NCBI GenBank assembly: GCA_035647615.1
Contig: DASRND010000032.1
Location: 124,001 to 188,000, forward strand
Direction: 5' to 3'
Source: Bacteroidales bacterium
GTDB taxonomy: Bacteria; Bacteroidota; Bacteroidia; Bacteroidales; 4484-276
DNA length: 64,000 nt
The translations under genes were made by a program, and so were the position numbers. This document shows positions 1 through 64,000 of the stretch, in pieces (within the stretch, counting starts at the first letter, position 1; every line of letters starts with the position of its first letter). The notes beneath the pieces are model-generated. The model saw nothing but the letters and a program-made list of their open reading frames with translations. It ran no database searches and was not told the DNA's origin.

Positions 1-1
1 G

Positions 2-34
2 CTGATCAAGGAGATCGACTATAGCAAGAAGTAG
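2..34 (+). CDS. 3' end of an unidentified gene (partial)
   Basis: An open frame enters from the left edge and reads LIKEIDYSKK before a TAG stop at 32-34. Only ten codons are visible, so neither family nor function can be given. It is included because the Lys-rich ending followed by non-coding repeat-like sequence fits a gene end. It could be chance. Confidence 0.3.
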   Translation: MIKEIDYSKK

Positions 35-349
35 GGAAGGGGCAAGGCGCGTAGAGCAGGGCGCATGGCGCAGAGAGCAGAGGCGCAGTTCGCAGTCAGT
101 AGTCTTTAGATGAAAGTCGGTAGAAAAGAGTGATGAGTTAAGAACTGGGGAAAAGTTAAATAGCACCAAAAATTTCTCTCAGCCAGCCCCGAAGGGTTGA
201 CATTATTATAACGATGGTAATAAATTCCCGGATAAAAGGAGCCTCTTTCCTATTAAAAAAATACTATACTTTTGAGGCTACCAGGCACTAATTCTTATTA
301 AACCCTTCATCTATTGCCCTCCGTCACGTGCCACGCGCCTTGCGCATTC
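35..349. other. Intergenic region with GCGC-rich repeat-like sequence
   Basis: No convincing gene lies here. The left part (about 40-100) has degenerate iterations of GGCGCAGAG/GGCGCATGGCGCAG, and 320-348 has the complementary ACGCGCCTTGCGCATTCC. The same words recur near 40,900-41,060 and 50,136-50,165, so this appears to be a dispersed repeat family. Confidence 0.5.
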
Positions 350-1384
350 CTACCTTTTCTCAAACCGGATGTACACCGGCAGGTGGTCGCTGTAGCCGCC
401 AAAGTATTCGTTGCGTCCGGCGGTGCGGTTGGGAACCATATTTCCGTCTTTTTGGCGGTAGAGCATCCAATCTTTTTTCAGGATTTGAATGGTGGCAGGC
501 GATAGTTTGTAGGTGGTGTTGCCATCCAGCAGGTTGGACGACACGATAACCTGATCGAACAAATCCCAGACTCGCCAGTAGAGCGTTCCTTCGCCCGAAG
601 TGAATTTCTCGGTGGCTAGATTATAAAGTTGGCTTTTTCTCACATTATTTTCGTGTACGAGTGCGCCCAGCGTTACGGTTACATTGTCGTCGGTGGGGTT
701 GTCGTTGAGGTCGCCCATGATGATGATGTTGGCGTGGGCGTCGAAGCGGAATATGGAATCGACGACCTGGCGAACCTGCTGAGCTGCACGCTGGCGTTTG
801 GGATCACTTTGTTCTTTTCCGCCATAGCGCGATGGCCAATGGTTTACGAGGAAATGCAATGTATCGCGGTCGGCAGCCAGCGCTTTAAAATAGAGCAAGT
901 CGCGGGTGCGGTCGGTGCTGTCGAAATCGAAGGTGAGCAGGTAGGGGCGGCTGTGGAGCGGCTGCAGCATCCCGTTCCGGTAGAGCAGCGCTACGTCGAT
1001 GCCGCGTTCGTCGGGACTGTCGAAATGAACGATATCGTAACCGCCTTTATCGAGCGGTTTGGTAGCTACCAGGTCGCGGAGCACACCCAGGTTTTCTACC
1101 TCTGCCAGACCGATTGCCAAAGGCAATTCCGTGCTGTCGATGGCGCCCAGCACCCGCGCTATATTTTTGAGTTTTTGCTCGTAGCGCTCCGTATTCCAGG
1201 GAATGGCAGCTTCCGGTGTAAACTCGCCGTCGTGAACACCCGGATCGTTGATGGTGTCGAAGAGATTTTCGACGTTGTAAAAAGCAATCGTAAAATGATC
1301 GGGCGGTGCCTGCCCGCAGGAGGTAAAAAGATAAAGCAGACCAAAAGCTGCTGCAAGTAGGGGGAGTGAAAATTTCGCTTTCAT
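350..1384 (-). CDS. Endonuclease/exonuclease/phosphatase family lipoprotein
   Basis: This 344-residue protein belongs to the DNase I-like endonuclease/exonuclease/phosphatase fold, whose members hydrolyse phosphodiesters in nucleic acids or phosphoinositides. An N-terminal signal peptide ends in a lipobox (LFTSC, Cys at about residue 23), so it should be a lipoprotein of the cell envelope. The family motifs appear in order: FYNVENLFD near residue 35, IGLAEVENLGVL near 90, NHWPSR near 175, GDLNDNP near 220 and YSDHLPVYI at the C-terminus. These supply the metal-binding Asn/Glu and catalytic His/Asp. A role in nutrient nuclease activity is an inference; the substrate cannot be read from the sequence. 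The next upstream gene on the same strand (1419-2435) is 34 bp away and could be cotranscribed. Confidence 0.9.
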   Translation of the reverse strand: MKAKFSLPLLAAAFGLLYLFTSCGQAPPDHFTIAFYNVENLFDTINDPGVHDGEFTPEAAIPWNTERYEQKLKNIARVLGAIDSTELPLAIGLAEVENLGVLRDLVATKPLDKGGYDIVHFDSPDERGIDVALLYRNGMLQPLHSRPYLLTFDFDSTDRTRDLLYFKALAADRDTLHFLVNHWPSRYGGKEQSDPKRQRAAQQVRQVVDSIFRFDAHANIIIMGDLNDNPTDDNVTVTLGALVHENNVRKSQLYNLATEKFTSGEGTLYWRVWDLFDQVIVSSNLLDGNTTYKLSPATIQILKKDWMLYRQKDGNMVPNRTAGRNEYFGGYSDHLPVYIRFEKR

Positions 1385-1418
1385 AAAATTGGTATTGATT
1401 CTAAAAAACTTCTGTCGG

Positions 1419-2435
1419 TTATTTCCGTGGTTTCTTATCCTGCAGCCACAACTGCTGTCCGGCGCGCGGCTCGGTGCCGCGGTCCATAAGGTTTTTGCGG
1501 TAAAGCTGCTTTAGCTTGATGCCGTAAAGCTGGGAGATACTGTGCATGGTTTCGCCCTGTTTTACAAAATGATAAGGTGTGGTAGCTTTGTTTTTTTTGC
1601 GTTCCAGATACACCATGTCGCCCTCTTTGATTCTGTCTTTTTTCGTCAGGTCATTGTATTTCCAAATCTGATAATGGTAGATATTGAAATCGCCGGCGAT
1701 TTTATAGAAATCATCGCCTTTGCGGGCGAAGATAAATTTTCGTTTGTTGTTGGTGAGCACCTTGCGGTCGTTTTTGCCCACGCCAAAGGCTTCGTATTTT
1801 CGTTGGTCAGCTTTGGGGATTTCGTCGGGACGCTTCTGGCGGGCAAGGGCGTCTTTGTCAAGCAGGTCGTATTTGTAAAGCTCCAGCTCTTCTATGATCT
1901 TGATGAGCATATCGGGATACTTCGGATTGGTGGCATAACCGGCCTTTTTGAGTCCGTGCGCCCAACCTTTGTAGTCGGTAATCTTGAGTTCAAACAGGAA
2001 AGCGTATCTGCCGCGCTGGCTCAGGAAAAAAGAGTGGTCTTTGTACGATTCCTCGGCAGAGGCATACACGCGGAAACATTCGTCGGGGGCGTCGTCGGTT
2101 ACGAACATCGTTTTGCCTTCCCAGCCCAGGTGGCACTTTATGCCAAAGTGGTTGTTGCCCTCGCGTGCCAGGCGACTGTTGCCGCTGCCCGATTCGATGA
2201 TGCCCTGCGCCAGCGTGATGCTGGCCGGGATGGAGAAATCCACCATTTCGCGCACAGCGATCTCTTTGTACATCTCCACGTACTCGGCGCGCGTCATCTT
2301 CACTTGTGCCACCAGCGTCGTCAGCGGAAGCGCCAACATCAGCAACAGCAACACCAGCCCAAGTGCTGGCATTTTGTTTCCGAACAACCCTTTCCGTTGC
2401 ATCTCCATATTTCTGTTGCTGCTTGTCGCGTTCAT
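1419..2435 (-). CDS. Exported glucosaminidase with two LysM domains
   Basis: A 338-residue peptidoglycan hydrolase of the mannosyl-glycoprotein endo-beta-N-acetylglucosaminidase (GH73-type) family. A hydrophobic signal segment (about residues 22-43, ending LVAQ) precedes the catalytic domain at about 50-190. That domain has QGIIESGSGNSRLA with the likely catalytic Glu, then NNHFGIKCH and the Tyr-rich ending of the family. Two C-terminal LysM modules (about 235-280 and 290-335) should bind glycan strands. The protein probably cuts septal or side-wall peptidoglycan in the periplasm. The start could be any of several early Met codons; Met22 gives the most compact signal peptide. Confidence 0.9.
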   Translation of the reverse strand: MNATSSNRNMEMQRKGLFGNKMPALGLVLLLLMLALPLTTLVAQVKMTRAEYVEMYKEIAVREMVDFSIPASITLAQGIIESGSGNSRLAREGNNHFGIKCHLGWEGKTMFVTDDAPDECFRVYASAEESYKDHSFFLSQRGRYAFLFELKITDYKGWAHGLKKAGYATNPKYPDMLIKIIEELELYKYDLLDKDALARQKRPDEIPKADQRKYEAFGVGKNDRKVLTNNKRKFIFARKGDDFYKIAGDFNIYHYQIWKYNDLTKKDRIKEGDMVYLERKKNKATTPYHFVKQGETMHSISQLYGIKLKQLYRKNLMDRGTEPRAGQQLWLQDKKPRK

Positions 2436-2790
2436 TTCGTCCTACAAATAAAGCCACTTTCCACCGATTATTGTAAAAGTTGTCGAAAAGAAATTTGGGG
2501 AAGCAGGCAAAGCAACCATTAATCAGATGCTTTTTTTGAGTTTATAAAACACTGCTGTCCAGTAAAAAACAATAGATTTTCTTTACCGGACGACAATGAT
2601 TAGATTTCACCTTAACATTGAACAAAACCCAGAAAGGTGCCGCTGTGGGAACCGTATCAGGAGGCGCCATGGGTGCTGTTGTTTGCCCTTGCCGGGACAA
2701 GATTAAACGTCATTCAGTTTTAACTTGTATTTTTGCCGCGTTCGACAACGATAAAACGGATAGTGAGTAAAATATTTAAACCATTTTCTT
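2436..2790. other. Intergenic region with a glycine-zipper gene remnant and a promoter
   Basis: No intact gene lies here. Positions 2618-2683 read in the plus direction as LNKTQKGAAVGTVSGGAMGA then VV. This is the start of the glycine-zipper segment seen in Bacteroidota OmpA/YiaD-like lipoproteins, but there is no signal peptide before it and no OmpA domain after it. It is best read as a short gene relic. A TAnnTTTG box at 2728-2735 probably serves the gene at 2791. Confidence 0.4.
2728..2735 (+). promoter_or_regulatory. Putative Bacteroidota -7 promoter element
   Basis: TATTTTTG matches the Bacteroidota -7 consensus TAnnTTTG and lies 55 bp before the ATG of the PCMD lipoprotein gene. No convincing -33 TTG is visible at the usual distance. 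Confidence 0.45.
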
Positions 2791-3918
2791 ATGAAGACAA
2801 GACATTTGTTTTTCTTTCTGATAGTTGCTTTGGCCTTTTCGTCGTGTACCAAAGACGAAGCTTTGAATAGTGAAGCAGACATTATTTCGGTGGTTGTGCC
2901 CGCAGAAATCCTCAAGATGGATCCTGTGCTGGAGAACAACCGCGTGACGATACGGGTAAAACCCAATACCGATTTAACGCAACAGGCACCTGTGTTCAAC
3001 ATATCAGAAGGAGCTGCCATTTCTCCCGAAAGCGGCACAGCGCACGATTTTACCCAACCGAAGCTTTATACCGTTACCTCGGAGGATGGCAAAAACAGCA
3101 AAGAATACACGGTCAGCTTTATTATTGCAGAAGTAAATTCACAATTCGGCTTCGAGCATTTCAGGCTGAATGAGAGTGGTAAATACCATGTGTTTTTCGA
3201 GGAAAACGAAATTGGCGATAATATTATGGACTGGGCAAGTGGTAATGGAGGATTTGCAATTACCGCAGGCGAAGCCGAGGCCAAAGATTATCCTACCACT
3301 ACTACCGAAGCCGGACGCACCGGTCGGGCGCTCAAATTGACCACCCGTCGAACAGGCGAACTGGGCATCATGTTTAAAAAACCCATCGCAGCAGGCAATC
3401 TTTTCATGGGAACCTTTGATGTTAGTGCTGCCATTAGCAGTCCGCTGCTGGCCGTTAAAATGGGCGTGCCCTTTGAGCGTGAGCCTGATACTTTAAAAGG
3501 TTATTTTAAATACCAGGGTGGCGATGTTTTTGTTCAGGTGGTAAAAAACGCACAGGGTGAGATGGTGATTGAAGAGTACGGAAATGGCCAGATTCAGGAC
3601 TATTGGGATGTTTATGCCATCTTTTACGACAACAATGGTGGAACGCTGATGTTGGATGGTACCAACAGGTTTACGCACGAGAACCTTGTGGCCGTGGCAC
3701 ATCTCGACCCACAGGATGCCATCGAAACAGATCAATGGACCAAATTTGAGATACCTTTTGTGCAAGAGCCCGGCAAATCCATCGACCCGCAAAAATTAGC
3801 CAGCGGAGGTTATAGCATCTCCGTGGTGATGAGCTCAAGTGTTGGTGGCGACTTTTTTAAAGGTGCGGTAAGCAGTACTTTGTTGATTGATGACGTTGAG
3901 GTTATTTACAAGAAGTAA
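2791..3918 (+). CDS. PCMD-domain surface lipoprotein
   Basis: A 375-residue protein with a lipoprotein signal (FSSC, Cys at about residue 19). An N-terminal part (about 30-115) resembles the small beta domain found at the start of Bacteroidota glycan-associated lipoproteins and ends in a SKEYTVSF-type strand. The larger part (about 118-375) matches the putative carbohydrate metabolism domain (PCMD). It runs from FGFEHFRL through an allowance for ordered Asn/Gly loops (WASGN, TGRALKL, KGYFKY) to the terminal LLIDDVEVIYKK. PCMD proteins are usually lipoproteins near outer-membrane proteins and are thought to bind glycans; the ligand is unknown. The barrel gene at 3930 starts 11 bp downstream and is probably cotranscribed. 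Confidence 0.8.
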   Translation: MKTRHLFFFLIVALAFSSCTKDEALNSEADIISVVVPAEILKMDPVLENNRVTIRVKPNTDLTQQAPVFNISEGAAISPESGTAHDFTQPKLYTVTSEDGKNSKEYTVSFIIAEVNSQFGFEHFRLNESGKYHVFFEENEIGDNIMDWASGNGGFAITAGEAEAKDYPTTTTEAGRTGRALKLTTRRTGELGIMFKKPIAAGNLFMGTFDVSAAISSPLLAVKMGVPFEREPDTLKGYFKYQGGDVFVQVVKNAQGEMVIEEYGNGQIQDYWDVYAIFYDNNGGTLMLDGTNRFTHENLVAVAHLDPQDAIETDQWTKFEIPFVQEPGKSIDPQKLASGGYSISVVMSSSVGGDFFKGAVSSTLLIDDVEVIYKK

Positions 3919-3929
3919 AATCTGCAAGC

Positions 3930-4709
3930 ATGAAGGTTAAACAATCCATCATTAGTATCCTCCTCGTTTTTTGTTTTTTTGTTGCAAATGCTCAGGAGAC
4001 AACACCCGGTGAAAAGTCCTTATTTTTTCAAAACACCGAATTTCAGATCCGGGCCGGGTTTAGCATCGGCGGAATTGCGCCTATCCCGTTACCGATAGAG
4101 ATAAGAGAAATTGAGCGCTACGACCCTACGTTGGCTTTGGGTCTGGAAGCCAACCTCACCAAATGGCTCGGTGAGAATCAGAAATGGGGTATTCGCACTG
4201 GTTTGCGCGCCGAAGGGAGAGGCATGAAAACCGAAGCAAGGGTGAAGGATTATTATACAGAAGTGATTGGCGATGGCGGGCAAAAAGTAACGGGCAACTT
4301 TACAGGAATGGTGCAAACCACCGTGAAGAACTCTTATTTTTCAATCCCGGTGCTGGCCATTTATGATATTTCAAAAAGATGGAATTTGTATGGAGGCTTC
4401 TATTTCTCCACTTTGATCGAAAGGAATTTTTCGGGTTATGTGTACGACGGGTATCTGCGCGAAGGCGGCTCTACAGGCTCAAAATTGATATTTGAAGGCG
4501 ACAACAAAGGGCCTTATGATTTTTCGGATGACCTGCGTGTTTTTCAATGGGGAGCTATGGCCGGAGGAGAATTTACGCTTAGAAAACATCTTGAGTTATT
4601 TAGCGAATTGACCTGGGGACTGAACGACTTGTTTAAAAATGATTTTAAAACAATCACCTTCGATATGTATTCCATTTATCTGAATATCGGCTTTGGATAT
4701 CGTTTTTAA
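3930..4709 (+). CDS. Outer-membrane beta-barrel protein (PorT/OmpW-like)
   Basis: A 259-residue exported protein with a signal peptide ending FFVANAQ (about residue 21). Amphipathic strands follow and the protein ends in GFGYRF, with the terminal Phe typical of barrels inserted by the BAM complex. It resembles the outer-membrane beta-barrel families common in Bacteroidota, which often have no known substrate. It follows the PCMD lipoprotein with 11 bp between them, so the two may act as a surface pair. Confidence 0.75.
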   Translation: MKVKQSIISILLVFCFFVANAQETTPGEKSLFFQNTEFQIRAGFSIGGIAPIPLPIEIREIERYDPTLALGLEANLTKWLGENQKWGIRTGLRAEGRGMKTEARVKDYYTEVIGDGGQKVTGNFTGMVQTTVKNSYFSIPVLAIYDISKRWNLYGGFYFSTLIERNFSGYVYDGYLREGGSTGSKLIFEGDNKGPYDFSDDLRVFQWGAMAGGEFTLRKHLELFSELTWGLNDLFKNDFKTITFDMYSIYLNIGFGYRF

Positions 4710-4924
4710 AACCAACGCGGAATCCTCAGCCCACCAGCATGTGCGGGATTTACGCTGCGCTCCAACTTGAAAACCTACAAACCTAAATTAATGCCCTGCT
4801 CTACTTCGCAGCGAAACTATTTGCTAAATCAAAACCCGTTATAGGATTGGGGATAATTTGAGAATTTCAAATTTAATCGTTGATATTGGATATTCAAATC
4901 CATTATGAAATCCAACATTTCTTT

Positions 4925-5821
4925 TTAAAATTTCAATCCTTCGGTCATAATCCCAAACCGAACAACCTGAAGCATCTCATTGAAGTAGATATTGTAATAA
5001 TCCATGCCGTAATAAAAGTTGACAAAGAAGCCGATCTCTTCAAAGAAGCCCGGGTGCAGGTTGAAAGTGATATCCACCGTCAGCCGGTCGGAAGCGAATG
5101 TTTCCCAGTTGTCCACTTCGCCAAACATCCAGGAGGCTTTGGCAGTAACGGAAAGCTGGGATTTGTTATGGCGATCAGGTTTTTTTGCAAAAGGATTTTT
5201 ATACACCGACATGGCAACCTGCCATCGCAGGGGGCTGTAGCGATTCCTGAGTTCCGGAGCCGACCAGCCCTTGGGATGCATCTCTAAATGCGTGCTAAAA
5301 AATTGCCAGGCGTTGAGCTTTTTGCTGTAGCGGCTACGAATCGCGCCTGCCTGCAGATAGTTTGTCGAGAAATTCCCTGACTTTAAATTCACCACCTGAC
5401 CCGGCAGATAAAAGTCATCTTCCTGCCCGTTGGAATGGTGGGCTATCCGCCCGAAGAGGATGGTTCGCTCGTTATCCGGTTTTGTTGTGGGCGCATAATA
5501 AATCGTAATCTGCGGGATATAACTCGGCGTACGCACCGGGAAAGATTCCTCCTGATACATGCGGATGATGATCTGCGGCGTGATGACGCCCATCAACCGT
5601 GCGCTTTTGCTTTCGCGAATAATGAAGTCAGGCATAACGTTGGCCTCGAACCAGATTGGATCGATATTCCCGATATTAAATGGCAAGGTGATGTAGCTAT
5701 TGCCCTGATGAACGCCCGAAAAAGTGGAGAGATCGAATGCATACACATCCTCCGCCTGCTCCTGCGCTGCCACCCGAAGCAAAGGGAAAATTAACAAACC
5801 GATGATGACCCATATTTTCAT
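4925..5821 (-). CDS. Outer-membrane barrel with an OMPLA-like HxSNG motif
   Basis: The frame is open from 6058, but the first 79 codons look non-coding. The start at 5821 gives a proper signal peptide (MKIWVIIGLLIFPLLRVAAQ) and a 298-residue product. Many alternating hydrophobic strands end in FGIMTEGLKF, as in outer-membrane barrels. At residues 128-132 the sequence HHSNG, followed by FSTNY with Asn154, resembles the His-x-Ser-Asn-Gly plus SRSWNR region of outer-membrane phospholipase A, where His142, Ser144 and Asn156 form the active site. The spacing to the Asn is about 12 residues longer here. Phospholipase activity is therefore a hypothesis. It lies 266 bp after the neighbouring barrel gene, so it may have its own promoter. 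Confidence 0.7.
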   Translation of the reverse strand: MKIWVIIGLLIFPLLRVAAQEQAEDVYAFDLSTFSGVHQGNSYITLPFNIGNIDPIWFEANVMPDFIIRESKSARLMGVITPQIIIRMYQEESFPVRTPSYIPQITIYYAPTTKPDNERTILFGRIAHHSNGQEDDFYLPGQVVNLKSGNFSTNYLQAGAIRSRYSKKLNAWQFFSTHLEMHPKGWSAPELRNRYSPLRWQVAMSVYKNPFAKKPDRHNKSQLSVTAKASWMFGEVDNWETFASDRLTVDITFNLHPGFFEEIGFFVNFYYGMDYYNIYFNEMLQVVRFGIMTEGLKF

Positions 5822-6087
5822 TGTAATTATGTTGAACACGTCTTTCAAAAACAGAAATTTCCAATAAGAATTTTCAATGCCCCATCCCGGACCCTTCTTT
5901 TCCAACTGGCGGAAAGGCGGCTCTTTTTCAAAACAAAAATGCGAAAACCAAAGCATCGCGCTTCGTTTAAACAACCCTACCGCCTCGCAGAAGTGCTCCA
6001 TTCTCCAATTAAAGAGGGGTCGGGGGTGAGGCGAAAAATGAAGCAATCCGCACCGCAATTATTCAAATATTGAACAACTACCAAATG

Positions 6088-6687
6088 TCAACGGTACAAG
6101 GCAATTCCAAATCCCAGCTCGATAATTTCTGATAACGGCAGCGAGCTGTTGCCAACTTTGGTTGCCAGATACAATCCGCGGGTGCCCACCCTTGCATACA
6201 AAGCAATGCCCGACGCGGGTACCTTCGACCGCAGCCAGGGTGTTTTTATTTCACCACCCACAAAAATTCCTGCCGTACGTCCCGGCGACCACCAATAATA
6301 TTGCGACGGGTATCGCGACGGGAGTTTTATCCAGTATTCGTCGCCCATGGTGTGGTGGATAAACCATCCGAAATTGAGCGGCAGCAGTTGATAATTTCCC
6401 CGCAAAGGGATTTTAATCAGTTTTGCCGTGAATTGTAAACTCACGCTGTGCAGCGTTTTGGTGTGCAGTTGCGCCGGAATATAGCCATAGAAAAACGTTA
6501 CGTCCAGGCGATCGTTAATAAAAGCGTAGCCCACTCCTGCCGACAAAAACCCGATGCCACCAGCGTATTGCAATTTTACATAATCCGGGAGCAGCAGGTC
6601 GGCTTTCGGCGACAGCGTCTGTGCGTCGGTCGCTGTAAACAGCGCCAATCCAAATAGCAGAAACATCAGATGTTTAAAAGGCCGCAT
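6088..6687 (-). CDS. Small outer-membrane barrel protein, family not recognised
   Basis: A 199-residue protein with a signal peptide ending TATDAQ at about residue 23. Short amphipathic strands follow, rich in Tyr and Trp, and it ends IELGFGIALYR. Such features suggest an eight-stranded outer-membrane barrel. No enzyme motif was recognised. Its start overlaps the end of the metallophosphoesterase gene by 14 bp, so translation is likely coupled. The gene probably belongs to the long minus-strand transcript that begins at the TolC-fusion gene. Confidence 0.65.
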   Translation of the reverse strand: MRPFKHLMFLLFGLALFTATDAQTLSPKADLLLPDYVKLQYAGGIGFLSAGVGYAFINDRLDVTFFYGYIPAQLHTKTLHSVSLQFTAKLIKIPLRGNYQLLPLNFGWFIHHTMGDEYWIKLPSRYPSQYYWWSPGRTAGIFVGGEIKTPWLRSKVPASGIALYARVGTRGLYLATKVGNSSLPLSEIIELGFGIALYR

Positions 6688-7516
6688 TGTCGATTAGTAT
6701 TTGGTTGTCGATGATTTTTATGATTGTCGTCTTCCGGTGTTCGACGCCAAACACATTCACGAACGGGATGCTGTCGGCCATCGGGAAATATACCTCATGA
6801 TGGTGCTGATGCCCATGCACCAGCATAACGACATTTTTGTTTTGAGCGATTGTCGCGTAAAATTCGTTTATCAGATTTGAATCGAAATCGCCATCATCGG
6901 GCGGCACATGGCAAATGATTACAGCTTTATCAAAATTGTTGGAAGGCTGTAAACGCTCTGCAAGCCAGGCAAGGTCGGGCACTTGCTGGTTAAAGGCAAA
7001 TTCACGGCTGTTGGTGTTCAAAAAGATAAACCGGATGCGCTGATAAACGAAGCTGAAATCCAATGCGCCAAACATCACCTCGTAAGCGTCTTTGCCATTG
7101 CTCACCAAATCGTGGTTGCCAATGGCCACCAGGTAAGGAACTTTTAATTTAGACAAATAGTCGTTGCCCCACAGATACTGTTTTGGCAAACCAAAGTCTG
7201 CGATATCGCCCACATGAAATACAAAATCAATTCGGGAATCGCTGTTTACTTTCTCAACAAAATCGTGCAGCTCATCAAAGTAGTTGTGCGTGTCGCCGGT
7301 AAATGCAATGGTGATGGTGTCGGTGGCAGCCTTGTTTTTTAACCGATCAATATTTTTTCGATTCACATCGGTATTTGCATCATCAAAATCGATGAGGTAG
7401 GGAGAGTAGTCAAAAAGATCGCTGCACGAGGAGGTCAGCATCAGGCAGCCAAGGGCAGCCGCGATAATTACCAGCTTCCTGATTTGAACCTTCCCGGATG
7501 TTTCCCAATTCAACAT
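6674..7516 (-). CDS. Calcineurin-like metallophosphoesterase lipoprotein
   Basis: This 280-residue protein carries the complete metallophosphoesterase motif set: GDTHN (about 74-78), GDIADFG (103-109), GNHD (133-136), HVPPDD and GHQHH near residue 235. The signal peptide ends in a lipobox with Cys31 (LTSSC), placing it in the envelope. The fold uses two metal ions to cleave phosphate mono- or diesters; the substrate is unknown. It sits 24 bp after the RND pump gene and overlaps the next gene by 14 bp, so it seems to be part of the efflux operon, an unusual association. Confidence 0.88.
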   Translation of the reverse strand: MLNWETSGKVQIRKLVIIAAALGCLMLTSSCSDLFDYSPYLIDFDDANTDVNRKNIDRLKNKAATDTITIAFTGDTHNYFDELHDFVEKVNSDSRIDFVFHVGDIADFGLPKQYLWGNDYLSKLKVPYLVAIGNHDLVSNGKDAYEVMFGALDFSFVYQRIRFIFLNTNSREFAFNQQVPDLAWLAERLQPSNNFDKAVIICHVPPDDGDFDSNLINEFYATIAQNKNVVMLVHGHQHHHEVYFPMADSIPFVNVFGVEHRKTTIIKIIDNQILIDNAAF

Positions 7517-7540
7517 GATGCATCTCCTTTGTTATAAAAA

Positions 7541-10500
7541 TTAGCTATCAGCGCTCCAACATTTTTTATTAAAATCATAATTTTTAAAAGAGACTTTAAA
7601 AAACAGACGATAAACCACCGGCACGAAAAACAGAGTGATGATAGTTGCGAAGAAAAGCCCGAATATGATGGCCAGCGTTAGCGGTTCCCAGAGCAGTCCG
7701 CCGCCAAAGAGCAGCGGCAACATGCCCAGTGAGGTGGTGAGGGTGGTGAGCAATATCGGCCTGAACCGGTTGTGCGCCGCCAAAAGGATGGCATCGCGCC
7801 GGTCCACGTCGGGGTTCTCGGCAATCTCCACGTCGATGCGGTCGATGAGGATAATGGCATTGTTTACCACTATCCCGGCCAGGGCAATGATGCCCAGCAC
7901 GCCAAAGAAACTCACGAACGAGCCGCCAATAAACCAGCCGGCTATCGCTCCGATCATGCCCAGCGGAATGGCCAGAATAATGATGGTGGCTTTGCGTATG
8001 GAGTTGAACTGGAGCACCAGCAAAATCATGATAAGGAAAAATGCCAGCGGCAGGCGTGAAAATATGGCGCCGAGGTTTTCATTGGTGTCTTCATCTTCGC
8101 CACCAAATACGTAATCGTAGCCATAATCCCAGGAGGCTTTTTGTTCCTTCATCCACGGGCCGATCTCTTCAAAAACATCCGCTGCATTGTAGCCCGGTTG
8201 CAGATAAGCACCTACGGTCATGGTGCGTAAAAGATCTTTGCGGATATATTTGGAAAACTGCCAATCTACCCGCACATCAGCCACCTGCGACAGCGTTACA
8301 TTTTGTCCGGTGGCCGCCGACCAGATGTTGTAGGCTTCCACTGATGCGATATCGTGCTCATCACTATTGCCACTTTTCATAAAAATGGGGATGCGCTCGT
8401 CGGTGTCGCGGAAGTCGTCGATCTTCATTCCTGAGAGGCCGGCATGAAGCGCCATGGCTATCTCCATGTTGGTGAGGCCGGCACGTTTGGCTTTAAAAGG
8501 ATCGATGTCCACAATTAGTTTTTTGGTTTTCGGGCCCCAGTCGTCGGTAATGTTTTTGGCTCCCCTGGTGGTCACGAGTTTTGTTTTCACCGTTTCGGCT
8601 ATAGCTGCTAACCGTTCGGGGTCGTTTCCCGAGATGCGTATTTCGACCGGCGTGCCTGAAGCGCCGGCACCAGTAAGTCGGTTTACACGGATGTCGGCAT
8701 CGGGGATGTGATTGATACAAAAGCTGTCCACTTTGGCAATAATATAATCGTTGTCGCGGTCGCCGGTGGTGTTGAGCAGCAGATGCGCATAGTTGGAGTT
8801 GGCCTCATTTTTAAAATATCCCAAATCGTAAGGTTCGGGGCCTTCGCCAATAAATGATGAGAAATCCAATACTCCGGGTTCATCTGTTTTTTCAGGGTCC
8901 ACCAGAAGCTCATCCAGGATAAAAATGCCAATATCTGCCACTGCCATTTCTGTATATCCGATTTGTGTGCCTTGCGGAAATTTGATGTCCACGGTCACTA
9001 AGTTGCGGTCGCTGTCGGGCACCAGTTTAAATGGCAGCAATTGCATAGAAAGCAGCGCGGCCACAAATAGCGCGGCAATCATTCCCAAAAAAGGATAAGG
9101 ATTTTTTAGTACGCGAAACAGCACGCCGTTGTACCATAAGTTTATGTTTCTCATATTCCGGTCGACCGCATTCTCCTTTTTCCTCATATTTTTCGAGTTA
9201 TCTTTTACAATAGCCATAGCAAGCAATGGGATCAGGGTAAATGTTAGAAACCACGAGCTGAGCAGCGTAAGACTCACTACCCAAAACAGGGGCGACGAAA
9301 TTTCGCCCATAGGTGTTTCGGCCAGTGCAAAGGGCAAAAAAGCCGAGGAAGTGGTGAGCGTCGAAATGAGCAGCGGAACTAACAAAACTTTGCAGGAGTA
9401 GATCATAGCTTCGAACTTGCCCATGCCCTTGTCCATGCTCACCAAGATAGATTCTGACATAACAATTCCGTTATCTACCAGAAGACCTAGCGAAATAATC
9501 AGCGCTGCCAGCGATACTTTATTTAATCCCAAATCGAGTACCCCCAGGAAAAAGAAGGTAAAAAGAATGACCATGGGAAGCAGCGCTGCCACCAGCATGC
9601 CCGTGCGGAAGCCCAGAAAGAAAAGCATCACAGCCAACACAATAAGGATACTCTGTACCAGGTTTTTCAGAAAATCGGTGACCTGTCTGTTGACCACCTG
9701 ATCCTGTGAGGCAGAACGCACCACCTCTATTCCCAACGGAAGGTTGCTGTTGATGCGAGGAATGGCTTTGTCAACCTGCTGGCCCAGGCGCACGATGTTG
9801 GCTCCATCCTTCAACGATATAAACAGGGCGATAGCCGGTTGCCCGTTGATTTTTACAATCTTCTCGCGTGGGCTTACATAGTCGCGGTAAATACGGGTAG
9901 TAATATCTTCCAGAAATACTACCGTCCCTGACGAGGTGGGTATCAGGATTTTTTTCAGGTCGTCCAGCGATTTGAAATTACCCGACGGTTCCAGATCTAT
10001 CCGCTTGCATCCCACATTGATTTCGCCCCCCGGGAAAAGAATGTTGGTGGCCGAAAGAATGTTTTTTAGCTGCATTGCATTCAGGCCATAGCGCGAGAGT
10101 TGTTTGTCGTCAAATTCGATAAAAATGCGTTCGTCCTGCACTCCTCCGTATTTTATTTTTGCTGCATCGGGTAGCAGGAGCAGCTCATCACGAATGTTTT
10201 TGGCGTAATCTTCCAGCTGGTTGTAGGGCACGCCATCGCCCGTTACGCCGAGGATGATGCCGAACACCGTGCCGATATCTTCATCTTTTACCACCGGCCC
10301 ATAAATACCTGGCGGGAGCTGCGGTTTGAGGTCTTCCACTTTGTTGCGCAGGCGTTCCCACACCGGCTGAAGTTCTTTGTTGCTTACCTGCACCACCAGC
10401 TCAATGGTAATCACCGAGAGCCCGGCGCGCGACTCGCTGCTGATGGTTTTTATTTCAGACATCTCACGTATCACCTCTTCGAGTGGATCGGTGACCAGTG

Positions 10501-10681
10501 CTTCCACTTCCAGTGGATCGGCGCCGGGATATTTGGTAACCACTGTGGCCACGCGGATGGTATAGGGCGGCATGCTGTCGCGCTCCAGCTTGAAGTAGTT
10601 GTAGATGCCGATGATGCCAACAATCAGAAAGATGGTGATGGTAATACGGTTATTATTTAATGTGATTTTTGTAAGGTTCAT
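7541..10681 (-). CDS. RND efflux inner-membrane transporter
   Basis: A 1046-residue protein of the AcrB/HAE1-like resistance-nodulation-division family. It has twelve predicted membrane segments in two repeats, with large periplasmic loops after TM1 and TM7. It should pump compounds from the periplasm or inner membrane through a TolC channel using the proton gradient. In TM4 the usual Asp-Asp pair reads LLVDNGIV (Asp403, Asn404). In TM10 the position of AcrB Lys940 is Asn940 within VVNNAIILID. So only part of the canonical AcrB proton relay is kept, as in some other RND subgroups. It lies between the adaptor gene (21 bp upstream) and the metallophosphoesterase gene. Confidence 0.95.
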   Translation of the reverse strand: MNLTKITLNNNRITITIFLIVGIIGIYNYFKLERDSMPPYTIRVATVVTKYPGADPLEVEALVTDPLEEVIREMSEIKTISSESRAGLSVITIELVVQVSNKELQPVWERLRNKVEDLKPQLPPGIYGPVVKDEDIGTVFGIILGVTGDGVPYNQLEDYAKNIRDELLLLPDAAKIKYGGVQDERIFIEFDDKQLSRYGLNAMQLKNILSATNILFPGGEINVGCKRIDLEPSGNFKSLDDLKKILIPTSSGTVVFLEDITTRIYRDYVSPREKIVKINGQPAIALFISLKDGANIVRLGQQVDKAIPRINSNLPLGIEVVRSASQDQVVNRQVTDFLKNLVQSILIVLAVMLFFLGFRTGMLVAALLPMVILFTFFFLGVLDLGLNKVSLAALIISLGLLVDNGIVMSESILVSMDKGMGKFEAMIYSCKVLLVPLLISTLTTSSAFLPFALAETPMGEISSPLFWVVSLTLLSSWFLTFTLIPLLAMAIVKDNSKNMRKKENAVDRNMRNINLWYNGVLFRVLKNPYPFLGMIAALFVAALLSMQLLPFKLVPDSDRNLVTVDIKFPQGTQIGYTEMAVADIGIFILDELLVDPEKTDEPGVLDFSSFIGEGPEPYDLGYFKNEANSNYAHLLLNTTGDRDNDYIIAKVDSFCINHIPDADIRVNRLTGAGASGTPVEIRISGNDPERLAAIAETVKTKLVTTRGAKNITDDWGPKTKKLIVDIDPFKAKRAGLTNMEIAMALHAGLSGMKIDDFRDTDERIPIFMKSGNSDEHDIASVEAYNIWSAATGQNVTLSQVADVRVDWQFSKYIRKDLLRTMTVGAYLQPGYNAADVFEEIGPWMKEQKASWDYGYDYVFGGEDEDTNENLGAIFSRLPLAFFLIMILLVLQFNSIRKATIIILAIPLGMIGAIAGWFIGGSFVSFFGVLGIIALAGIVVNNAIILIDRIDVEIAENPDVDRRDAILLAAHNRFRPILLTTLTTSLGMLPLLFGGGLLWEPLTLAIIFGLFFATIITLFFVPVVYRLFFKVSFKNYDFNKKCWSADS

Positions 10682-10702
10682 GGCGTCCTGGATATAAATT
10701 TT

Positions 10703-11908
10703 TTAAAAATCATTATCGTCGAGTAGTTTTACTTTTCTGCCTTCATACAAAAACCGGATGCCGGCTGTAATGACAATGTCACCGGTGTTGAGTCCTTCGT
10801 TAATCTCATAACCTGCCGGACTTAGTTCGCCCGGCTTCATATTTCGCCTGGTGGCAATGTAAAAGCCTTCTTCGTTAGTTGGCTGAGCCAGATATACGAA
10901 GTCACCATTTTGGTCGTGACTTACTGCATCGGGGCTAATTATGATAGAAGTTTGACGGTTCTTGTCTTTCAGCGGAATGTTTACCGTGCCGGTCATTCCT
11001 GAAAATACCTGTGCAGAAGTTTCCCCGCTCAATTGTACAATTACAGGATAGGATGAAGAACCCGGGGAGCCACTACTCACCTCGGAAATTTTTCCGGGGA
11101 ATGATTTGCCGGGAAGGGTGGAGAATTGTACTGTAACTTCCATTCCCTGGCTTATCCGGCCTATTATGTTTTCGGGTACTGCCGTTTGCACCTCGATGGT
11201 TTGGATGGACGAAAATGCCACCACCGGATGGCCTGCGCCAGCCATTTCGTTTTCCTTGGCAAAAATAGCCGAAACCGTTCCTGTGTAGGGAGCATCGAGG
11301 CGGGTATAATCCAATTGTTTTTGGGCTGCCTTTACCTGTTCGCTTGCAGTTTCGGCCATTGCCTGTGCTGATTCGTATTGCGCTTTTGCCTTTTCATAAT
11401 CATTTAGCGAGGCGTTGTTGCCGGCATACAGGTTTTCTATCCGCAGAAAAGCTGATTTAGCAGTTGTTTGCTGTACCTCAGCATTTTTTAGCGAAGCCAC
11501 CGCTTTGTTGTAGTTGATGCGGTAATCCGTAAAATCCAGGCGGGCAATCTGTTTTCCTTTTTTTACGGTATCGCCCAGTTGCACTGCTATTTCCTGTATA
11601 GTGCCGCCAACTTTAAAACTGAGTTTGGCCTCGTCCCGGGGTTGTGCCACTCCTGAGAAAGAGCGGGTTTCGGTGATGGCATTTCTATCCACTTTCTGAA
11701 AATAGACCGGGCGGATAGCCTCTTCGTTACTCTCTTTGTGAGCGCAGCCCGCCGCAAAAGCCACCATCAATGCGATGAAAAACGATCTTTTTATCTGTCT
11801 ATTAATACCTATTCCCGCCAGCCTGCCTGCTTCGATGTGCGGCAGAAATGCCTGAATGAAATTTATTTCATTTTTACGGGTGTTCAAATGTTTGGATGAA
11901 TATTTCAT
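10703..11908 (-). CDS. RND efflux periplasmic adaptor lipoprotein
   Basis: A 401-residue membrane fusion protein that would link the RND pump to the TolC-like channel. A lipobox (AFAAGC) lies unusually far in, near residue 55, so the true start is probably later than the ATG at 11908; no other ATG is well placed, and a rare start codon cannot be excluded. After it come a lipoyl-like half (FKVGGTIQEIAVQLGDTVKKG), an alpha-helical hairpin (about 130-200), the second lipoyl half (DAPYTGTVSAIFA), then beta-barrel and membrane-proximal domains. It starts one base after the TolC-fusion gene ends and is cotranscribed with it. Confidence 0.92.
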   Translation of the reverse strand: MKYSSKHLNTRKNEINFIQAFLPHIEAGRLAGIGINRQIKRSFFIALMVAFAAGCAHKESNEEAIRPVYFQKVDRNAITETRSFSGVAQPRDEAKLSFKVGGTIQEIAVQLGDTVKKGKQIARLDFTDYRINYNKAVASLKNAEVQQTTAKSAFLRIENLYAGNNASLNDYEKAKAQYESAQAMAETASEQVKAAQKQLDYTRLDAPYTGTVSAIFAKENEMAGAGHPVVAFSSIQTIEVQTAVPENIIGRISQGMEVTVQFSTLPGKSFPGKISEVSSGSPGSSSYPVIVQLSGETSAQVFSGMTGTVNIPLKDKNRQTSIIISPDAVSHDQNGDFVYLAQPTNEEGFYIATRRNMKPGELSPAGYEINEGLNTGDIVITAGIRFLYEGRKVKLLDDNDF

Positions 11909-11909
11909 T

Positions 11910-14264
11910 TTAGTATTCTTTGTTTAAATTATTAAATAAGCGGTTGGAATATTCCTGTTGTTCTGTTTTATCAGTTAAAAAACCAAACCTTCCCTGCATG
12001 CGCTCGGTTTTGATGTAGTCAAGGATGTATTGATAATAAGCACTTGCCGCCATGTATTTTGAACGTGTCATTACATTTTGGGCATCGATAAGCTGTACTA
12101 CAGAAGTCACGCCCTGGGCATACGCATCCTGAACTATTTTGTAATTATCCTGGGCAGCGCGTGCAGCCTGTTGTGCAAGCTCCAGTTCTTTGTACGAAGC
12201 TTTTAGAAGCTGTACGTTTGAGCGGAGGCCTTTCTCGATCTTGTTGAGAAGGTCGTCCTTCTGCCAACCTATTTTTTCCTGTTCGATGGTGGTGCGTTGC
12301 ACTTCTGCCCTTTTGCGTCCACCCTCAAACAGTGGAATGCTCATCTTCACTCCGAGATGCCAGGTGATGTCGTCGGGTGGCGGCGGAACGGGCAGGCCGG
12401 AAATTGGCCGGGTGCCCTCGCGAACAAAAGCCTGGTCGGCCTGGCCAAACAAAGCCACCTCGGGAACAAACAACTGCCTGATCTGCATCGACTTTTTTCG
12501 ATCCACTATTTCGCCAGCGGTAAGAACCTGCTGTAGTTCCGGCGACCAGGTGTGCATCTCGCTGATGAGGAAGCTGGCGTATTTTTCCGTCAAATCCGGA
12601 TTGCTGAAATAGAGTGCCAAAATGTTTTGATCGGGCACAATGGTTCTATCGATTTCGGAAGAGTCGGGGGTGGCGATGGTGTTACCAATGGGATGGTTTA
12701 GTAATTCATTAAGCTGGTACATAGCAGCTCTATAGCCGGCCTGGGCATCGTTCAGCTCCATTTTGCTAATGCTTACTTCGGTAGTCCAGCGGTTTACATC
12801 TGAAATGCCGCCTTCGCCACTTTGCTCCTTTGCCTTTGCTAATTCAAGGTTTTGTAGAGAGGCATATACATTTTCATTTTTAATTTGAAGATTATTCCTG
12901 TTAAAGAGCAACGAAATGTATGCACCCGAAACATCCGAAACAATGTCGAGCATGGTTTGCCGGCTTGCGTGCTGCTCGTATTCGGCGGCCAGTTTTTTAA
13001 GCGCGATATTACCAAATGCAGCCTCTGACCAGATTACTTGCCGTAGCGAGGCGGAGCCGGAAAGTGTAAATTCGCCACGCTGCCCCATAGAAACATCCAC
13101 AAGGTTCTGGCTCAGTTGCAATGCGGAAGCTGAGACCTCTACCTGCGGCAAGACGTTGGCTTTGGCAATGCGTACTTCTTTTTGCGCCATCAGCAAATCC
13201 TGGTCGGTAATTTTTCCCTGAAGGTTATTCTCCAGCGCCTGCGCAATGGCCTGCCGCAACTCCATCGTTTCGCCCGGCATTTTCTCGACGTTTATAAGCA
13301 CTGCATTTTCCAACTGCTGCCAATTTACCGGGAATTTTCCTGTTTGTCGCAGGCTTTCCATATTTACAACGGGAGTGCGTTTGCTGCCGTTGCGGCTTAC
13401 CGGTATTTCAGACAAGTTGGTGCCCTCGCTCACTTTTAATACCCGCAAAGCCACCTCGCGCGCCATTTGCAAAAGGGTGAATTGTGGTGTGAAAGTTACG
13501 CTTGCACCGAGTGTCAAATCACTGGGGCCGCTCACCGCAAGCGATGGAACTTGCCGCTGGTTAAGCTCCGCAAAAAGTGCTGCTATTTCCACAGGTGTGT
13601 TTTGTATCATCGGAAGAACAAAGGCAGCATCAACGCTTGCAGGCATTTCCGAAAGGATATTCTCCATGCCGGCTTCCACCGGAATAAAGGAAACATTAAA
13701 GCCCTGATCGTGCTGTGATAAAAACTGCCGGAGCGGCTGGAAGTTGGTATAAAGCGGTTCGGGAACGAGTACGGCAAGATGGCTAAACCCAAACATGTCG
13801 TAAAAAGCACGCATATCGTTTTTCAGCTTGATCATCGAGGGGGTGTAGGAAAAGTTCGTAATACCGCTGCTGCTGTCGGCCTGCAGGGTCAAGCCTTGAA
13901 GCTCGCGGTCGAGCGAAGTAGCAGCAATCACCGGTTTGGGGTAGGAGGGCAGATGCGCGGCAGCATCGGAAGAGAGGAAGCCCAGGGTAATAACAATGTC
14001 CGTTTCAGGATCGTCGAGAAGTTCCCGAAGGTTTTCGTTTATCTTGTCTGCCTGCCATTCGGCACTTAGCTCCCTGAACTTAACTCCGCCACGCGCTTGT
14101 GCCAGTGCTTCAATTTCTGATTTTATCTCCTGCGCCAACGTTTCAAACTCCCCGGTAGCGGCATCTTTGCTGATCCCGATTTTTATCGGCACCTGTGCTT
14201 GCGTAGCTGTCCGGGCAACAAGAAGTGCCAGCACCATGTATAATAAAAAGCTGATTTTATTCAT
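11910..14264 (-). CDS. TolC-family channel fused to an N-terminal substrate-binding-protein-like domain
   Basis: At 784 residues this is far longer than a usual TolC protein (about 420-490). A signal peptide (residues 1-23) is followed by about 300 residues that look like a type I periplasmic binding protein of the ABC_sub_bind kind. Strand-turn patterns include IKIGISKD, DIVITLGFLSSDAAAHL, KPVIAATSLD, HLAVLVPEPLY and VDAAFVLPM. From about residue 340 the sequence is an outer-membrane efflux protein: MELRQAIAQALENNLQG, long coiled-coil helices, and AYAQGVTSVVQLIDAQN near the end. It is the first gene of the RND operon. The binding domain may sense or deliver substrate at the periplasmic end of the channel; that is inference. 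Confidence 0.88.
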   Translation of the reverse strand: MNKISFLLYMVLALLVARTATQAQVPIKIGISKDAATGEFETLAQEIKSEIEALAQARGGVKFRELSAEWQADKINENLRELLDDPETDIVITLGFLSSDAAAHLPSYPKPVIAATSLDRELQGLTLQADSSSGITNFSYTPSMIKLKNDMRAFYDMFGFSHLAVLVPEPLYTNFQPLRQFLSQHDQGFNVSFIPVEAGMENILSEMPASVDAAFVLPMIQNTPVEIAALFAELNQRQVPSLAVSGPSDLTLGASVTFTPQFTLLQMAREVALRVLKVSEGTNLSEIPVSRNGSKRTPVVNMESLRQTGKFPVNWQQLENAVLINVEKMPGETMELRQAIAQALENNLQGKITDQDLLMAQKEVRIAKANVLPQVEVSASALQLSQNLVDVSMGQRGEFTLSGSASLRQVIWSEAAFGNIALKKLAAEYEQHASRQTMLDIVSDVSGAYISLLFNRNNLQIKNENVYASLQNLELAKAKEQSGEGGISDVNRWTTEVSISKMELNDAQAGYRAAMYQLNELLNHPIGNTIATPDSSEIDRTIVPDQNILALYFSNPDLTEKYASFLISEMHTWSPELQQVLTAGEIVDRKKSMQIRQLFVPEVALFGQADQAFVREGTRPISGLPVPPPPDDITWHLGVKMSIPLFEGGRKRAEVQRTTIEQEKIGWQKDDLLNKIEKGLRSNVQLLKASYKELELAQQAARAAQDNYKIVQDAYAQGVTSVVQLIDAQNVMTRSKYMAASAYYQYILDYIKTERMQGRFGFLTDKTEQQEYSNRLFNNLNKEY

Positions 14265-14327
14265 CTTTTGTCGATTTGAATTGATCGTTTGCTATCTGAA
14301 ATTTTTGTTTTATATCCATTAAAGCTG

Positions 14328-14335
14328 CAAAGTAA
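14328..14335 (-). promoter_or_regulatory. Putative -7 element of the RND efflux operon
   Basis: On the minus strand this reads TTACTTTG, one mismatch from TAnnTTTG. A TTG on the same strand at 14358-14356 is 20 bp upstream. The element lies 64 bp before the TolC-fusion ATG and overlaps the operator at 14335-14348 by one base. Confidence 0.5.
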
Positions 14336-14348
14336 GTAAATGTTCACT
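14335..14348. promoter_or_regulatory. TetR-type operator in front of the RND operon
   Basis: AGTAAATGTTCACT is an imperfect inverted repeat that differs by one base from AGTGAATGTTCACT at 15533. It sits directly upstream of the -7 box, the same geometry as at the cyclase promoter. A repressor bound here would block RNA polymerase. Confidence 0.6.
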
Positions 14349-14471
14349 AACCTAACAAATGCAACGAAAACTTTTTTCATAAAAAACAATAATTTCATTA
14401 AAACAGAAATAAGTGCTGCAAGCAAAAGTTACTTCTAATGGGTTTAAATTGAAAGCAAACACATACCAATA

Positions 14472-15297
14472 ATGTTGAGGAGATTCATTCCGCTTTTTAT
14501 GGTGCTTTTAACAAGCATTTCCGCGAAAGCCCAAAACCGGGAACATGAAAAGGTGTATCGGTTTAATTACAAATGGGAAGTTGCCGCAACGGCTGTCGGA
14601 TATGGGCTAAACTATTGGGGGCTTGGGTTTATTAAAAGACAAATCTCGTCTTGATTCAGCTACGATCTTCAGCCTTCAGCGTCGTGATATTTGGTTGTTT
14701 GACCGCCAGGCCACTTATCAAACCCCGGGCAACTACCATTCTGCACAACTGATCTCAGATATCGGAATGAATATTTCGCTGGCTCTGCCTGCCCTGTTGG
14801 TTTTTGATGAACAAATAAGAAAAGATTGGCTGTCCATACTTTGTATCTACCTCGAAACGCAGGCGCTTGGAGGGCATTTGTATCTTTGGGGCGGCCCCAT
14901 GACGCACAATCGAATCCGGCCGTATGTGTACAATCCCGGTTTTGGATTGGATATGAAGTTAGGAGGTGGCAGCCGCGATTCCTTTTTTAGTGGTCACACT
15001 TCCTGGACTGCCGGCGCATCATTCTTTACCGCCAAGGTCTATTCCGATTACCACCCCGAGCTTGGCAACAAAAAGTATTGGCTTTTTGCCGCTGCATTAA
15101 TTCCTCCGGTTTTTGTAGGATATTTCCGCATGCGTGCCAGCAAACATTTTCCCACCGATGCAATCACCGGCCTGGTCATAGGCGCTACCACAGGCATTCT
15201 CATCCCTCACCTTCACAAAATCAAGAAAGAGAAAAATTATTCTGTGGTGCCATTTTTTGGTGATTATAGTGGCGTGACATTCGTTCTGGAGATGTAG
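14472..15297 (+). pseudogene. Frameshifted PAP2-family phosphatase
   Basis: Two overlapping frames form one protein. The first (14472-14654) has a signal peptide (FMVLLTSISAKAQ) and runs to NYWGLGFIK. The second (open from 14623 to 15297) continues with DKSRLDSATI. Dropping one A from the four at 14634-14637 joins them into a 274-residue protein. The second part has PAP2 (type 2 phosphatidic acid phosphatase) motifs: NRIRPY, FSGHTSW and RASKHFPTDAITG, with the catalytic His residues. The intact enzyme would dephosphorylate lipid phosphates in the envelope. A sequencing error, a true frameshift or programmed +1 slippage all remain possible. The gene has the same orientation as the cyclase operon, 280 bp upstream of it. 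Confidence 0.8.
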
Positions 15298-15525
15298 GGA
15301 AAAATCTCTGCTGTGCGGATAAATTTATAAGATTTCTCAGTACAAGTTGGCGGTTATCGATGGCATATTTTTTAAATGATTGAAAAAATGTAACTCTTTG
15401 GGTTCTTTTATCATCTATTGTTAGCTGGCAACTTACAAGACCCCAACTAACTCCTGAGCCAACTGGTGTGGAAAGGCAGGGGATGGGTACAGATAGAGAA
15501 AAGCTAAAAAATGCAAAATAATTCA

Positions 15526-15553
15526 TTGCCATAGTGAATGTTCACTAACTTTG
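15526..15553 (+). promoter_or_regulatory. Promoter of the cyclase/PycTM operon
   Basis: TTG at 15526-15528, a 17-bp spacer and TAACTTTG at 15546-15553 fit the Bacteroidota TTG-N17-20-TAnnTTTG promoter. Transcription would begin near 15560. This rules out a start at the in-frame TTG at 15551 and supports the ATG at 15578. Confidence 0.7.
15533..15546. promoter_or_regulatory. TetR-type operator in the cyclase operon promoter
   Basis: AGTGAATGTTCACT is a palindrome with six-base perfect arms around a TG centre. It fills the spacer between the -33 and -7 elements and overlaps the first base of the -7 box. Near-copies lie at 14335-14348 and 27014-27027. Confidence 0.7.
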
Positions 15554-15577
15554 TATCGAATTTCAAATTTATTTGCA

Positions 15578-16912
15578 ATGCAGGGTCAGGAAAATATGCT
15601 GGAAGATCAATTTAATGCCGAGATGTTTAAAAGTGAGCGGCTGCGGGCGCTTATTCTCGTCGGACTGCTTTCGCTAGAAGCTGTGGTTCTAATTATTAAT
15701 TATTCGCTTTACCAGGAGGCGTACCTGCAGATATTCGAGAGTTACATTGCCATTTACGCCATACTTATTTTTACCGTTTTGCTCATTGTTTACGAAGTGT
15801 TGATTCATTATCTGTTGTTAAAAATGCGCAAACGGTTTTTTTTAAACCCCAGAGTTTTTGGTTATTTCAATGCATTTTCAGAAATCACTCTGCTCAGTTT
15901 TTTATTGATTTTTATAGTTGAGTACACAAGGCAGACAACGATTTTGCAAACTCCGGCCACACTCACCTATTTTATTTTCATTGTGCTTTCTACCCTGCGG
16001 TTCAGTTTCAAATTATCGGTGTTCACGGGTACGCTTGCAGCGCTTGAATTTGTCGGGATTTCCATTTATTATTCAACGTATCGTGCCGGAGGCTCCATAC
16101 CGGAGGCGGAGGCTCTCAGTTTGACAGGGATGCAATATTTCGGGCAGGGCATCATCATGCTTATCACGGGTATTGCCGCCGGCTTTGTTGCCGATTTGAT
16201 TAAAAGAAAGGAGCAAAAATCACTACAGGTGTTAAATGAGAAAAATGAAATTATCGACCTTTTTGGCCAACAAATTTCTCAGCAAATTGCCAACAGCATT
16301 CTTGAGAAAAAGGATGAACTGGCCGGGATAAAGAAAAATGTTAGTGTCATGTTTCTTGACATCCGAAATTTCACTCCTTTCGTCGAGAATCATCAGCCTG
16401 AGGAGGTAGTAACCTATCTCAACGACTTGTTTTGTTTTATGATACGAATCGTTGAAGAACACCATGGGGTCATCAATCAATTTGTGGGCGATGGCTTTAT
16501 GGCTACTTTCGGTGCACCGGTTTCAAGAGGAAACACAGCCAGCGATGCAGTTTTAGCAGCCACCGAAATTATTGCTGAACTGAAAAGCGAACTGGCCACC
16601 GGCAATTTGCCCGATACTCGTGTGGGCATAGGCATACACTATGGCGAAGCAATTATCGGAAATATTGGTTCCTCGTTGCGTAAGCAATACTCCATTACCG
16701 GCAACGTGGTGATTATCGCTTCACGCATCGAGCAGCTCAACAAAAAGCACCACTCGCAGTTGCTTATTTCTGAGGAGGTATTCGATCGGCTGAACGAGGC
16801 CGAAAAGAAAAACTTTGATTCAGCAGAGCTCACAATGGTAAAAGGAAGTAACAAGCTTTTTTCCATTTACAGGTATCTCGAAAATAATTACGAAGAACAT
16901 AAATCTAAATAG
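15578..16912 (+). CDS. Membrane-bound class III nucleotidyl cyclase (Pycsar-cyclase-like context)
   Basis: The frame is open from 15551, but the promoter makes ATG 15578 the better start (444 residues; Met at 15596 is an alternative). Six membrane segments (about 23-43, 56-80, 97-116, 127-147, 148-166, 187-207) precede a linker helix and a class III cyclase domain (about 250-430). Metal-binding Asp261 (FLDIRNFT) and Asp305 (VGDGF) are present, as is the transition-state Arg383. The residues that choose the base in adenylate cyclases are changed: the usual Lys is Gln301, the usual Asp is Asn376, and the usual catalytic Asn is Ile379. The product nucleotide therefore cannot be assumed to be cAMP. 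The effector-like gene at 16915 begins two bases after the stop. Confidence 0.9.
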   Translation: MQGQENMLEDQFNAEMFKSERLRALILVGLLSLEAVVLIINYSLYQEAYLQIFESYIAIYAILIFTVLLIVYEVLIHYLLLKMRKRFFLNPRVFGYFNAFSEITLLSFLLIFIVEYTRQTTILQTPATLTYFIFIVLSTLRFSFKLSVFTGTLAALEFVGISIYYSTYRAGGSIPEAEALSLTGMQYFGQGIIMLITGIAAGFVADLIKRKEQKSLQVLNEKNEIIDLFGQQISQQIANSILEKKDELAGIKKNVSVMFLDIRNFTPFVENHQPEEVVTYLNDLFCFMIRIVEEHHGVINQFVGDGFMATFGAPVSRGNTASDAVLAATEIIAELKSELATGNLPDTRVGIGIHYGEAIIGNIGSSLRKQYSITGNVVIIASRIEQLNKKHHSQLLISEEVFDRLNEAEKKNFDSAELTMVKGSNKLFSIYRYLENNYEEHKSK

Positions 16913-16914
16913 TC

Positions 16915-18153
16915 ATGAAAATAGACGCATCGCTATTATTAGAAATCGAGGAGTTTGTAAGCGAACTCCTGATTAAAAAAACACCGCCTTATCTTGTGTA
17001 TCATAATATTGATCACACGCGTGAGGTGGTGAAAAACGCGGAGCTTATTGCAAAACATGAAAATTTCAACGATGATGAACTAAGCATTCTTAAAGCAGCC
17101 GCCTGGTTTCACGACACCGGCTACACCGTGAAATATTTGCAACATGAGGAAGAGAGCGTGAAAATTGCCTCCGTATTTTTAAAAAAGGAACAAGTGACTG
17201 CGGATCTTATCGATCTGGTGGCCGATTGTATCAGGGCAACCATCTCTACCCAAAAGCCGGCTAATAAAATTGAAAAAGCTTTGCGCGATGCCGATTTCAT
17301 GCACCTGGGAAAAGAAAACTATCCCGAATATGCTGATCGGATACGCAAAGAATGGAACGATGCCGGCGTGCGGACAATAAAAAAGCGCGAATTTGAAGAG
17401 GAATCGGTAAAGATGTTCCTTGACCATAGTTTTTATACAAACTATGGGCGCAATGAACTATCGGAGACCAAGGCCAGGAATCTTGAAGCCCTGCAAGCAT
17501 CGGTGAAGAAACGTGGCGAAAAGGAAAAGAAAAAGGAAAAGGAACAGGAAAAGGAACAGGGAAAAGAACAGGGAAAAGAACAGGAAAAGAAAAAGAAAAA
17601 GAAGGAGAAAAAGGTAATTGGCAAAAATACCTATTCACGTGGTGCAGACTCCATGCTCAGACTTACCGCCCGCACCCAGATAAATCTAAGCTCTATTGCC
17701 GACAACAAATCCAATATCCTGATTTCGCTCAACGGCATCATTATTTCTCTGGGGCTGGCCGCATTGGTAAGCAAATTTAAGGAAGACCCGGCCATCATCT
17801 TCCCCACCATTATTTTTCTTGTTTTCAGTTTGTCAACCATAGTGTTGGCTATCTTGTCTACGCGCCCCCACATTTCTAAAGGGAAGTTTACCCAGGAGGA
17901 TATTGAACACAAAAAGGTAAATCTTCTTTTTTTCGGGAATTTCTACAACATGCCTTTGCCGGAATATGAAGAGGCTCTGAATGCCATGATCGACGACGAT
18001 AAGTATCTTTACACCGCCATGATCAAGGATCAGTACCTTCTGGGGAAAGTGTTGGCCAAAAAGTACAAGCTCCTGCGTTGGGCCTACAATATATTTATGG
18101 TGGGAATAGTAGTTTCTGTCATCGCTTTTCTGCTGGTTTTTTTACCGGTTTAA
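16915..18153 (+). CDS. HD-domain protein with C-terminal Pycsar-effector-like (PycTM/DUF5706) membrane domain
   Basis: A 412-residue protein in three parts. Residues 20-180 form an HD phosphohydrolase domain with His34, His66-Asp67 (WFHDTG) and Asp125/Asp127 as likely metal ligands. Residues 198-235 are a Lys/Glu/Gln linker encoded by repeating AAGGAA/ACAGGG-type units. Residues 245-412 match the PycTM (DUF5706) effector domain: TQINLSSIADNKSNILISLNG, membrane segments at about 266-286 and 294-315, a cytoplasmic stretch ending KDQYLLGKVLAKKYKLL, and a last segment at 392-411. In Pycsar defence, PycTM effectors are triggered by cCMP or cUMP and damage the inner membrane. The pairing with an adjacent cyclase supports such a signal here. 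The HD domain might degrade the signal or a related nucleotide; that is inference. Confidence 0.88.
   Translation: MKIDASLLLEIEEFVSELLIKKTPPYLVYHNIDHTREVVKNAELIAKHENFNDDELSILKAAAWFHDTGYTVKYLQHEEESVKIASVFLKKEQVTADLIDLVADCIRATISTQKPANKIEKALRDADFMHLGKENYPEYADRIRKEWNDAGVRTIKKREFEEESVKMFLDHSFYTNYGRNELSETKARNLEALQASVKKRGEKEKKKEKEQEKEQGKEQGKEQEKKKKKKEKKVIGKNTYSRGADSMLRLTARTQINLSSIADNKSNILISLNGIIISLGLAALVSKFKEDPAIIFPTIIFLVFSLSTIVLAILSTRPHISKGKFTQEDIEHKKVNLLFFGNFYNMPLPEYEEALNAMIDDDKYLYTAMIKDQYLLGKVLAKKYKLLRWAYNIFMVGIVVSVIAFLLVFLPV
17515..17613 (+). repeat. Purine-only low-complexity repeat inside the HD-PycTM gene
   Basis: About 100 bases of imperfect AAGGAA, AAAGAA and CAGGGA units encode a Lys/Glu/Gln linker. 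Copies of GGGAAAAGAACA are exact direct repeats. In-frame units of six or twelve bases could expand or contract without breaking the frame. Confidence 0.7.
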
Positions 18154-18234
18154 ATAAGGCGTAGCGGAGGATGCCCCCGCCAAATCAGTTGTTGGTGTAT
18201 TTTTTAATATTAATAAAATTAAAACTCAAGTAAG

Positions 18235-20085
18235 ATGAACACACAAGATAAACTTCAGCACATCAGTGATCAAATTGCAGAAATCATCGCCAAAACCCAT
18301 GAAATGGAAATCATGCACCAGGAGTTGATCGGTCGGGTGCATCCGCTGTATCGCGAAAGCGCGCTCAATCTGGTGCATTATCTGGCGCTTAGAAGTTTTG
18401 AGATTGAAAAGCTGCAGGAGCGTTTAAGACATCTGGGGCTTCCCGGTCTGGATTCGGCTGAAGCGCATGTGATGAGCTCGCTGCGGTCCATACAAAATAT
18501 TGTAAACCATCTGCGTGGAACACCCGATGCGACGCAGCCGGTCGCTCCCATTTCGGTAAAGAAAAGCGAAAAACTACTCAGGACAAACACCCGGAAGCTA
18601 TTTGGCTTTCAATCGAAAAACCGATGGACACGGATTATGGTGACGTTACCTACAGATGCCGCTGAGGATTATGGCCTGATCAACCGTTTGATCCGCAAAG
18701 GAATGAACAGCGCGAGGATAAATTGCGCTCACGACAGTCCCGAAGTATGGGGAAAAATGATAAACCATATTCAGCAATCCAACAAAGCCTCCAAAAAAAA
18801 TTGCAAAATTATGATGGACCTGGCCGGACCTAAACTTCGCACAGGCATTATGAAGCCCGGCCCCGAAATATTGAGGTTCAAGCCCCAACGCGACCTCTCA
18901 GGCATTGTGACAAAACCTGCCAGAATCTGGATTGCCCCGCCAACATTACTCCCACCTGATGAAACAGCCGATGCCATCATTCCGGTGGAACCTGCTTTGG
19001 TAAAAAAGTTAAAACGGGGAAATACCATCCGTTTTACTGATGCACGCGGCAAGAAAAACAGTATTGTAATTGAGCGAAAGCAGGGTGATGGAAAATGGGG
19101 GTTATGCTATGATTCTGCTTATTTAAAAACGGGGACAGAACTGATTCTCAGCAAAGTGAAACAAACCGGCAAAGAGGTCGACCTTGTAGGTACGCTGTTG
19201 CCATTGGAGCAGGTCATTTTACTTCATAAAGATGATCTTCTCATTCTGCACAAAAGCCCCATGCCCGGCGAGCCTGCCCAATATGACAAGCATGGGAAAC
19301 TTACTGCACATGCACATGTTTCGTGCACATTGCCTGAAGTATTTGATGATGTGGTGCCCGGTGAAGCCGTGTTTTTTGATGATGGTAAAATAGAAGGTTT
19401 CATCGAAATAAAAGAGGTGGATAAGCTTCGTATAAGAATTGTGCACGCCAAAAATACTGGCAGCAGGCTAAGAGCGGGAAAAGGTATTAATTTTCCGGAT
19501 AGTGATTTGAAGGTTAGCGGATTGACTCAAAAAGACAAAGAAGACCTCGATTTTGTAGCGCAATGGGCCGATGTGGTAAACCTGTCGTTTGTAAACCAGG
19601 CCTCCGATGTAGAAGTCTATCTTGAAGAAATCGCTAAAAAGGAGGCCAAGCCCGGTCTTATCCTGAAAATAGAGACACGAAAAGGGTTTGTTAATCTTCC
19701 GGAAATATTGCTTCATGCCATGCAGATATTCCCGGTAGGAATAATGATTGCCCGCGGCGATCTGGCGGTTGAAACAGGTTGGGATGATTTTGCATCTATC
19801 CAGGAAGAGATCATGCGCGTGGGCGAAGCGGCTCATGTGCCGGCCGTGTGGGCCACACAGGTGCTGGAGCGGATGGCCAAAAGCGGTGTCCCTACCCGTT
19901 CGGAAATTACAGATGCTGCACTGGCACAGCGCGCCGAATGTGTGATGCTCAATAAAGGTGAGTATATCGAAAAAACAGTAGATGCGCTGGACAGCATCTT
20001 GAGAAAGATGCAGAGAAATCACTACAAGACAGGCGTGCAGCTTCCCAGGCTGGAGGATGTCGAAAATCTAAAACTCTCGCTTTAG
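18235..20085 (+). CDS. Pyruvate kinase-like enzyme without the C-terminal domain
   Basis: A 616-residue protein. Residues 1-125 are an extra helical region (EKLQERLRHLGLPGL, SIQNIVNHLRG) absent from ordinary pyruvate kinases. From about 130 the catalytic barrel follows, with Arg161 (NSARINCAH), MDLAGPKLRTG, a large B-domain insertion, Lys478 and Glu480 (LKIETRKGF), ARGDLAVE, ATQVLERM and CVMLNKGEY. These are the phosphoenolpyruvate-, ADP- and metal-binding motifs, so catalysis looks possible. The protein stops right after the barrel, so the usual allosteric domain of about 110 residues is missing. It might be a dedicated pyruvate kinase variant rather than the glycolytic one. It starts 81 bp after the PycTM gene and ends 5 bp before the next. 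Confidence 0.85.
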   Translation: MNTQDKLQHISDQIAEIIAKTHEMEIMHQELIGRVHPLYRESALNLVHYLALRSFEIEKLQERLRHLGLPGLDSAEAHVMSSLRSIQNIVNHLRGTPDATQPVAPISVKKSEKLLRTNTRKLFGFQSKNRWTRIMVTLPTDAAEDYGLINRLIRKGMNSARINCAHDSPEVWGKMINHIQQSNKASKKNCKIMMDLAGPKLRTGIMKPGPEILRFKPQRDLSGIVTKPARIWIAPPTLLPPDETADAIIPVEPALVKKLKRGNTIRFTDARGKKNSIVIERKQGDGKWGLCYDSAYLKTGTELILSKVKQTGKEVDLVGTLLPLEQVILLHKDDLLILHKSPMPGEPAQYDKHGKLTAHAHVSCTLPEVFDDVVPGEAVFFDDGKIEGFIEIKEVDKLRIRIVHAKNTGSRLRAGKGINFPDSDLKVSGLTQKDKEDLDFVAQWADVVNLSFVNQASDVEVYLEEIAKKEAKPGLILKIETRKGFVNLPEILLHAMQIFPVGIMIARGDLAVETGWDDFASIQEEIMRVGEAAHVPAVWATQVLERMAKSGVPTRSEITDAALAQRAECVMLNKGEYIEKTVDALDSILRKMQRNHYKTGVQLPRLEDVENLKLSL

Positions 20086-20090
20086 TTATT

Positions 20091-23000
20091 ATGCTCTGCG
20101 CCCGCTGCATAGGATGGTTCGTATTGTTTATAATCTGCATTAGTGCAATTGGGGGCATGCGCAGCTATGGGCAGCAACAAAATGTTGCCTTGCTGGCAGC
20201 AGGAAATATTGCCGGCGGTTCAGTAGATGGGGCTTTGGCAGAACAATGGAAACGATGGGCTCAGGATAGCACTTTTTTGGCCTTTGTTTTCCCAGGAAAT
20301 TTTTATGATGCCAAAGCAAATACTTTTCCACTGCAGTTGATCAATGATTTCCGGTCGCCATTGCTTTTGGCTCCCGGCCGTAGCGAATGGGATAATGGCA
20401 GACCCGATGGGAAAAGGGTTATTAAAAACATTGAAGATGCGCTTGAGGAGCATTACCGGGGTAAAGTTTATATGCCCCAGGCCGCTTGTCCGGGGCCACA
20501 GGAGGTTGTGCTTAATGATCATCTGGTTGTAATATTGCTCGATACTTACTGGTGGGTTTACAAACACGACCGCCGCTACCTGAAATGCGGTATCGAATCG
20601 GATGCCGACGCTTTGATGCTCATTCAGGATGCCATCAGGCGGCATTATCCCGATAAACACGTTGTAATCGCCGCCAGCCAGGCGCTAGAGAGTTATGGCA
20701 ACAGCGGTGGCCATTTCTCATTCCGGCAGGCCGTATTGGAAGCTCCCTACCCCTTTTACCGTAAGGTTCTGGGCTTACGAACGGACCACAACTATCCCGA
20801 CTTTAAGACTTTTCGCGATCAAATGCTTGCTATGCTCAGGATGTATCCAAACATCATCTATCTTTCATCCGGCGACGACAATTTGCAGTATTTCGAAGAC
20901 AACGGCGTACATCACATCATTAGCGGTTCGATGGTTCAACAGAGTTATGTTAATCCGAAACGGGCAACATTTGGAAGCTTGCAAAAAGGCTTTGCCCGGC
21001 TGCTTTTTTATCCCGAAGGGGAAAGTATCCTGGAGTTTTATGGAACCGACGGGAAGATTTTCCAAAAGCAACTTTATAAAAGAGAACTTAAGAGTAGGAT
21101 AGAAAGATCTGGCGTGCAGCAATTCCCCGACAGCGCTGTGAGCAAAGCCAGTGATCAATACAACATTTCTGAATCGAATTACTTTTGGATGGGAAAAAAT
21201 TACCGTAAGGTTTGGGATACGGAAATTGAAGCTCCGATTTTTGATATTTCCACTAAAATGGGCGGCCTTCAAATTGTAAAACGGGGCGGCGGGCAACAAA
21301 CCAAATCGCTGAGGCTGAAAGATGAGCATGATCGGGAATATGCTTTGCGCTCGGTCGAGAAATATGCTGAGGGCGCTTTACCTGTAAGCATGAAAAAAAC
21401 TATTGCGGTAGATGTGGTCCAGGATCAGATATCAGCTTCCAATCCCTATGCGGCTCTGGTGGTAGCTCGGCTGGCGAATTATGCAGGCGTATTTCATACA
21501 AATCCTGAAATAGTTTTTATACCTGATGACCCGCTGCTGGGCATTTATCGTCGCGATGTTGCCAATCAGCTCTTTCTGTTCGAGGAGCGGCCGGATGGCA
21601 AAGGCTGGGACATTGCCAGCTTTGGTTACTCCAAAAACATCGTCTCTACCAGCAAAGTGGTAGAGGCCATTCTAAAAAAGAGAGATCATCAGGTTGATAC
21701 AGAAGCAACGCTCCGGGCGCGCTTGTTCGATATCTGGATCAACGACTGGGACAGGCACGACGACCAGTGGCGGTGGGCAACTTTTAAGAAAGATGGTAAA
21801 ACCATTTACAAACCCATACCCCGCGACCGCGATCAGGCCTTTTTTGTCAACCAGGGCATCATTCCATGGATTGCTGCCCGTAAATGGCTTCTGCCCAAAA
21901 TCCAGGGCTTTGACGATTATACCGAAAATGTCCCTGGTCAATCCTACAACGCCCGTTATTTCGACCGTTTCTTTTTGACCGCCGGCGACTGGAACGACTG
22001 GCTCAGTCAGATTGATTCGCTGAAAATGTTGCTGAGTCCTGCAGATATCGATACGGCGGTTGCGGCGCTTCCCAAAGAAATTCAGCCGTTGTGCGCTTCA
22101 ACAACTGCTGCTACTTTAAAAACCAGGCTTAACAATCTGGAGCCTATGGCGCGTCAGCTTTATCTGTCGCTCGCCAAAGGAGTCGATATCACCGGAACAC
22201 AGAAAAAAGATCGATTTCGCATTGTTGCGCCCAACAATACTTCATTGCAGATAATAAAGTATGACGATAAGGAAGGGGATACTAGCGCGGCCGTTATTTA
22301 TCAACGAACCTTTTATGCCTCTGAAACCAAAAAAATAAGAATTTATGGCTTTTCCGGCGACGATCATTTTAACATTGAAGGCAATTCGCGAAACAAAATA
22401 AAAACGACAATAGTAGCTGGTGATGATCATAACCACATAGTTTACGAGGGTAGAAAGGCGCCACGATACATTACCATTTATGATAAAAAGAATACCAAAG
22501 TTTCACCTTTGCTCAGGTCTCGTTTAAAAAGCGGCTTCAACGCAGACGCGCTGGAGTACGACCGCGAAGCCTATAATCCTGATGTGGTTCTTCCCGGAAT
22601 ATTTGCAGGCTACAACAGGGATGATGGCGTATTTATAGGCGGTGGCGCTATCATCAACAAATATTCGCGCTACAGGCAGCAACAATACAAACTGCTTGGC
22701 AACTATGCTTACCTGACAAACTCAGTCCGCTTTTATCTTTCCGGCAAATTTATTTATCCTTTAAAGAAATTGGAAATGAATGTTGTGGCCGATATTAAGG
22801 CACCTCGTTTCGAAAGCAACTATTTTGGTATGGGCAACGAAAGTAGCTGGCAGGAGGGAAAATCAAAGATTGATTACTACCTGGTAAGGATGACGCAATA
22901 TGCTGTTGCAATGGATTTTAATAAACAAATATCCAACGATGATGCACACAAAGCAGGGCTTGAATTATTTTATAAAAAGACAGATGTAAAGGACGTTGCC

Positions 23001-23660
23001 GGCAGATGGGTTACGGATATTCCGGATAACGGACTGGATGAAAACGAACTCAAAACACACCAGTACATGGGCCTGGCGCTCTCGTACCGAATCAACACCA
23101 TCGCTAATCGCGAAACCAAAATTGAAGAAGAGTTTGTGGGAAGCCATAATTTTCCTACGCGTGGTGTGCGTTTGGAAACTACCTATTCGCAGTTTATTGG
23201 CCTTGATGATGTTTCTACCGGATTTTCAAAAGCTTCCGCCGATTTTACCGGCTACCTCAGTTTTGCGCAACGGCCGCGCGTGGTTTACGCTTTCAGGGTG
23301 GGCGGCGAAAAACTCTTTGGCGATTATGTATTTCATGAAGCTGCCACGCTGGGGCAAAAAGACAACCTGCGTGGCTTCAGACAAACGCGTTTTTATGGCG
23401 ATGCTTCACTCTATCAAAATATCGATGTACGCATTCGGCTGAAGCAGTTCAACACCTACATTTTGAACGGCAGCACGGGACTGACGCTTTTTCACGACGT
23501 TGGGCGCGTGTGGCTGACTGGCGAAAACTCTTCGAAATGGCATCAGGGCTATGGCCTGGGCTTGTGGCTTTTGCCTTTCGACATGGCGCTGATTAGTGTC
23601 TATTATGCTCATAGCAAAGAGGACGACCTGATAAACATATCACTCAAATATCAGTTTTAA
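20091..23660 (+). CDS. Degenerate metallophosphoesterase fused to an Omp85-like outer-membrane barrel
   Basis: A 1189-residue exported protein with a signal segment at about 6-27. Residues 30-330 have the layout of a calcineurin-like phosphoesterase, but the metal-binding motifs are lost: VFPGN at 66-70 replaces the usual GDN, and PGRSEW at 95-100 replaces PGNHDW. A middle region (about 380-700) contains NDWDRHDDQWRW with Asp554 and PRDRDQAFF, a conserved-looking core of unknown role. The last 350 residues form a surface-antigen (D15/BamA/TamA) barrel with NLRGFRQTRFYGDASLYQNIDVR and a terminal Phe (LKYQF). The protein probably sits in the outer membrane with soluble domains in the periplasm. 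The start is 5 bp after the pyruvate kinase gene, so they are coupled. Confidence 0.82.
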   Translation: MLCARCIGWFVLFIICISAIGGMRSYGQQQNVALLAAGNIAGGSVDGALAEQWKRWAQDSTFLAFVFPGNFYDAKANTFPLQLINDFRSPLLLAPGRSEWDNGRPDGKRVIKNIEDALEEHYRGKVYMPQAACPGPQEVVLNDHLVVILLDTYWWVYKHDRRYLKCGIESDADALMLIQDAIRRHYPDKHVVIAASQALESYGNSGGHFSFRQAVLEAPYPFYRKVLGLRTDHNYPDFKTFRDQMLAMLRMYPNIIYLSSGDDNLQYFEDNGVHHIISGSMVQQSYVNPKRATFGSLQKGFARLLFYPEGESILEFYGTDGKIFQKQLYKRELKSRIERSGVQQFPDSAVSKASDQYNISESNYFWMGKNYRKVWDTEIEAPIFDISTKMGGLQIVKRGGGQQTKSLRLKDEHDREYALRSVEKYAEGALPVSMKKTIAVDVVQDQISASNPYAALVVARLANYAGVFHTNPEIVFIPDDPLLGIYRRDVANQLFLFEERPDGKGWDIASFGYSKNIVSTSKVVEAILKKRDHQVDTEATLRARLFDIWINDWDRHDDQWRWATFKKDGKTIYKPIPRDRDQAFFVNQGIIPWIAARKWLLPKIQGFDDYTENVPGQSYNARYFDRFFLTAGDWNDWLSQIDSLKMLLSPADIDTAVAALPKEIQPLCASTTAATLKTRLNNLEPMARQLYLSLAKGVDITGTQKKDRFRIVAPNNTSLQIIKYDDKEGDTSAAVIYQRTFYASETKKIRIYGFSGDDHFNIEGNSRNKIKTTIVAGDDHNHIVYEGRKAPRYITIYDKKNTKVSPLLRSRLKSGFNADALEYDREAYNPDVVLPGIFAGYNRDDGVFIGGGAIINKYSRYRQQQYKLLGNYAYLTNSVRFYLSGKFIYPLKKLEMNVVADIKAPRFESNYFGMGNESSWQEGKSKIDYYLVRMTQYAVAMDFNKQISNDDAHKAGLELFYKKTDVKDVAGRWVTDIPDNGLDENELKTHQYMGLALSYRINTIANRETKIEEEFVGSHNFPTRGVRLETTYSQFIGLDDVSTGFSKASADFTGYLSFAQRPRVVYAFRVGGEKLFGDYVFHEAATLGQKDNLRGFRQTRFYGDASLYQNIDVRIRLKQFNTYILNGSTGLTLFHDVGRVWLTGENSSKWHQGYGLGLWLLPFDMALISVYYAHSKEDDLINISLKYQF

Positions 23661-23684
23661 TGACCGGGAAGCCATTTGTCGGAC

Positions 23685-24629
23685 ATGCTGCTTAAAAAGC
23701 CGAACAACATGATATTCAATTTTAAAATTCTACTACTGATTCTTGCAATGTTCAACGGATGTAAATTTAGTAACCAAAAGGAGAATGAAGCGACTGATCA
23801 TTCCATCACACCGGATTATCAGCTTGATCTTCCCGACACTGTTTGGCAGTTGCCTGCCGAACTAAGAGAAATTTCAGGACTCGCATGTCTTGACGGAACC
23901 ACCATCGCCGCTGTACAGGACGAAGATGCCCGCATTTACCTTCTCGACAAATCATCGGGGGAAATCATAAGCGTTCATGATTTTGGCAAAAAAGGCGATT
24001 ACGAAGGCATTGAAATGGTTGATTCGGCAGCCTGGGTTCTCAAAAGCAGTGGAAACTTGTACCGTGTAGAAAATTTTAGGCAGCCGCATCCGGTGGTTAC
24101 CAAATTCAAAACTCCGCTTACCTCCGCCAACAATGCCGAAGGCCTGGCCTACGATCCGGAAACGCACTCGCTTTTGATAGCTTGTAAAGGCAAGCCCTAT
24201 TTACAAAAGGATGAGAAACATAAAGGTTTTAAAGCCATTTACAGCTTTGACCTCAATGAACTCAAACTCCGCGCAACGCCTGTGTTTCTCATCGACCTAT
24301 CGGTAATCGAAGCATTTCGGACAACGGGAGCTATCCGGAAATTTTATGTCAAGGCCACCAAAAAGAGCGGGCTGATCAGCGATGCAATATTTTTTGAGCC
24401 TTCCGGCATTGCCATCCATCCTCAAAACAACCAACTGTACGTAATCTCGCATACCGCCAAACTTTTGCTGGTGATAAACCGCGAAGGGGAAATTGTAGAG
24501 ATAAAAATGCTGCCTCCCAAACACTTTAATCAGCCCGAAGGTATTTGCTTCACGAAAGACGGCACCTTGTATATCTCAAATGAGGGCGGTAAAGGGTCAG
24601 CCAGTATTCTGAGGTTTAAGCCTCTTTGA
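23685..24629 (+). CDS. SdiA-regulated-like beta-propeller lipoprotein
   Basis: The frame is open from a TTG at 23676. ATG 23685 (314 residues) or ATG 23709 both give a lipoprotein signal (LLLILAMFNGC). The rest resembles the SdiA-regulated family, a beta-propeller with repeated EISGLACLDGTTIAAVQDE, NNAEGLAYDPETHSLLIAC and FEPSGIAIHP motifs and a NQPEGICF repeat near the end. Proteins of this kind sit in the envelope and their ligand is unknown. It follows the Omp85-like gene by 24 bp and is the last gene of the run. Confidence 0.78.
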   Translation: MLLKKPNNMIFNFKILLLILAMFNGCKFSNQKENEATDHSITPDYQLDLPDTVWQLPAELREISGLACLDGTTIAAVQDEDARIYLLDKSSGEIISVHDFGKKGDYEGIEMVDSAAWVLKSSGNLYRVENFRQPHPVVTKFKTPLTSANNAEGLAYDPETHSLLIACKGKPYLQKDEKHKGFKAIYSFDLNELKLRATPVFLIDLSVIEAFRTTGAIRKFYVKATKKSGLISDAIFFEPSGIAIHPQNNQLYVISHTAKLLLVINREGEIVEIKMLPPKHFNQPEGICFTKDGTLYISNEGGKGSASILRFKPL

Positions 24630-24630
24630 T

Positions 24631-24649
24631 GGGAAAGCATCATTTTCCC
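24631..24649. terminator. Possible bidirectional terminator
   Basis: GGGAAA at 24631-24636 and TTTCCC at 24644-24649 form a short inverted repeat between the convergent stops of the SdiA-like gene (24629) and the TetR gene (24640). The stem is short and lies over the minus-strand stop codon, so the call is tentative. Confidence 0.35.
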
Positions 24650-25206
24650 TGTGTAGGATTATAGGACGACTTTATCGATTTTAGTTCCAGAGCCATTTCA
24701 TTAATGCGTTGTTCCTGTTGCATGAGCGATTTGAAACTGGTCAGGATGTTCTCAACCAATACCGGGGTAGAAGCATTTGTTTTATAAACATGCTCCTTTT
24801 TCCCGGCATTTAGTACCCCTGTCAAGCATAATTCAGCTGCGTTTTTTATACGCGACATGCACTCCTTTATCTTGCCATCCCGCGTATTAAGGTCTTTGTC
24901 GAATAGCAGAAAAAGATAATGTGGCTTTTGCATGAACAAATAATAGATCCCTTTAAAGAGCAATTTGAATTTATCATCCGTGGTTTCTACATTGTTCGTA
25001 ATAATCTTAACGTAATCAGTGATTTGGACCTCGAACTCTGCAAGCAGCATCAAAATAATGTCGTCCACATTTTTGATGTCGCTGCTTAGTTGGTTTTCAC
25101 TTACGTTTAGTTCAGCCGCAAGATTCTGAAGTGTCAGTGCCTTTAATCCTTTGCTCATAAGAATCTGCGCAGCTTTGGTGCTAATTTCAAACTTCGTTGT
25201 TTCCAT
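24640..25206 (-). CDS. TetR/AcrR-family transcriptional regulator
   Basis: A 188-residue protein with an N-terminal helix-turn-helix (about 8-50: AAQILMSKGLKALTLQNLAAELNVSENQL) that fits the TetR class although some usual residues differ. The C-terminal helical domain would bind a ligand. Its start overlaps the end of the small membrane-protein gene by 20 bp, so the two are coupled, and it is the last gene of the minus-strand run that begins near 27007. No specific operator for it was identified. Confidence 0.75.
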   Translation of the reverse strand: METTKFEISTKAAQILMSKGLKALTLQNLAAELNVSENQLSSDIKNVDDIILMLLAEFEVQITDYVKIITNNVETTDDKFKLLFKGIYYLFMQKPHYLFLLFDKDLNTRDGKIKECMSRIKNAAELCLTGVLNAGKKEHVYKTNASTPVLVENILTSFKSLMQQEQRINEMALELKSIKSSYNPTQGK

Positions 25207-25594
25207 GGCTTTTACTTTTTTTATTAATAAAATATGCCGCCACCGCGAAGCCCAAGGTTACGATGATTCTGAAAACCATCGCCCCGATCGTTTTGGTTTC
25301 GTAAAGACCTCCTGACCAAATGAACGCCCACAAGCCTGCAAAAGCGACAATAAGAATGGCCAGAGAAACGACCAGGAGCTTTAATGCCAAAATCTTATTT
25401 TTAAAAAAACCATAAACCGCAACCAGATAAAAAAGGCTGACGATAAGATTTGTAAAAACAATAAAAGGCACATAGTTGCCCTCCGCTTCTCTGACGTCGA
25501 ACAAATCGAGTATTATTGCGCTGCTGGCGAATAAAGTGGCTAAGCCAAAGATGGCTAAGGCCACTGCGGTCAGGTATGTGAGCAGGTTTTTCAT
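25187..25594 (-). CDS. Four-segment membrane protein of unknown function
   Basis: A 135-residue protein with four hydrophobic segments (about 5-28, 43-63, 68-93, 103-123) and a Lys/Ser-rich cytoplasmic tail. No family motif was recognised. It lies 3 bp after the cupin gene and overlaps the downstream TetR gene by 20 bp. Some of its early coding sequence belongs to a duplicated block whose second copy is at 27193-27530. Confidence 0.65.
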   Translation of the reverse strand: MKNLLTYLTAVALAIFGLATLFASSAIILDLFDVREAEGNYVPFIVFTNLIVSLFYLVAVYGFFKNKILALKLLVVSLAILIVAFAGLWAFIWSGGLYETKTIGAMVFRIIVTLGFAVAAYFINKKSKSHGNNEV

Positions 25595-25871
25595 CCTTTA
25601 CAATAGCTTCGTCTGGGTGGTTGGCTTTGGGGCCTTTACAACCAGAAACCTGACTACTTTGTCCGAATTATTATACAGGCAATGAACGATGTCCTTCGGG
25701 CTTTCCACCAAGCTGTTGGCCTCAACCTGCACTTTCTCCTTGCCGATAAGAACATCGGGAGTTCCCTCCAGAATATAGAAAAACACATCCACCGGCGTGA
25801 TGTGTGGTTTCAGCGCTTCACCGGGTTGCAGGGTGATGAGTATGGCCTGTGCCGAATCCTTTTCATACAGT
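25533..25871 (+). repeat. Direct repeat, copy 1 (intact cupin)
   Basis: This block covers most of the cupin gene and the first codons of the membrane-protein gene. It matches 27193-27530 in the same orientation at an offset of 1659-1660 bp. By eye there are about a dozen mismatches across the cupin part, with weaker similarity at the left end. Confidence 0.85.
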
Positions 25872-25936
25872 TTGCGAACATCCACTTTGTGGACCGTTTC
25901 TGTGATTTGTAATTCTGATGGTTTTACAATCTTCAT
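25598..25936 (-). CDS. Small cupin-domain protein
   Basis: A 112-residue single-cupin protein. The barrel motifs read LQPGEALKPHITPVDVFFYILEG for the first motif and ESPKDIVHCLYNNSDKVVRFLVVKAP for the second, with His56-like and His90-like positions as possible metal ligands. Small cupins of this type bind metal and small ligands; a specific reaction cannot be given. It lies 19 bp after the TetR gene and 3 bp before the membrane-protein gene. A truncated copy lies at 27257-27530. Confidence 0.8.
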   Translation of the reverse strand: MKIVKPSELQITETVHKVDVRKLYEKDSAQAILITLQPGEALKPHITPVDVFFYILEGTPDVLIGKEKVQVEANSLVESPKDIVHCLYNNSDKVVRFLVVKAPKPTTQTKLL

Positions 25937-25955
25937 GATTTCTAATTTTCAAAAT

Positions 25956-26555
25956 TTATTTACGAATTAATATTTCAATTGAGTTGGTAAGTTCTTTGCC
26001 CTTCTCTGTCAGATTAAATGCATGGTTTGAGAGATGCCATTGTTTTACGAACAAACGTAGCGATCCCAACACAACTAGCGACAGGTGCGGGGCTTCAATA
26101 TCAGGTCGTAGTTCTCCGTTATTCTGCCCGGCTTGTAGAATTTGAGTCATCATTCGAAAATTGGTATTCATAATATCCGACACCTTCCCGGACAATATTT
26201 TTTTGTTTTGAAAAAGCTCTTCCGAAAAAACTACAGCCACCAAAGAAGGCGATTGAGTGAAAAATTTGAACTGATTTAAAAACAAATGTTTTATCTTAAC
26301 CATTGCATCGGCTTCCGTGTTCAGTTGGTCTGCAAAGAGCTGTTGCGTTCCATCTTTAAAAAAATCTAAAACGGCAATCAGTATTTGGGTTTTATTTTCG
26401 TAATGCCGGTAAGTGGCCGATTCAGAGAAGCCAATTTTTTTCGCCAGATTTTTGATAGTCAATCCCTGAATGCCTTTCTCTGCGATTAGTTCGAGTGAGA
26501 CATCTATTATTTCTTTTTGCCTGTCCGACATTTCAAAATCTGTTTTCTTGTACAT
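25956..26555 (-). CDS. TetR/AcrR-family regulator, likely autoregulator of this operon
   Basis: The open frame extends to 26588. The Met at 26555 (MYKKTDFEMSDRQKEII, 199 residues) is the better start because it precedes the helix-turn-helix with a short lead; Met 26531 is also possible. The DNA-binding domain is classic TetR: IIDVSLELIAEKGIQGLTIKNLA, then IGFSESATYRHYENKTQIL. The remaining helices form the ligand-binding domain. It is the second gene after the operator at 27014-27027, the usual arrangement for TetR autoregulation, and that operator is shared by the RND and cyclase promoters. Confidence 0.88.
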   Translation of the reverse strand: MYKKTDFEMSDRQKEIIDVSLELIAEKGIQGLTIKNLAKKIGFSESATYRHYENKTQILIAVLDFFKDGTQQLFADQLNTEADAMVKIKHLFLNQFKFFTQSPSLVAVVFSEELFQNKKILSGKVSDIMNTNFRMMTQILQAGQNNGELRPDIEAPHLSLVVLGSLRLFVKQWHLSNHAFNLTEKGKELTNSIEILIRK

Positions 26556-26563
26556 TTTTATTT

Positions 26564-27007
26564 TTACAGATAAATAATTTTGATACATATTTTCTTATCG
26601 CCCGTAAGGTCGAGGGCAGCTTTGTCAAATGCCGGCCTATTGGATAATCCGACAGATTCATAATTAGAAAAACCTATTCCTTCTTTGGGCAAAAACAAGC
26701 GCTTTTTAATTTTCCCATCGCTATCTTCATCGTGCAAAATTTTAACCGCATATTTTCCCTGAGGCAAATTTTCAAAGATTACCGTGGATGATGCGTCCAC
26801 AATCGCCGCGGTAAGTTTTCGATAAAATGTTTTATAATGCTCATCAGGAAACCCGTCCGGACGGTTGTACAACGCAAATTGCATCACACCATTCGAATTT
26901 TGCAATTCACGCACTTCAACTGTCAAAGAATAGGTTTGTGGTTTTTGATAGCTAAACGCAAAAAGCAACACGGTAATTCCCAGAATGCTAAAGTTTGTCA
27001 TTTTCAT
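26564..27007 (-). CDS. DUF2141-family exported protein
   Basis: The frame is open to 27058, but the ATG at 27007 (MKMTNFSILG, 147 residues) suits both the operator position and a signal peptide (FSILGITVLLFAFS). The remainder fits DUF2141: LTVEVRELQNSNGVMQFALYN, FENLPQGKYAVKILHDEDSDGKI and FLPKEGIGFSNYESVGLSNRP. These are beta-sandwich envelope proteins without a known activity. It is the first gene of an operon that includes the TetR gene at 25956. Confidence 0.8.
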   Translation of the reverse strand: MKMTNFSILGITVLLFAFSYQKPQTYSLTVEVRELQNSNGVMQFALYNRPDGFPDEHYKTFYRKLTAAIVDASSTVIFENLPQGKYAVKILHDEDSDGKIKKRLFLPKEGIGFSNYESVGLSNRPAFDKAALDLTGDKKICIKIIYL

Positions 27008-27013
27008 AAAGTA

Positions 27014-27027
27014 AGTGAATATTCGCT
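27014..27027. promoter_or_regulatory. TetR-type operator in front of the DUF2141-TetR operon
   Basis: AGTGAATATTCGCT matches AGTGAAyrTTCACT at all but one position, and the palindrome extends to 27030. It lies 7 bp before the ATG at 27007 and next to the -7 box at 27030-27037. Confidence 0.6.
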
Positions 27028-27029
27028 CA

Positions 27030-27037
27030 CAAAAGTA
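27030..27037 (-). promoter_or_regulatory. Putative -7 element of the DUF2141-TetR operon
   Basis: On the minus strand this reads TACTTTTG, an exact match to TAnnTTTG. Transcription would start near 27022, inside the operator, leaving a leader of about 15 bases. A second, poorer box (TTACTTTA at 27007-27014) has the operator-to-box geometry of the other two sites. Confidence 0.5.
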
Positions 27038-27058
27038 ATGCTTTTTTTCTTTCACCAA

Positions 27059-27256
27059 ATTATTTTAGATTTTTTAGGAAAATAAATGAGACGGAAACGG
27101 CGTGCAACAAATCCTGAATAGCCAGGCTGATTTATTTACAAACAGTGACGAAGCATTCAGGTTAAGTTTCTCTTTTAAAGATAAAAGTTTGATAAAGTGG
27201 CCAAGCCAAAGATTGATAACGCAGCGGCCAGGTTATGGGAGTAGGTTTTTAATCCT
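27059..27256. other. Non-coding stretch between the TetR operon and the broken cupin copy
   Basis: I see no gene here. From 27193 the sequence resembles the start of the membrane-protein gene at 25533-25594 and belongs to the direct repeat. Confidence 0.4.
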
Positions 27257-27530
27257 TTACAATAGCTTCGTCTGGGTGGTTGGCTTTGGCGCTTTTACAA
27301 CCAGAAACCTGACTACTTTGTCCGAATTATTATACAGGCAATGAACGATGTCCTTCAGGCTTTCCACCAGGCTGTTGGCCTCAACCTGCACTTTCTCCTT
27401 GCCGATAAGAACTTCGGGAGTTCCCTCCAGAATAAAGAAAAATACATCCACCGGCGTGATGTGTGGCTTCAGCGCTTCACCGGGTTGCAGGGTGATGTGC
27501 ATGGCCTGCGCCGAATCTTTTTCTTACAGC
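27193..27530 (+). repeat. Direct repeat, copy 2 (broken cupin)
   Basis: Second copy of the 25533-25871 block, in the same orientation. The copies flank the DUF2141 gene and the adjoining TetR gene, so recombination between them could delete about 1.66 kb. Confidence 0.85.
27257..27530 (-). pseudogene. Truncated copy of the cupin gene
   Basis: The last 81 codons are nearly identical to the cupin at 25598-25936. Just upstream, the codon equivalent to the Tyr in KLYEKDSAQA is a TAA stop (27526-27524), and similarity ends at about 27530. So about 20 N-terminal codons are missing or interrupted. An internal start (MHITLQPGEALK) could in theory make a short product, but the first strand of the barrel would be lost. 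Confidence 0.8.
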
Positions 27531-27639
27531 GCTTTCAGTTCTTCGGTCTGTTTGGACAGCGGTCGGCGTATGGCTCAGCCCACGTTACTTTCAGCAGAAA
27601 TAGAAAAAGGTGGCTAAGCTCTGGCTTGTGTTGGTCATT

Positions 27640-28203
27640 TCAAGTTTCAAAAACCGTTTTCAAATATCGAAGTTCACGCAGCTCCTTTCTAATCTGATAG
27701 CAAATAAATAGCGCCAAAAATACAAATATCAAAAAAGAAGACCACTGAACATACGTGTAAAAGCCTTCAGATAAATTTGCTTTGAATACGGGTAAAAGCA
27801 AAACAAATCCAATAATATAGGTTGCAAATAAAATTGGGGACAGTATATAGTTTACTGCTAATCGGATTTTGTGGTAGTGCACTAATTTTTGGTGCAACAC
27901 TTTTGCGCTTTGGGAGAAATCAATTTTTTTATCGTCTAGTTTGTATTTAATTTCAATGATAATCCGCAGTAATAAACTGCCAATCATCAAAAGCAAACCC
28001 AACGTTGCCCGGGAATTCGTGTAGGCGGAAACATAAAAGAAAAAACCGATCAAAATGATTGCCGTAACTGATAAAACCACTTGGGATATGATTTGCCTTG
28101 TTTGAATTTTACGGGTTTTTTCGATAATACTCTTATACGATTTTTCGGGTTCAGAAAATTCCCGCGAAGCCCATTCTTGTTTGATGTTATAGAAATTAGT
28201 CAT
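27640..28203 (-). CDS. Membrane protein paired with an ECF sigma factor (possible anti-sigma role)
   Basis: A 187-residue protein with a charged N-terminal region (about 1-37, EWASREFSEPEKSYKSIIEKTRKI) and four membrane segments (about 39-60, 65-83, 118-138, 150-170). Its start overlaps the sigma factor gene by 8 bp, so the two are made together. The N-terminal cytoplasmic segment could bind the sigma factor, but no ZAS/RskA zinc motif is present. The anti-sigma role is only a positional inference. Confidence 0.6.
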   Translation of the reverse strand: MTNFYNIKQEWASREFSEPEKSYKSIIEKTRKIQTRQIISQVVLSVTAIILIGFFFYVSAYTNSRATLGLLLMIGSLLLRIIIEIKYKLDDKKIDFSQSAKVLHQKLVHYHKIRLAVNYILSPILFATYIIGFVLLLPVFKANLSEGFYTYVQWSSFLIFVFLALFICYQIRKELRELRYLKTVFET

Positions 28204-28678
28204 TCTTCACACATTTTGAAAGTTGAGTTTTGATGCGGTGGATTCGGGTTCTCACAACTTGGTGCGAAACGCCGATGATTTCAGCAATTTCTGCTTGCGG
28301 TACCTCGTCCAATTCCAGCAGAATAATGCTCTGGTTTTGCAGCGAAAGTTGATTGATGCAGGCATACATCCTGGTCAAACTATTTTCTTTCTGCGTTGTT
28401 GTTTCTTTGGTTTTTTCTGCTTCAATATCGAAATCTAACGACAGATGCTCCTTTTTTCGAAGTTCTTGCAAACACGTGTTTACGGTGATGCGGTAAATCC
28501 ATGTTGAAGGATTTGCATCTTTTCGAAAGCTTTTCAGATTTAACCACACTTTTACAAAAACATCCTGAACCAAATCTTTTGCCAAGGCCGAATTACCTTT
28601 CACATAGCCGAGGCAAAGCCCAAAAACCTTTTGATAGTTTTCGTTGTATATTTTTTCAAAATAGACTTCGGAATTCAT
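28196..28678 (-). CDS. ECF-type RNA polymerase sigma factor
   Basis: A 160-residue sigma-70 family protein. Region 2 (about 8-75) has LCLGYVKGNSALAKDLVQDVFVKVW and ANPSTWIYRITVNTCLQELRKK. Region 4 (about 100-155) has LSLQNQSIILLELDEVPQAEIAEIIGVSHQVVRTRIHRIK. It directs RNA polymerase to a set of promoters in response to an envelope or stress signal. Its ATG overlaps the hydrolase stop by 4 bp and its end overlaps the membrane-protein gene by 8 bp. Confidence 0.92.
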   Translation of the reverse strand: MNSEVYFEKIYNENYQKVFGLCLGYVKGNSALAKDLVQDVFVKVWLNLKSFRKDANPSTWIYRITVNTCLQELRKKEHLSLDFDIEAEKTKETTTQKENSLTRMYACINQLSLQNQSIILLELDEVPQAEIAEIIGVSHQVVRTRIHRIKTQLSKCVKND

Positions 28679-29514
28679 TTCTCTTGCAAGGCGGATTTAA
28701 TTTGACTTAAAAACCAATTTGGTTTGTCATACATGATAAAATGTCTTGAACCTTCAGCAAAATCAAGCGAATAATCTCCCAGGTTTTGATATTGTTTGCG
28801 GTAATTATTTTCGACAATCTTTTGACCATAGGGTTCGGTGGCCACCAAAATCGTCACCGGAATTTTGATTTTTGATAGAGCCGACCTTAAGTCCAGTTTC
28901 AATAAATCCGTATAACCATAAACATAGGTTTCTCGGTCTGCCATTACCATCCAGTCGGTAAGCTGTTGCTGTTTCTCAATGTTTTGGGTCATTGTAGAAG
29001 CCAATTTTTCCACCATTCTTCTGAAATCGGCATCATCCATTGCCAGAATATTCTGATTGTAGGGCGTGTTATAGCTGATGTTTTCACTATCGTAATCCGG
29101 AATCATCACGGCGCCCATTGCCGGTAAAGCATCAATAATAATCAATTTTGAAAAAAGTTCCGGATTATCCGCAGCCAGCCATAATCCCAACGTTCCGCCC
29201 ATGCTGTGACCGATGATGACGGGCTTTTTCAAATTTTGCTTTTCGACAAAATGTTCGATAGCTTTTTTAATTTTTGGCAACCAGGGCTTTTCAATGGGCG
29301 GAACATTACCAAATCCGGCAAAGGTGAAATTGTAGACTTTATGGTTTTTAGGCAATTCGCCAACCAAATCCAGGTATTCTTGTCCGGTGCAGGCAAAGCC
29401 AGGAAACAATAAAACCGGTTGACCTTTTCCGGAAATCGACACCTCAAATTCCTTTTGAGCGTAACTGTTCAAACTTAAAACCAAAGCCACAACTAATATC
29501 CATTTTGTTTTCAT
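28675..29514 (-). CDS. Exported alpha/beta hydrolase
   Basis: A 279-residue protein with a signal peptide (LVVALVLSLNSYAQ) and an alpha/beta-hydrolase fold. The oxyanion strand reads PVLLFPGFACTG, the nucleophile elbow is IGHSMGG (Ser at about 103) and a late His lies in EGSRHFIMYDKP. Substrates could be esters, lactones or peptides and are not decided by the sequence. Overlap with the ECF sigma gene makes it the first gene of a three-gene operon; a periplasmic hydrolase leading a sigma factor operon is uncommon. Confidence 0.85.
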   Translation of the reverse strand: MKTKWILVVALVLSLNSYAQKEFEVSISGKGQPVLLFPGFACTGQEYLDLVGELPKNHKVYNFTFAGFGNVPPIEKPWLPKIKKAIEHFVEKQNLKKPVIIGHSMGGTLGLWLAADNPELFSKLIIIDALPAMGAVMIPDYDSENISYNTPYNQNILAMDDADFRRMVEKLASTMTQNIEKQQQLTDWMVMADRETYVYGYTDLLKLDLRSALSKIKIPVTILVATEPYGQKIVENNYRKQYQNLGDYSLDFAEGSRHFIMYDKPNWFLSQIKSALQEK

Positions 29515-29726
29515 ACTATTTCGTTTCGCTTTAGATTCAAAAGGCTTAAAATGTTACACGTCCAAAAGCATTTTTTATATCTTTTTTAGATAATTGTTGA
29601 GGTGACAGCGTTACTTCTGGTTGAATCATAGCCAACTATGCGCAAATATGATGAGAAACAGGACAGTGGGTTGGCGATTTGTTTCTAATAGTACCATTCT
29701 CCATGGCTTACCGGGAATCATTCGGC

Positions 29727-30383
29727 TTACGGTTTAACCTCCCTGACCCATCCCATCCTGATGGCAGTCATTACTAGTTGGGCTGTGTTGCGGCTATTGG
29801 TTTTCGACAGGATGTTGCTGCGGTGCTTGTCGACGGTGCGTTTGCTGATGAAAAGCTTTTCGGCAATATCCTGATTCGATAATCCATCGCAAATCAATTG
29901 CAGAACTTCCATTTCACGTCCCGAAAGCTGGATTTCAGCCGTAGCTTCAGTGGGGGAGGTATAAGGCATTTTTCGGATAACCTTTAGCAGTAGCTCATGC
30001 GAGAAGTAGGTGTCACCATCCATCACCGTTTCGATGGCCTCGCGCACCTGGGCTATCTCTGAGTCTTTCAACACAAAACCCTGCACGCCTGCATCGATCA
30101 TTTTATAATAATAGGCTTCGTCGCCAAACATCGACAAGGCTACAATTTTTAGTTGTGGATGTTCAGCCAGCGCCAATCGCGTGGCTTCGGCGCCATCCAT
30201 GCCGGGCATGCTGATGTCCATCAGCACCAGATCGGGTACGGTTTGTTGCAGCAATTCCAGAAACTGCTCGCCACTGCCTGCCTCCCGGATGTTGATATTT
30301 TCGTAATGATTTTCCAGTAGCGCACGAAGCCCGTTGCGGAAAAGCGTATGATCGTCGACGATGATGAGATTTAGATTTTTCAT
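29727..30383 (-). CDS. NarL/FixJ-type response regulator
   Basis: A 218-residue regulator. The receiver has the acidic pair in IIVDDHTLF, phospho-acceptor Asp in VLMDISMPGMDG at about residue 55 and the conserved Lys in FVLKDSE. A LuxR-type helix-turn-helix follows (about 150-210: LSGREMEVLQLICDGLSNQD, then KLFISKRTVDKHRSNIL). Its ATG overlaps the kinase gene by 4 bp, so the two form a two-component pair. Target promoters are not evident. Confidence 0.93.
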   Translation of the reverse strand: MKNLNLIIVDDHTLFRNGLRALLENHYENINIREAGSGEQFLELLQQTVPDLVLMDISMPGMDGAEATRLALAEHPQLKIVALSMFGDEAYYYKMIDAGVQGFVLKDSEIAQVREAIETVMDGDTYFSHELLLKVIRKMPYTSPTEATAEIQLSGREMEVLQLICDGLSNQDIAEKLFISKRTVDKHRSNILSKTNSRNTAQLVMTAIRMGWVREVKP

Positions 30384-31336
30384 GGCGCAATCTTTACCTG
30401 TATGGTGACGATGATTCCTTCGCCGGGCCAGCTATCCACCTCGAAGGTGCCGTTGAGCGAGCCGATGCGCGAGCGGATGTTATTGATGCCCATGCCTTCG
30501 GTTTTGCCGTCGAGGATTTCTTGAAACTCAAACCCAATGCCATCGTCCTGATAAAGCAGCATCAGGGTATCGTCTTCGCGGTCGAGGCTGATAAGAATCT
30601 TGTTTGCTTTGGCGTGTTTCAGTGTATTCATGATCAACTCGCATACGGCGCGATAAAGAATTACTTCGGCGTTGCTTTCGAAACGCTGGCTGCCCAGGTT
30701 GCTGGTGAACTCGATTTTTATCTTTCTGGTGTCGTTAATTTTTTCGATGAAAGTGCTGATGGCGCCGTGAAGCCCGAAGTTGTCGAGCAGATGGGGGCTG
30801 AGGTTGTTGGAGATTTCGCGTAAGCTCCTGATGGATTCGTTGATAGCCTGTAGGGCATTGTTGTAAATGGTTTTATTTTCGGCAACGGCACCTGGCTGCT
30901 CTGTAAGCGCCGACACCGACATCTTGGCTGTTGCCAGCAAAGGCCCAAGCCCGTCGTGCAAGTCTTTGGCCAGTCGCTTTCGCTCGTTTTCCTCGGTCAG
31001 GATTACTGCATTGAGCACGCGCTTCTCGGCGACTTTTCGTGTTTCTTCTGCTTTGCGCAAATAAATAAAAATCTTGCGGATGTAGAACACACCAACCACC
31101 ATTAGCAGCGACACCAGCACACCCAGCCAACTGCTAAAAATTTCCATACGGGGCGAAAGTTTACCATTGACATAAGGCAAAAAATCCAGCAGCCGGCGCC
31201 CGGCCATCACCATCAAACCTATCGACAGCAAAATCCAGCTCGAATTATACTTGGTGGTGCGGATGAGCGTGATGGCAAAAATCATTGCCACAAATTGCAA
31301 CACAATTGAAACGATAAGCCCGACAATGGTTAACAT
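30380..31336 (-). CDS. Membrane histidine kinase (HisKA_3/NarX type)
   Basis: A 318-residue sensor kinase with three membrane segments (about 3-23, 33-50, 68-88) and no sizable external sensor. A coiled coil leads to the HisKA_3 dimerisation domain with phospho-acceptor His in LAKDLHDGLGPLLA (about residue 127). The ATPase domain has the N-box ELIMNTLKHAKA and the glycine boxes DDGIGF and GMGINNIRSR. It should phosphorylate the overlapping response regulator. It starts 12 bp after the acyl-CoA synthetase gene ends, so signal and metabolism may be linked. Confidence 0.92.
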   Translation of the reverse strand: MLTIVGLIVSIVLQFVAMIFAITLIRTTKYNSSWILLSIGLMVMAGRRLLDFLPYVNGKLSPRMEIFSSWLGVLVSLLMVVGVFYIRKIFIYLRKAEETRKVAEKRVLNAVILTEENERKRLAKDLHDGLGPLLATAKMSVSALTEQPGAVAENKTIYNNALQAINESIRSLREISNNLSPHLLDNFGLHGAISTFIEKINDTRKIKIEFTSNLGSQRFESNAEVILYRAVCELIMNTLKHAKANKILISLDREDDTLMLLYQDDGIGFEFQEILDGKTEGMGINNIRSRIGSLNGTFEVDSWPGEGIIVTIQVKIAP

Positions 31337-31348
31337 GTCTGTTGTTTT

Positions 31349-33406
31349 TTATTTTGAAATGCGGATGCGAGCATCAACGGCAGTTACTCCTTTAGGATTT
31401 CCCAGCAATGGGTTAAGGTCGAGTTCGGCAATTTCGGGAGCTGCCATCACCAATGCCGAAAGCCGCACCACCACATCGGCGAAAGCCACCTCATCGGTTC
31501 CCTGCTGGCCGCGCACTCCCTGTATTATTTTGTATCCCCGCAGGCTGTGTATCATCTGCAGCGCTTCGTCGTGCCCAATAGGCGCAATAGCGGCGGCCAC
31601 ATCTTTGAGCACTTCTATAAATATGCCGCCCAATCCACAAATAATGGTGTGCCCAAAAGGAGCTTCGCGGTTGACACCGGCAAATAGTTCCTGGCCGCTG
31701 AGCATGGGTTGCAGCAGGATGGAAGTTGTGTCTTTGATCTTCATCATTCGGGCAAACTGCTGTTTCACTTCGTCCGTATTTTTCACATTCAGCGCCACGC
31801 CGCCTACATCCGATTTGTGTACCGGTCCTATCACTTTCATCACCACCGGAAAACCGAGTTTTTCAGCTCCTGCTAACGCTTGTTCAGCGGTTTGCGCTAC
31901 CACTTCGCCGGCGCGCGGTATGCCTGCAGCATCCAGCAATTGTTGCACAGCTTCAGGATTCAGATATCCATCATTGCTGTGGTTGATAACCTTGCGGATC
32001 ACTGCATGGTCGATAGCCGGAAGTTCGGGTTTTTCGGGTGCTGGTGGCGGGGTATTCATCACACGGCACAAAGCGTTACCCAGAATGGCTTCGTCGGGGA
32101 AGTTGATGCGTCCTTTTGATAAAAATTCAGCAACCTCTTCGCGGGCGGTGAGTATGGATGGGAGCACGGCAAAAATGGGTTTGCGGCTGGTGCTCATCTT
32201 TTTGTCTAGCACGCGGTAAGCGTCAAAAATACGCACGAGTCCCGGTGTGCCGAATATAACCACCATGCCATCTATCTCATCAAATTTCTGATCTACAGTG
32301 TCGATGATGATACCAAGATGCTCGGCGGTGCCGGTAGCCAGGAAGTCGATGGGATTGGCGACGGAGCTTCCCGCGAAAAGTTTTGCCAGCAGCTCGTCAG
32401 CCTCTTTGCCTTTCAGGTGCGGAACGTTGAGGCCTCCTTTTGACAAAGAGTCGGTGAGCATCACCGCCGGGCCACCAGCATGTGTGATGATGCCAATATT
32501 GCGACCCCGCAGCACGGGGTGCATAAAAACAGCAGCAACGGCAGTAAGATCTTCGCGGCCATAGCAGCGTACGATACCGGCTTTTCTGAAAAGTGCATCC
32601 ACGGCTACATCGTTGCTGGCCAGCGCTCCCGTATGCGAAGAAGCGGCGCGGCTGCCGGCTTCCGAAGAGCCTGCCTTAACAGCTGCAATGCGACATCCTT
32701 TGCGTATTAGCGATGAAGCATGGCGCAGCAGCTTGCCGGGGTTGTTGATGGTTTCGAGATAGAGCAGCTTGACGCGCGAACTCTTTTCGGGGTCGAAAGT
32801 ATTGTCCAGGTATTCGAGCACTTCTTCCACGCCAATTTGTGCGCTGTTGCCCACCGAGAACACGCTGTTGAACGTAAGTCCTTTGGGCAGCGCCGACTCG
32901 ATGATAAATACTGCCGTAGCGCCGGAACCTGAAATAAAATCAATTCCTTTTGGGTTGAGTGGTGGGATGGGCAAAGTAAAAATACTGGCATGGTCTGGCG
33001 TTAGAATCCCTACGCAGTTGGGGCCAATGAGCGCACCACCCACCGAATTGATAACCTCCACAATTTTTTGCTCGAGCAGTTTGCCTTCCTCGCTCTCTTC
33101 GCTGAATCCGGCCGAGATAATTACGAAGGCGCGTGTGCCGTGGTTGTGGGCAAGCTCCTCCACAGTGGCGAGCGCATATTTGGCGGCTATGGCCAATATC
33201 GCCAGGTCCACCTGCGGCACCTCTTTCAGATCGCGAAATGAGGGGATGCCCTGCACAGAAGTTTCTTTGGGATTGGAAACGTAGAGTTTGCCTTTGTAAT
33301 GGTTGTCGAGCAGGTTTTTGAGGATCTTGCCGCCGGGTTTGGTGATGTCTTTAGAACCTCCTACTACCACGATGCTTTTGGGATGGATGAGTGCTGAATT
33401 TATCAT
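31349..33406 (-). CDS. ADP-forming acetate/acyl-CoA ligase (fused alpha-beta)
   Basis: A 685-residue fused enzyme of the ADP-forming acetyl-CoA synthetase family. The order is a CoA-binding Rossmann domain (about 1-130: SIVVVGGSKDITKPGGKIL), a succinyl-CoA ligase-like domain (with SHTGALASND holding the likely phospho-His), and an ATP-grasp domain (about 470-685: GFPVVMKVIGPVHKSDVGGVAL). It converts acyl-CoA, ADP and phosphate into the free acid, CoA and ATP, a way to gain ATP from acetyl-CoA during fermentation. It is the first gene of an apparent operon with a two-component system. Confidence 0.9.
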   Translation of the reverse strand: MINSALIHPKSIVVVGGSKDITKPGGKILKNLLDNHYKGKLYVSNPKETSVQGIPSFRDLKEVPQVDLAILAIAAKYALATVEELAHNHGTRAFVIISAGFSEESEEGKLLEQKIVEVINSVGGALIGPNCVGILTPDHASIFTLPIPPLNPKGIDFISGSGATAVFIIESALPKGLTFNSVFSVGNSAQIGVEEVLEYLDNTFDPEKSSRVKLLYLETINNPGKLLRHASSLIRKGCRIAAVKAGSSEAGSRAASSHTGALASNDVAVDALFRKAGIVRCYGREDLTAVAAVFMHPVLRGRNIGIITHAGGPAVMLTDSLSKGGLNVPHLKGKEADELLAKLFAGSSVANPIDFLATGTAEHLGIIIDTVDQKFDEIDGMVVIFGTPGLVRIFDAYRVLDKKMSTSRKPIFAVLPSILTAREEVAEFLSKGRINFPDEAILGNALCRVMNTPPPAPEKPELPAIDHAVIRKVINHSNDGYLNPEAVQQLLDAAGIPRAGEVVAQTAEQALAGAEKLGFPVVMKVIGPVHKSDVGGVALNVKNTDEVKQQFARMMKIKDTTSILLQPMLSGQELFAGVNREAPFGHTIICGLGGIFIEVLKDVAAAIAPIGHDEALQMIHSLRGYKIIQGVRGQQGTDEVAFADVVVRLSALVMAAPEIAELDLNPLLGNPKGVTAVDARIRISK

Positions 33407-33434
33407 GAAAAACGATTTGTGTTGTGATGTAAAT

Positions 33435-33442
33435 TATTTTTG
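33435..33442 (+). promoter_or_regulatory. Putative -7 promoter element for the methyltransferase gene
   Basis: TATTTTTG matches TAnnTTTG and leaves about 25 bases of leader before ATG 33475. Confidence 0.5.
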
Positions 33443-33474
33443 CGCGAAAGTACAATTTTTAAAAATCGAAAAAG

Positions 33475-34197
33475 ATGACAACATTTGACATCACCGGTCA
33501 CGATGTGCTGGGGCAGGCGCTGGAAAGCTGGTTTCAGCGTCCGCGAAACATGCGACTGCGCGTGCTCTCCGACCGCTTCGACACTTCGCATATCGACGTG
33601 GCACACTTTTTCAGAACTTACGACGAGATGCCCGAAATTGAAAAGCTTGCGCTAAATTCGTGTCAGGGTTCCATTTTGGATATTGGTGCGGCGGCGGGCT
33701 GTCACTCCTTGGAATTGCTCGATCAGAAAAAAATGGTGCAGCCTATCGACATTTCGCCGGGAGCCTTTCGGGTAATGCAGGCACGGGGATTAGAAAATTC
33801 ACGTCAGTTGGATTTTTATGAAATTAAAAACGAAAAATACGACACGCTGCTAATGTTGATGAATGGCATCGGTATCAGCGGCACTCTGGCCGGACTGGAA
33901 AAAACGCTGTTACAGGCCAAAAATTTGCTCAGACCCAGCGGGCGCCTGATCTGCGATTCTTCCGACATCATTTATATGCTGGAGCAGGAAGATGGCAGCG
34001 TGATGATTGACCTAGCTGCCAATTACTACGGCGAGGTAAATTTTCAGTTTGCGTACCGTAGCCGCAAGTCGGAGCCTTTCCCATGGCTTTACATACATTA
34101 CGAACTGCTGCACGAATACGCTACTCGTTTTGGTTTTAATTGTGAAAAATTAGCCGACGGCGATCATTACGATTATCTGGCGAAACTTACCATTTAA
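33475..34197 (+). CDS. Class I SAM-dependent methyltransferase
   Basis: A 240-residue protein with the S-adenosylmethionine-binding motif ILDIGAAAGCHSLELL at about residues 62-77 and IDISPGAFRVMQARG as the acidic second strand. Further Rossmann strands appear in YDTLLMLMNGIG and LLRPSGRLICDSSD. No motif narrows the substrate. It stands alone between a divergent gene and argS and seems to have its own promoter. Confidence 0.85.
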   Translation: MTTFDITGHDVLGQALESWFQRPRNMRLRVLSDRFDTSHIDVAHFFRTYDEMPEIEKLALNSCQGSILDIGAAAGCHSLELLDQKKMVQPIDISPGAFRVMQARGLENSRQLDFYEIKNEKYDTLLMLMNGIGISGTLAGLEKTLLQAKNLLRPSGRLICDSSDIIYMLEQEDGSVMIDLAANYYGEVNFQFAYRSRKSEPFPWLYIHYELLHEYATRFGFNCEKLADGDHYDYLAKLTI

Positions 34198-34215
34198 GGG
34201 TTGAACAACATGTCT

Positions 34216-34293
34216 TTAATCACCCACAAAGGCGCAGAGGCGCAGGGTTTTTGATATTCTTTAGCGCCTCTGCGTCTCCGCGGTTAATCACCC
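34216..34293. repeat. Short palindromic element with flanking TTAATCACCC direct repeats
   Basis: Arms at 34231-34243 and 34264-34276 form a 13-bp inverted repeat with one mismatch (GGCGCAGAGGCGC type). The element is bracketed by exact copies of TTAATCACCC at 34216-34225 and 34284-34293. Similar GCGC-rich words occur in other gaps of this window. Confidence 0.6.
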
Positions 34294-34333
34294 CCGTTGA
34301 CAACAGAGCCGCGGCGAGTGCACCTAAAATGCC

Positions 34334-34341
34334 TATTTTTG
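34334..34341 (+). promoter_or_regulatory. Putative -7 promoter element for argS
   Basis: TATTTTTG matches TAnnTTTG, 21 bp before the argS ATG. Confidence 0.5.
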
Positions 34342-34362
34342 CCCCACAAAACATAGAAAATC

Positions 34363-36147
34363 ATGATTGAGCAACTTCTTCTTTCCCGCGCAACCGACAT
34401 CATCCGGCAGCTTTACGGAGCCGACATCGACCCGCAACTAATCGCCATCCAAAAAACGCGGCGTGAGTTTGAAGGCGACTACACACTGGTGGTTTTCCCA
34501 CTTTTAAAATTCTCCAAAAAATCGCCCGAAGCTACCGCAAAGGAGATTGGCGATGCCATAACAGCCCAGGTGGAAGAGGTGACGGCTTACAATATCATCA
34601 AAGGTTTCCTTAACCTGACTGTTGCCGACAGCATTTGGAAAGATTTTTATAAAACCGAAAAACAAAACGAGTTATTCGGTCAGCATGCTACGAAAGAAGA
34701 GGCTCCTATTGTCATCGAATTTTCGTCGCCCAACACCAACAAGCCGCTGCATCTGGGCCATGTGCGCAACAATTTGCTGGGGCATTCCCTGGCCAACATT
34801 CTGCAGGCTGCCGGTAAAAAGGTGGTGCGCGTGAACCTCGTCAACGACCGCGGCATACACATTTGCAAGTCGATGCTCGCCTGGAAAAGGTGGGGCAACG
34901 GCGAAACTCCCGAATCTACCGGGATGAAAGGCGACCAACTGGTTGGGAAATATTACGTGCTTTTCGACAGGTTTTACAAAGCAGAGATCAAAGAGCTTGT
35001 AGAAAACGGGATGGACGAAGAACTTGCCGAAAAGGAGGCTTCACTGCTGATGGAAGCGCAGGAGATGCTGCGGCAGTGGGAGGAACAAAATCCGGAGATC
35101 AGGAAGATGTGGCAAGAGATGAACGGCTGGGTGTACGAAGGTTTCGATGTTACTTACAACCGGTTGGGAATTAGTTTTGATAAAATCTATTACGAGTCCG
35201 ACACCTATTTGCTGGGGCGCGAGCTGGTGTATAAAGGACTCGAAAAGAAAGTTTTTTATAAAAAAGAAGATGGCTCCGTTTGGTGCGATCTTACCAGCGA
35301 AGGTCTCGACGAGAAGTTGCTGCTTCGCGCCGATGGCACTTCCGTTTACATTACACAGGATTTGGGTACGGCACAACTCCGCCAGGACGAATATAATCCG
35401 CAACAGTTGATTTACGTAGTTGGCAACGAGCAGAACTATCATTTTGATGTTTTGATAAAAGTGCTGAAAAAAATGGGGCGCGACTGGTCGGATGCCATGC
35501 TGCATCTTTCTTACGGAATGGTGGAGCTGCCGCAGGGACGCATGAAGTCGCGCGAAGGCACGGTGGTGGATGCCGACGACCTGATGCAGGAAATGGCCGA
35601 TACCGCCCGCAAAACGACACTCGAATTGGGAAAAGCCGACGAGTTTGATGAACAAGGTCAGGAGGCGCTTTTCGAAATACTCGGGCTGGGGGCATTAAAA
35701 TATTATATTTTAAAAATAGATCCCAAGAAGACCATCCTCTTCAATCCGGAGGAGTCGATAGATTTCAACGGAAACACCGGGCCGTTTATCCAATACACCT
35801 ATGCACGTACGCGGTCGCTGTTGCGTAAAGCTGCCGAGAAAAATATCGCACCTGCTGCGGATGTCATTCCCGCAGAGTTTCATCCCAAAGAGCGGGCGGT
35901 TCTCAAAATTGCTTACGACTTTCCGGCGGTGGTAGCCGAAGCAGCCCAAAACCTGAGCCCAGCGGTAATCGCCAACTATGCTTACGAGCTGGCCAGAGAG
36001 TTCAACAACTTTTACCAGCAGGTGCCCATCCTGCGGGATGCCGAGGAGCAGCAAATCGTTTTCCGTTTGGGACTTTCTGAATTTGTTGGAACCATCCTCA
36101 AGAGTGCTATGCAGCTCCTAGGTATCGACGTGCCTGAGCGGATGTAG
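34363..36147 (+). CDS. argS: Arginyl-tRNA synthetase
   Basis: A 594-residue class I aminoacyl-tRNA synthetase that charges tRNA-Arg in the cytoplasm. The N-terminal domain (about 1-110) is followed by the HIGH-type motif in SSPNTNKPLHLGHVRNNLLG and the KMSKS-type loop GRMKSREGTVVD. The C-terminal DALR anticodon-binding domain contains IQYTYARTRSLLRKA. Length and order match the standard enzyme. Confidence 0.97.
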   Translation: MIEQLLLSRATDIIRQLYGADIDPQLIAIQKTRREFEGDYTLVVFPLLKFSKKSPEATAKEIGDAITAQVEEVTAYNIIKGFLNLTVADSIWKDFYKTEKQNELFGQHATKEEAPIVIEFSSPNTNKPLHLGHVRNNLLGHSLANILQAAGKKVVRVNLVNDRGIHICKSMLAWKRWGNGETPESTGMKGDQLVGKYYVLFDRFYKAEIKELVENGMDEELAEKEASLLMEAQEMLRQWEEQNPEIRKMWQEMNGWVYEGFDVTYNRLGISFDKIYYESDTYLLGRELVYKGLEKKVFYKKEDGSVWCDLTSEGLDEKLLLRADGTSVYITQDLGTAQLRQDEYNPQQLIYVVGNEQNYHFDVLIKVLKKMGRDWSDAMLHLSYGMVELPQGRMKSREGTVVDADDLMQEMADTARKTTLELGKADEFDEQGQEALFEILGLGALKYYILKIDPKKTILFNPEESIDFNGNTGPFIQYTYARTRSLLRKAAEKNIAPAADVIPAEFHPKERAVLKIAYDFPAVVAEAAQNLSPAVIANYAYELAREFNNFYQQVPILRDAEEQQIVFRLGLSEFVGTILKSAMQLLGIDVPERM

Positions 36148-36191
36148 GAGTGCTGGTTTTTTATTGTTGTACAAATAGATTCTGGATTGAT

Positions 36192-36390
36192 TGCTACGCT
36201 ACCAATTGAAATACAATAGATTCCTCTCTTCGGTCGGAATGACACGACTGGCGCTCAAGAGAGGGGAAGGTGGGATCGGGCGCGCAGCGCCCGATCCCAC
36301 CTTCCCCGGTCACGCCATGACACTTGTCATTTCGACCGGAAAATTTGCGGAGCAAATTTGGAGGGAGAAATCTATCACCACATATTTTTC
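36192..36390. repeat. Large composite palindromic repeat with a perfect 21-bp stem
   Basis: Arms at 36263-36283 and 36287-36307 are perfect reverse complements around a GCA loop. Outside them, the sequences near 36215-36250 (AATAGATTCCTCTC, TCGGTCGGAATGACA) and 36325-36380 (TCATTTCGACCGGA, GGAGAAATCTATCA) are an imperfect inverted pair. This fills most of the 326-bp gap between argS and gldA; no gene was seen there. Related sequence lies at 37478-37523. Confidence 0.75.
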
Positions 36391-36473
36391 ACCGTTAAAT
36401 TATGTTAACGATAAAACAAGCGCTTTTTTTGGCCGTACCTTTTTTTTGTAAAATCAAATAAATAATCAAGCCT

Positions 36474-37415
36474 ATGGATATAGTAGTTGAAAACTTAACC
36501 AAAGTATTCGGGACACAAAGGGCTGTCGATGACATCTCTTTTCGTGTAAACACGGGTGAAGTGTTGGGGTTTCTGGGACCCAATGGTGCCGGAAAAACCA
36601 CCACCATGAAAGCTATCACCACCTATCTCTACCCAACTTCGGGCGACGTTCGTGTGGGTGAATACTCCATTCATGAGCACCCCGAAGAGATCAAAAAACG
36701 CATCGGTTACCTGCCCGAAAGTAACCCTTTGTATCAGGAGATGCCCATACTGGATTATCTCCGGTTTGTAGCCCGGCTACAAGGCATCGAAAAGTCACGC
36801 ATCAAAGAGAAGATTCTTGAGATGGTGCATGTTTGTGGTCTGGAAGGAGAGAAGCACAAAAAAATTGGTGAACTTTCCAAGGGTTACAGGCAGCGTGTAG
36901 GACTGGCGCAAGCGCTCATCCACGACCCCGAAGTGCTCATCCTCGACGAGCCTACCTCCGGCCTCGATCCTAACCAAATTGTCGAAATCCGTGAGTTGAT
37001 AAAAAAGATCGGCCGCGAAAAAACGGTCATCCTCAGCTCTCACATTTTAGCTGAGGTTGAAGCTACCTGCGACCGCATCATGATTATTAACAAAGGTAAA
37101 ATTGTTGCCGATGGCAGTGCCGAAACGCTCCGGAAACAGGCGCAGGGCAAAGAGCTGATGCGGGTGCAGATTGATACCGAGCTTACCGACGCTAATGCAA
37201 CCGAGATTTTCGACAAGCTGCGCATGCTCGAGAGTGTGGAGATGGTGGACATCATTAGCAGCGCCGAAAAACGCTTCGAGGTGCAAAGCAGATCCGACAT
37301 GTCGTCGGTCAGAGGCATCTTTAAAATGTGCGTTGCCAACGACTGGATTCTTACGCGGCTTTCGCCTATCGAAACAAAACTTGAGGATGTTTTTAGAGAA
37401 CTCACGTTGAGTTAA
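36474..37415 (+). CDS. gldA: Gliding-motility ABC transporter ATP-binding protein
   Basis: A 313-residue ABC ATPase. Walker A is GPNGAGKTTTMK near residue 37-48, the signature is LSKGYRQRVGLAQ near 137, Walker B is VLILDEPTSGLDPNQ, and the switch His lies in ILSSHILAEVE. The order gldA-gldF-gldG and the C-terminal extension typical of GldA support the name. In Flavobacterium this ABC system is needed for gliding; in non-gliding Bacteroidota its role is unclear. gldF follows 231 bp later across a repeat-containing gap. Confidence 0.88.
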   Translation: MDIVVENLTKVFGTQRAVDDISFRVNTGEVLGFLGPNGAGKTTTMKAITTYLYPTSGDVRVGEYSIHEHPEEIKKRIGYLPESNPLYQEMPILDYLRFVARLQGIEKSRIKEKILEMVHVCGLEGEKHKKIGELSKGYRQRVGLAQALIHDPEVLILDEPTSGLDPNQIVEIRELIKKIGREKTVILSSHILAEVEATCDRIMIINKGKIVADGSAETLRKQAQGKELMRVQIDTELTDANATEIFDKLRMLESVEMVDIISSAEKRFEVQSRSDMSSVRGIFKMCVANDWILTRLSPIETKLEDVFRELTLS

Positions 37416-37477
37416 ATTCCAAAATCAAAGGACAAAAAACAAATAAATCCCAAATGACAAATGCCTGGTTTAAAATA

Positions 37478-37523
37478 ATAGATTCTGAGCGAAACGCAGT
37501 GGAGCGAAGAATCTATTTATGGA
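37478..37523. repeat. Palindromic AGATTCTGAGCG / GAATCTATT repeat
   Basis: Between gldA and gldF, AATAGATTCT (37478-37487) and AGAATCTATT (near 37508-37517) are inverted around GAGCGAAACGCAGTGGAGCGA. This wording is a widespread intergenic repeat type in Bacteroidota and is related to the outer arms of 36192-36390. Confidence 0.65.
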
Positions 37524-37646
37524 AAATTATTTTGCCGAACAACAGTGATTTTAAACATTGAATTTTATTTGGAAGTTGGGATTTTGGAAATGAGTTTTCC
37601 CTTTAACAGTATATTTTAATTGTGAATTTTAAAAATTATTAAAACA

Positions 37647-38366
37647 ATGAAACAGATTTGGGTAATAACTACCAGGGAGTTGCAGTCGTTTTTCGATTCG
37701 CTGACGGCCTACATCATGCTGATCGCCTTTCTGGCATTTAGCGGCCTGTTCACATGGCTCTATGGCTCCGACATCTTTTTTATAAAACAGGCCAGCTTAC
37801 AAGCGTTTTTTGGTGTGGCCTACTGGACGTTGTTCTTTTTTATTCCGGCGCTCACTATGCGGCAGTTTGCCGAAGAAAACAAAACCGGCACCATTGAGCT
37901 GCTGCTCACACGCCCGGTGCGCGACTGGCAGGTGGTGACGGGGAAGTTCCTGGCCACACTGCTGCTCATCATCATAGCGCTGGCTTTTACGCTGCCCTAT
38001 TACATCACGGTGGCCAACCTGGGCAACATCGATCACGGCGCCACTATTTCCGGCTACCTCGGTCTGATTCTGATCAGCGCAGCCTATGTTAGCATCGGCC
38101 TCTTTACAAGCAGCATTTCCAACAACCAGATTGTGGGCTTCATGCTGGCGTTGGCCATCGGAATTTTGTTTCACTTCCTGTTTGCGTTTTTGGCTTATGG
38201 CGCCAGCGGCATCGTAGGCGACGTGTTGTATTATCTGAGCGTCGGCAACCATTTCGAGTCGATAGCGCGCGGAGTAATCGACAGCAAAGACATCGTCTTC
38301 TTCCTGTCGATCATCTTCCTGGGGCTTATTAGTACCGAGGCCATGTTACAGAAAAACAGGAATTAA
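37647..38366 (+). CDS. gldF: Gliding-motility ABC transporter permease
   Basis: A 239-residue inner-membrane protein with about six hydrophobic segments and the ABC-2 type layout (RELQSFFDSLTAYIMLIAFL at the start, FAEENKTGTIELLLTRPV in the middle). It pairs with the gldA ATPase and is followed after 29 bp by gldG, which matches the GldF family position. The substrate of this transporter is not known. Confidence 0.88.
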   Translation: MKQIWVITTRELQSFFDSLTAYIMLIAFLAFSGLFTWLYGSDIFFIKQASLQAFFGVAYWTLFFFIPALTMRQFAEENKTGTIELLLTRPVRDWQVVTGKFLATLLLIIIALAFTLPYYITVANLGNIDHGATISGYLGLILISAAYVSIGLFTSSISNNQIVGFMLALAIGILFHFLFAFLAYGASGIVGDVLYYLSVGNHFESIARGVIDSKDIVFFLSIIFLGLISTEAMLQKNRN

Positions 38367-38395
38367 TAAACTATTAAAAAAAGATAATTGAAGAT

Positions 38396-39916
38396 ATGAA
38401 AAAGAAGAATTCTATAGCCTCTCAATTGATCCTCATCGCCGTAGCCTTGGTGTTTCTGAATGTGCTTTCGGAGAAATATTTTTTGCGGCTCGACTTCACA
38501 GCCGACAAAATCTACACCATGAGCAATGCCACCAAGGATATTCTCAGGTCGCTGGATGAGCCGGTTACCATTACGGCTTATTTTACGCGCGGCAGCCAGC
38601 AGGAGATTGAGAAAGCCCGCAACGATTTTAAAGATATGCTTATCGAATATGCGGCCATTTCTGACGGGTTGGTGAATTATGAATTTATTAATCCCAACGA
38701 AGACGAGGAGGCCGAGCAACAGGCCATGCAGGCAGGCATTCAGCCGCTGGTGATAAGCGTACGCGAAAAAGATCAGGTGAAGCAGCAAAAAGTTTATCTG
38801 GGGGCTAAAGTAGTGATGGGCGAACGCACCGATATTATTCCTGTGATACAGCCCGGCGCTGCCATGGAGTATGCCCTGTCGAGCTCCATCAAAAAGCTGG
38901 CTGTAATCGACAAACCCGTGATTGGATTTGTTCAGGGCAACGGCGAGCCTTCCCTCAACGCCCTGCCGCAAGCCATGCAACAGTTGCAGGTGCTTTACGA
39001 TATTCAGCCGGTAAATCTTACCGATGCTGCTGCCGACTTGTCGCAGTATAAAACATTGGCCATTGTGGCTCCCACCGATTCGTTTCCGCAACAGGCGCTT
39101 GGCATGATCGACAGATATTTGGCTGGTGGCGGAAATCTTTATATAGCTTACAACAACTTTATCGGCGATTTCCAGGCAATGCGCGGCAACAAAACGAACA
39201 GCAACCTGCGCGACTGGCTGCTGGCGAAAGGCCTGAAAGTGGAAAACAACTGTGTGTTAGATGCAACAGCCGGCACTGTGGGCGTACGCCAGCAAACCGG
39301 ATATATGACCTTTACACGACAGATTCCTTTTCCTTACTGGCCGCTGATCCGCAAATTCCAGGACGATATGCCCATCACCGAAGGCCTCGAGCAGGTGATG
39401 TTGCAATTGGCGAGTACAATTACTTATCAGGGCGATACATCCCTTACCTACAAGCCATTTTTGTTTACTAGCGACAAATCGGGAACGCTGCCATTGCCGG
39501 TATTTTTTGATGTGCAGAAACAATGGGACAACAGCGATTTCCCGTTGAAGGAGCTTACCGTTGGCGCCATTCTCAAAGGTCGGATGGGCGGCAGTAGCCC
39601 CGCTTCGATTGTTTTGATTGGCGATGGCGATTTTGCTGTCAATGGTGAAGGACAGGAAGCACAGCAGCGTCAGCCCGACAATGTCAGCCTGATGGTGAAT
39701 TCCATCGACTATCTCTCCGACGACACCGGATTGATCGAATTGCGCACAAAAGAAGTTACCTCGCGTCCACTCAAAGAAATAGACGAAGCCAAACGTAGTT
39801 GGATAAAATGGATAAACTTTGCTTTGCCGCTTTTGCTGGTGGTAATTTATGGAATCATCCGTATGCAGGTAAGAAGAAGAAAACGCATCAAAAGAATGGA
39901 GGAAGGTTATGTTTAA
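38396..39916 (+). CDS. gldG: Gliding-motility ABC auxiliary protein
   Basis: A 506-residue protein with an N-terminal membrane anchor (about 8-28) and a C-terminal anchor (about 468-485) around a large periplasmic region of the ABC_transp_aux/GldG type. Typical sequences are LDFTADKIYTMSNATKDILRSL and IDKPVIGFVQGNGEPSL. It works with GldA and GldF. Its end overlaps the next gene by 8 bp. Confidence 0.88.
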   Translation: MKKKNSIASQLILIAVALVFLNVLSEKYFLRLDFTADKIYTMSNATKDILRSLDEPVTITAYFTRGSQQEIEKARNDFKDMLIEYAAISDGLVNYEFINPNEDEEAEQQAMQAGIQPLVISVREKDQVKQQKVYLGAKVVMGERTDIIPVIQPGAAMEYALSSSIKKLAVIDKPVIGFVQGNGEPSLNALPQAMQQLQVLYDIQPVNLTDAAADLSQYKTLAIVAPTDSFPQQALGMIDRYLAGGGNLYIAYNNFIGDFQAMRGNKTNSNLRDWLLAKGLKVENNCVLDATAGTVGVRQQTGYMTFTRQIPFPYWPLIRKFQDDMPITEGLEQVMLQLASTITYQGDTSLTYKPFLFTSDKSGTLPLPVFFDVQKQWDNSDFPLKELTVGAILKGRMGGSSPASIVLIGDGDFAVNGEGQEAQQRQPDNVSLMVNSIDYLSDDTGLIELRTKEVTSRPLKEIDEAKRSWIKWINFALPLLLVVIYGIIRMQVRRRKRIKRMEEGYV

Positions 39917-40892
39917 AAAATTAAATGTCAAAACGCTCGTCGTCATCCTTATCATCCTGGCAGCCATTTATACGATTGCCGAGATGACAGGTGGCCGCGA
40001 TCGTTCGTTTCGTAATGTTTTGGTAGAAGTCGATACCACCGACGTCGAAAGTATTTACATTCGACCGGCAGGCGGTGCTTTGCCTATTATCCTCCACCGG
40101 ACCAGTGTGGGTGCCTGGGAGGTGAGTGGTCAGGACAAAAGCTATCCTGCCGATATCGGTATGGTGCGCAGTATCCTGGCGCAGTTTACGCTGATGAAAC
40201 CAGAACGCGTCGCCGCTACCACCGAGAAAAAATGGGCTGAATTTGAACTCAACGACTCGCTGGCAACACGCGTCACGCTCAAAGGTGCTGGCGAAGAACT
40301 TGCCGACCTGATGATCGGGAAATTCTCTTACACCCAGCCACCACAAACACAGGCTCAGCAAAACCCTTATCAGCAGCAGCAGCGCGGCAAAATGACCAGC
40401 TACGTGCGCCTCACCGACGAAAAGCCTGTTTATGCCGTCGAAGGATTTCTAAAGATGGCTTACCAGGATGATGTGAATGCCTATCGCAACAAAAGCCTTG
40501 TAAAAGTTACGCCCAACGATATCTCTGCCCTCAACTATACATTTCCTGATCGCGTCATCAACCTCGAAAAAGCCGACGGTCACTGGATGATGAACGGACA
40601 ACCCGCCGACTCGGCAGCCATGGTGAAATATCTCAACAAACTTTCGCGGCTCAATAGCTCCGCTTTTGCTGATGCATCAGTGGTTAAAACCGGCAGCGCC
40701 ACGCACAGGCTTTCTTTAGAAGGCAGCAACTTTGCGCCCGTAACTGTTGAGGCTTGGCCTGTTGCCGACACGACAATAGGTTATGTCGTCACATCTTCGG
40801 CCAATCCCGGAGCAGAATTTGACGGAAGCAACGCCCGATTGTTTGAAACCATCTTCGTAGAAGAGCCGGTGTTTTTGGGAGCGGAGAAGTAG
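39909..40892 (+). CDS. DUF4340-domain membrane-anchored protein
   Basis: A 327-residue protein with one N-terminal membrane segment (about 8-24) and a periplasmic DUF4340 region (RVNLEKADGHW-like repeats: VINLEKADGHWMMNGQPADSAAM, and an earlier copy IILHRTSVGAWEVSG). DUF4340 proteins commonly follow gldG-like genes and are thought to belong to the same membrane complex. The start overlaps gldG by 8 bp. A short Gln/Pro-rich stretch (about 145-158) interrupts the fold. Confidence 0.82.
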   Translation: MFKKLNVKTLVVILIILAAIYTIAEMTGGRDRSFRNVLVEVDTTDVESIYIRPAGGALPIILHRTSVGAWEVSGQDKSYPADIGMVRSILAQFTLMKPERVAATTEKKWAEFELNDSLATRVTLKGAGEELADLMIGKFSYTQPPQTQAQQNPYQQQQRGKMTSYVRLTDEKPVYAVEGFLKMAYQDDVNAYRNKSLVKVTPNDISALNYTFPDRVINLEKADGHWMMNGQPADSAAMVKYLNKLSRLNSSAFADASVVKTGSATHRLSLEGSNFAPVTVEAWPVADTTIGYVVTSSANPGAEFDGSNARLFETIFVEEPVFLGAEK

Positions 40893-41135
40893 GAAAATCG
40901 CATGGCGTTTGGCGCAAGGCGCAACACTAGATTACTGTTTTCTTACGGCATACCATAGTCAATAAGGGATGCCAACCCTGCAAGGGATGGCATCCCTGGA
41001 TCACTTGCGCCTTGCGCTCTGTTCTTTGTGCCCTGCTCTCTATGCCATGCGCTATGCTCCTGCTGCAATAAAATTTAGAATCAATCCCATTGAAATATCT
41101 TCTACCTTTGGCGTTCAATTTAATTTTCCAGGCAA
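40893..41135. repeat. Intergenic region with repeat palindromes
   Basis: No gene is apparent. At 40966-40995 an inverted repeat of 14-bp arms with one mismatch (GGGATGCCAACCCT ... AGGGATGGCATCCC) surrounds a GCA loop. Flanks at 40899-40925 and 41006-41060 carry the GCGCAAGGCGC/GCGCCTTGCGC family also seen at 35-105 and 50,136-50,165. Confidence 0.6.
41103..41110 (+). promoter_or_regulatory. Putative -7 promoter element
   Basis: TACCTTTG matches TAnnTTTG. Downstream lie a 33-codon ORF at 41136 and the Cys-rich protein gene at 41351. Confidence 0.45.
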
Positions 41136-41237
41136 ATGAAGGCTCCTGTCATCACATCGGATAACGCATTTCACCACGGCACATCTGCGGTAAGGGTGAG
41201 TTCTGAGAATGGAAAATTAAAAAGGATGATTATGTGA
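41136..41237 (+). CDS. Short ORF or 5' gene remnant upstream of the Cys-rich gene
   Basis: An ATG 25 bases after the TACCTTTG box opens 33 codons starting MKAPVITSDNAFHHGTSAVR and ending at TGA 41235-41237. No family was recognised. It could be the start of a decayed gene, a leader peptide or chance. Confidence 0.25.
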   Translation: MKAPVITSDNAFHHGTSAVRVSSENGKLKRMIM

Positions 41238-41350
41238 TCCGCCCCACCTTGCGTTTTGGATTAGATAATCCAGGAGGCATGGACAATCCGTGGGAACCTT
41301 TATGGAATACATGGAAGCAAAAGTATTTGTATTATCCAAAAATAATAATT

Positions 41351-41797
41351 ATGAAGCGATTAAAAGCGGTTACAAAGGATAAAAATGGCAATCCAACCTA
41401 CAATATGTGCGTGACGGAAGCGGATATTGATTGGATGCTTGCCGGTCGGTTGTTAAAGAAAGCCAATGCCGGGGACAAGGCAGCGGCCAAGGAATTGAAA
41501 AAAATGAATGATACAAAATTAACGTTTTTCACGCTTGAAGAGATTGAAGCGTCACGGAAAATAGCAGAAATGCGTAAACAAGAAAGGGAGATGATAATCA
41601 TAGATGATAGTGAATTACAATGGGATGCTTTTAGTTTGACTTGTTATACATGCGCGCATCTAACGGATAAGTCACCGGCCAATCGGACATGCCCGGCGTT
41701 CCCAAAAGGGATACCGATGGACATTTGGAATGGGCACAACCCGCATACCGAAATATACAAAGGGCAGGTTGGTAATTTCGTGTATGAAAAGGAATAA
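41351..41797 (+). CDS. Small Cys-rich protein with a CPAFPKGIP motif
   Basis: The frame is open from 41234, but the ATG at 41351 (148 residues, MKRLKAVTKDKNG) looks right because preceding codons resemble intergenic sequence. The N-terminal two thirds are charged and helical. The last 50 residues hold CYTCAHL and CPAFPKGIPMDIWNG, then NPHTEIYKGQVGNFVYE. This arrangement (C-x2-C, C-x-AFP-x-GIP, a His and a GD/GQ-x-GNxF ending) recurs in small proteins of unknown function and suggests a metal-binding knuckle. No obvious operon partner exists. Confidence 0.6.
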   Translation: MKRLKAVTKDKNGNPTYNMCVTEADIDWMLAGRLLKKANAGDKAAAKELKKMNDTKLTFFTLEEIEASRKIAEMRKQEREMIIIDDSELQWDAFSLTCYTCAHLTDKSPANRTCPAFPKGIPMDIWNGHNPHTEIYKGQVGNFVYEKE

Positions 41798-41864
41798 GTG
41801 TACCAACACATATAATAAAACGTTATTCAAATTCAATAAAGCCAATCCCTCTTAAAAATAATCT

Positions 41865-43709
41865 CTACCGCTTCACATCCCCCCTTCCACGAATCTTAAA
41901 ATCATGAATCAAATTGCTGGTGCTAATTACAACCTCGGGGAAATCAACCAACAGCCGCGGGTTTCCAATTACTCCGGGTATAAAAACTGTGTGCTGCTGG
42001 ATTGCAATTACATCGAGGCTGTCGAGAGTGTGGTCGGCGTTGGCGTCGGCGGCAGCCAGGGCGGCTCCGGTAAGCGTAAATCCAGGAATGCTATCCAGAT
42101 GCAAAGCCACCGCCAGTGCATCGGTTGAGTTGATGATGCCAAAGCTATTTTCCGATACATCAACGCGCAGATGATATACGCCGCTTGCCAGATTTTCAAA
42201 ACGGTAATAGCCGGTCGAATCTGTGACAACCGAACTGACAGCTCTTCCTGTGGCATCGCGCAGTGACATGCTCACGCCGATGGCCGGACTTTGCAGCGTG
42301 TCGTCCCATTGCGCTATTCCCGACAAGGAATAAAGATCGTGCGTGATGGCTTTGATGCACAAATCGTACGGAGAGCCTGTGTTGTGCCCGATCGGATACC
42401 AGGCTGTCGGCCAGATGTCGGGATCAGGGGCAATCCAAAAGCGTCCGGTTTCGATGTGTGGCATGGCATAGCCGGCGATGGTATCTTCGACGGCGATGGG
42501 CCACTGGTCGTCGGGGTCGTTGCTGTTATAGCAAATCTCAACATAAAAATCCTGCCCTGTCGGCAGATAAATCGTTGTGTCGAGATCGAAGGTATAATAG
42601 CCCGGCAATTCTACGTCTTGCATTTGCATCGCGCCAAGCCATCCCGAAAGGGAATCAGAAAAAGTATCGTAAACATTGATGGTGACGCTGCTGGTGGCCG
42701 AAACTACAAAAGTTCCGATTTGCGAAAGGCTGGTAGCTTTTTCGGCGCCATCGAAATGCACCAGACCGCAGCCTTTGCTGTTGCCAAAGCCGACGCCCCA
42801 GTATCCGCCAATATCGTCGTATTGATGGATGGTTGCCGTCGGATCGAATACATCTGCCTGCGGCCAGTAGCCGTTATATTTGGTAAATTGGCTATCGTTG
42901 TATGAAATGTAATAATAGCCGCCCTGTCCAAAGGAAGCGCCGTAGGTGTTGCGTACAATCCAGGCACCTGTGCCGCCGGCGGTGGTGAGCGTGTCGTTCC
43001 AGCCCACGATAACGCCGGCGTGGTTTACGGCGTGGCTGCCGCCATAAAAATAGGTGGCGTTGGTCGAATTGAGATAGTCATAACTAAAATAGAGCAAGCT
43101 CCACACCGGTCCGTATTGCAGAACGGTTTGCTTGATATATTGCGCGTCCTGTGGTGGCGGGTAGCGCGACTGGCCGATATAAAATTGCGGTGAAAACTGT
43201 GTGGGGCAATCATTGTTGCTGCTGGTACCGCCCGGATATGGGTCTTCGGTTTCGAGATAAGGCCCTGCGGCACGCGCAAAATATGCTGACGACATCCAGT
43301 GGTTGCCGTTGGTGTTGCGCGGCGGGATATATCCGTGGCAAAATTTCAGATTGTTGTCGGAAAGGTTGTATTCGCCAAAGCCAAGCATCATCAGGCGGGC
43401 TTCGATGGTGCCCATCGTTGAGTAGGCCCAGCATCCGCCCGTCGACTGACTTTTTACGGGAGTAAGCCACGCCGAGTCACGAATATCATAAACCGATGGC
43501 AAATCGCGAAGCCGCTCATAATGAAAATTTGCATATACATCGTGCGCCGGCATTTCCAGGGGTAGAATGATGCCATTGTCTTGCATCTCCTGAAGCTCTT
43601 CCGCATTGATTTTATAAGCTGTATCCGCAGGAGCTTTTTCGGGAACGGGCTGCGCCAGCAATCCTGCGGCTATTAATAAAGAAGCTATTGCTAAAAAAAT
43701 GTGCTTCAT
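41865..43709 (-). CDS. Secreted papain-family (C1) cysteine protease with C-terminal beta domains
   Basis: A 614-residue exported protein (signal peptide ending LLAQ). The C1 peptidase domain (about 70-290) has Gln88, catalytic Cys93 (GGCWAYS), His230 (AVNHAGVIVGW) and Asn254 (IVRNTYG), so it should be active. A beta domain (about 310-450) precedes a carboxypeptidase-regulatory-like fold (TDSTGYYRFENLASGVYHLRVD). A dockerin-like calcium loop DANADHTLDSLD (about 555-570) lies near the end. The C-terminus lacks a clear T9SS sorting domain. Its start overlaps the upstream FG-GAP protein gene by 4 bp, so the two are translated together. Confidence 0.88.
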   Translation of the reverse strand: MKHIFLAIASLLIAAGLLAQPVPEKAPADTAYKINAEELQEMQDNGIILPLEMPAHDVYANFHYERLRDLPSVYDIRDSAWLTPVKSQSTGGCWAYSTMGTIEARLMMLGFGEYNLSDNNLKFCHGYIPPRNTNGNHWMSSAYFARAAGPYLETEDPYPGGTSSNNDCPTQFSPQFYIGQSRYPPPQDAQYIKQTVLQYGPVWSLLYFSYDYLNSTNATYFYGGSHAVNHAGVIVGWNDTLTTAGGTGAWIVRNTYGASFGQGGYYYISYNDSQFTKYNGYWPQADVFDPTATIHQYDDIGGYWGVGFGNSKGCGLVHFDGAEKATSLSQIGTFVVSATSSVTINVYDTFSDSLSGWLGAMQMQDVELPGYYTFDLDTTIYLPTGQDFYVEICYNSNDPDDQWPIAVEDTIAGYAMPHIETGRFWIAPDPDIWPTAWYPIGHNTGSPYDLCIKAITHDLYSLSGIAQWDDTLQSPAIGVSMSLRDATGRAVSSVVTDSTGYYRFENLASGVYHLRVDVSENSFGIINSTDALAVALHLDSIPGFTLTGAALAAADANADHTLDSLDVIAIQQHTVFIPGVIGNPRLLVDFPEVVISTSNLIHDFKIRGRGDVKR

Positions 43710-46018
43710 CGGTGTTGAATTACAATTTTAAAAACCATTTGTTGTGGCCTTTCACCAGCAGGTTTCAGCGAAAGCTGTAAAAGATATATACCTTCGGGAA
43801 TGCCGGCCATGGAGAGACTACTGCCTGGGTTTTGAATTTCCATCACTTTTCTTCCAAATAAGTCTGTCAAAATCGCTGTGTTTATTGCCGGGGCTATTTG
43901 ATCATTAATTATGATGTTTATCCGGTCGTCGGCGGGGTTGGGAGAAACGGTAATGAAAGGCTTCGCGGCAGATTGCTCATCAATTGCAGCAGGCGGCGCT
44001 GTCGTGCCTTTAAAATAAGTGAGTCCGCCGGAATAGTTGCCAACGATCATGTCGGGATAAGCATCGTCGTCGAGGTGCGCAATGGCCACAGCGCTGCGCA
44101 GCCCTTCGTCGATCCACAAATAATTCTGCATCTCCAGGTGGTATTTCCCGAAAGGGTCTTCGTCTATACGATCATAAAAATAGATTTCTCCAAATTCGGA
44201 GCCTACAAACAGATAAGTGGTTCCGGAGGCATCGCGGTAAAAATGTGGAACGCTATAACCAAAAATGCTTAGATTCGGGTTGGTAACATTCACGCCTCCG
44301 AGGCTGTCGGTGATGTGCACAAAATTTGGTGCAGCAGCCGTACCCTGATTTTGATAAAAAGAAATTCTGCCATCTCTTTTTCCGATTATCAAATCCTTGC
44401 GGCCGTCCTTATCCAGATCGAAAAGCTGAGGAGCGCTGTAAGCGCCTACGTCAATCTGCTGATAGAAGGTATCGGCCAATTCAAAGTGTGCATTTTGGCC
44501 TTGCGCGGCAATGTTGACGTAATAAAACAGGGTTCCTTCGGCATTGCCCACGAGCATATCCTCGTTACCGTCGCCGTCCAGGTCGGCAAAGGCTGGCACA
44601 GCGGCAAAAGGAGCTTTTCCGCCGGGAGTGGCAGCTGCAGGAAGTTCTACAAAGTGGCGGTCGACCAGCCGGAAAGAAGGTTCGGTAGTAGTGCCGGTGT
44701 TCACCAGCAACGCCAGTTGTGCGCGGTAATCGCAATAAAGATTCAAACCGAGGCCGTAGTAGGTGCTGTCGAGATAGCCGAAGTTGCCCACCATGATGTC
44801 CATCAGCCCGTCGTTATTATAATCGAAGAAAGCAGGGTAGGCGCCCGCGCCAAAGTCGAGCATCTGATCTTGCAAAAAGTCGGTTTGTATTAATTCAAAA
44901 TCCGGCTGATTGGTCTGGCCTTTATTTTCATAAAGCCACACATTGTTGTGATACTGCGATTTTACCAGGCTGGGATCGAATGGTGAAACGATCAGATCCT
45001 TTACTCCATCGTTGTTCACATCCAGATAACTCATCACTGGAAACGACCAAAGATGGATGGGTACGTCGTAATCAGGAAAGCTAAAAGTATGACTTGTCAT
45101 CAGCGGAAGCTCCGGTGTGCCGCCATTGATGAGCAGTGCAGGCGCTGGGTAATCTACGTCGCCCAGCAGCAGGTCGGGCAGGCCGTCGCCATTATTATCA
45201 AAAATAAGGAAAGTGGAGCCGGTGTGTTTGGGTTCTGAGTTAGGCCAAATCCACTTTCTTTCGCCAAAACAAGTGTCGAGGTAGATCACGTTGGATTCTT
45301 CGCTTTCGGCAAAGCGGCCCCAGCAGCGGTTGGTACGTCTGAAGATCAGCGAGTCGGGGGTTCCGTATCTTTCCATCGATTCGTTGAGGTGCATCTCCAC
45401 AAACGCTCCCAGCCCCCAAAAGGTGAGAATATCCAGGTCGCCGTCGCCGTCTAAATCGACGATGGCGGGAAAGTCGGCGTAGGTCACCAACACATTCACA
45501 TAGCCGTTGCCCTGAAATGATTTCAGATAAGGATATACCACGCGCTCAAACAGCGCAGAGGTGTCGCCGGTGTTGCGATAAACCTGTATGCCGGCGTAGC
45601 TTTTGGAATAGGCAAAGATGTCGTTTCGCCCGTCGCCATTGTAATCGGCAAAGATCACCCAGTCGTCGAAATGGGGCAGCCTGCGGGCGAGCGATGGTGC
45701 AAAAACATAATTCGTTTGTCCGGCGCTGCCTTCATTTTTGTAGGTAAGCGTGCGGTTGCCGTGCCGGTCGAAGACAACAAGTTCGGGTTTGCCATCACCG
45801 TCGAGGTCGATTTCACCAAACTGGCAAGCGTTCATTCCACCTGCCCAGGCGGCTTCCAGCCGTTGCCCAAGGCTGTCGGTAACGGTGATGCTTTGTTTTT
45901 TTTGAAAACCAAAGGGCAACACATACTGGCTTTGTGCAGGCATCGCTGAAAGCAGGCAGCAGGCGCAAACCAGCACAAAAGCCTTGATAGATTTTGATAT
46001 TAAAAATTTGATCGACAT
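43706..46018 (-). CDS. FG-GAP/VCBS repeat protein with T9SS sorting domain
   Basis: A 770-residue exported protein (signal ending SAMPAQS). Repeated calcium-loop motifs such as DLDGDGKPELVV, DYNGDGRNDIFA, DLDGDGDLDILT, DNNGDGLPDLLL and DLDKDGRKDLII point to a beta-propeller of integrin-like FG-GAP repeats. The end, from VSPNPADDRINI through GIYLLQLSL, is a type A T9SS C-terminal sorting domain. The protein is thus probably carried across the outer membrane and attached to the surface. It may bind a ligand or hold the cotranslated protease. A promoter lies directly before it. Confidence 0.88.
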   Translation of the reverse strand: MSIKFLISKSIKAFVLVCACCLLSAMPAQSQYVLPFGFQKKQSITVTDSLGQRLEAAWAGGMNACQFGEIDLDGDGKPELVVFDRHGNRTLTYKNEGSAGQTNYVFAPSLARRLPHFDDWVIFADYNGDGRNDIFAYSKSYAGIQVYRNTGDTSALFERVVYPYLKSFQGNGYVNVLVTYADFPAIVDLDGDGDLDILTFWGLGAFVEMHLNESMERYGTPDSLIFRRTNRCWGRFAESEESNVIYLDTCFGERKWIWPNSEPKHTGSTFLIFDNNGDGLPDLLLGDVDYPAPALLINGGTPELPLMTSHTFSFPDYDVPIHLWSFPVMSYLDVNNDGVKDLIVSPFDPSLVKSQYHNNVWLYENKGQTNQPDFELIQTDFLQDQMLDFGAGAYPAFFDYNNDGLMDIMVGNFGYLDSTYYGLGLNLYCDYRAQLALLVNTGTTTEPSFRLVDRHFVELPAAATPGGKAPFAAVPAFADLDGDGNEDMLVGNAEGTLFYYVNIAAQGQNAHFELADTFYQQIDVGAYSAPQLFDLDKDGRKDLIIGKRDGRISFYQNQGTAAAPNFVHITDSLGGVNVTNPNLSIFGYSVPHFYRDASGTTYLFVGSEFGEIYFYDRIDEDPFGKYHLEMQNYLWIDEGLRSAVAIAHLDDDAYPDMIVGNYSGGLTYFKGTTAPPAAIDEQSAAKPFITVSPNPADDRINIIINDQIAPAINTAILTDLFGRKVMEIQNPGSSLSMAGIPEGIYLLQLSLKPAGERPQQMVFKIVIQHR

Positions 46019-46022
46019 CGCG

Positions 46023-46050
46023 CAAAGATAATTTTATTGGAAACAGCCAA
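46023..46050 (-). promoter_or_regulatory. Promoter of the FG-GAP/protease operon
   Basis: On the minus strand, TTG (46050-46048), a 17-bp spacer and TATCTTTG (46030-46023) form a full Bacteroidota promoter. The -7 box ends only 5 bp before the ATG at 46018, so the transcript would be leaderless or nearly so. Confidence 0.65.
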
Positions 46051-46084
46051 AGAGGTTTTTTAAATGACCCTCAGGGATTGTTGT

Positions 46085-46092
46085 TATCTTTG
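46085..46092 (+). promoter_or_regulatory. Putative -7 promoter element of the divergent T9SS gene
   Basis: TATCTTTG matches TAnnTTTG, 29 bp before ATG 46121. It makes ATG 46064 impossible as a start on this transcript. Confidence 0.6.
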
Positions 46093-46120
46093 TTTTTTAA
46101 CAAAAAAGCAATTGCTTGTG

Positions 46121-47506
46121 ATGAGAAACTTCTTTCTGTTTTTTCTATTAATAGCTGGTCTAACTCTATCATCCGTTGTCGATGCTCAAAATCCTCCTCC
46201 TTACGCTCATCCTGAAAACACTGTTGGTCAAGCCAAATTTGTGAACGATTCGACGCACTATTTTTATGGAAATGCCTTTGGTCAGGAGTGGTTCCTGGGC
46301 AGGATTTTTCGTGTGGAGCAGATCAACAATGCAGGCAATGTTGCGGCTTCCGCCGAATATGTTTACGACACGCTGCGCTACCAATGGTACAAGCAAAGCC
46401 GCTTTGAGGCAACATATACCAACGACACGCTTTATCGTAGCTTGTTTACTTACGTGCGCCGCTGGCCGGGCGATGAATGGCTGCTGAGCGATTCGATAGC
46501 TTTTGATGCCAATGGTAAGCCGCGGATAAGCTGGCTGAAAGGGTGGGATGAAGTTAAGCAGAAATTTGTCAGGGGCCAGCGCACCGAAACGCTTTACGAC
46601 GAGAAACAGCGCCCGCACCAGGTCTGGGTTCAGGCCTACGATACCGTTACCGGGAATTGGACCAAAGATTATTATTTGCAAATAGATTACAACCTGCATG
46701 GCCTGGATTCGCTCCGTCATTATCACCGATGGCACGCGCAGCAGCAGCAATGGATCGATAGTTTGCGCATCATTACCACCTACGACGAAAATCTACATTT
46801 AGACCAGATCATTCACCAGCTTTACGAAAATACCTGGATCAACTTTCAGCGATACGACTATTTTTTTGATGCAAATGACCGCATCAGTAAGCTGTATCAA
46901 TACGAATATGATGAAGTGCAGCAAAGCTGGAAGTACAAATATTTCACAAGCTATATTTACAGCCCTGGCCAGCAGGAGCGCATCCAGCAACTGTGGGACG
47001 GCAGCGAGTGGCTTAACCGGTCGAAAGTTACCACCATTTATCAGCAGGAGTTGCCCGGCGAAGTTTTCACCTATTACTGGTCGTACAGTGCCAACCAATG
47101 GGCCACCGCCAGCCTTGCCGTTTCCGAATACGACACCGCCGACAACAAAACATTGTACACTTTTTATTCGTGGGATGAGTACAACTTGAAGTGGCGTAAT
47201 TTTTACAAACAGCAGTTTTTCTGGTCATGGTTTACGCCGCAGGCTATCAAGGAGCCTCCTGTTGCCCGTTTCCGGGTTTTCCCCAATCCGGCGGTAAACA
47301 TTATCACGTTGCAAATGGTTGGAAACACAACGGAAAGAAAGCCTTGCCTTATGACAATTTTTTCGGCTAACGGCAGGCTGGTGATGCAGCAAGAGGTGTT
47401 GGATAACCAGATGCAAATAGACATTTCAGCGCTGCCAGCCGGACATTATCTGCTTTCCATTGCCGGCGAAAAAGGAACAGGAGCCGTTATTTTTATCAAA
47501 AGATAA
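46121..47506 (+). CDS. Secreted protein with T9SS sorting domain, function unknown
   Basis: The frame is open from 46064, but the promoter at 46085 and a signal peptide (FFLLIAGLTLSSVVDAQ) support ATG 46121 (461 residues). The body consists of repeated Tyr/Trp-rich strands of about 25-30 residues (for example TLYDEKQRPHQVWVQAYDT, ITTYDENLHLDQIIHQLYEN) resembling YD-like repeats. The last 75 residues, from FRVFPNPAVNIITLQM to LPAGHYLLSIAG, are a type A T9SS sorting domain. It is expected on the cell surface or in the medium. No enzyme motif was found. Confidence 0.8.
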   Translation: MRNFFLFFLLIAGLTLSSVVDAQNPPPYAHPENTVGQAKFVNDSTHYFYGNAFGQEWFLGRIFRVEQINNAGNVAASAEYVYDTLRYQWYKQSRFEATYTNDTLYRSLFTYVRRWPGDEWLLSDSIAFDANGKPRISWLKGWDEVKQKFVRGQRTETLYDEKQRPHQVWVQAYDTVTGNWTKDYYLQIDYNLHGLDSLRHYHRWHAQQQQWIDSLRIITTYDENLHLDQIIHQLYENTWINFQRYDYFFDANDRISKLYQYEYDEVQQSWKYKYFTSYIYSPGQQERIQQLWDGSEWLNRSKVTTIYQQELPGEVFTYYWSYSANQWATASLAVSEYDTADNKTLYTFYSWDEYNLKWRNFYKQQFFWSWFTPQAIKEPPVARFRVFPNPAVNIITLQMVGNTTERKPCLMTIFSANGRLVMQQEVLDNQMQIDISALPAGHYLLSIAGEKGTGAVIFIKR

Positions 47507-47546
47507 ATCAGATCATTTTATTAATAAAGAAAACAACCCAAAAAAG

Positions 47547-48707
47547 ATGGCCAAAATATTAGTGATTGACGACGAACGCAGCATCCGCAACACGTTGCGC
47601 GATATTCTGGAATACGAAAATTACAAAGTTGATGACGCCGAGAATGGCATAGAAGGTTTGAAGCTGGTCAACAGCCGCAAGTACGACGTGATTCTGCTCG
47701 ACATCAAGATGCCCCAGATGGACGGCCTGGAAGTACTCGACCACATCATGAAAATTACCGACACGCCGGTGGTGATGATCTCCGGGCACGGTACCATCGA
47801 AACGGCTGTGGACGCCATCAAGAAAGGAGCTTACGACTATATTGCCAAGCCGCTCGACCTCAACCGGCTGCTCATCACTATCCGCAATGCGCTGGATAAA
47901 TCTACATTGATAAAAGAAACCAAGACGCTGAAGCAGGAAACGGCGCAGACCTGGGAAATGATTGGCCAGTCGGATGCGATGATGCAGGTAAAAGAGCTGA
48001 TTGACCGCGTGGCGCCCACCAACGCGCGGGTGTTGATACAAGGCAGCAACGGTACGGGTAAAGAGCTGGTGGCGCAATGGCTGCACCACAAAAGTCAACG
48101 TGCACAGGCGCCCTTTATCGAAGTCAATTGCGCAGCCATCCCAAGCGAACTCATCGAGAGCCAGCTTTTTGGCCATGAAAAGGGTTCGTTTACTTCGGCC
48201 ATCAAACAACGCAAAGGTGATTTTGAGCTGGCGCATGGAGGCACGCTTTTCCTCGACGAGATCGGCGACATGAGCGTCTCGGCACAAGCCAAGGTGCTGC
48301 GGGCACTGCAGGAAAACAAGATAACACGCGTGGGCGGCGAAAAAGAGATTGTTGTGGACGTGCGGATCATTGCTGCCACCAACAAACACCTGAGTGAAGA
48401 GATAGAGCAGGGGCGCTTTCGCGAAGACCTCTATCACCGGCTAAGTGTAATCATCATCGAGGTGCCCGATCTGAGTCAGCGCCATGGTGACATCCCGCTG
48501 CTGGCGCAGCATTTTATGGAAGAGGTAGCACCAAAAATGGGAAGGGCACCTTTGGCCTTTTCGGCTGAAGCCATGGAAGAACTTGAAAACTACAACTGGA
48601 CGGGCAACGTGCGGGAACTGCGCAATGTGGTGGAACGGCTGGCCATCCTCTGCGACAAAGAGGTGACAGCGGAAGATGTGAGCCGCTACGTGCATCCGCT
48701 GGGATAG
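47547..48707 (+). CDS. NtrC-like response regulator/AAA+ protein without DNA-binding domain
   Basis: The frame is open from 47460 inside the previous gene; ATG 47547 (MAKILVIDDERSIR, 386 residues) is the natural start. The receiver has Asp52 (LLDIKMPQMDG). The AAA+ domain (about 150-375) has Walker A GSNGTGKE, Walker B TLFLDEIGDMS and GRFREDLYHRLSV. The loop that contacts sigma-54 reads GSFTSA (213-218) instead of GAFTGA. The protein ends at VSRYVHPLG, right after the AAA+ lid, so the usual Fis-type helix-turn-helix is absent. Whether it activates sigma-54 promoters is doubtful; similar short forms occur elsewhere in Bacteroidota. Confidence 0.9.
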   Translation: MAKILVIDDERSIRNTLRDILEYENYKVDDAENGIEGLKLVNSRKYDVILLDIKMPQMDGLEVLDHIMKITDTPVVMISGHGTIETAVDAIKKGAYDYIAKPLDLNRLLITIRNALDKSTLIKETKTLKQETAQTWEMIGQSDAMMQVKELIDRVAPTNARVLIQGSNGTGKELVAQWLHHKSQRAQAPFIEVNCAAIPSELIESQLFGHEKGSFTSAIKQRKGDFELAHGGTLFLDEIGDMSVSAQAKVLRALQENKITRVGGEKEIVVDVRIIAATNKHLSEEIEQGRFREDLYHRLSVIIIEVPDLSQRHGDIPLLAQHFMEEVAPKMGRAPLAFSAEAMEELENYNWTGNVRELRNVVERLAILCDKEVTAEDVSRYVHPLG

Positions 48708-49044
48708 TTTCTTTAAATTTCAAATACCAAATGCCTAATAAATCCACGGATGTGTTCAGCTTAGGCTGCGGCGGCTGCGGTGGCTGAGCTTGTCGAAGCC
48801 AGCTTGTCGAAGCCTGCCTAATTTGAATATATTTTTGCAGGCTGTGCCTGCTTTTTCCATTTTGTGGACAGGCACAGCCTGTAAAAATAAAGCGGACGAG
48901 GTACAACCTCGTCCAAACGCTGGCGTTTATCTCTGACTTTCGAGCGTCCAAAGGACCTCGAAACGTCAAAAGAAAAGTTACCGACTTTCGTAAAGTTTTA
49001 GGACAGGAGGGCGAAACGTCAAATAATCATGTTTTCATTTTTTC
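48708..49044. repeat. Intergenic composite of palindromic repeats
   Basis: No gene is seen. Three inverted repeats lie in series: 13-bp perfect arms at 48838-48850 and 48869-48881 (CAGGCTGTGCCTG type), 9-bp perfect arms at 48894-48902 and 48906-48914 (GGACGAGGT type), and the TTTCGAGCGTCC...GGACCTCGAAACGTC hairpin near 48938-48967. Upstream, 48755-48820 repeats TTCAGCTTAGGCTG and GCTTGTCGAAGCC. A related set lies at 58152-58412. Confidence 0.75.
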
Positions 49045-49052
49045 TACTTTTG
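49045..49052 (+). promoter_or_regulatory. Putative -7 promoter element of smpB
   Basis: TACTTTTG matches TAnnTTTG and lies 9 bp before ATG 49062, giving a very short leader. It supports that start over the upstream ATG at 49029. Confidence 0.6.
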
Positions 49053-49061
49053 CAGCTTGTT

Positions 49062-49508
49062 ATGGCAAACATTATCGAGATAAAAAATAAAAAAGCTTCT
49101 TACCAATATTTTCTGGTGGAGGAGCTTACCGCTGGCATGCAGCTTACGGGTACCGAGATAAAATCGATACGCCTGGGCAGAGCCAACATCGGCGACGCGT
49201 TTTGCGCTTTCAAAGGTGACGAGCTGTTTGTGAAAGATATGCATGTGGCCGTTTATACTTTCGGAAGCATTTACAACCACGAGCCTAAGCGCGACCGCAA
49301 GCTGCTGCTCAACCGCCGTGAGCTGAAGAAATTAGCTACCAAAGTAAACGAGAAAGGTTTTACCATCATCCCGGTGTTGTTGTTTGTAAACGAAAAAGGC
49401 CTGGCCAAGCTCAATATCGCGCTGGCACGCGGAAAACATTATTACGACAAACGCGAGACCATCAAAAGGAAAGATGTGGAGCGCGACATGGACAGAGCCG
49501 GGATGTAA
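49062..49508 (+). CDS. smpB: tmRNA-binding protein SmpB
   Basis: A 148-residue SmpB, the usual length. The open frame begins at 49029, but that ATG lies before the promoter. Conserved sequences include EIKNKKASYQYFLVEELTAG, GTEIKSIRLGRANIGDAF, HEPKRDRKLLLNRRE and ALARGKHYYDKRET near the end. SmpB binds tmRNA and brings it to stalled ribosomes for rescue. The tmRNA gene was not seen in this window. Confidence 0.95.
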   Translation: MANIIEIKNKKASYQYFLVEELTAGMQLTGTEIKSIRLGRANIGDAFCAFKGDELFVKDMHVAVYTFGSIYNHEPKRDRKLLLNRRELKKLATKVNEKGFTIIPVLLFVNEKGLAKLNIALARGKHYYDKRETIKRKDVERDMDRAGM

Positions 49509-49592
49509 TTTTATTTTTGGAATGGGTAAACAGAAACAAGTGTTTTTGAGTTATTAATCCAATTGTTCCAAATTTTTATTAGAAAAGAAATT

Positions 49593-50135
49593 ATGAAAAA
49601 GATATTTTCAGTTTTATTAATCGGCACGCTCTTGTTTGCTTACGGTACGCTACAAGCACAGCAGGAAGCCACGATAAAATGGTACACCATGGAGGAGGCC
49701 ATCGCGCTGAACAAGAAAGAGCAGAAGAAATTCTTTGTCGATCTCTACACCGATTGGTGCGGCTGGTGCAAGAAGATGGATTCCAATACTTTTTCCGATC
49801 CGGTGATAGCCAAATATATGAACGAAAATTTCTGGCCCGTAAAATTTGATGCCGAAGGCAGCGACCCTGTCACCGTAAACGGCCAGACCTTCGTAAATCC
49901 AAACCCCGACAAAAAGCGCTCGGCACACCAACTGGCCATAGCTTTGCTCAATGGAAAGATGTCGTACCCGTCGTTTGCCTTTTTGGATCAGGAGACAAGA
50001 CTTATCACCATACTGCCCGGCTACAACACGCCCGAAAAGATCGAACCCGTGCTTCACTTCATTGTTGAAGAGGCCTATAAGAATGAGTCGTTTCAGGATT
50101 TCCAGGTATCCTTTAAAGGGAGTTTTAATAAATAG
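49593..50135 (+). CDS. Exported thioredoxin-like protein
   Basis: The frame is open from 49563; ATG 49593 gives a signal peptide (MKKIFSVLLIGTLLFAYGTLQAQ) and a 180-residue product. The thioredoxin-fold active site is WCGWCKKM near residue 52-59, with a cis-Pro region in MSYPSFAFLDQ. It would act in the periplasm on disulfides. The redox pair and the DUF255-like preceding helix (FFVDLYTDWCGWCKKMDSNT) are typical of thioredoxin_7-type proteins. It appears monocistronic. Confidence 0.85.
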   Translation: MKKIFSVLLIGTLLFAYGTLQAQQEATIKWYTMEEAIALNKKEQKKFFVDLYTDWCGWCKKMDSNTFSDPVIAKYMNENFWPVKFDAEGSDPVTVNGQTFVNPNPDKKRSAHQLAIALLNGKMSYPSFAFLDQETRLITILPGYNTPEKIEPVLHFIVEEAYKNESFQDFQVSFKGSFNK

Positions 50136-50453
50136 GCAAGGCGCATGGCGCAGAGTGCAGTCGGCAGTTCACAGCCCAAAGTAAGCATTTCGTAGTAAGT
50201 AAATCCACTACTCGGTGGGATGCAATCCTCGACCGAAGGGAGAGGATGGCAACCCAAATCTTCCCGCTAAGACATTGTGTTTAAATATTTTTGAGTAATC
50301 CTATCATCAGGGCTGGCATCCCTCGCGTGGCTCACAACTCACGCCCATTTCTCACCTATCATCTCTGTTTGCTGCCGCCTGAGAACTGAAGACTTTTTCT
50401 TTTCATTTCTGTATTAATATTAGTTTAGTGGATCGTAAATAAAATACAAGCTG
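50136..50453. repeat. Intergenic region with repeat palindromes
   Basis: No gene is seen. The left end repeats GGCAAGGCGCATGGCGCAGAG, as at 35-105. At 50217-50230 and 50242-50255 the words GGGATGCAATCCTC and GAGGATGGCAACCC form an inverted repeat with two mismatches. This resembles the palindrome at 40966-40995. A third GGCTGGCATCCCTC word lies near 50312. Confidence 0.55.
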
Positions 50454-51617
50454 ATGAATATTGACGAATTGAAGAAGAGCTTTATAAGCCGCTACGGCGG
50501 GACAGCGCAAGGGCTGGAAGTGTTTTTTGCGCCCGGGCGTATCAATCTTATCGGTGAGCATACCGACTACAACAATGGCTATGTGCTGCCGTGCGCCATC
50601 AATTTCGGCACGTATCTGCTGGCGCGTCCCAACACGGAACAAGTGTTGCGGCTGGCGTCCGAAAATTTCGATTATGCGGCGGAGGTTGCGCTTGGGAAAC
50701 CTTTTTCCCGTCAGGGCGATCATTGGGTGAATTATCCTTTGGGAGTTTATGACCAATTTGCACAGCGCAAGGTGAAAGTGCAGGGCGTCGATCTGCTTTA
50801 TTATGGTAACATTCCCAATGGCGCCGGGCTTTCGTCGTCAGCTTCTATCGAGGTGGTGACAGCAGTAATGCTCAACGATCAGGCGCGGGCAGATTTGCCG
50901 ATGATGGAGCTGGTGAAGCTTTCACAGCAGGCCGAGAATCAGTTTGTGGGCGTCAACTGCGGTATTATGGATCAGTTTGCGGTGGGTTTTGGTAAAAAAG
51001 ATCATGCCTTGTTTCTCGACATTTCTACCATGAGATATGAGTTGGTGCCGCTGAAGCTGGGGGATTATTGCATCATCGTGGCCAACACCAACAAGCGCCG
51101 TGGCCTTGCCGACAGCAAATATAACGAGCGTGTGAAGGAGTGCCAGAAAGCTGTGGAAGATCTCAGCAAGATACGTCCCATCAATTTTTTGAGCGACATG
51201 ACCTCTCAGGAGTTCCTCGGCGTAAAGCATCTTATCTCCGACACCAACATCCGCAAACGCGCCACGCACATCCTTTCCGAAAATCATCGGGTGCTGGATG
51301 CGGTGGAAGCTCTGCGACTGGGCGACCTGCCGCTGCTCGGCCAACTTATGAATGCTTCGCACAACTCCCTGCGCCACGACTACGAAGTGACCGGCCCGGA
51401 GCTTGACGCACTAGCGGAGGCCGCACGAAACACCCCCGGCGTGCTTGGTTCACGTATGACAGGCGCCGGCTTTGGTGGATGTACCATCAGTCTGGTGCAA
51501 AAAGATGCCAAAGAGAATTTTAAAGAAAACGTTGCGCAGAAATACCATCAGGCCATCGGTTTGCAAGCCGATTTTTATGAGATAGAACCCGGCGATGGTG
51601 CAAGAAAATTATCATAG
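50454..51617 (+). CDS. galK: Galactokinase
   Basis: A 387-residue GHMP kinase that phosphorylates galactose at C1 in the Leloir pathway. The substrate-binding motif FAPGRINLIGEHTDYNNGYVLP lies at about 25-46, the ATP-binding motif is GAGLSSSASIEV, and the C-terminal motif is GSRMTGAGFGGC. These three motifs in order are diagnostic. The ppk2 gene starts 20 bp later. The other galactose genes galT and galE are not in the window; a mutarotase gene lies 9 kb away. Confidence 0.95.
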   Translation: MNIDELKKSFISRYGGTAQGLEVFFAPGRINLIGEHTDYNNGYVLPCAINFGTYLLARPNTEQVLRLASENFDYAAEVALGKPFSRQGDHWVNYPLGVYDQFAQRKVKVQGVDLLYYGNIPNGAGLSSSASIEVVTAVMLNDQARADLPMMELVKLSQQAENQFVGVNCGIMDQFAVGFGKKDHALFLDISTMRYELVPLKLGDYCIIVANTNKRRGLADSKYNERVKECQKAVEDLSKIRPINFLSDMTSQEFLGVKHLISDTNIRKRATHILSENHRVLDAVEALRLGDLPLLGQLMNASHNSLRHDYEVTGPELDALAEAARNTPGVLGSRMTGAGFGGCTISLVQKDAKENFKENVAQKYHQAIGLQADFYEIEPGDGARKLS

Positions 51618-51637
51618 CACAAAAAACCAACAACACC

Positions 51638-52534
51638 GTGGGAAACAAGAATAAGCACAACAAAGAAAAAGTGGAAGAGAACCATTATGAAAACCAACCC
51701 GAGAAGCGTCAGGAGAAGAATCATGAGGAGCATCCCGACGAGCATCACGAGGAGCAACCACCGCTGACGGATGAGTTTTACGAAGCTGAATTGCAGCGAT
51801 TGCAGGTAGAGCTGACAAAGCTGCAAGAGTGGATCAAGTTGAAAGGGCTGCGCGTGGTGGTGGTTTTCGAGGGGCGCGACGCTGCCGGCAAAGGCGGTAC
51901 CATCAAGCGCATTTTGCAAAGTCTCAACCCGCGCGTCTGTCGTGTGGTGGCGCTGGGCATGCCCACCGAGCGCGAAATGACGCAGTGGTATTTCCAGCGT
52001 TATGTGCCGCATCTGCCCGCTGCCGGCGAGATGGTGCTCTTCGACCGGAGCTGGTACAACCGCGCCGGCGTTGAGCGTGTAATGGGCTACTGCACCGACG
52101 AGCAATACTGGGAGTTTCTGCGTTCTTGTCCCAACTTCGAGCGCATGCTCATCCGTTCGGGTTTGATCATGATCAAATATTGGTTTTCGGTGAGTGTGGA
52201 AGAGCAGGAGCGACGGTTCCAGGCACGCATCAACGACCCTACCAAGTGGTGGAAACTTAGCCCCATGGACATGGAGTCGCGGCAACGCTGGGTGGAATAC
52301 TCACGCGCCAAAGACGAGATGTTTTCCTACACCGACACCAAGGTATCGCCGTGGTTTGTGGTGCCTTCCGACGACAAGAAAAAGGCGCGTCTCAACTGCA
52401 TCAGCCATCTGCTGAGCAAAATACCCTACCAGGACCTGATGCCCGAACACTTCGAGCTGCCCGAACGTCCCGATGGCAAAGGCTACATGCGCCCGCCCAT
52501 GAGCGAGCAGACTTTTGTGCCGGAGGTGTATTAG
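51638..52534 (+). CDS. ppk2: Polyphosphate kinase 2 family protein
   Basis: A 298-residue PPK2-family enzyme that moves phosphate between polyphosphate and nucleotides. Walker A is FEGRDAAGKGGTIKRI, and FDRSWYNRAGVERVMGYC and the DRSWYNR lid fit a class I PPK2. The first 45 residues are a His/Glu/Lys/Asn tail (HNKEKVEENHYENQPEKRQE) not needed for catalysis. Translation seems to start at GTG 51638, because the next Met lies inside the catalytic core. It is 20 bp after galK, an unusual pair. Confidence 0.9.
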   Translation: MGNKNKHNKEKVEENHYENQPEKRQEKNHEEHPDEHHEEQPPLTDEFYEAELQRLQVELTKLQEWIKLKGLRVVVVFEGRDAAGKGGTIKRILQSLNPRVCRVVALGMPTEREMTQWYFQRYVPHLPAAGEMVLFDRSWYNRAGVERVMGYCTDEQYWEFLRSCPNFERMLIRSGLIMIKYWFSVSVEEQERRFQARINDPTKWWKLSPMDMESRQRWVEYSRAKDEMFSYTDTKVSPWFVVPSDDKKKARLNCISHLLSKIPYQDLMPEHFELPERPDGKGYMRPPMSEQTFVPEVY

Positions 52535-52859
52535 CCGTGAATCCTGTAATGAATGATGACAACCCTGAGGGGATGCCTTATTTAGAATGGAAAAATCAAG
52601 GGTGAGCAGTCAAAGCACATGAGTTTTATACCTACATTTGGCGCCTATAATTTAGGCTTTGCGCAAATGGTTCAAATTTCAGATTGTTTGGATAATGAAA
52701 CTCACGTCGGAAAACCGATAGTAAGTCTGGGTTTTGAGAAGGATCACTGTTTCATCAGCAATGATAAAAGACTTACCAGCAGTAATTGGAGTCAAATTAC
52801 GGGGTTTGCTACGTACTTTCCATCAATGAACGCATAGAAATTAACAAAGACAATAGCAA
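52535..52859. other. Gap before the helicase gene
   Basis: A 72-codon ORF (52619-52837) is open here but resembles no known protein and has no clear start signal, so I do not call it. Base composition becomes clearly more A+T-rich from about 52,620, marking the left edge of an accessory patch. Confidence 0.35.
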
Positions 52860-54704
52860 ATGAATAGAGTAATACCTGAATGGGAAACCCTTAATGATCT
52901 AAAACAACCGTTAACAAGCGGTGAAAGGTTCCTGATAGAATTCTTGGACATGAATCTTCAAAAAGATGATGGGTTTATTTATGACAATAAAATACCCAAA
53001 AATGAAAACCTGTCAAATTATAAGGGATGGTTAATCTTTGTGCAGCCTTTTTTAAATGGAAGTAGGCCAGATATTGTTTTACTTCATCCTTTTGTCGGTT
53101 GTCAAATAATTGAAGTAAAAGATTGGGATTTGATACATTACAGCTACCAAGGACAGTATGAGTTTTGTGTTTCAGATAGGAATGGAACATATTCGATAAA
53201 ATCTCCGATAAAGCAAGTTGAACATTACAAAGAAAAACTGTCAGGTCAATTGGTTCCGCAGCTAGGTGAAGAATTTGATAAAGACAAAAAAAAATATGGA
53301 TTACTTAAAACGTCAATATATTTTCACAATGCATCAACCAAAAGCTGCCATGATTTATTTAAACATTTGAGTCTTAACTATGGAGCATTCCCGATTTTTG
53401 GAAAGGATTTATTAAGTTCAAATAACTTAAGACAAATAGTGCCCGATAGCTACTTGACTCAAAGTTATTATTGGAAGAGAGAATGGAATCAAGAACTACT
53501 TTTTTGGCTAAACCCACCTTTTCATTCCTTAGAACAAACAGTAAAACTAAATTTAAATAAATATCAAAAACTATTCTCTGAACCAACCGAGGGGCATTGT
53601 AGAGTAAGAGGTGTTGCGGGAAGCGGAAAAACTCAAGTTCTAGCTTATCGAGCTGGCAAACTTGCTTCACAAGAGAAAACAATCCTTATTCTGTCATTCA
53701 ATATAACTTTGTGGCATTATATTCGGGATATGGTTCAGAGAAGTCCATTTGAGTTCGGTTGGAAGTCATTTACATTTGGACACTTTCATGGATTCTGCAA
53801 AGACATCTTAAATGAGTTCGGAGAAAAATGGCCCAAAGAAGCAGGAGATAGTGAAGCCACTTTTAGGGAAATTGTTCCAAATAAAGTTTTAGAGGTAATT
53901 CAACGTGGATACTATGAGAAATACGACGCTATATATATTGATGAAGGACAGGATTATCACATTGAGTGGTATAAAATGTTACAAAGCTTTCTAACTGAGA
54001 GAGATGAACTTGTTGTTGTATGCGACAAAAAGCAAAATATTTATGGGCGTAATTTGGATTGGCTTGACAAACGAAGACAAGGGGTTGATAAATTCGGAGA
54101 TTGGATTGAGTTAAAAACGGTAGTAAGAATGCCTGAAGGTGTTGCGGAAATTACAAAAAGATTTTCCGAAGAGTTTGGCTTAAATCAAGATGTGAGGATT
54201 GAGAATATTCAAAGGCCTGACCTTTTTAACCAATATATTGAACATACTGTTTGGGAAAATATTCATGAGTCTGACTGGCTTTCTAAAATTGATAACTCGT
54301 ATGAAGTTATCAAGAAAAATGCAACTTCAAATCATGCGTCTGATACTGTAATCTTGTTGCCTAATAAGGATTATGGAATTGAATGTGTAAGGCATTTTAT
54401 AGATAATAAAGGTTTATTGGTCAATCATGTGTTTGAGGATGAAGATGAAAGCAAATATCATCGTCATAAGAAAGCTTTCTGGATGGGGGATGGCAGGTTA
54501 AAAATGTCAACAATCCATTCCTTTAAAGGCTGGGAAGTTTTAAACGTAATAATGTTAATCCCATCTGAGTATTATGGGAGTTCTGAGTTGTTTGATAAAC
54601 AGGTCTACGTTGCAATGACAAGAACAAGACAGAATTTAATTGTATTAAATGCAAATGAAAGGTTTAGGAAATTTGGGGAGGCACTGCCTAAAAGATGGAT
54701 ATAA
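52860..54704 (+). CDS. NERD-nuclease-like / UvrD-type helicase fusion
   Basis: A 614-residue protein. The N-terminal part (about 15-130) resembles a NERD domain with Glu22, Asp71 and Glu85-x-Lys87 (RPDIVLL, IIEVKDWD), a nuclease-like pattern. A superfamily 1 helicase follows: Walker A GVAGSGKT at 251-258, DEGQD at 361-365 (Walker B), an Arg motif in LKTVVRMPEG, then MSTIHSFKGWE and VAMTRTRQNLIV. The protein should unwind or degrade DNA or RNA. NERD-helicases occur near phage-defence and restriction genes. The gene is more A+T-rich than its neighbours and lies next to a truncated nuclease gene, suggesting horizontal transfer. Confidence 0.85.
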   Translation: MNRVIPEWETLNDLKQPLTSGERFLIEFLDMNLQKDDGFIYDNKIPKNENLSNYKGWLIFVQPFLNGSRPDIVLLHPFVGCQIIEVKDWDLIHYSYQGQYEFCVSDRNGTYSIKSPIKQVEHYKEKLSGQLVPQLGEEFDKDKKKYGLLKTSIYFHNASTKSCHDLFKHLSLNYGAFPIFGKDLLSSNNLRQIVPDSYLTQSYYWKREWNQELLFWLNPPFHSLEQTVKLNLNKYQKLFSEPTEGHCRVRGVAGSGKTQVLAYRAGKLASQEKTILILSFNITLWHYIRDMVQRSPFEFGWKSFTFGHFHGFCKDILNEFGEKWPKEAGDSEATFREIVPNKVLEVIQRGYYEKYDAIYIDEGQDYHIEWYKMLQSFLTERDELVVVCDKKQNIYGRNLDWLDKRRQGVDKFGDWIELKTVVRMPEGVAEITKRFSEEFGLNQDVRIENIQRPDLFNQYIEHTVWENIHESDWLSKIDNSYEVIKKNATSNHASDTVILLPNKDYGIECVRHFIDNKGLLVNHVFEDEDESKYHRHKKAFWMGDGRLKMSTIHSFKGWEVLNVIMLIPSEYYGSSELFDKQVYVAMTRTRQNLIVLNANERFRKFGEALPKRWI

Positions 54705-54901
54705 AAAAGAGATTAAAACGTGATATAGCCAATGAGGGTTTTGCTGGTATGCTTTGGTTGCAGCCCCCTCAACTCCATCCTTAAAAAATTATCCCCACCT
54801 TTGTGCTGCAATTTTGAAATGGCATAGCGGGATATGAACTTTATAGCATTTTTAGACAATAAATTGAAACCGCAACTTCATCAGTAATCTAGAACATCGA
54901 C

Positions 54902-55204
54902 ATGGAAATAAAGAGAGAACTTTTACAGCAAATATGGGACATTATTTCCCAGTCGCGCGATCGGGCAATCCGTTCGGTTGACCATGAGCGGGTTGTAATG
55001 TACTGGCAAATCGGCAAGGTAATTTTCGAAGAAGAGCAGCAGGGTGAAGTCCGCGCAGAGTACGGGAGTTTTCTTATCCAATCATTGTCAAGGCAGTTGC
55101 AGCCACAGTTTGGAAGCGGATTTTCGGTTAGGCAATTAGAGCGTTATCGCCAATTGTACCGCACATTCCCAATTGCGTCCGCACTGCGGTCGCAATTCAA
55201 TTGA
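54902..55204 (+). pseudogene. Truncated DUF1016/YhcG-type nuclease gene
   Basis: The 100 codons match the N-terminal DUF1016 domain (EIKRELLQQIWDIISQSRD, RVVMYWQIGKVIFEEEQQG, RQLERYRQLYRTFPIASALRSQ). Full-length YhcG-like proteins are about 330-380 residues with a PD-(D/E)xK nuclease domain after this. Here a TGA stop follows ALRSQFN and no nuclease domain is found downstream, so the gene is a remnant. Confidence 0.8.
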
Positions 55205-55346
55205 ACCCATTATCGAAATACAACCGCAATCCCCGCCGCATCGTGAGAATTTGTCAGCAGACTAAAACGACTGCATTGGCGTTAAGCCATTTAAAAATAG
55301 ATCACCTTCGGCGGTTTGCGTTGGGGTGATTGCTAAAAATAACGAA

Positions 55347-55994
55347 ATGAAAAAAGAGATAAAATTGCCTGAATCGATAAGCGAAAGGACAGAGTTCAAG
55401 CGGAAATTTACGTTGTGGGAATTGTACCGGTCGTTTGTTTATGCGCCCAGGGCTGTGAGCAAACTTATGGGCAATAAGAAAAGTAAGTTAGTTGATGAGC
55501 ATTTTGTGGAGCGCTTGCAACTGGCCGTAACGGAAGTAAACGGGTGTGCAGCCTGTTCCTATCAGCACACCAAAATGGCTTTGAGCCAGGGTATGAGCAA
55601 CGAAGAAATTAGCAGCTTTCTGAGTGGCGGCGGCGACTTTATCAGGCCTGAAGAAGCCAAAGCCATTATGTTTGCCCAGCATTTTGCCGATACGCGGGGG
55701 TATCCCACAAAGGATGCCTACGATGTTGTTGTAAAAGAATATGGCGAAAAAGAAGCGCGGATCATTCTTTCGGCCGCACAGATGATGATTGCCGGCAACA
55801 TGTACGGCATACCGCTGAGCGCTTTTCAGTCGCGCCTCAAAGGAAAGCCTTACAAAGACAGCACGGTGGTTTATGAACTAGGAATGGAGATTGTCGGTTT
55901 TCTGATGTTGCCCATAGCCATCATTCATGGCTTCCTGCGAGGTTTGGTAGGTTTGCCAAACGAACGGTTCGACACAACTCCGTCGGAGGAGTAG
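55347..55994 (+). CDS. Carboxymuconolactone decarboxylase/AhpD-like protein
   Basis: The open frame starts at GTG 55326, but ATG 55347 (215 residues) is preferred. The redox-type motif Cys67-x-x-Cys70-x-x-x-His74 (NGCAACSYQH) with preceding Glu is the active site of AhpD-like peroxidase-linked proteins. A C-terminal hydrophobic stretch (EIVGFLMLPIAIIHGFLRGL) is longer than usual and may sit at the membrane. It could act in peroxide detoxification or a similar cysteine redox reaction; the substrate is unproven. Confidence 0.82.
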   Translation: MKKEIKLPESISERTEFKRKFTLWELYRSFVYAPRAVSKLMGNKKSKLVDEHFVERLQLAVTEVNGCAACSYQHTKMALSQGMSNEEISSFLSGGGDFIRPEEAKAIMFAQHFADTRGYPTKDAYDVVVKEYGEKEARIILSAAQMMIAGNMYGIPLSAFQSRLKGKPYKDSTVVYELGMEIVGFLMLPIAIIHGFLRGLVGLPNERFDTTPSEE

Positions 55995-56089
55995 GATGAA
56001 ATTGTGGTAAATATCAAAGCAATCTGACCGCGTTACTGACAAGAAAAAATTAATAATCCTATTATAAACAAATCTAAAAAGATAAAAAA

Positions 56090-56536
56090 ATGAGAGACCC
56101 GCTTAACATTTCCATCGATTGGACAGAAAAAATGCTGTTCACTGGCACCAACGACAAAACGGAAGCTAAAGTAGCCATCGCGGTGCAAGGTGCTGATGGA
56201 GGTAAAAACAATAATGCTACAGGGCCAAAGCATGTATTCCTGCAGGGATTAGCAGCATGTACGGGTGGTGCTGTGCTTTTTCTGTTAGAAAAATTGAGAG
56301 CGGAAATGCCCTCAAAGTTTGCCATAGATATTTCAGGAAAACTCACCTCCGAGCACCCGATGTATTTTGAAACCATTGATGTGGTGTATCGTATTGAAGG
56401 AAATACGGATGTTAATACGATAAAAAAAGCCATAACAATGAGCGAAGATAAGTACTGTGGTTTGACGTATATGATGCGTCAGGTGTCGAAAGTGAGTATC
56501 AGCGTATTGGTAAATGGCCAGACTGTCGAATTGTAA
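56090..56536 (+). CDS. OsmC-family redox protein
   Basis: A 148-residue protein of the OsmC/Ohr family. Cys57 (LAACTGG) and Cys123 (DKYCGLT) are the two reactive cysteines expected for reduction of organic hydroperoxides. GPKHVFLQGLAAC precedes the first. It follows the AhpD-like gene after 95 bp and may belong to an oxidative-stress group. Confidence 0.88.
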   Translation: MRDPLNISIDWTEKMLFTGTNDKTEAKVAIAVQGADGGKNNNATGPKHVFLQGLAACTGGAVLFLLEKLRAEMPSKFAIDISGKLTSEHPMYFETIDVVYRIEGNTDVNTIKKAITMSEDKYCGLTYMMRQVSKVSISVLVNGQTVEL

Positions 56537-56625
56537 TCTGCAGGACTGATAACGGTTGCAGATAATTCGTACCGAATTCTACTGTGCGCTTTGCCTTCGC
56601 GACGCATACAAAAATCTATTTCCCG

Positions 56626-57012
56626 ATGAAAGAACCAAAAGACAAAAACCTGTTTGATAAGTCGCGTGAGCATCTTGCTATCGAGCGGACTTTCCTGGCC
56701 TGGATACGCACCAGTATTGCCCTGATGGGTTTTGGCTTCGTAATAGTGAGATTCGGTTTATTCCTCAAGCAACTTGCCCTGTTGTTCAATCCCGCCGAAT
56801 ATCCTTCGCAGGTACATTCGTCGGAAGTGGGAGTGGTGATGGTGGCGATAGGTGTTTTACTTGCGTTCATGGCCTTCATCCAGTACCGAAGGCATGAAAT
56901 ACAATTGAGAAGCAATTCGTATTATCCCTCCTCGCTGCTTTTACTTTTTACAACGCTGGTGCTGATAATCGGCGGCGTGCTTTTGATATTCTACCTGCTG
57001 TCGACGATTTGA
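56626..57012 (+). CDS. DUF202/YidH-family membrane protein
   Basis: The frame is open from GTG 56584, but ATG 56626 (128 residues) gives the family start: FDKSREHLAIERTFLAWIRTSIALMGFGFVIVRF. Three membrane segments (about 32-55, 72-92, 104-126) fit DUF202/YidH. Function is unknown. Confidence 0.8.
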   Translation: MKEPKDKNLFDKSREHLAIERTFLAWIRTSIALMGFGFVIVRFGLFLKQLALLFNPAEYPSQVHSSEVGVVMVAIGVLLAFMAFIQYRRHEIQLRSNSYYPSSLLLLFTTLVLIIGGVLLIFYLLSTI

Positions 57013-57271
57013 TTGGATAGACTTTTTATCGATCTCTTTTATTACAAATTAAGTACGCTATGAAAAGTCCATTTACAATTAAGGAAATGAGCATTGTAAA
57101 AGAATGGCGAACGATAAGATCTCGCAAAGACGAATTCAAAGTGTTGCCCTGAGTATTCTCTCTGCAAGAATCCAGATCAAAAACATCTTATTTATTTCTT
57201 GCTTTTTAAATTTTCTTACCTTTGTCCGTAACTGGTTTTCAATGGTTCAGCACACATAAAAACATACTGCC
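57013..57271. other. Intergenic region with a 30-codon ORF
   Basis: No confident gene. An ATG at 57060 opens 30 codons (MKSPFTIKEMSIVKEWRTIR, stop at 57152), which I do not call as real. TACCTTTG at 57217-57224 is a promoter-like box for the gene at 57272. Confidence 0.35.
57217..57224 (+). promoter_or_regulatory. Putative -7 promoter element
   Basis: TACCTTTG matches TAnnTTTG, 47 bp before the ATG at 57272. A TTG at 57199-57201 is 15 bp upstream, slightly close. Confidence 0.5.
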
Positions 57272-58126
57272 ATGAAAAAACAAATGCTTCTTTTCGCAAT
57301 GGCCTTGCTGATGAGTACATCATTGGTTGGGCAGGGATTTATCTCACAGGATAAACAATGGAACGTTCTCCTGACGGCATTTCCTAGTTACGTCGGCACA
57401 GAGATATTTAAGATTCAGGGCGATTCCATCGTCGATGGTACCACCTACAGCAAAATTTGGGTTTCGTTTGATTCGCTGGTAAGCTTGCAATTTATGGGGC
57501 TGCTGCGCGAAGCCGACAATATTGTGTATTACATGCAGCCCAATCTTACCGAAGGCGTGCTTTACAACTTCAACCTGCAAGTGGGCGAAACCGCCATGGT
57601 GCGCAACTTTTTCTGTTATGAATATGATATACCGGTAACGGTTGTCAGTATCGACACCGTGGAGTACTTTGGCGTGGAGCGCCGGCAGTGGCTGCTGCAA
57701 AGCGAAGAGCTTTACGACACGTGGGTGGAAGGAATCGGTAGCCTGTCGGGGCCGCTTTATAGCATGTTTAGTATGTGTGTCGTCTGTCCGATGTGGGAAC
57801 TGCTGTGCTACTACGAAAACGACATCCTGCAATACCGGATGCCCTTCGCCACCACCTGCTACGGCACCAGCGTTGGCATCGACGAACCATCGCCAGGCAC
57901 AAATATTTCTGTATCACCAAATCCCGTCAGAAGCGGAGAAAATATAACTATACAGGCTCCCGGCGTCTCTGGCTCAATCAGCATTTACGATGTTTTCGGT
58001 AAGCTGGTACGCAGCTTTTTAGAAACCGATGCCCCTTCCACCTATGATCTGGCACCGGGGCTTTATTTTGTTACCATCACTACTTTCGATAACAAGAGGA
58101 TTTCGGTAAAGCTGGTGGTGGAGTAG
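57272..58126 (+). CDS. Secreted protein with T9SS sorting domain
   Basis: A 284-residue protein with a signal peptide (MALLMSTSLVGQ). The central region has no recognised fold and contains several Cys residues (MCVVCPMWELLCYYEN). The last 80 residues (VSPNPVRSGENITIQAPGV to APGLYFVTITTFDNKRISVKLVVE) are a type A T9SS sorting domain, so the protein is probably secreted to the surface. Confidence 0.8.
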   Translation: MKKQMLLFAMALLMSTSLVGQGFISQDKQWNVLLTAFPSYVGTEIFKIQGDSIVDGTTYSKIWVSFDSLVSLQFMGLLREADNIVYYMQPNLTEGVLYNFNLQVGETAMVRNFFCYEYDIPVTVVSIDTVEYFGVERRQWLLQSEELYDTWVEGIGSLSGPLYSMFSMCVVCPMWELLCYYENDILQYRMPFATTCYGTSVGIDEPSPGTNISVSPNPVRSGENITIQAPGVSGSISIYDVFGKLVRSFLETDAPSTYDLAPGLYFVTITTFDNKRISVKLVVE

Positions 58127-58451
58127 AAGTTTAACGAATCCTTAATATGCCCTATGTTCAGCTTAGGCTGGTTTCGACAAGCTCAACCACCGCCTAAGCT
58201 GCACCTAATTTTGCAGACTGTACTTGCTTTTTCACATTATGGTCAAACAGGGTGTCGCTCCTACGGAGCTTTGCGTTGCCCGATTCTTCCCTCGATCTAC
58301 CATAATACCACTCCTACGGAGCTGTTTAGTTCATAATTTTATACTTGCAGCGTGCAGCTTGTTCTCAGGCTTTCGAGCGTCCGCCGGTTGGCGGACCTCG
58401 AAACGTCAAACCCTACGGGGCTGCGAACCCAGGGTAAACCCGACAACTTCT
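58127..58451. repeat. Intergenic composite of palindromic repeats
   Basis: No gene is seen. TTCAGCTTAGGCTGG, TTTCGACAAGCTCAACCACCGCC and TTTCGAGCGTCCGCCGG/CGGACCTCGAAACGTC hairpins follow one another in the same order as at 48755-48975. The last hairpin (58369-58409) has longer arms than the copy at 48938-48967. Confidence 0.7.
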
Positions 58452-60032
58452 CTATTTCCTCTTTTTCTCCGGTTTTTCCATTTGCGGCGTCTGGTAATAA
58501 TCGTCAGCCCGCAGCAGATGATCCAGGTTGGCCAGGCCATATACCATGATAGCGGTAGCAATGGCCGCGTGGTTCTGGTATTCGGGGATGCTTTTGTTGT
58601 ATTGGTCGCGCTCGGTGTGCCATATTTCGTGATAGCTGAAGTTGTAACCCTTCGGGTCTTCACAGTTGAAACTAATCACTGGCACGCCGGCTACGGCAAA
58701 TGGGCCGCTGTCGGTGCCCCAGGCTTTAGTGGGGCGCTCCATAGGGTCACGATCGTTTACCGTAAATGGGAAGTCGGGATTGATGGAGTTGATGGGTGCG
58801 CAGATGGCTTCAAAATCTTCACGCATATTTGCCGGTACGCTCACGCTCATGGGTACTGTGGGGCCGCCGTCGCGGTTTATCATGTTGGAGATTCGCGCCA
58901 GTTTTTCGGGGTTGCGGTCGATCCAACTTTGTGAGCCCCAAAGGCCAAACTCCTCGCCGGCAAAAAGCATTACCAGGATAGTGCGACGCGGCTTTCCTCC
59001 GGCCTCCATGATCAGGCGGGCAGCTTCCATGGTGGGCGTAACGCCCGCACCATCGTCGATACCACCTGTAGCTACATCGTAAGCATCCAGGTGAGCGCCC
59101 ATGATCACGTACTCATCCGGAAACTCCGTGCCTTCTATCACGCCGATTATGTTGTGATATTTCACCGGTCCCATCTTGAAATGGTTGCGGATGTCGAACT
59201 CCAGCAGGAAGTAATGCCGCTCTTCGGCCATTTGCCGGATGATGGCATACTGGTGTTCGTCGAGCTTGATATCGGGCACGGTAGGAAGGCTTTCGAAAGT
59301 CATCGACATAATATTTTTGCGATCGTAGAGCACGCGGATCGGAATTTTGGCTGATTGTATGATTCCCAAAATGCCGGCCTCGCGCATTTCTTTGTAAAAT
59401 AGTGCCGGTTCTTCTATGAGCTGGATCAGTTCCTTTTCGGGGAGCCCGGCTTCGCGTGCCTCGCGGTTCGCCCGGCGGATCACACTGTTTTGCTCGTTGA
59501 TATCGTCATTCACCAGTTTTATCGAGTCGCGGCGTGAGTCACCGGCTGCCGACCAGTCGATAGGCCAGCCACTACTTTCGCCGCCAATGAGCACCCAGGC
59601 GCCGTTGAGGCGTTTCTTCATTCTGTCGAACTCGCGCTGGTTGGCAGGCTCGATCACCACGTGACCGCGCTGCACGCCTTTGGTTCCTGAAGTATAGCTG
59701 GGTGTGGCAAAGTGCAGGTGCATGCCGTTGTCGGAGAGCATGCGGCCAAACCACGGCCCGCGGTTGAAACCAACCGGCACCTCGCCGGCCTCGTCCTTGA
59801 TCACCTCCATGCCCCAATTTTCGAATTTATAGGTAGCCCATTCGGCAGCATTTTCAAAAGCATCCGAGCCTACCAGCCGTCCGCCAAAACGATTGCAAAG
59901 CACGTCGAGGTGTTGCATGGTTTGGTTGTCGGTTTTTCCGATTTCGATGATGCGCTCCACCACGTTGTTCGTTTGGCCGTAGCCTGTGAGCATAGCGCCC
60001 ATCAACAATAAAATCATCAATCTTCTTTTCAT
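58452..60032 (-). CDS. Exported M28-family zinc peptidase
   Basis: A 526-residue protein with a signal peptide (LLLMGAMLTGYGQ). The protease-associated insert (about 120-250) is followed by the M28 metal site: HLDAYDVATGGIDDGAG (zinc His/Asp), then FAGEEFGLWGS with the catalytic Glu, and later NRDGGP and ISFNCEDPKGY. The end has TDSGPFAVAGVP and HEIWHTERD, where a late zinc His is expected. It should cleave peptides in the periplasm as an aminopeptidase or carboxypeptidase; the exact type is unknown. Confidence 0.9.
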   Translation of the reverse strand: MKRRLMILLLMGAMLTGYGQTNNVVERIIEIGKTDNQTMQHLDVLCNRFGGRLVGSDAFENAAEWATYKFENWGMEVIKDEAGEVPVGFNRGPWFGRMLSDNGMHLHFATPSYTSGTKGVQRGHVVIEPANQREFDRMKKRLNGAWVLIGGESSGWPIDWSAAGDSRRDSIKLVNDDINEQNSVIRRANREAREAGLPEKELIQLIEEPALFYKEMREAGILGIIQSAKIPIRVLYDRKNIMSMTFESLPTVPDIKLDEHQYAIIRQMAEERHYFLLEFDIRNHFKMGPVKYHNIIGVIEGTEFPDEYVIMGAHLDAYDVATGGIDDGAGVTPTMEAARLIMEAGGKPRRTILVMLFAGEEFGLWGSQSWIDRNPEKLARISNMINRDGGPTVPMSVSVPANMREDFEAICAPINSINPDFPFTVNDRDPMERPTKAWGTDSGPFAVAGVPVISFNCEDPKGYNFSYHEIWHTERDQYNKSIPEYQNHAAIATAIMVYGLANLDHLLRADDYYQTPQMEKPEKKRK

Positions 60033-60121
60033 TATTATTTTAGTTTTTGTATTAATGGTTTCTTTAGAGATACCTGGAAGAAACCGATAAATTATGGTTT
60101 ATTGAGTTTAAAATGTACTTC

Positions 60122-61264
60122 CTATCGTCCATTATTATCATTCAAAAATCTGTACACCGTCTGTGAAACAAATTTCTCACCCGGCTTCAACACTACCGAC
60201 GGAAAGTCGGGATGGTTGGGCGAGTCGGGAAAATGTTGCGTTTCGAGACACAAAGCATCGTGCTGAGCATACACGGCGCCCTGTTTTCCTTGATCGTTAT
60301 CCAGCGTGTTTCCGGCATAAAACTGAATGCCCGGCTGGTCGGTGTATACTTCGAGCAGGCGTCCGCTTTGTGGTCCCCACAGACGAGCGGCAAGTTGTAG
60401 TGCGCTATCGTGTTTGTTTTTGAGCACCCAGGTATGGTCGTAGCCGCCCGGCACCTTTGCTATTCGTTCGCCGATAACATGCGGATGCCGGAAATCCATC
60501 GGCGTGCCTTCCACAGGTTTTATCTCACCTGTTGGCACCAGCGCCTGATCTATCGGCAGATAAGCATCGCCGTTAATTTGTAGCTTGTGGGCGAGCATAG
60601 AGCCGCTGTTGTGGCCGTCCAGATTAAAATAGCTGTGATGCGTCAGGTTGACGATTGTGGGCGAATTGGTGGTTGCTGCATAATCAATCTTTAGCTCGTT
60701 GCGGTTGGTCAGCGTGTAAGTTACCTGCACCCGCAGGTTTCCGGGATAACCTTCGTCGCCGTCGGGGCTGGTAAGCGTAAGCACCACTCCGGCGCTGTCG
60801 GCAAAGATGAAATCTTCGGCTTGCCACACCTTTTTATTAAAGCCTACGACGCCGCCATGCAGATGGTCGGAGCCGGCGTTGTTCGCCAACTGATGTTTCT
60901 TTCCGTCAAGTGTATAATTGCCCTGTGAAATCCTGTTGGTGCAGCGTCCCACCAACGCGCCAAAATAGTTTCTACCGGCAGCATATTCGGCCAGGCTGTC
61001 GTAGCCAGTAACCACATCGGCAAGTTTCCCCTTTGCATCGGGAACCCACAGATGCGTTATGGTGCCGCCGTAGGTGATCAGCTCAACCGTAATATTGTCG
61101 CTGTTGCGGATGGTGTAGCTGTAAACTTGTTGACCATCGGTTTCATCGTAAATTTTTTTTGTTAATTCCATGACGTTTTCTGCTATTTGTTGTTTTTGGT
61201 TTCCGCCACAGCTCAAAAGTAAAACGGGCAAAACCAGTATTATCAGGTTTTTAATCATCGGCAT
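60122..61264 (-). CDS. galM: Aldose 1-epimerase lipoprotein
   Basis: A 380-residue galactose mutarotase that interconverts alpha and beta sugar anomers. Its signal peptide ends in LLLSCGGNQ, so it is a lipoprotein outside the cytoplasm. GRCTNRISQGNYTLDG, SDHLHGGVVGFNKKVW (catalytic His) and THHSYFNLDGHNSGSM (second His) are diagnostic, and a catalytic Glu lies near the end (CLETQHFPDSPNHP). It lies divergent from a sodium-sugar symporter, so the pair may serve sugar uptake. Confidence 0.92.
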   Translation of the reverse strand: MPMIKNLIILVLPVLLLSCGGNQKQQIAENVMELTKKIYDETDGQQVYSYTIRNSDNITVELITYGGTITHLWVPDAKGKLADVVTGYDSLAEYAAGRNYFGALVGRCTNRISQGNYTLDGKKHQLANNAGSDHLHGGVVGFNKKVWQAEDFIFADSAGVVLTLTSPDGDEGYPGNLRVQVTYTLTNRNELKIDYAATTNSPTIVNLTHHSYFNLDGHNSGSMLAHKLQINGDAYLPIDQALVPTGEIKPVEGTPMDFRHPHVIGERIAKVPGGYDHTWVLKNKHDSALQLAARLWGPQSGRLLEVYTDQPGIQFYAGNTLDNDQGKQGAVYAQHDALCLETQHFPDSPNHPDFPSVVLKPGEKFVSQTVYRFLNDNNGR

Positions 61265-61299
61265 TTTTCTCTAAAATATTTCGTCGCATAGCGAAAAGG

Positions 61300-61307
61300 C
61301 AAAAGTA
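61300..61307 (-). promoter_or_regulatory. Putative -7 promoter element of galM
   Basis: On the minus strand this reads TACTTTTG, an exact TAnnTTTG match, 36 bp before the galM ATG. Confidence 0.5.
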
Positions 61308-61364
61308 GTATCTTGCGGCGTTTTTTTCGTACTAATATCCTTTTCATTTTAACATAAAAAAACT

Positions 61365-63017
61365 ATGACAGCTGAAGTAGGATTTTCGTTTTGGGATTAC
61401 GCGATATTCATTGCTTATGCCATCATTATCATGAGCATCGGATTGTTTGTGTCGCGAAAGAAAAAAGGTCACGAACGCAATGCGGAAGATTATTTCCTGG
61501 CTGGCAAGTCGCTGCCCTGGTGGGCTATCGGCGCTTCGCTGATCGCAGCCAACATCTCCGCCGAACAAATGATCGGCATGTCGGGATCGGGCATGGCGGT
61601 GGGTTTGGCCATCGCATCCTACGAGTGGATGGCAGCCCTGACGCTTATAATCGTTGGGAAGTACTTCCTGCCGATCTTCATCGAAAAAGGCCTTTACACC
61701 ATCCCCGAGTTTATCGAAAAACGTTTCAGCACAAACCTAAAAACCATCCTGGCCATTTTCTGGATTGCGCTTTTTATCTTTGTCAACCTTACCACTGTAC
61801 TTTTTCTGGGTGGCAAAGCCATCGATACCATTTTGGGCAACGGCGACGGGAGCATGATCTTTCCGGCCATCGTTGGGTTGGCATGTTTTGCAGCAGCATA
61901 TTCTATTTATGGAGGATTGGCAGCGGTGGCCTGGACCGACGTTGTACAGGTGGCGCTGCTTGTAATTGGCGGTTTTATTACTACCATCATCGCGCTGAAC
62001 CACGTAACGCCCGACGGTGGTATCGTCGACGGATTTCAGCACATCTACGCCACTGCCTCCGATAAGTTCCACATGATCATCAGCCGCGACAACCCGGAGT
62101 TTGTTAATCTTCCGGGAATCGCCATGCTCATCGGCGGCTTGTGGGTGGCAAATCTTTATTACTGGGGTTTTAATCAGTACATCATCCAGCGCACGCTTGC
62201 CGCCAAAAGTCTGCGTGAAGCACAGCGCGGTATTGTCTTTGCCGCTTTTCTTAAACTCATTGTGCCGCTTTTTGTGGTAATCCCCGGCATCATCGTTTGG
62301 GTAATGTATTCGCAACCCGAAGGCACCGCCATCATCAGCGGCATCACCGATACTTTTGCCAAAGCCGATGGCTCGATGAACTACGACAAAGCCTATCCCT
62401 GGCTTATCGGAACCTTTATTCCCTCAGGTCTAAAAGGACTGGTGGTGGCAGCGCTGGCAGCAGCTATCGTATCTTCGCTGGCTTCCATGGTCAACTCCAC
62501 TTCTACCATTTTCACCATGGATATTTACAAACCCTATCTCGAAAACAAAAAAGCCAAAAACAAAGATGTCGCCATTGGCCGTATTTCAGGAGGCGTAGCT
62601 TTACTTATCGCAATATTCGTGGCGCCCATGCTTGGCAATATCGAGCAGGCTTTCCAGTACATTCAGGAATATACCGGACTGGTGAGTCCAGGTATCCTGG
62701 CGGTATTCATGATGGGTTTGTTTTATAAAAAAGCTACCAACCGTGGCGCTATTACAGGCATCCTGGTTTCAATACCGGTGGCGCTTGCGCTTAAACTAAC
62801 GCCGTCGCTCGAATTGCCCTGGCTCGATCAAATGTTTTATACTTTCCTTATCACCATGACGGTGATTGCTATGGTAAGTCTTTCGACCAATAAGTTCGAC
62901 GACGACCCCAAAGGAATCGTGCTGACCAATAAGACGTTTATTACCGGAAAGGCTTTTAACCTGGCGGCTTATGCTGTCCTTCTGATTTTGGTAGTACTGT
63001 ATGCTATTTTTTGGTAA
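61365..63017 (+). CDS. Sodium:solute symporter (SSS/SGLT-like)
   Basis: A 550-residue membrane protein with about 14 hydrophobic segments. The family signatures are present: DYFLAGKSLPWWAIGASLIAANISAEQMIG, YSIYGGLAAVAWTDVVQ, and LVVAALAAAIVSSLASMVNSTSTIF near TM8, the sodium-site region. It couples sodium inflow to uptake of a solute, probably a sugar given divergent galM. Substrate is an inference. Confidence 0.9.
   Translation: MTAEVGFSFWDYAIFIAYAIIIMSIGLFVSRKKKGHERNAEDYFLAGKSLPWWAIGASLIAANISAEQMIGMSGSGMAVGLAIASYEWMAALTLIIVGKYFLPIFIEKGLYTIPEFIEKRFSTNLKTILAIFWIALFIFVNLTTVLFLGGKAIDTILGNGDGSMIFPAIVGLACFAAAYSIYGGLAAVAWTDVVQVALLVIGGFITTIIALNHVTPDGGIVDGFQHIYATASDKFHMIISRDNPEFVNLPGIAMLIGGLWVANLYYWGFNQYIIQRTLAAKSLREAQRGIVFAAFLKLIVPLFVVIPGIIVWVMYSQPEGTAIISGITDTFAKADGSMNYDKAYPWLIGTFIPSGLKGLVVAALAAAIVSSLASMVNSTSTIFTMDIYKPYLENKKAKNKDVAIGRISGGVALLIAIFVAPMLGNIEQAFQYIQEYTGLVSPGILAVFMMGLFYKKATNRGAITGILVSIPVALALKLTPSLELPWLDQMFYTFLITMTVIAMVSLSTNKFDDDPKGIVLTNKTFITGKAFNLAAYAVLLILVVLYAIFW

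Positions 63018-64000
<983 letters not shown>

What the first reader, a model, noticed from the sequence alone, without database searches (positions are those of the whole stretch)
11910..14264. A TolC-like channel with a built-in periplasmic binding protein domain
About 300 residues with a substrate-binding-protein pattern precede a complete outer-membrane efflux domain in one 784-residue protein. This might bring substrate to the channel or sense drugs. Such fusions appear rare and are of mechanistic interest for efflux.
Basis: partly seen in the sequence, partly recalled or inferred. Interest (0 to 1): 0.62.

Follow-up and report, generated by a model that had tools for sequence, protein, structure and literature searches.

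The report
TolC channel with fused SBP-fold collar
This gene encodes the outer-membrane exit channel of a drug-type efflux pump, and every close relative of that channel that could be examined over its full length carries a permanently attached copy of a nutrient-binding-protein fold, whose usual binding signature has been lost, so it probably works as a docking or gating collar rather than as a substrate carrier.

Summary
The fusion is real. It lies on the minus strand: 784 aa, SBP fold 25-325, eight-residue linker, TolC-type channel 334-765. P0001's own N-terminus has no Pfam hit, but homologues hit PF04392 above its cut-off, profile searches reach the crystallised aromatic-amino-acid SBPs, and AlphaFold matches both halves strongly (Z 24.9 and 32). 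It is not an assembly join: full-length homologues occur in 18 of 395 genomes of its phylum, in a Kangiella MAG, and on complete plasmids of Sulfuricurvum and Cetobacterium, almost always as fusion-MFP-RND operons. In the sampled phylum the channel half and SBP half pick out the same 18 genomes; no close unfused version of either half was found. Fused channels form one clade, and the two domain trees agree, so one old fusion is likely. I favour an accessory collar for docking or gating; lineage-specific ligand sensing stays open, as the window's own clade shows a weak opposite trend. No description was found in the searched literature.

The parts
11910..14264 (-). SBP-fold/TolC fusion gene, 784 aa
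   Evidence: full-length homologues
14193..14264 (-). N-terminal signal peptide, residues 1-24 (inferred: hydrophobic helix, TQAQ end, no lipobox, no Cys in the protein)
   Evidence: sequence
13290..14192 (-). SBP-fold domain related to ABC_sub_bind (PF04392), residues 25-325
13266..13289 (-). short linker, residues 326-333
   Evidence: domain borders
11955..13265 (-). TolC-type outer-membrane channel domain (two PF02321 repeats), residues 334-770
10703..11908 (-). periplasmic adaptor (MFP, RND_mfp family); likely a lipoprotein starting at an internal ATG, since homologues match from about residue 35
7541..10681 (-). RND permease (ACR_tran, 1046 aa)

Best explanation
Shown by computation: the protein is the outer-membrane factor (OMF) of a tripartite RND efflux pump, encoded before its MFP and RND permease. 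It belongs to a distinct OMF subfamily that carries an N-terminal two-lobed SBP-fold domain descended from the PF04392 family. Inferred: the channel forms the usual TolC trimer, so three SBP domains would surround it at the equatorial belt in the periplasm, in the place where other OMFs have an N-terminal lipid anchor or, in E. coli TolC, the YbjP lipoprotein. Substrate goes from RND and MFP through the sealed lumen and does not pass through the SBP cleft. The SBP fold was co-opted as a permanent accessory collar that helps the channel dock, assemble or open with its adaptor, or holds it at the cell-wall level. Carrying substrate is not its main job.
For: Both folds are matched. In 395 genomes the strong hits with the channel half alone and with the SBP half alone come from the same 18 genomes and all are fused, one being split by contig ends. 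Fused channels form one clade (support 100) apart from 8 unfused channels. SBP and channel trees agree (Spearman 0.75, 0/2000 permutations). Both halves are under purifying selection, dN/dS 0.16 and 0.08. Fusion-MFP-RND order is found in 28 of 29 fetched loci. Cleft signature residues T96, D219, N220 and D142 of free-standing SBPs are lost. Cleft loops are less conserved than the rest in the fused set (p 0.002) but more conserved in free-standing SBPs (p 0.006). The best conserved fusion residues are R269 and N301, and both are recognisable in the shrunken Cetobacterium version. The pump type can change to an ABC-2 exporter while the SBP stays. Equatorial attachment and the YbjP precedent: PMC8277102, PMC13082787.
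Against: In the window's own clade (10 sequences) the cleft loops tend to be more conserved than the rest (p 0.055). D34, S99, D119 and R269 could form a new polar pocket. No trimer model or coordinates were available, so the collar position is inferred from the short linker and TolC anatomy. The cleft test uses loop positions taken from DSSP, not measured distances, and is significant only with loop lengths of 6-8.
Confidence: 0.5

Rival explanations
1. The SBP domain is a working ligand sensor or capture site with a new, lineage-specific specificity. Binding closes the two lobes next to the equatorial belt and so favours adaptor docking or channel opening, or raises the local concentration of a pump substrate.
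For: The two-lobed SBP fold is intact. In the window's clade the cleft loops tend to be conserved. Fusion-specific polar residues D34, S99, D119 and R269 are kept. A TetR gene sits next to the operon in Mariniphaga and Sulfuricurvum, which fits inducible efflux of small molecules.
Against: The PF04392 cleft signature is gone. Family-wide the cleft loops are the less conserved part. The Cetobacterium domain is shortened. There is no direct path from cleft to lumen (inferred).
Confidence: 0.33
2. The SBP domain is a vestige: an old fusion that is folded but has no important role beyond secretion or folding.
For: It evolves faster than the channel half (dN/dS 0.16 against 0.08) and its cleft is degenerate.
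Against: It was never lost in 18 of 18 genomes, it is under purifying selection, and it is kept across several phyla.
Confidence: 0.13
3. The protein is the binding component of an ABC importer that happens to be joined to an outer-membrane channel, working in uptake.
For: PF04392 proteins are normally importer SBPs, for example in tyrosine and tryptophan uptake (PMC6816091, PMC9382623).
Against: The neighbours are MFP and RND genes, or an MFP and ABC-2 exporter. The amino-acid-type cleft residues are absent.
Confidence: 0.03
4. Assembly or frameshift artefact joining two genes.
For: None.
Against: The junction is conserved in many independent genomes and a complete plasmid, with one open frame.
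Confidence: 0.01

Closest known systems
TolC / OprM-type outer membrane factors (PF02321; TCDB 1.B.17)
   Same: Two OEP repeats, TolC fold over residues 331-765 (Z 32), encoded with MFP and RND permease.
   Different: About 300 extra N-terminal residues forming an SBP fold; no lipobox.
PF04392 aromatic-amino-acid SBPs: CD0873 (6hni), VC_1101 (3lkv), TrpX/SP1069 (3lft)
   Same: Two-lobed class I SBP fold over residues 25-325, Z 23-25; statistically sure homology.
   Different: Signature cleft residues (T-P-x-A-Q loop, S-D, D-N) are lost; fused to an export channel; no importer genes beside it.
YbjP bound to E. coli TolC (9v52, 9tg4; PMC13082787, PMC13095208)
   Same: Accessory periplasmic module on the outside of TolC near the equatorial domain, 3:3 stoichiometry (inferred for ours).
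   Different: YbjP is a separate lipoprotein; here the module is an SBP fold, covalently fused and not lipidated.
Sulfuricurvum kujiense WP_041667226.1 (plasmid pSULKU01), annotated 'ABC transporter substrate binding protein'
   Same: Full-length homologue, same two domains (27% identity over 1-776).
   Different: Encoded with an HlyD protein and an ABC-2 exporter (RbbA-type), not an RND permease.

Membership tests
Outer membrane factor (TolC family, PF02321) | Two OEP repeats above the curated cut-off | tested here: met
   139 bits against 22, two stretches
Outer membrane factor (TolC family, PF02321) | TolC fold: long helices plus four strands per protomer | tested here: met
   Z 32.0, 412 residues aligned to the 9a2x TolC model; Z 31.1 to 7ng9
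Outer membrane factor (TolC family, PF02321) | Encoded with periplasmic adaptor and inner-membrane pump | tested here: met
   MFP and RND genes follow in the window and in 28 of 29 loci
Outer membrane factor (TolC family, PF02321) | Homotrimer in the outer membrane | not testable with these tools
   only single-chain models can be made
PF04392 ABC_sub_bind proteins | This protein itself reaches the Pfam cut-off | tested here: not met
   no match at E<=0.1; homologues do: 8 of 19 match at E<=1, best 4.5e-10, Sulfuricurvum 38.6 bits
PF04392 ABC_sub_bind proteins | Two-lobed fold of that family | tested here: met
   Z 24.9 to 3lkv; profile-profile E 1.4e-17
PF04392 ABC_sub_bind proteins | Conserved cleft residues of ligand-binding members | tested here: not met
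   T96, P97, Q100, D142/D143 and D-N at 219-221 mostly replaced
PF04392 ABC_sub_bind proteins | Genetic link to an ABC import permease and ATPase | tested here: not met
   neighbours are MFP and RND genes, or an ABC-2 exporter
PF04392 ABC_sub_bind proteins | Binds a small ligand | not testable with these tools
   needs purified domain
Tripartite RND efflux system | RND permease of the ACR_tran family and RND_mfp adaptor | tested here: met
   PF00873 1.4e-152; TIGR01730 9e-71

The most novel reading that the evidence does not exclude
An obligate, covalently attached SBP collar makes this OMF subfamily a ligand-responsive exit channel: each lineage has retuned the cleft, and ligand-driven lobe closure at the equatorial belt controls adaptor docking or opening from the outer-membrane side, independently of the inner pump type.
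Probability: 0.25. Interest if true: 0.78.

Novelty: new variant of a known kind. Interest (0 to 1): 0.5.

Why it matters
OMFs are usually treated as passive exit ducts whose opening is driven from the inner membrane. A subfamily that permanently carries a periplasmic clamshell domain, kept across several phyla and with both RND and ABC-2 pumps, would be a natural test of whether the outer-membrane end can sense, dock or gate by itself. It is also an example of an importer protein fold co-opted into an exporter, and it explains why a database record of such a protein is misnamed 'ABC transporter substrate binding protein'.

Tried and rejected
Assembly error: rejected. Importer component: rejected on neighbours and lost cleft residues. 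Using the full 19-row alignment for the genome-contig scan failed for lack of conserved stretches, so a 6-row alignment was used. Phospholipase A neighbour as a shared feature: an outer-membrane phospholipase-like gene follows the operon in the window, L022 and L026, and a phospholipase A gene lies near the Sulfuricurvum copy, but that one is not recognisably related by BLAST, and the other loci lack it. Lipoprotein status: no lipobox near the N-terminus of P0001 or most homologues. The single-domain Rhodothermus SBP (5z6v/6k1x) resembles residues 144-326 (Z 18), but the profile match is not significant (E about 0.2). Nine literature searches found no description of this fusion; only the open-licence part of PubMed Central is held, so subscription papers may have been missed.

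Full report
WHAT IS THERE. The 784-aa ORF is at exactly 11910-14264, on the minus strand. It is the first gene of a minus-strand cluster: fusion, MFP adaptor (10703-11908) and RND permease (7541-10681), then a calcineurin-like phosphoesterase (6674-7516), an unknown gene (6088-6687) and a weakly phospholipase-A1-like gene (4925-6058). The window lies in a 3.7 Mb genome that holds one such fusion; its nearest relatives are uncultured Bacteroidales.

DOMAINS. PF02321 matches twice, E 2e-40. It does match 8 of 19 homologues (best 4.5e-10), the Sulfuricurvum homologue well above the cut-off (38.6 against 25.9 bits) and the Kangiella one just above it (26.0). A profile of the N-terminal halves finds 3lkv, 3lft and 6hni (1.7e-13, 7.9e-8, 9.1e-7) and matches free-standing PF04392 proteins at E 1.4e-17. 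AlphaFold on the 19-row alignment gives pLDDT 84. Residues 331-765 match TolC at Z 32.0, and residues 25-325 match 3lkv at Z 24.9, 3lft at 23.4 and 6hni at 23.2.

NOT AN ARTEFACT, AND HOW COMMON. Full-length homologues were found in 18 of 395 genomes (13 of 171 genera) sampled across the window's phylum, in 3 of 59 near relatives, the window's own genome included, in named genomes (Gaoshiqia sediminis, Mariniphaga sediminis, Ignavibacteria, a Balneola MAG, a Rhodothermia MAG, a Kangiella MAG), and on plasmids of Sulfuricurvum kujiense (27% identity over 1-776) and Cetobacterium somerae (20% over 1-770). In a sample of 299 genomes around the Kangiella MAG only that MAG itself had one.

OBLIGATE PAIR. 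Searching the same 395 genomes with the SBP half alone gave 18 strong hits, all inside long fused frames except one cut by a contig end, plus three weak hits to other PF04392 proteins. Searching with the channel half alone gave the same 18 genomes, again all fused except the one whose frame starts at a contig edge. No close unfused version of either half was seen. The profiles were built largely from these sequences, so the test says that no unfused relative comes near them; it does not say that none exists. In a tree of 30 fused and 8 unfused channels the fused ones are one clade (support 100, one change). The unfused set is small and on long branches. SBP and channel distances agree (Spearman 0.75, none of 2000 permutations as high). 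One old fusion, then joint inheritance, is the simplest reading. Both halves are under purifying selection between the window and its closest relative: dN/dS 0.16 for the SBP and 0.08 for the channel.

PARTNERS. In 28 of 29 fetched loci an MFP and at least part of an RND permease follow the fusion in the same order. The exception, L047, stands alone beside a GntR/UTRA regulator. In Cetobacterium the partners are again MFP and RND. In Sulfuricurvum the fusion is followed by an HlyD protein, an RbbA-type ATPase/ABC-2 protein and an ABC-2 permease, with TetR genes on both sides. The SBP thus belongs to the channel, not to one kind of pump.

DOES THE SBP STILL BIND? CD0873, VC_1101 and SP1069 bind tyrosine, phenylalanine and tryptophan with a shared way of holding the amino and acid groups (PMC6816091). 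Of 59 columns identical in all three, the fused family keeps mostly structural ones (P111, G134, N137, G253, G281, N301) and has lost the T-P-x-A-Q loop at 96-100, the S-D at 142-143 and the D-N at about 219-221. That these are ligand contacts is inferred; the paper's text names only the side-chain-selecting residues. As a control, 19 free-standing PF04392 SBPs from the same phylum were aligned with the fused set. In them T96 and D219 are invariant and the loops after the strands (the cleft side in this fold) are more conserved than the rest (0.624 against 0.568, p 0.006); in the fused set the same loops are less conserved (0.387 against 0.444, p 0.002). The effect depends on loop length, and it reverses weakly in the window's own clade (0.69 against 0.64, p 0.055). 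So the ancestral ligand is very probably gone, and a new, lineage-specific ligand is not excluded. The best conserved residues are R269 and N301 (26 of 26), and both can be recognised in the shortened Cetobacterium domain.

HOW IT MOST LIKELY WORKS. Model residue 334 aligns with the first residue of mature TolC, after a linker of about eight residues. In OMFs this N-terminal part belongs to the equatorial belt around the outside of the helical tube, from which the lipid anchor of OprM also starts (PMC8277102). In E. coli TolC a separate lipoprotein, YbjP, sits between this belt and the outer membrane (PMC13082787). The fusion has no lipobox and no cysteine at all. I therefore infer three SBP domains around the waist of the trimer, outside the sealed lumen. 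Delivery of substrate into the channel through the SBP is unlikely on geometry; docking, wall or membrane placement, or gating is more likely. This step is inference, at about even confidence.

NOVELTY. Nine full-text searches found no account of the architecture. A survey of outer-membrane pores says fusions to other domains are rare and, in the passages read, does not mention this one (PMC4827864). Individual proteins are in public databases under other names, such as 'ABC transporter substrate binding protein' or 'TolC family protein'. I rate it a new variant of a known kind: a distinct OMF subfamily, with a mechanism still to be tested.

Noticed in passing
window 4925-7516, minus strand; L022 15051-17418: A calcineurin-like phosphoesterase, an unknown 199-aa protein and a weakly phospholipase-A1-like protein follow the pump genes and keep this order in the closest relative (L022); L026 has the phospholipase-like gene directly after the RND gene.
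   Followed up: partly
L074 6624-6944 (Gaoshiqia sediminis, G456:C136:62644-62847): An orphan 107-aa frame matches residues 6-73 of the fusion (38%), about 40 kb from the full-length copy in the same contig: probably the remnant of a second copy.
   Followed up: partly
L029 and L030 (Mariniphaga sediminis): Two seemingly identical copies of the whole operon lie on two scaffolds of one genome: a recent duplication or an assembly duplicate.
   Followed up: no
L064 (Sulfuricurvum kujiense plasmid): The fused channel is paired with an RbbA-type ATPase/ABC-2 exporter instead of an RND permease, an example of inner-pump exchange.
   Followed up: partly
L065, L066 (Cetobacterium somerae plasmids): The fusobacterial versions have a shortened N-terminal domain that Pfam does not recognise; a profile comparison of L065 still links it (probability 96.8).
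   Followed up: partly
window 7541-10681, minus strand: By eye the RND permease has LLVDNGIV and GIVVNNAI where AcrB has the D407-D408 and K940 relay residues, so the second Asp and the Lys seem to be Asn (comparison from memory).
   Followed up: no
G196:C5, G216:C58, G267:C59 (L076 holds part of G216): Long frames (945-1271 aa) with two or three tandem PF04392 matches each, apparently multi-SBP proteins of another kind.
   Followed up: no
window 15551-16912, plus strand: A protein with a class III adenylate/guanylate cyclase domain behind a predicted membrane part; the next ORF (16915-18153) looks by eye like an HD-type protein.
   Followed up: no
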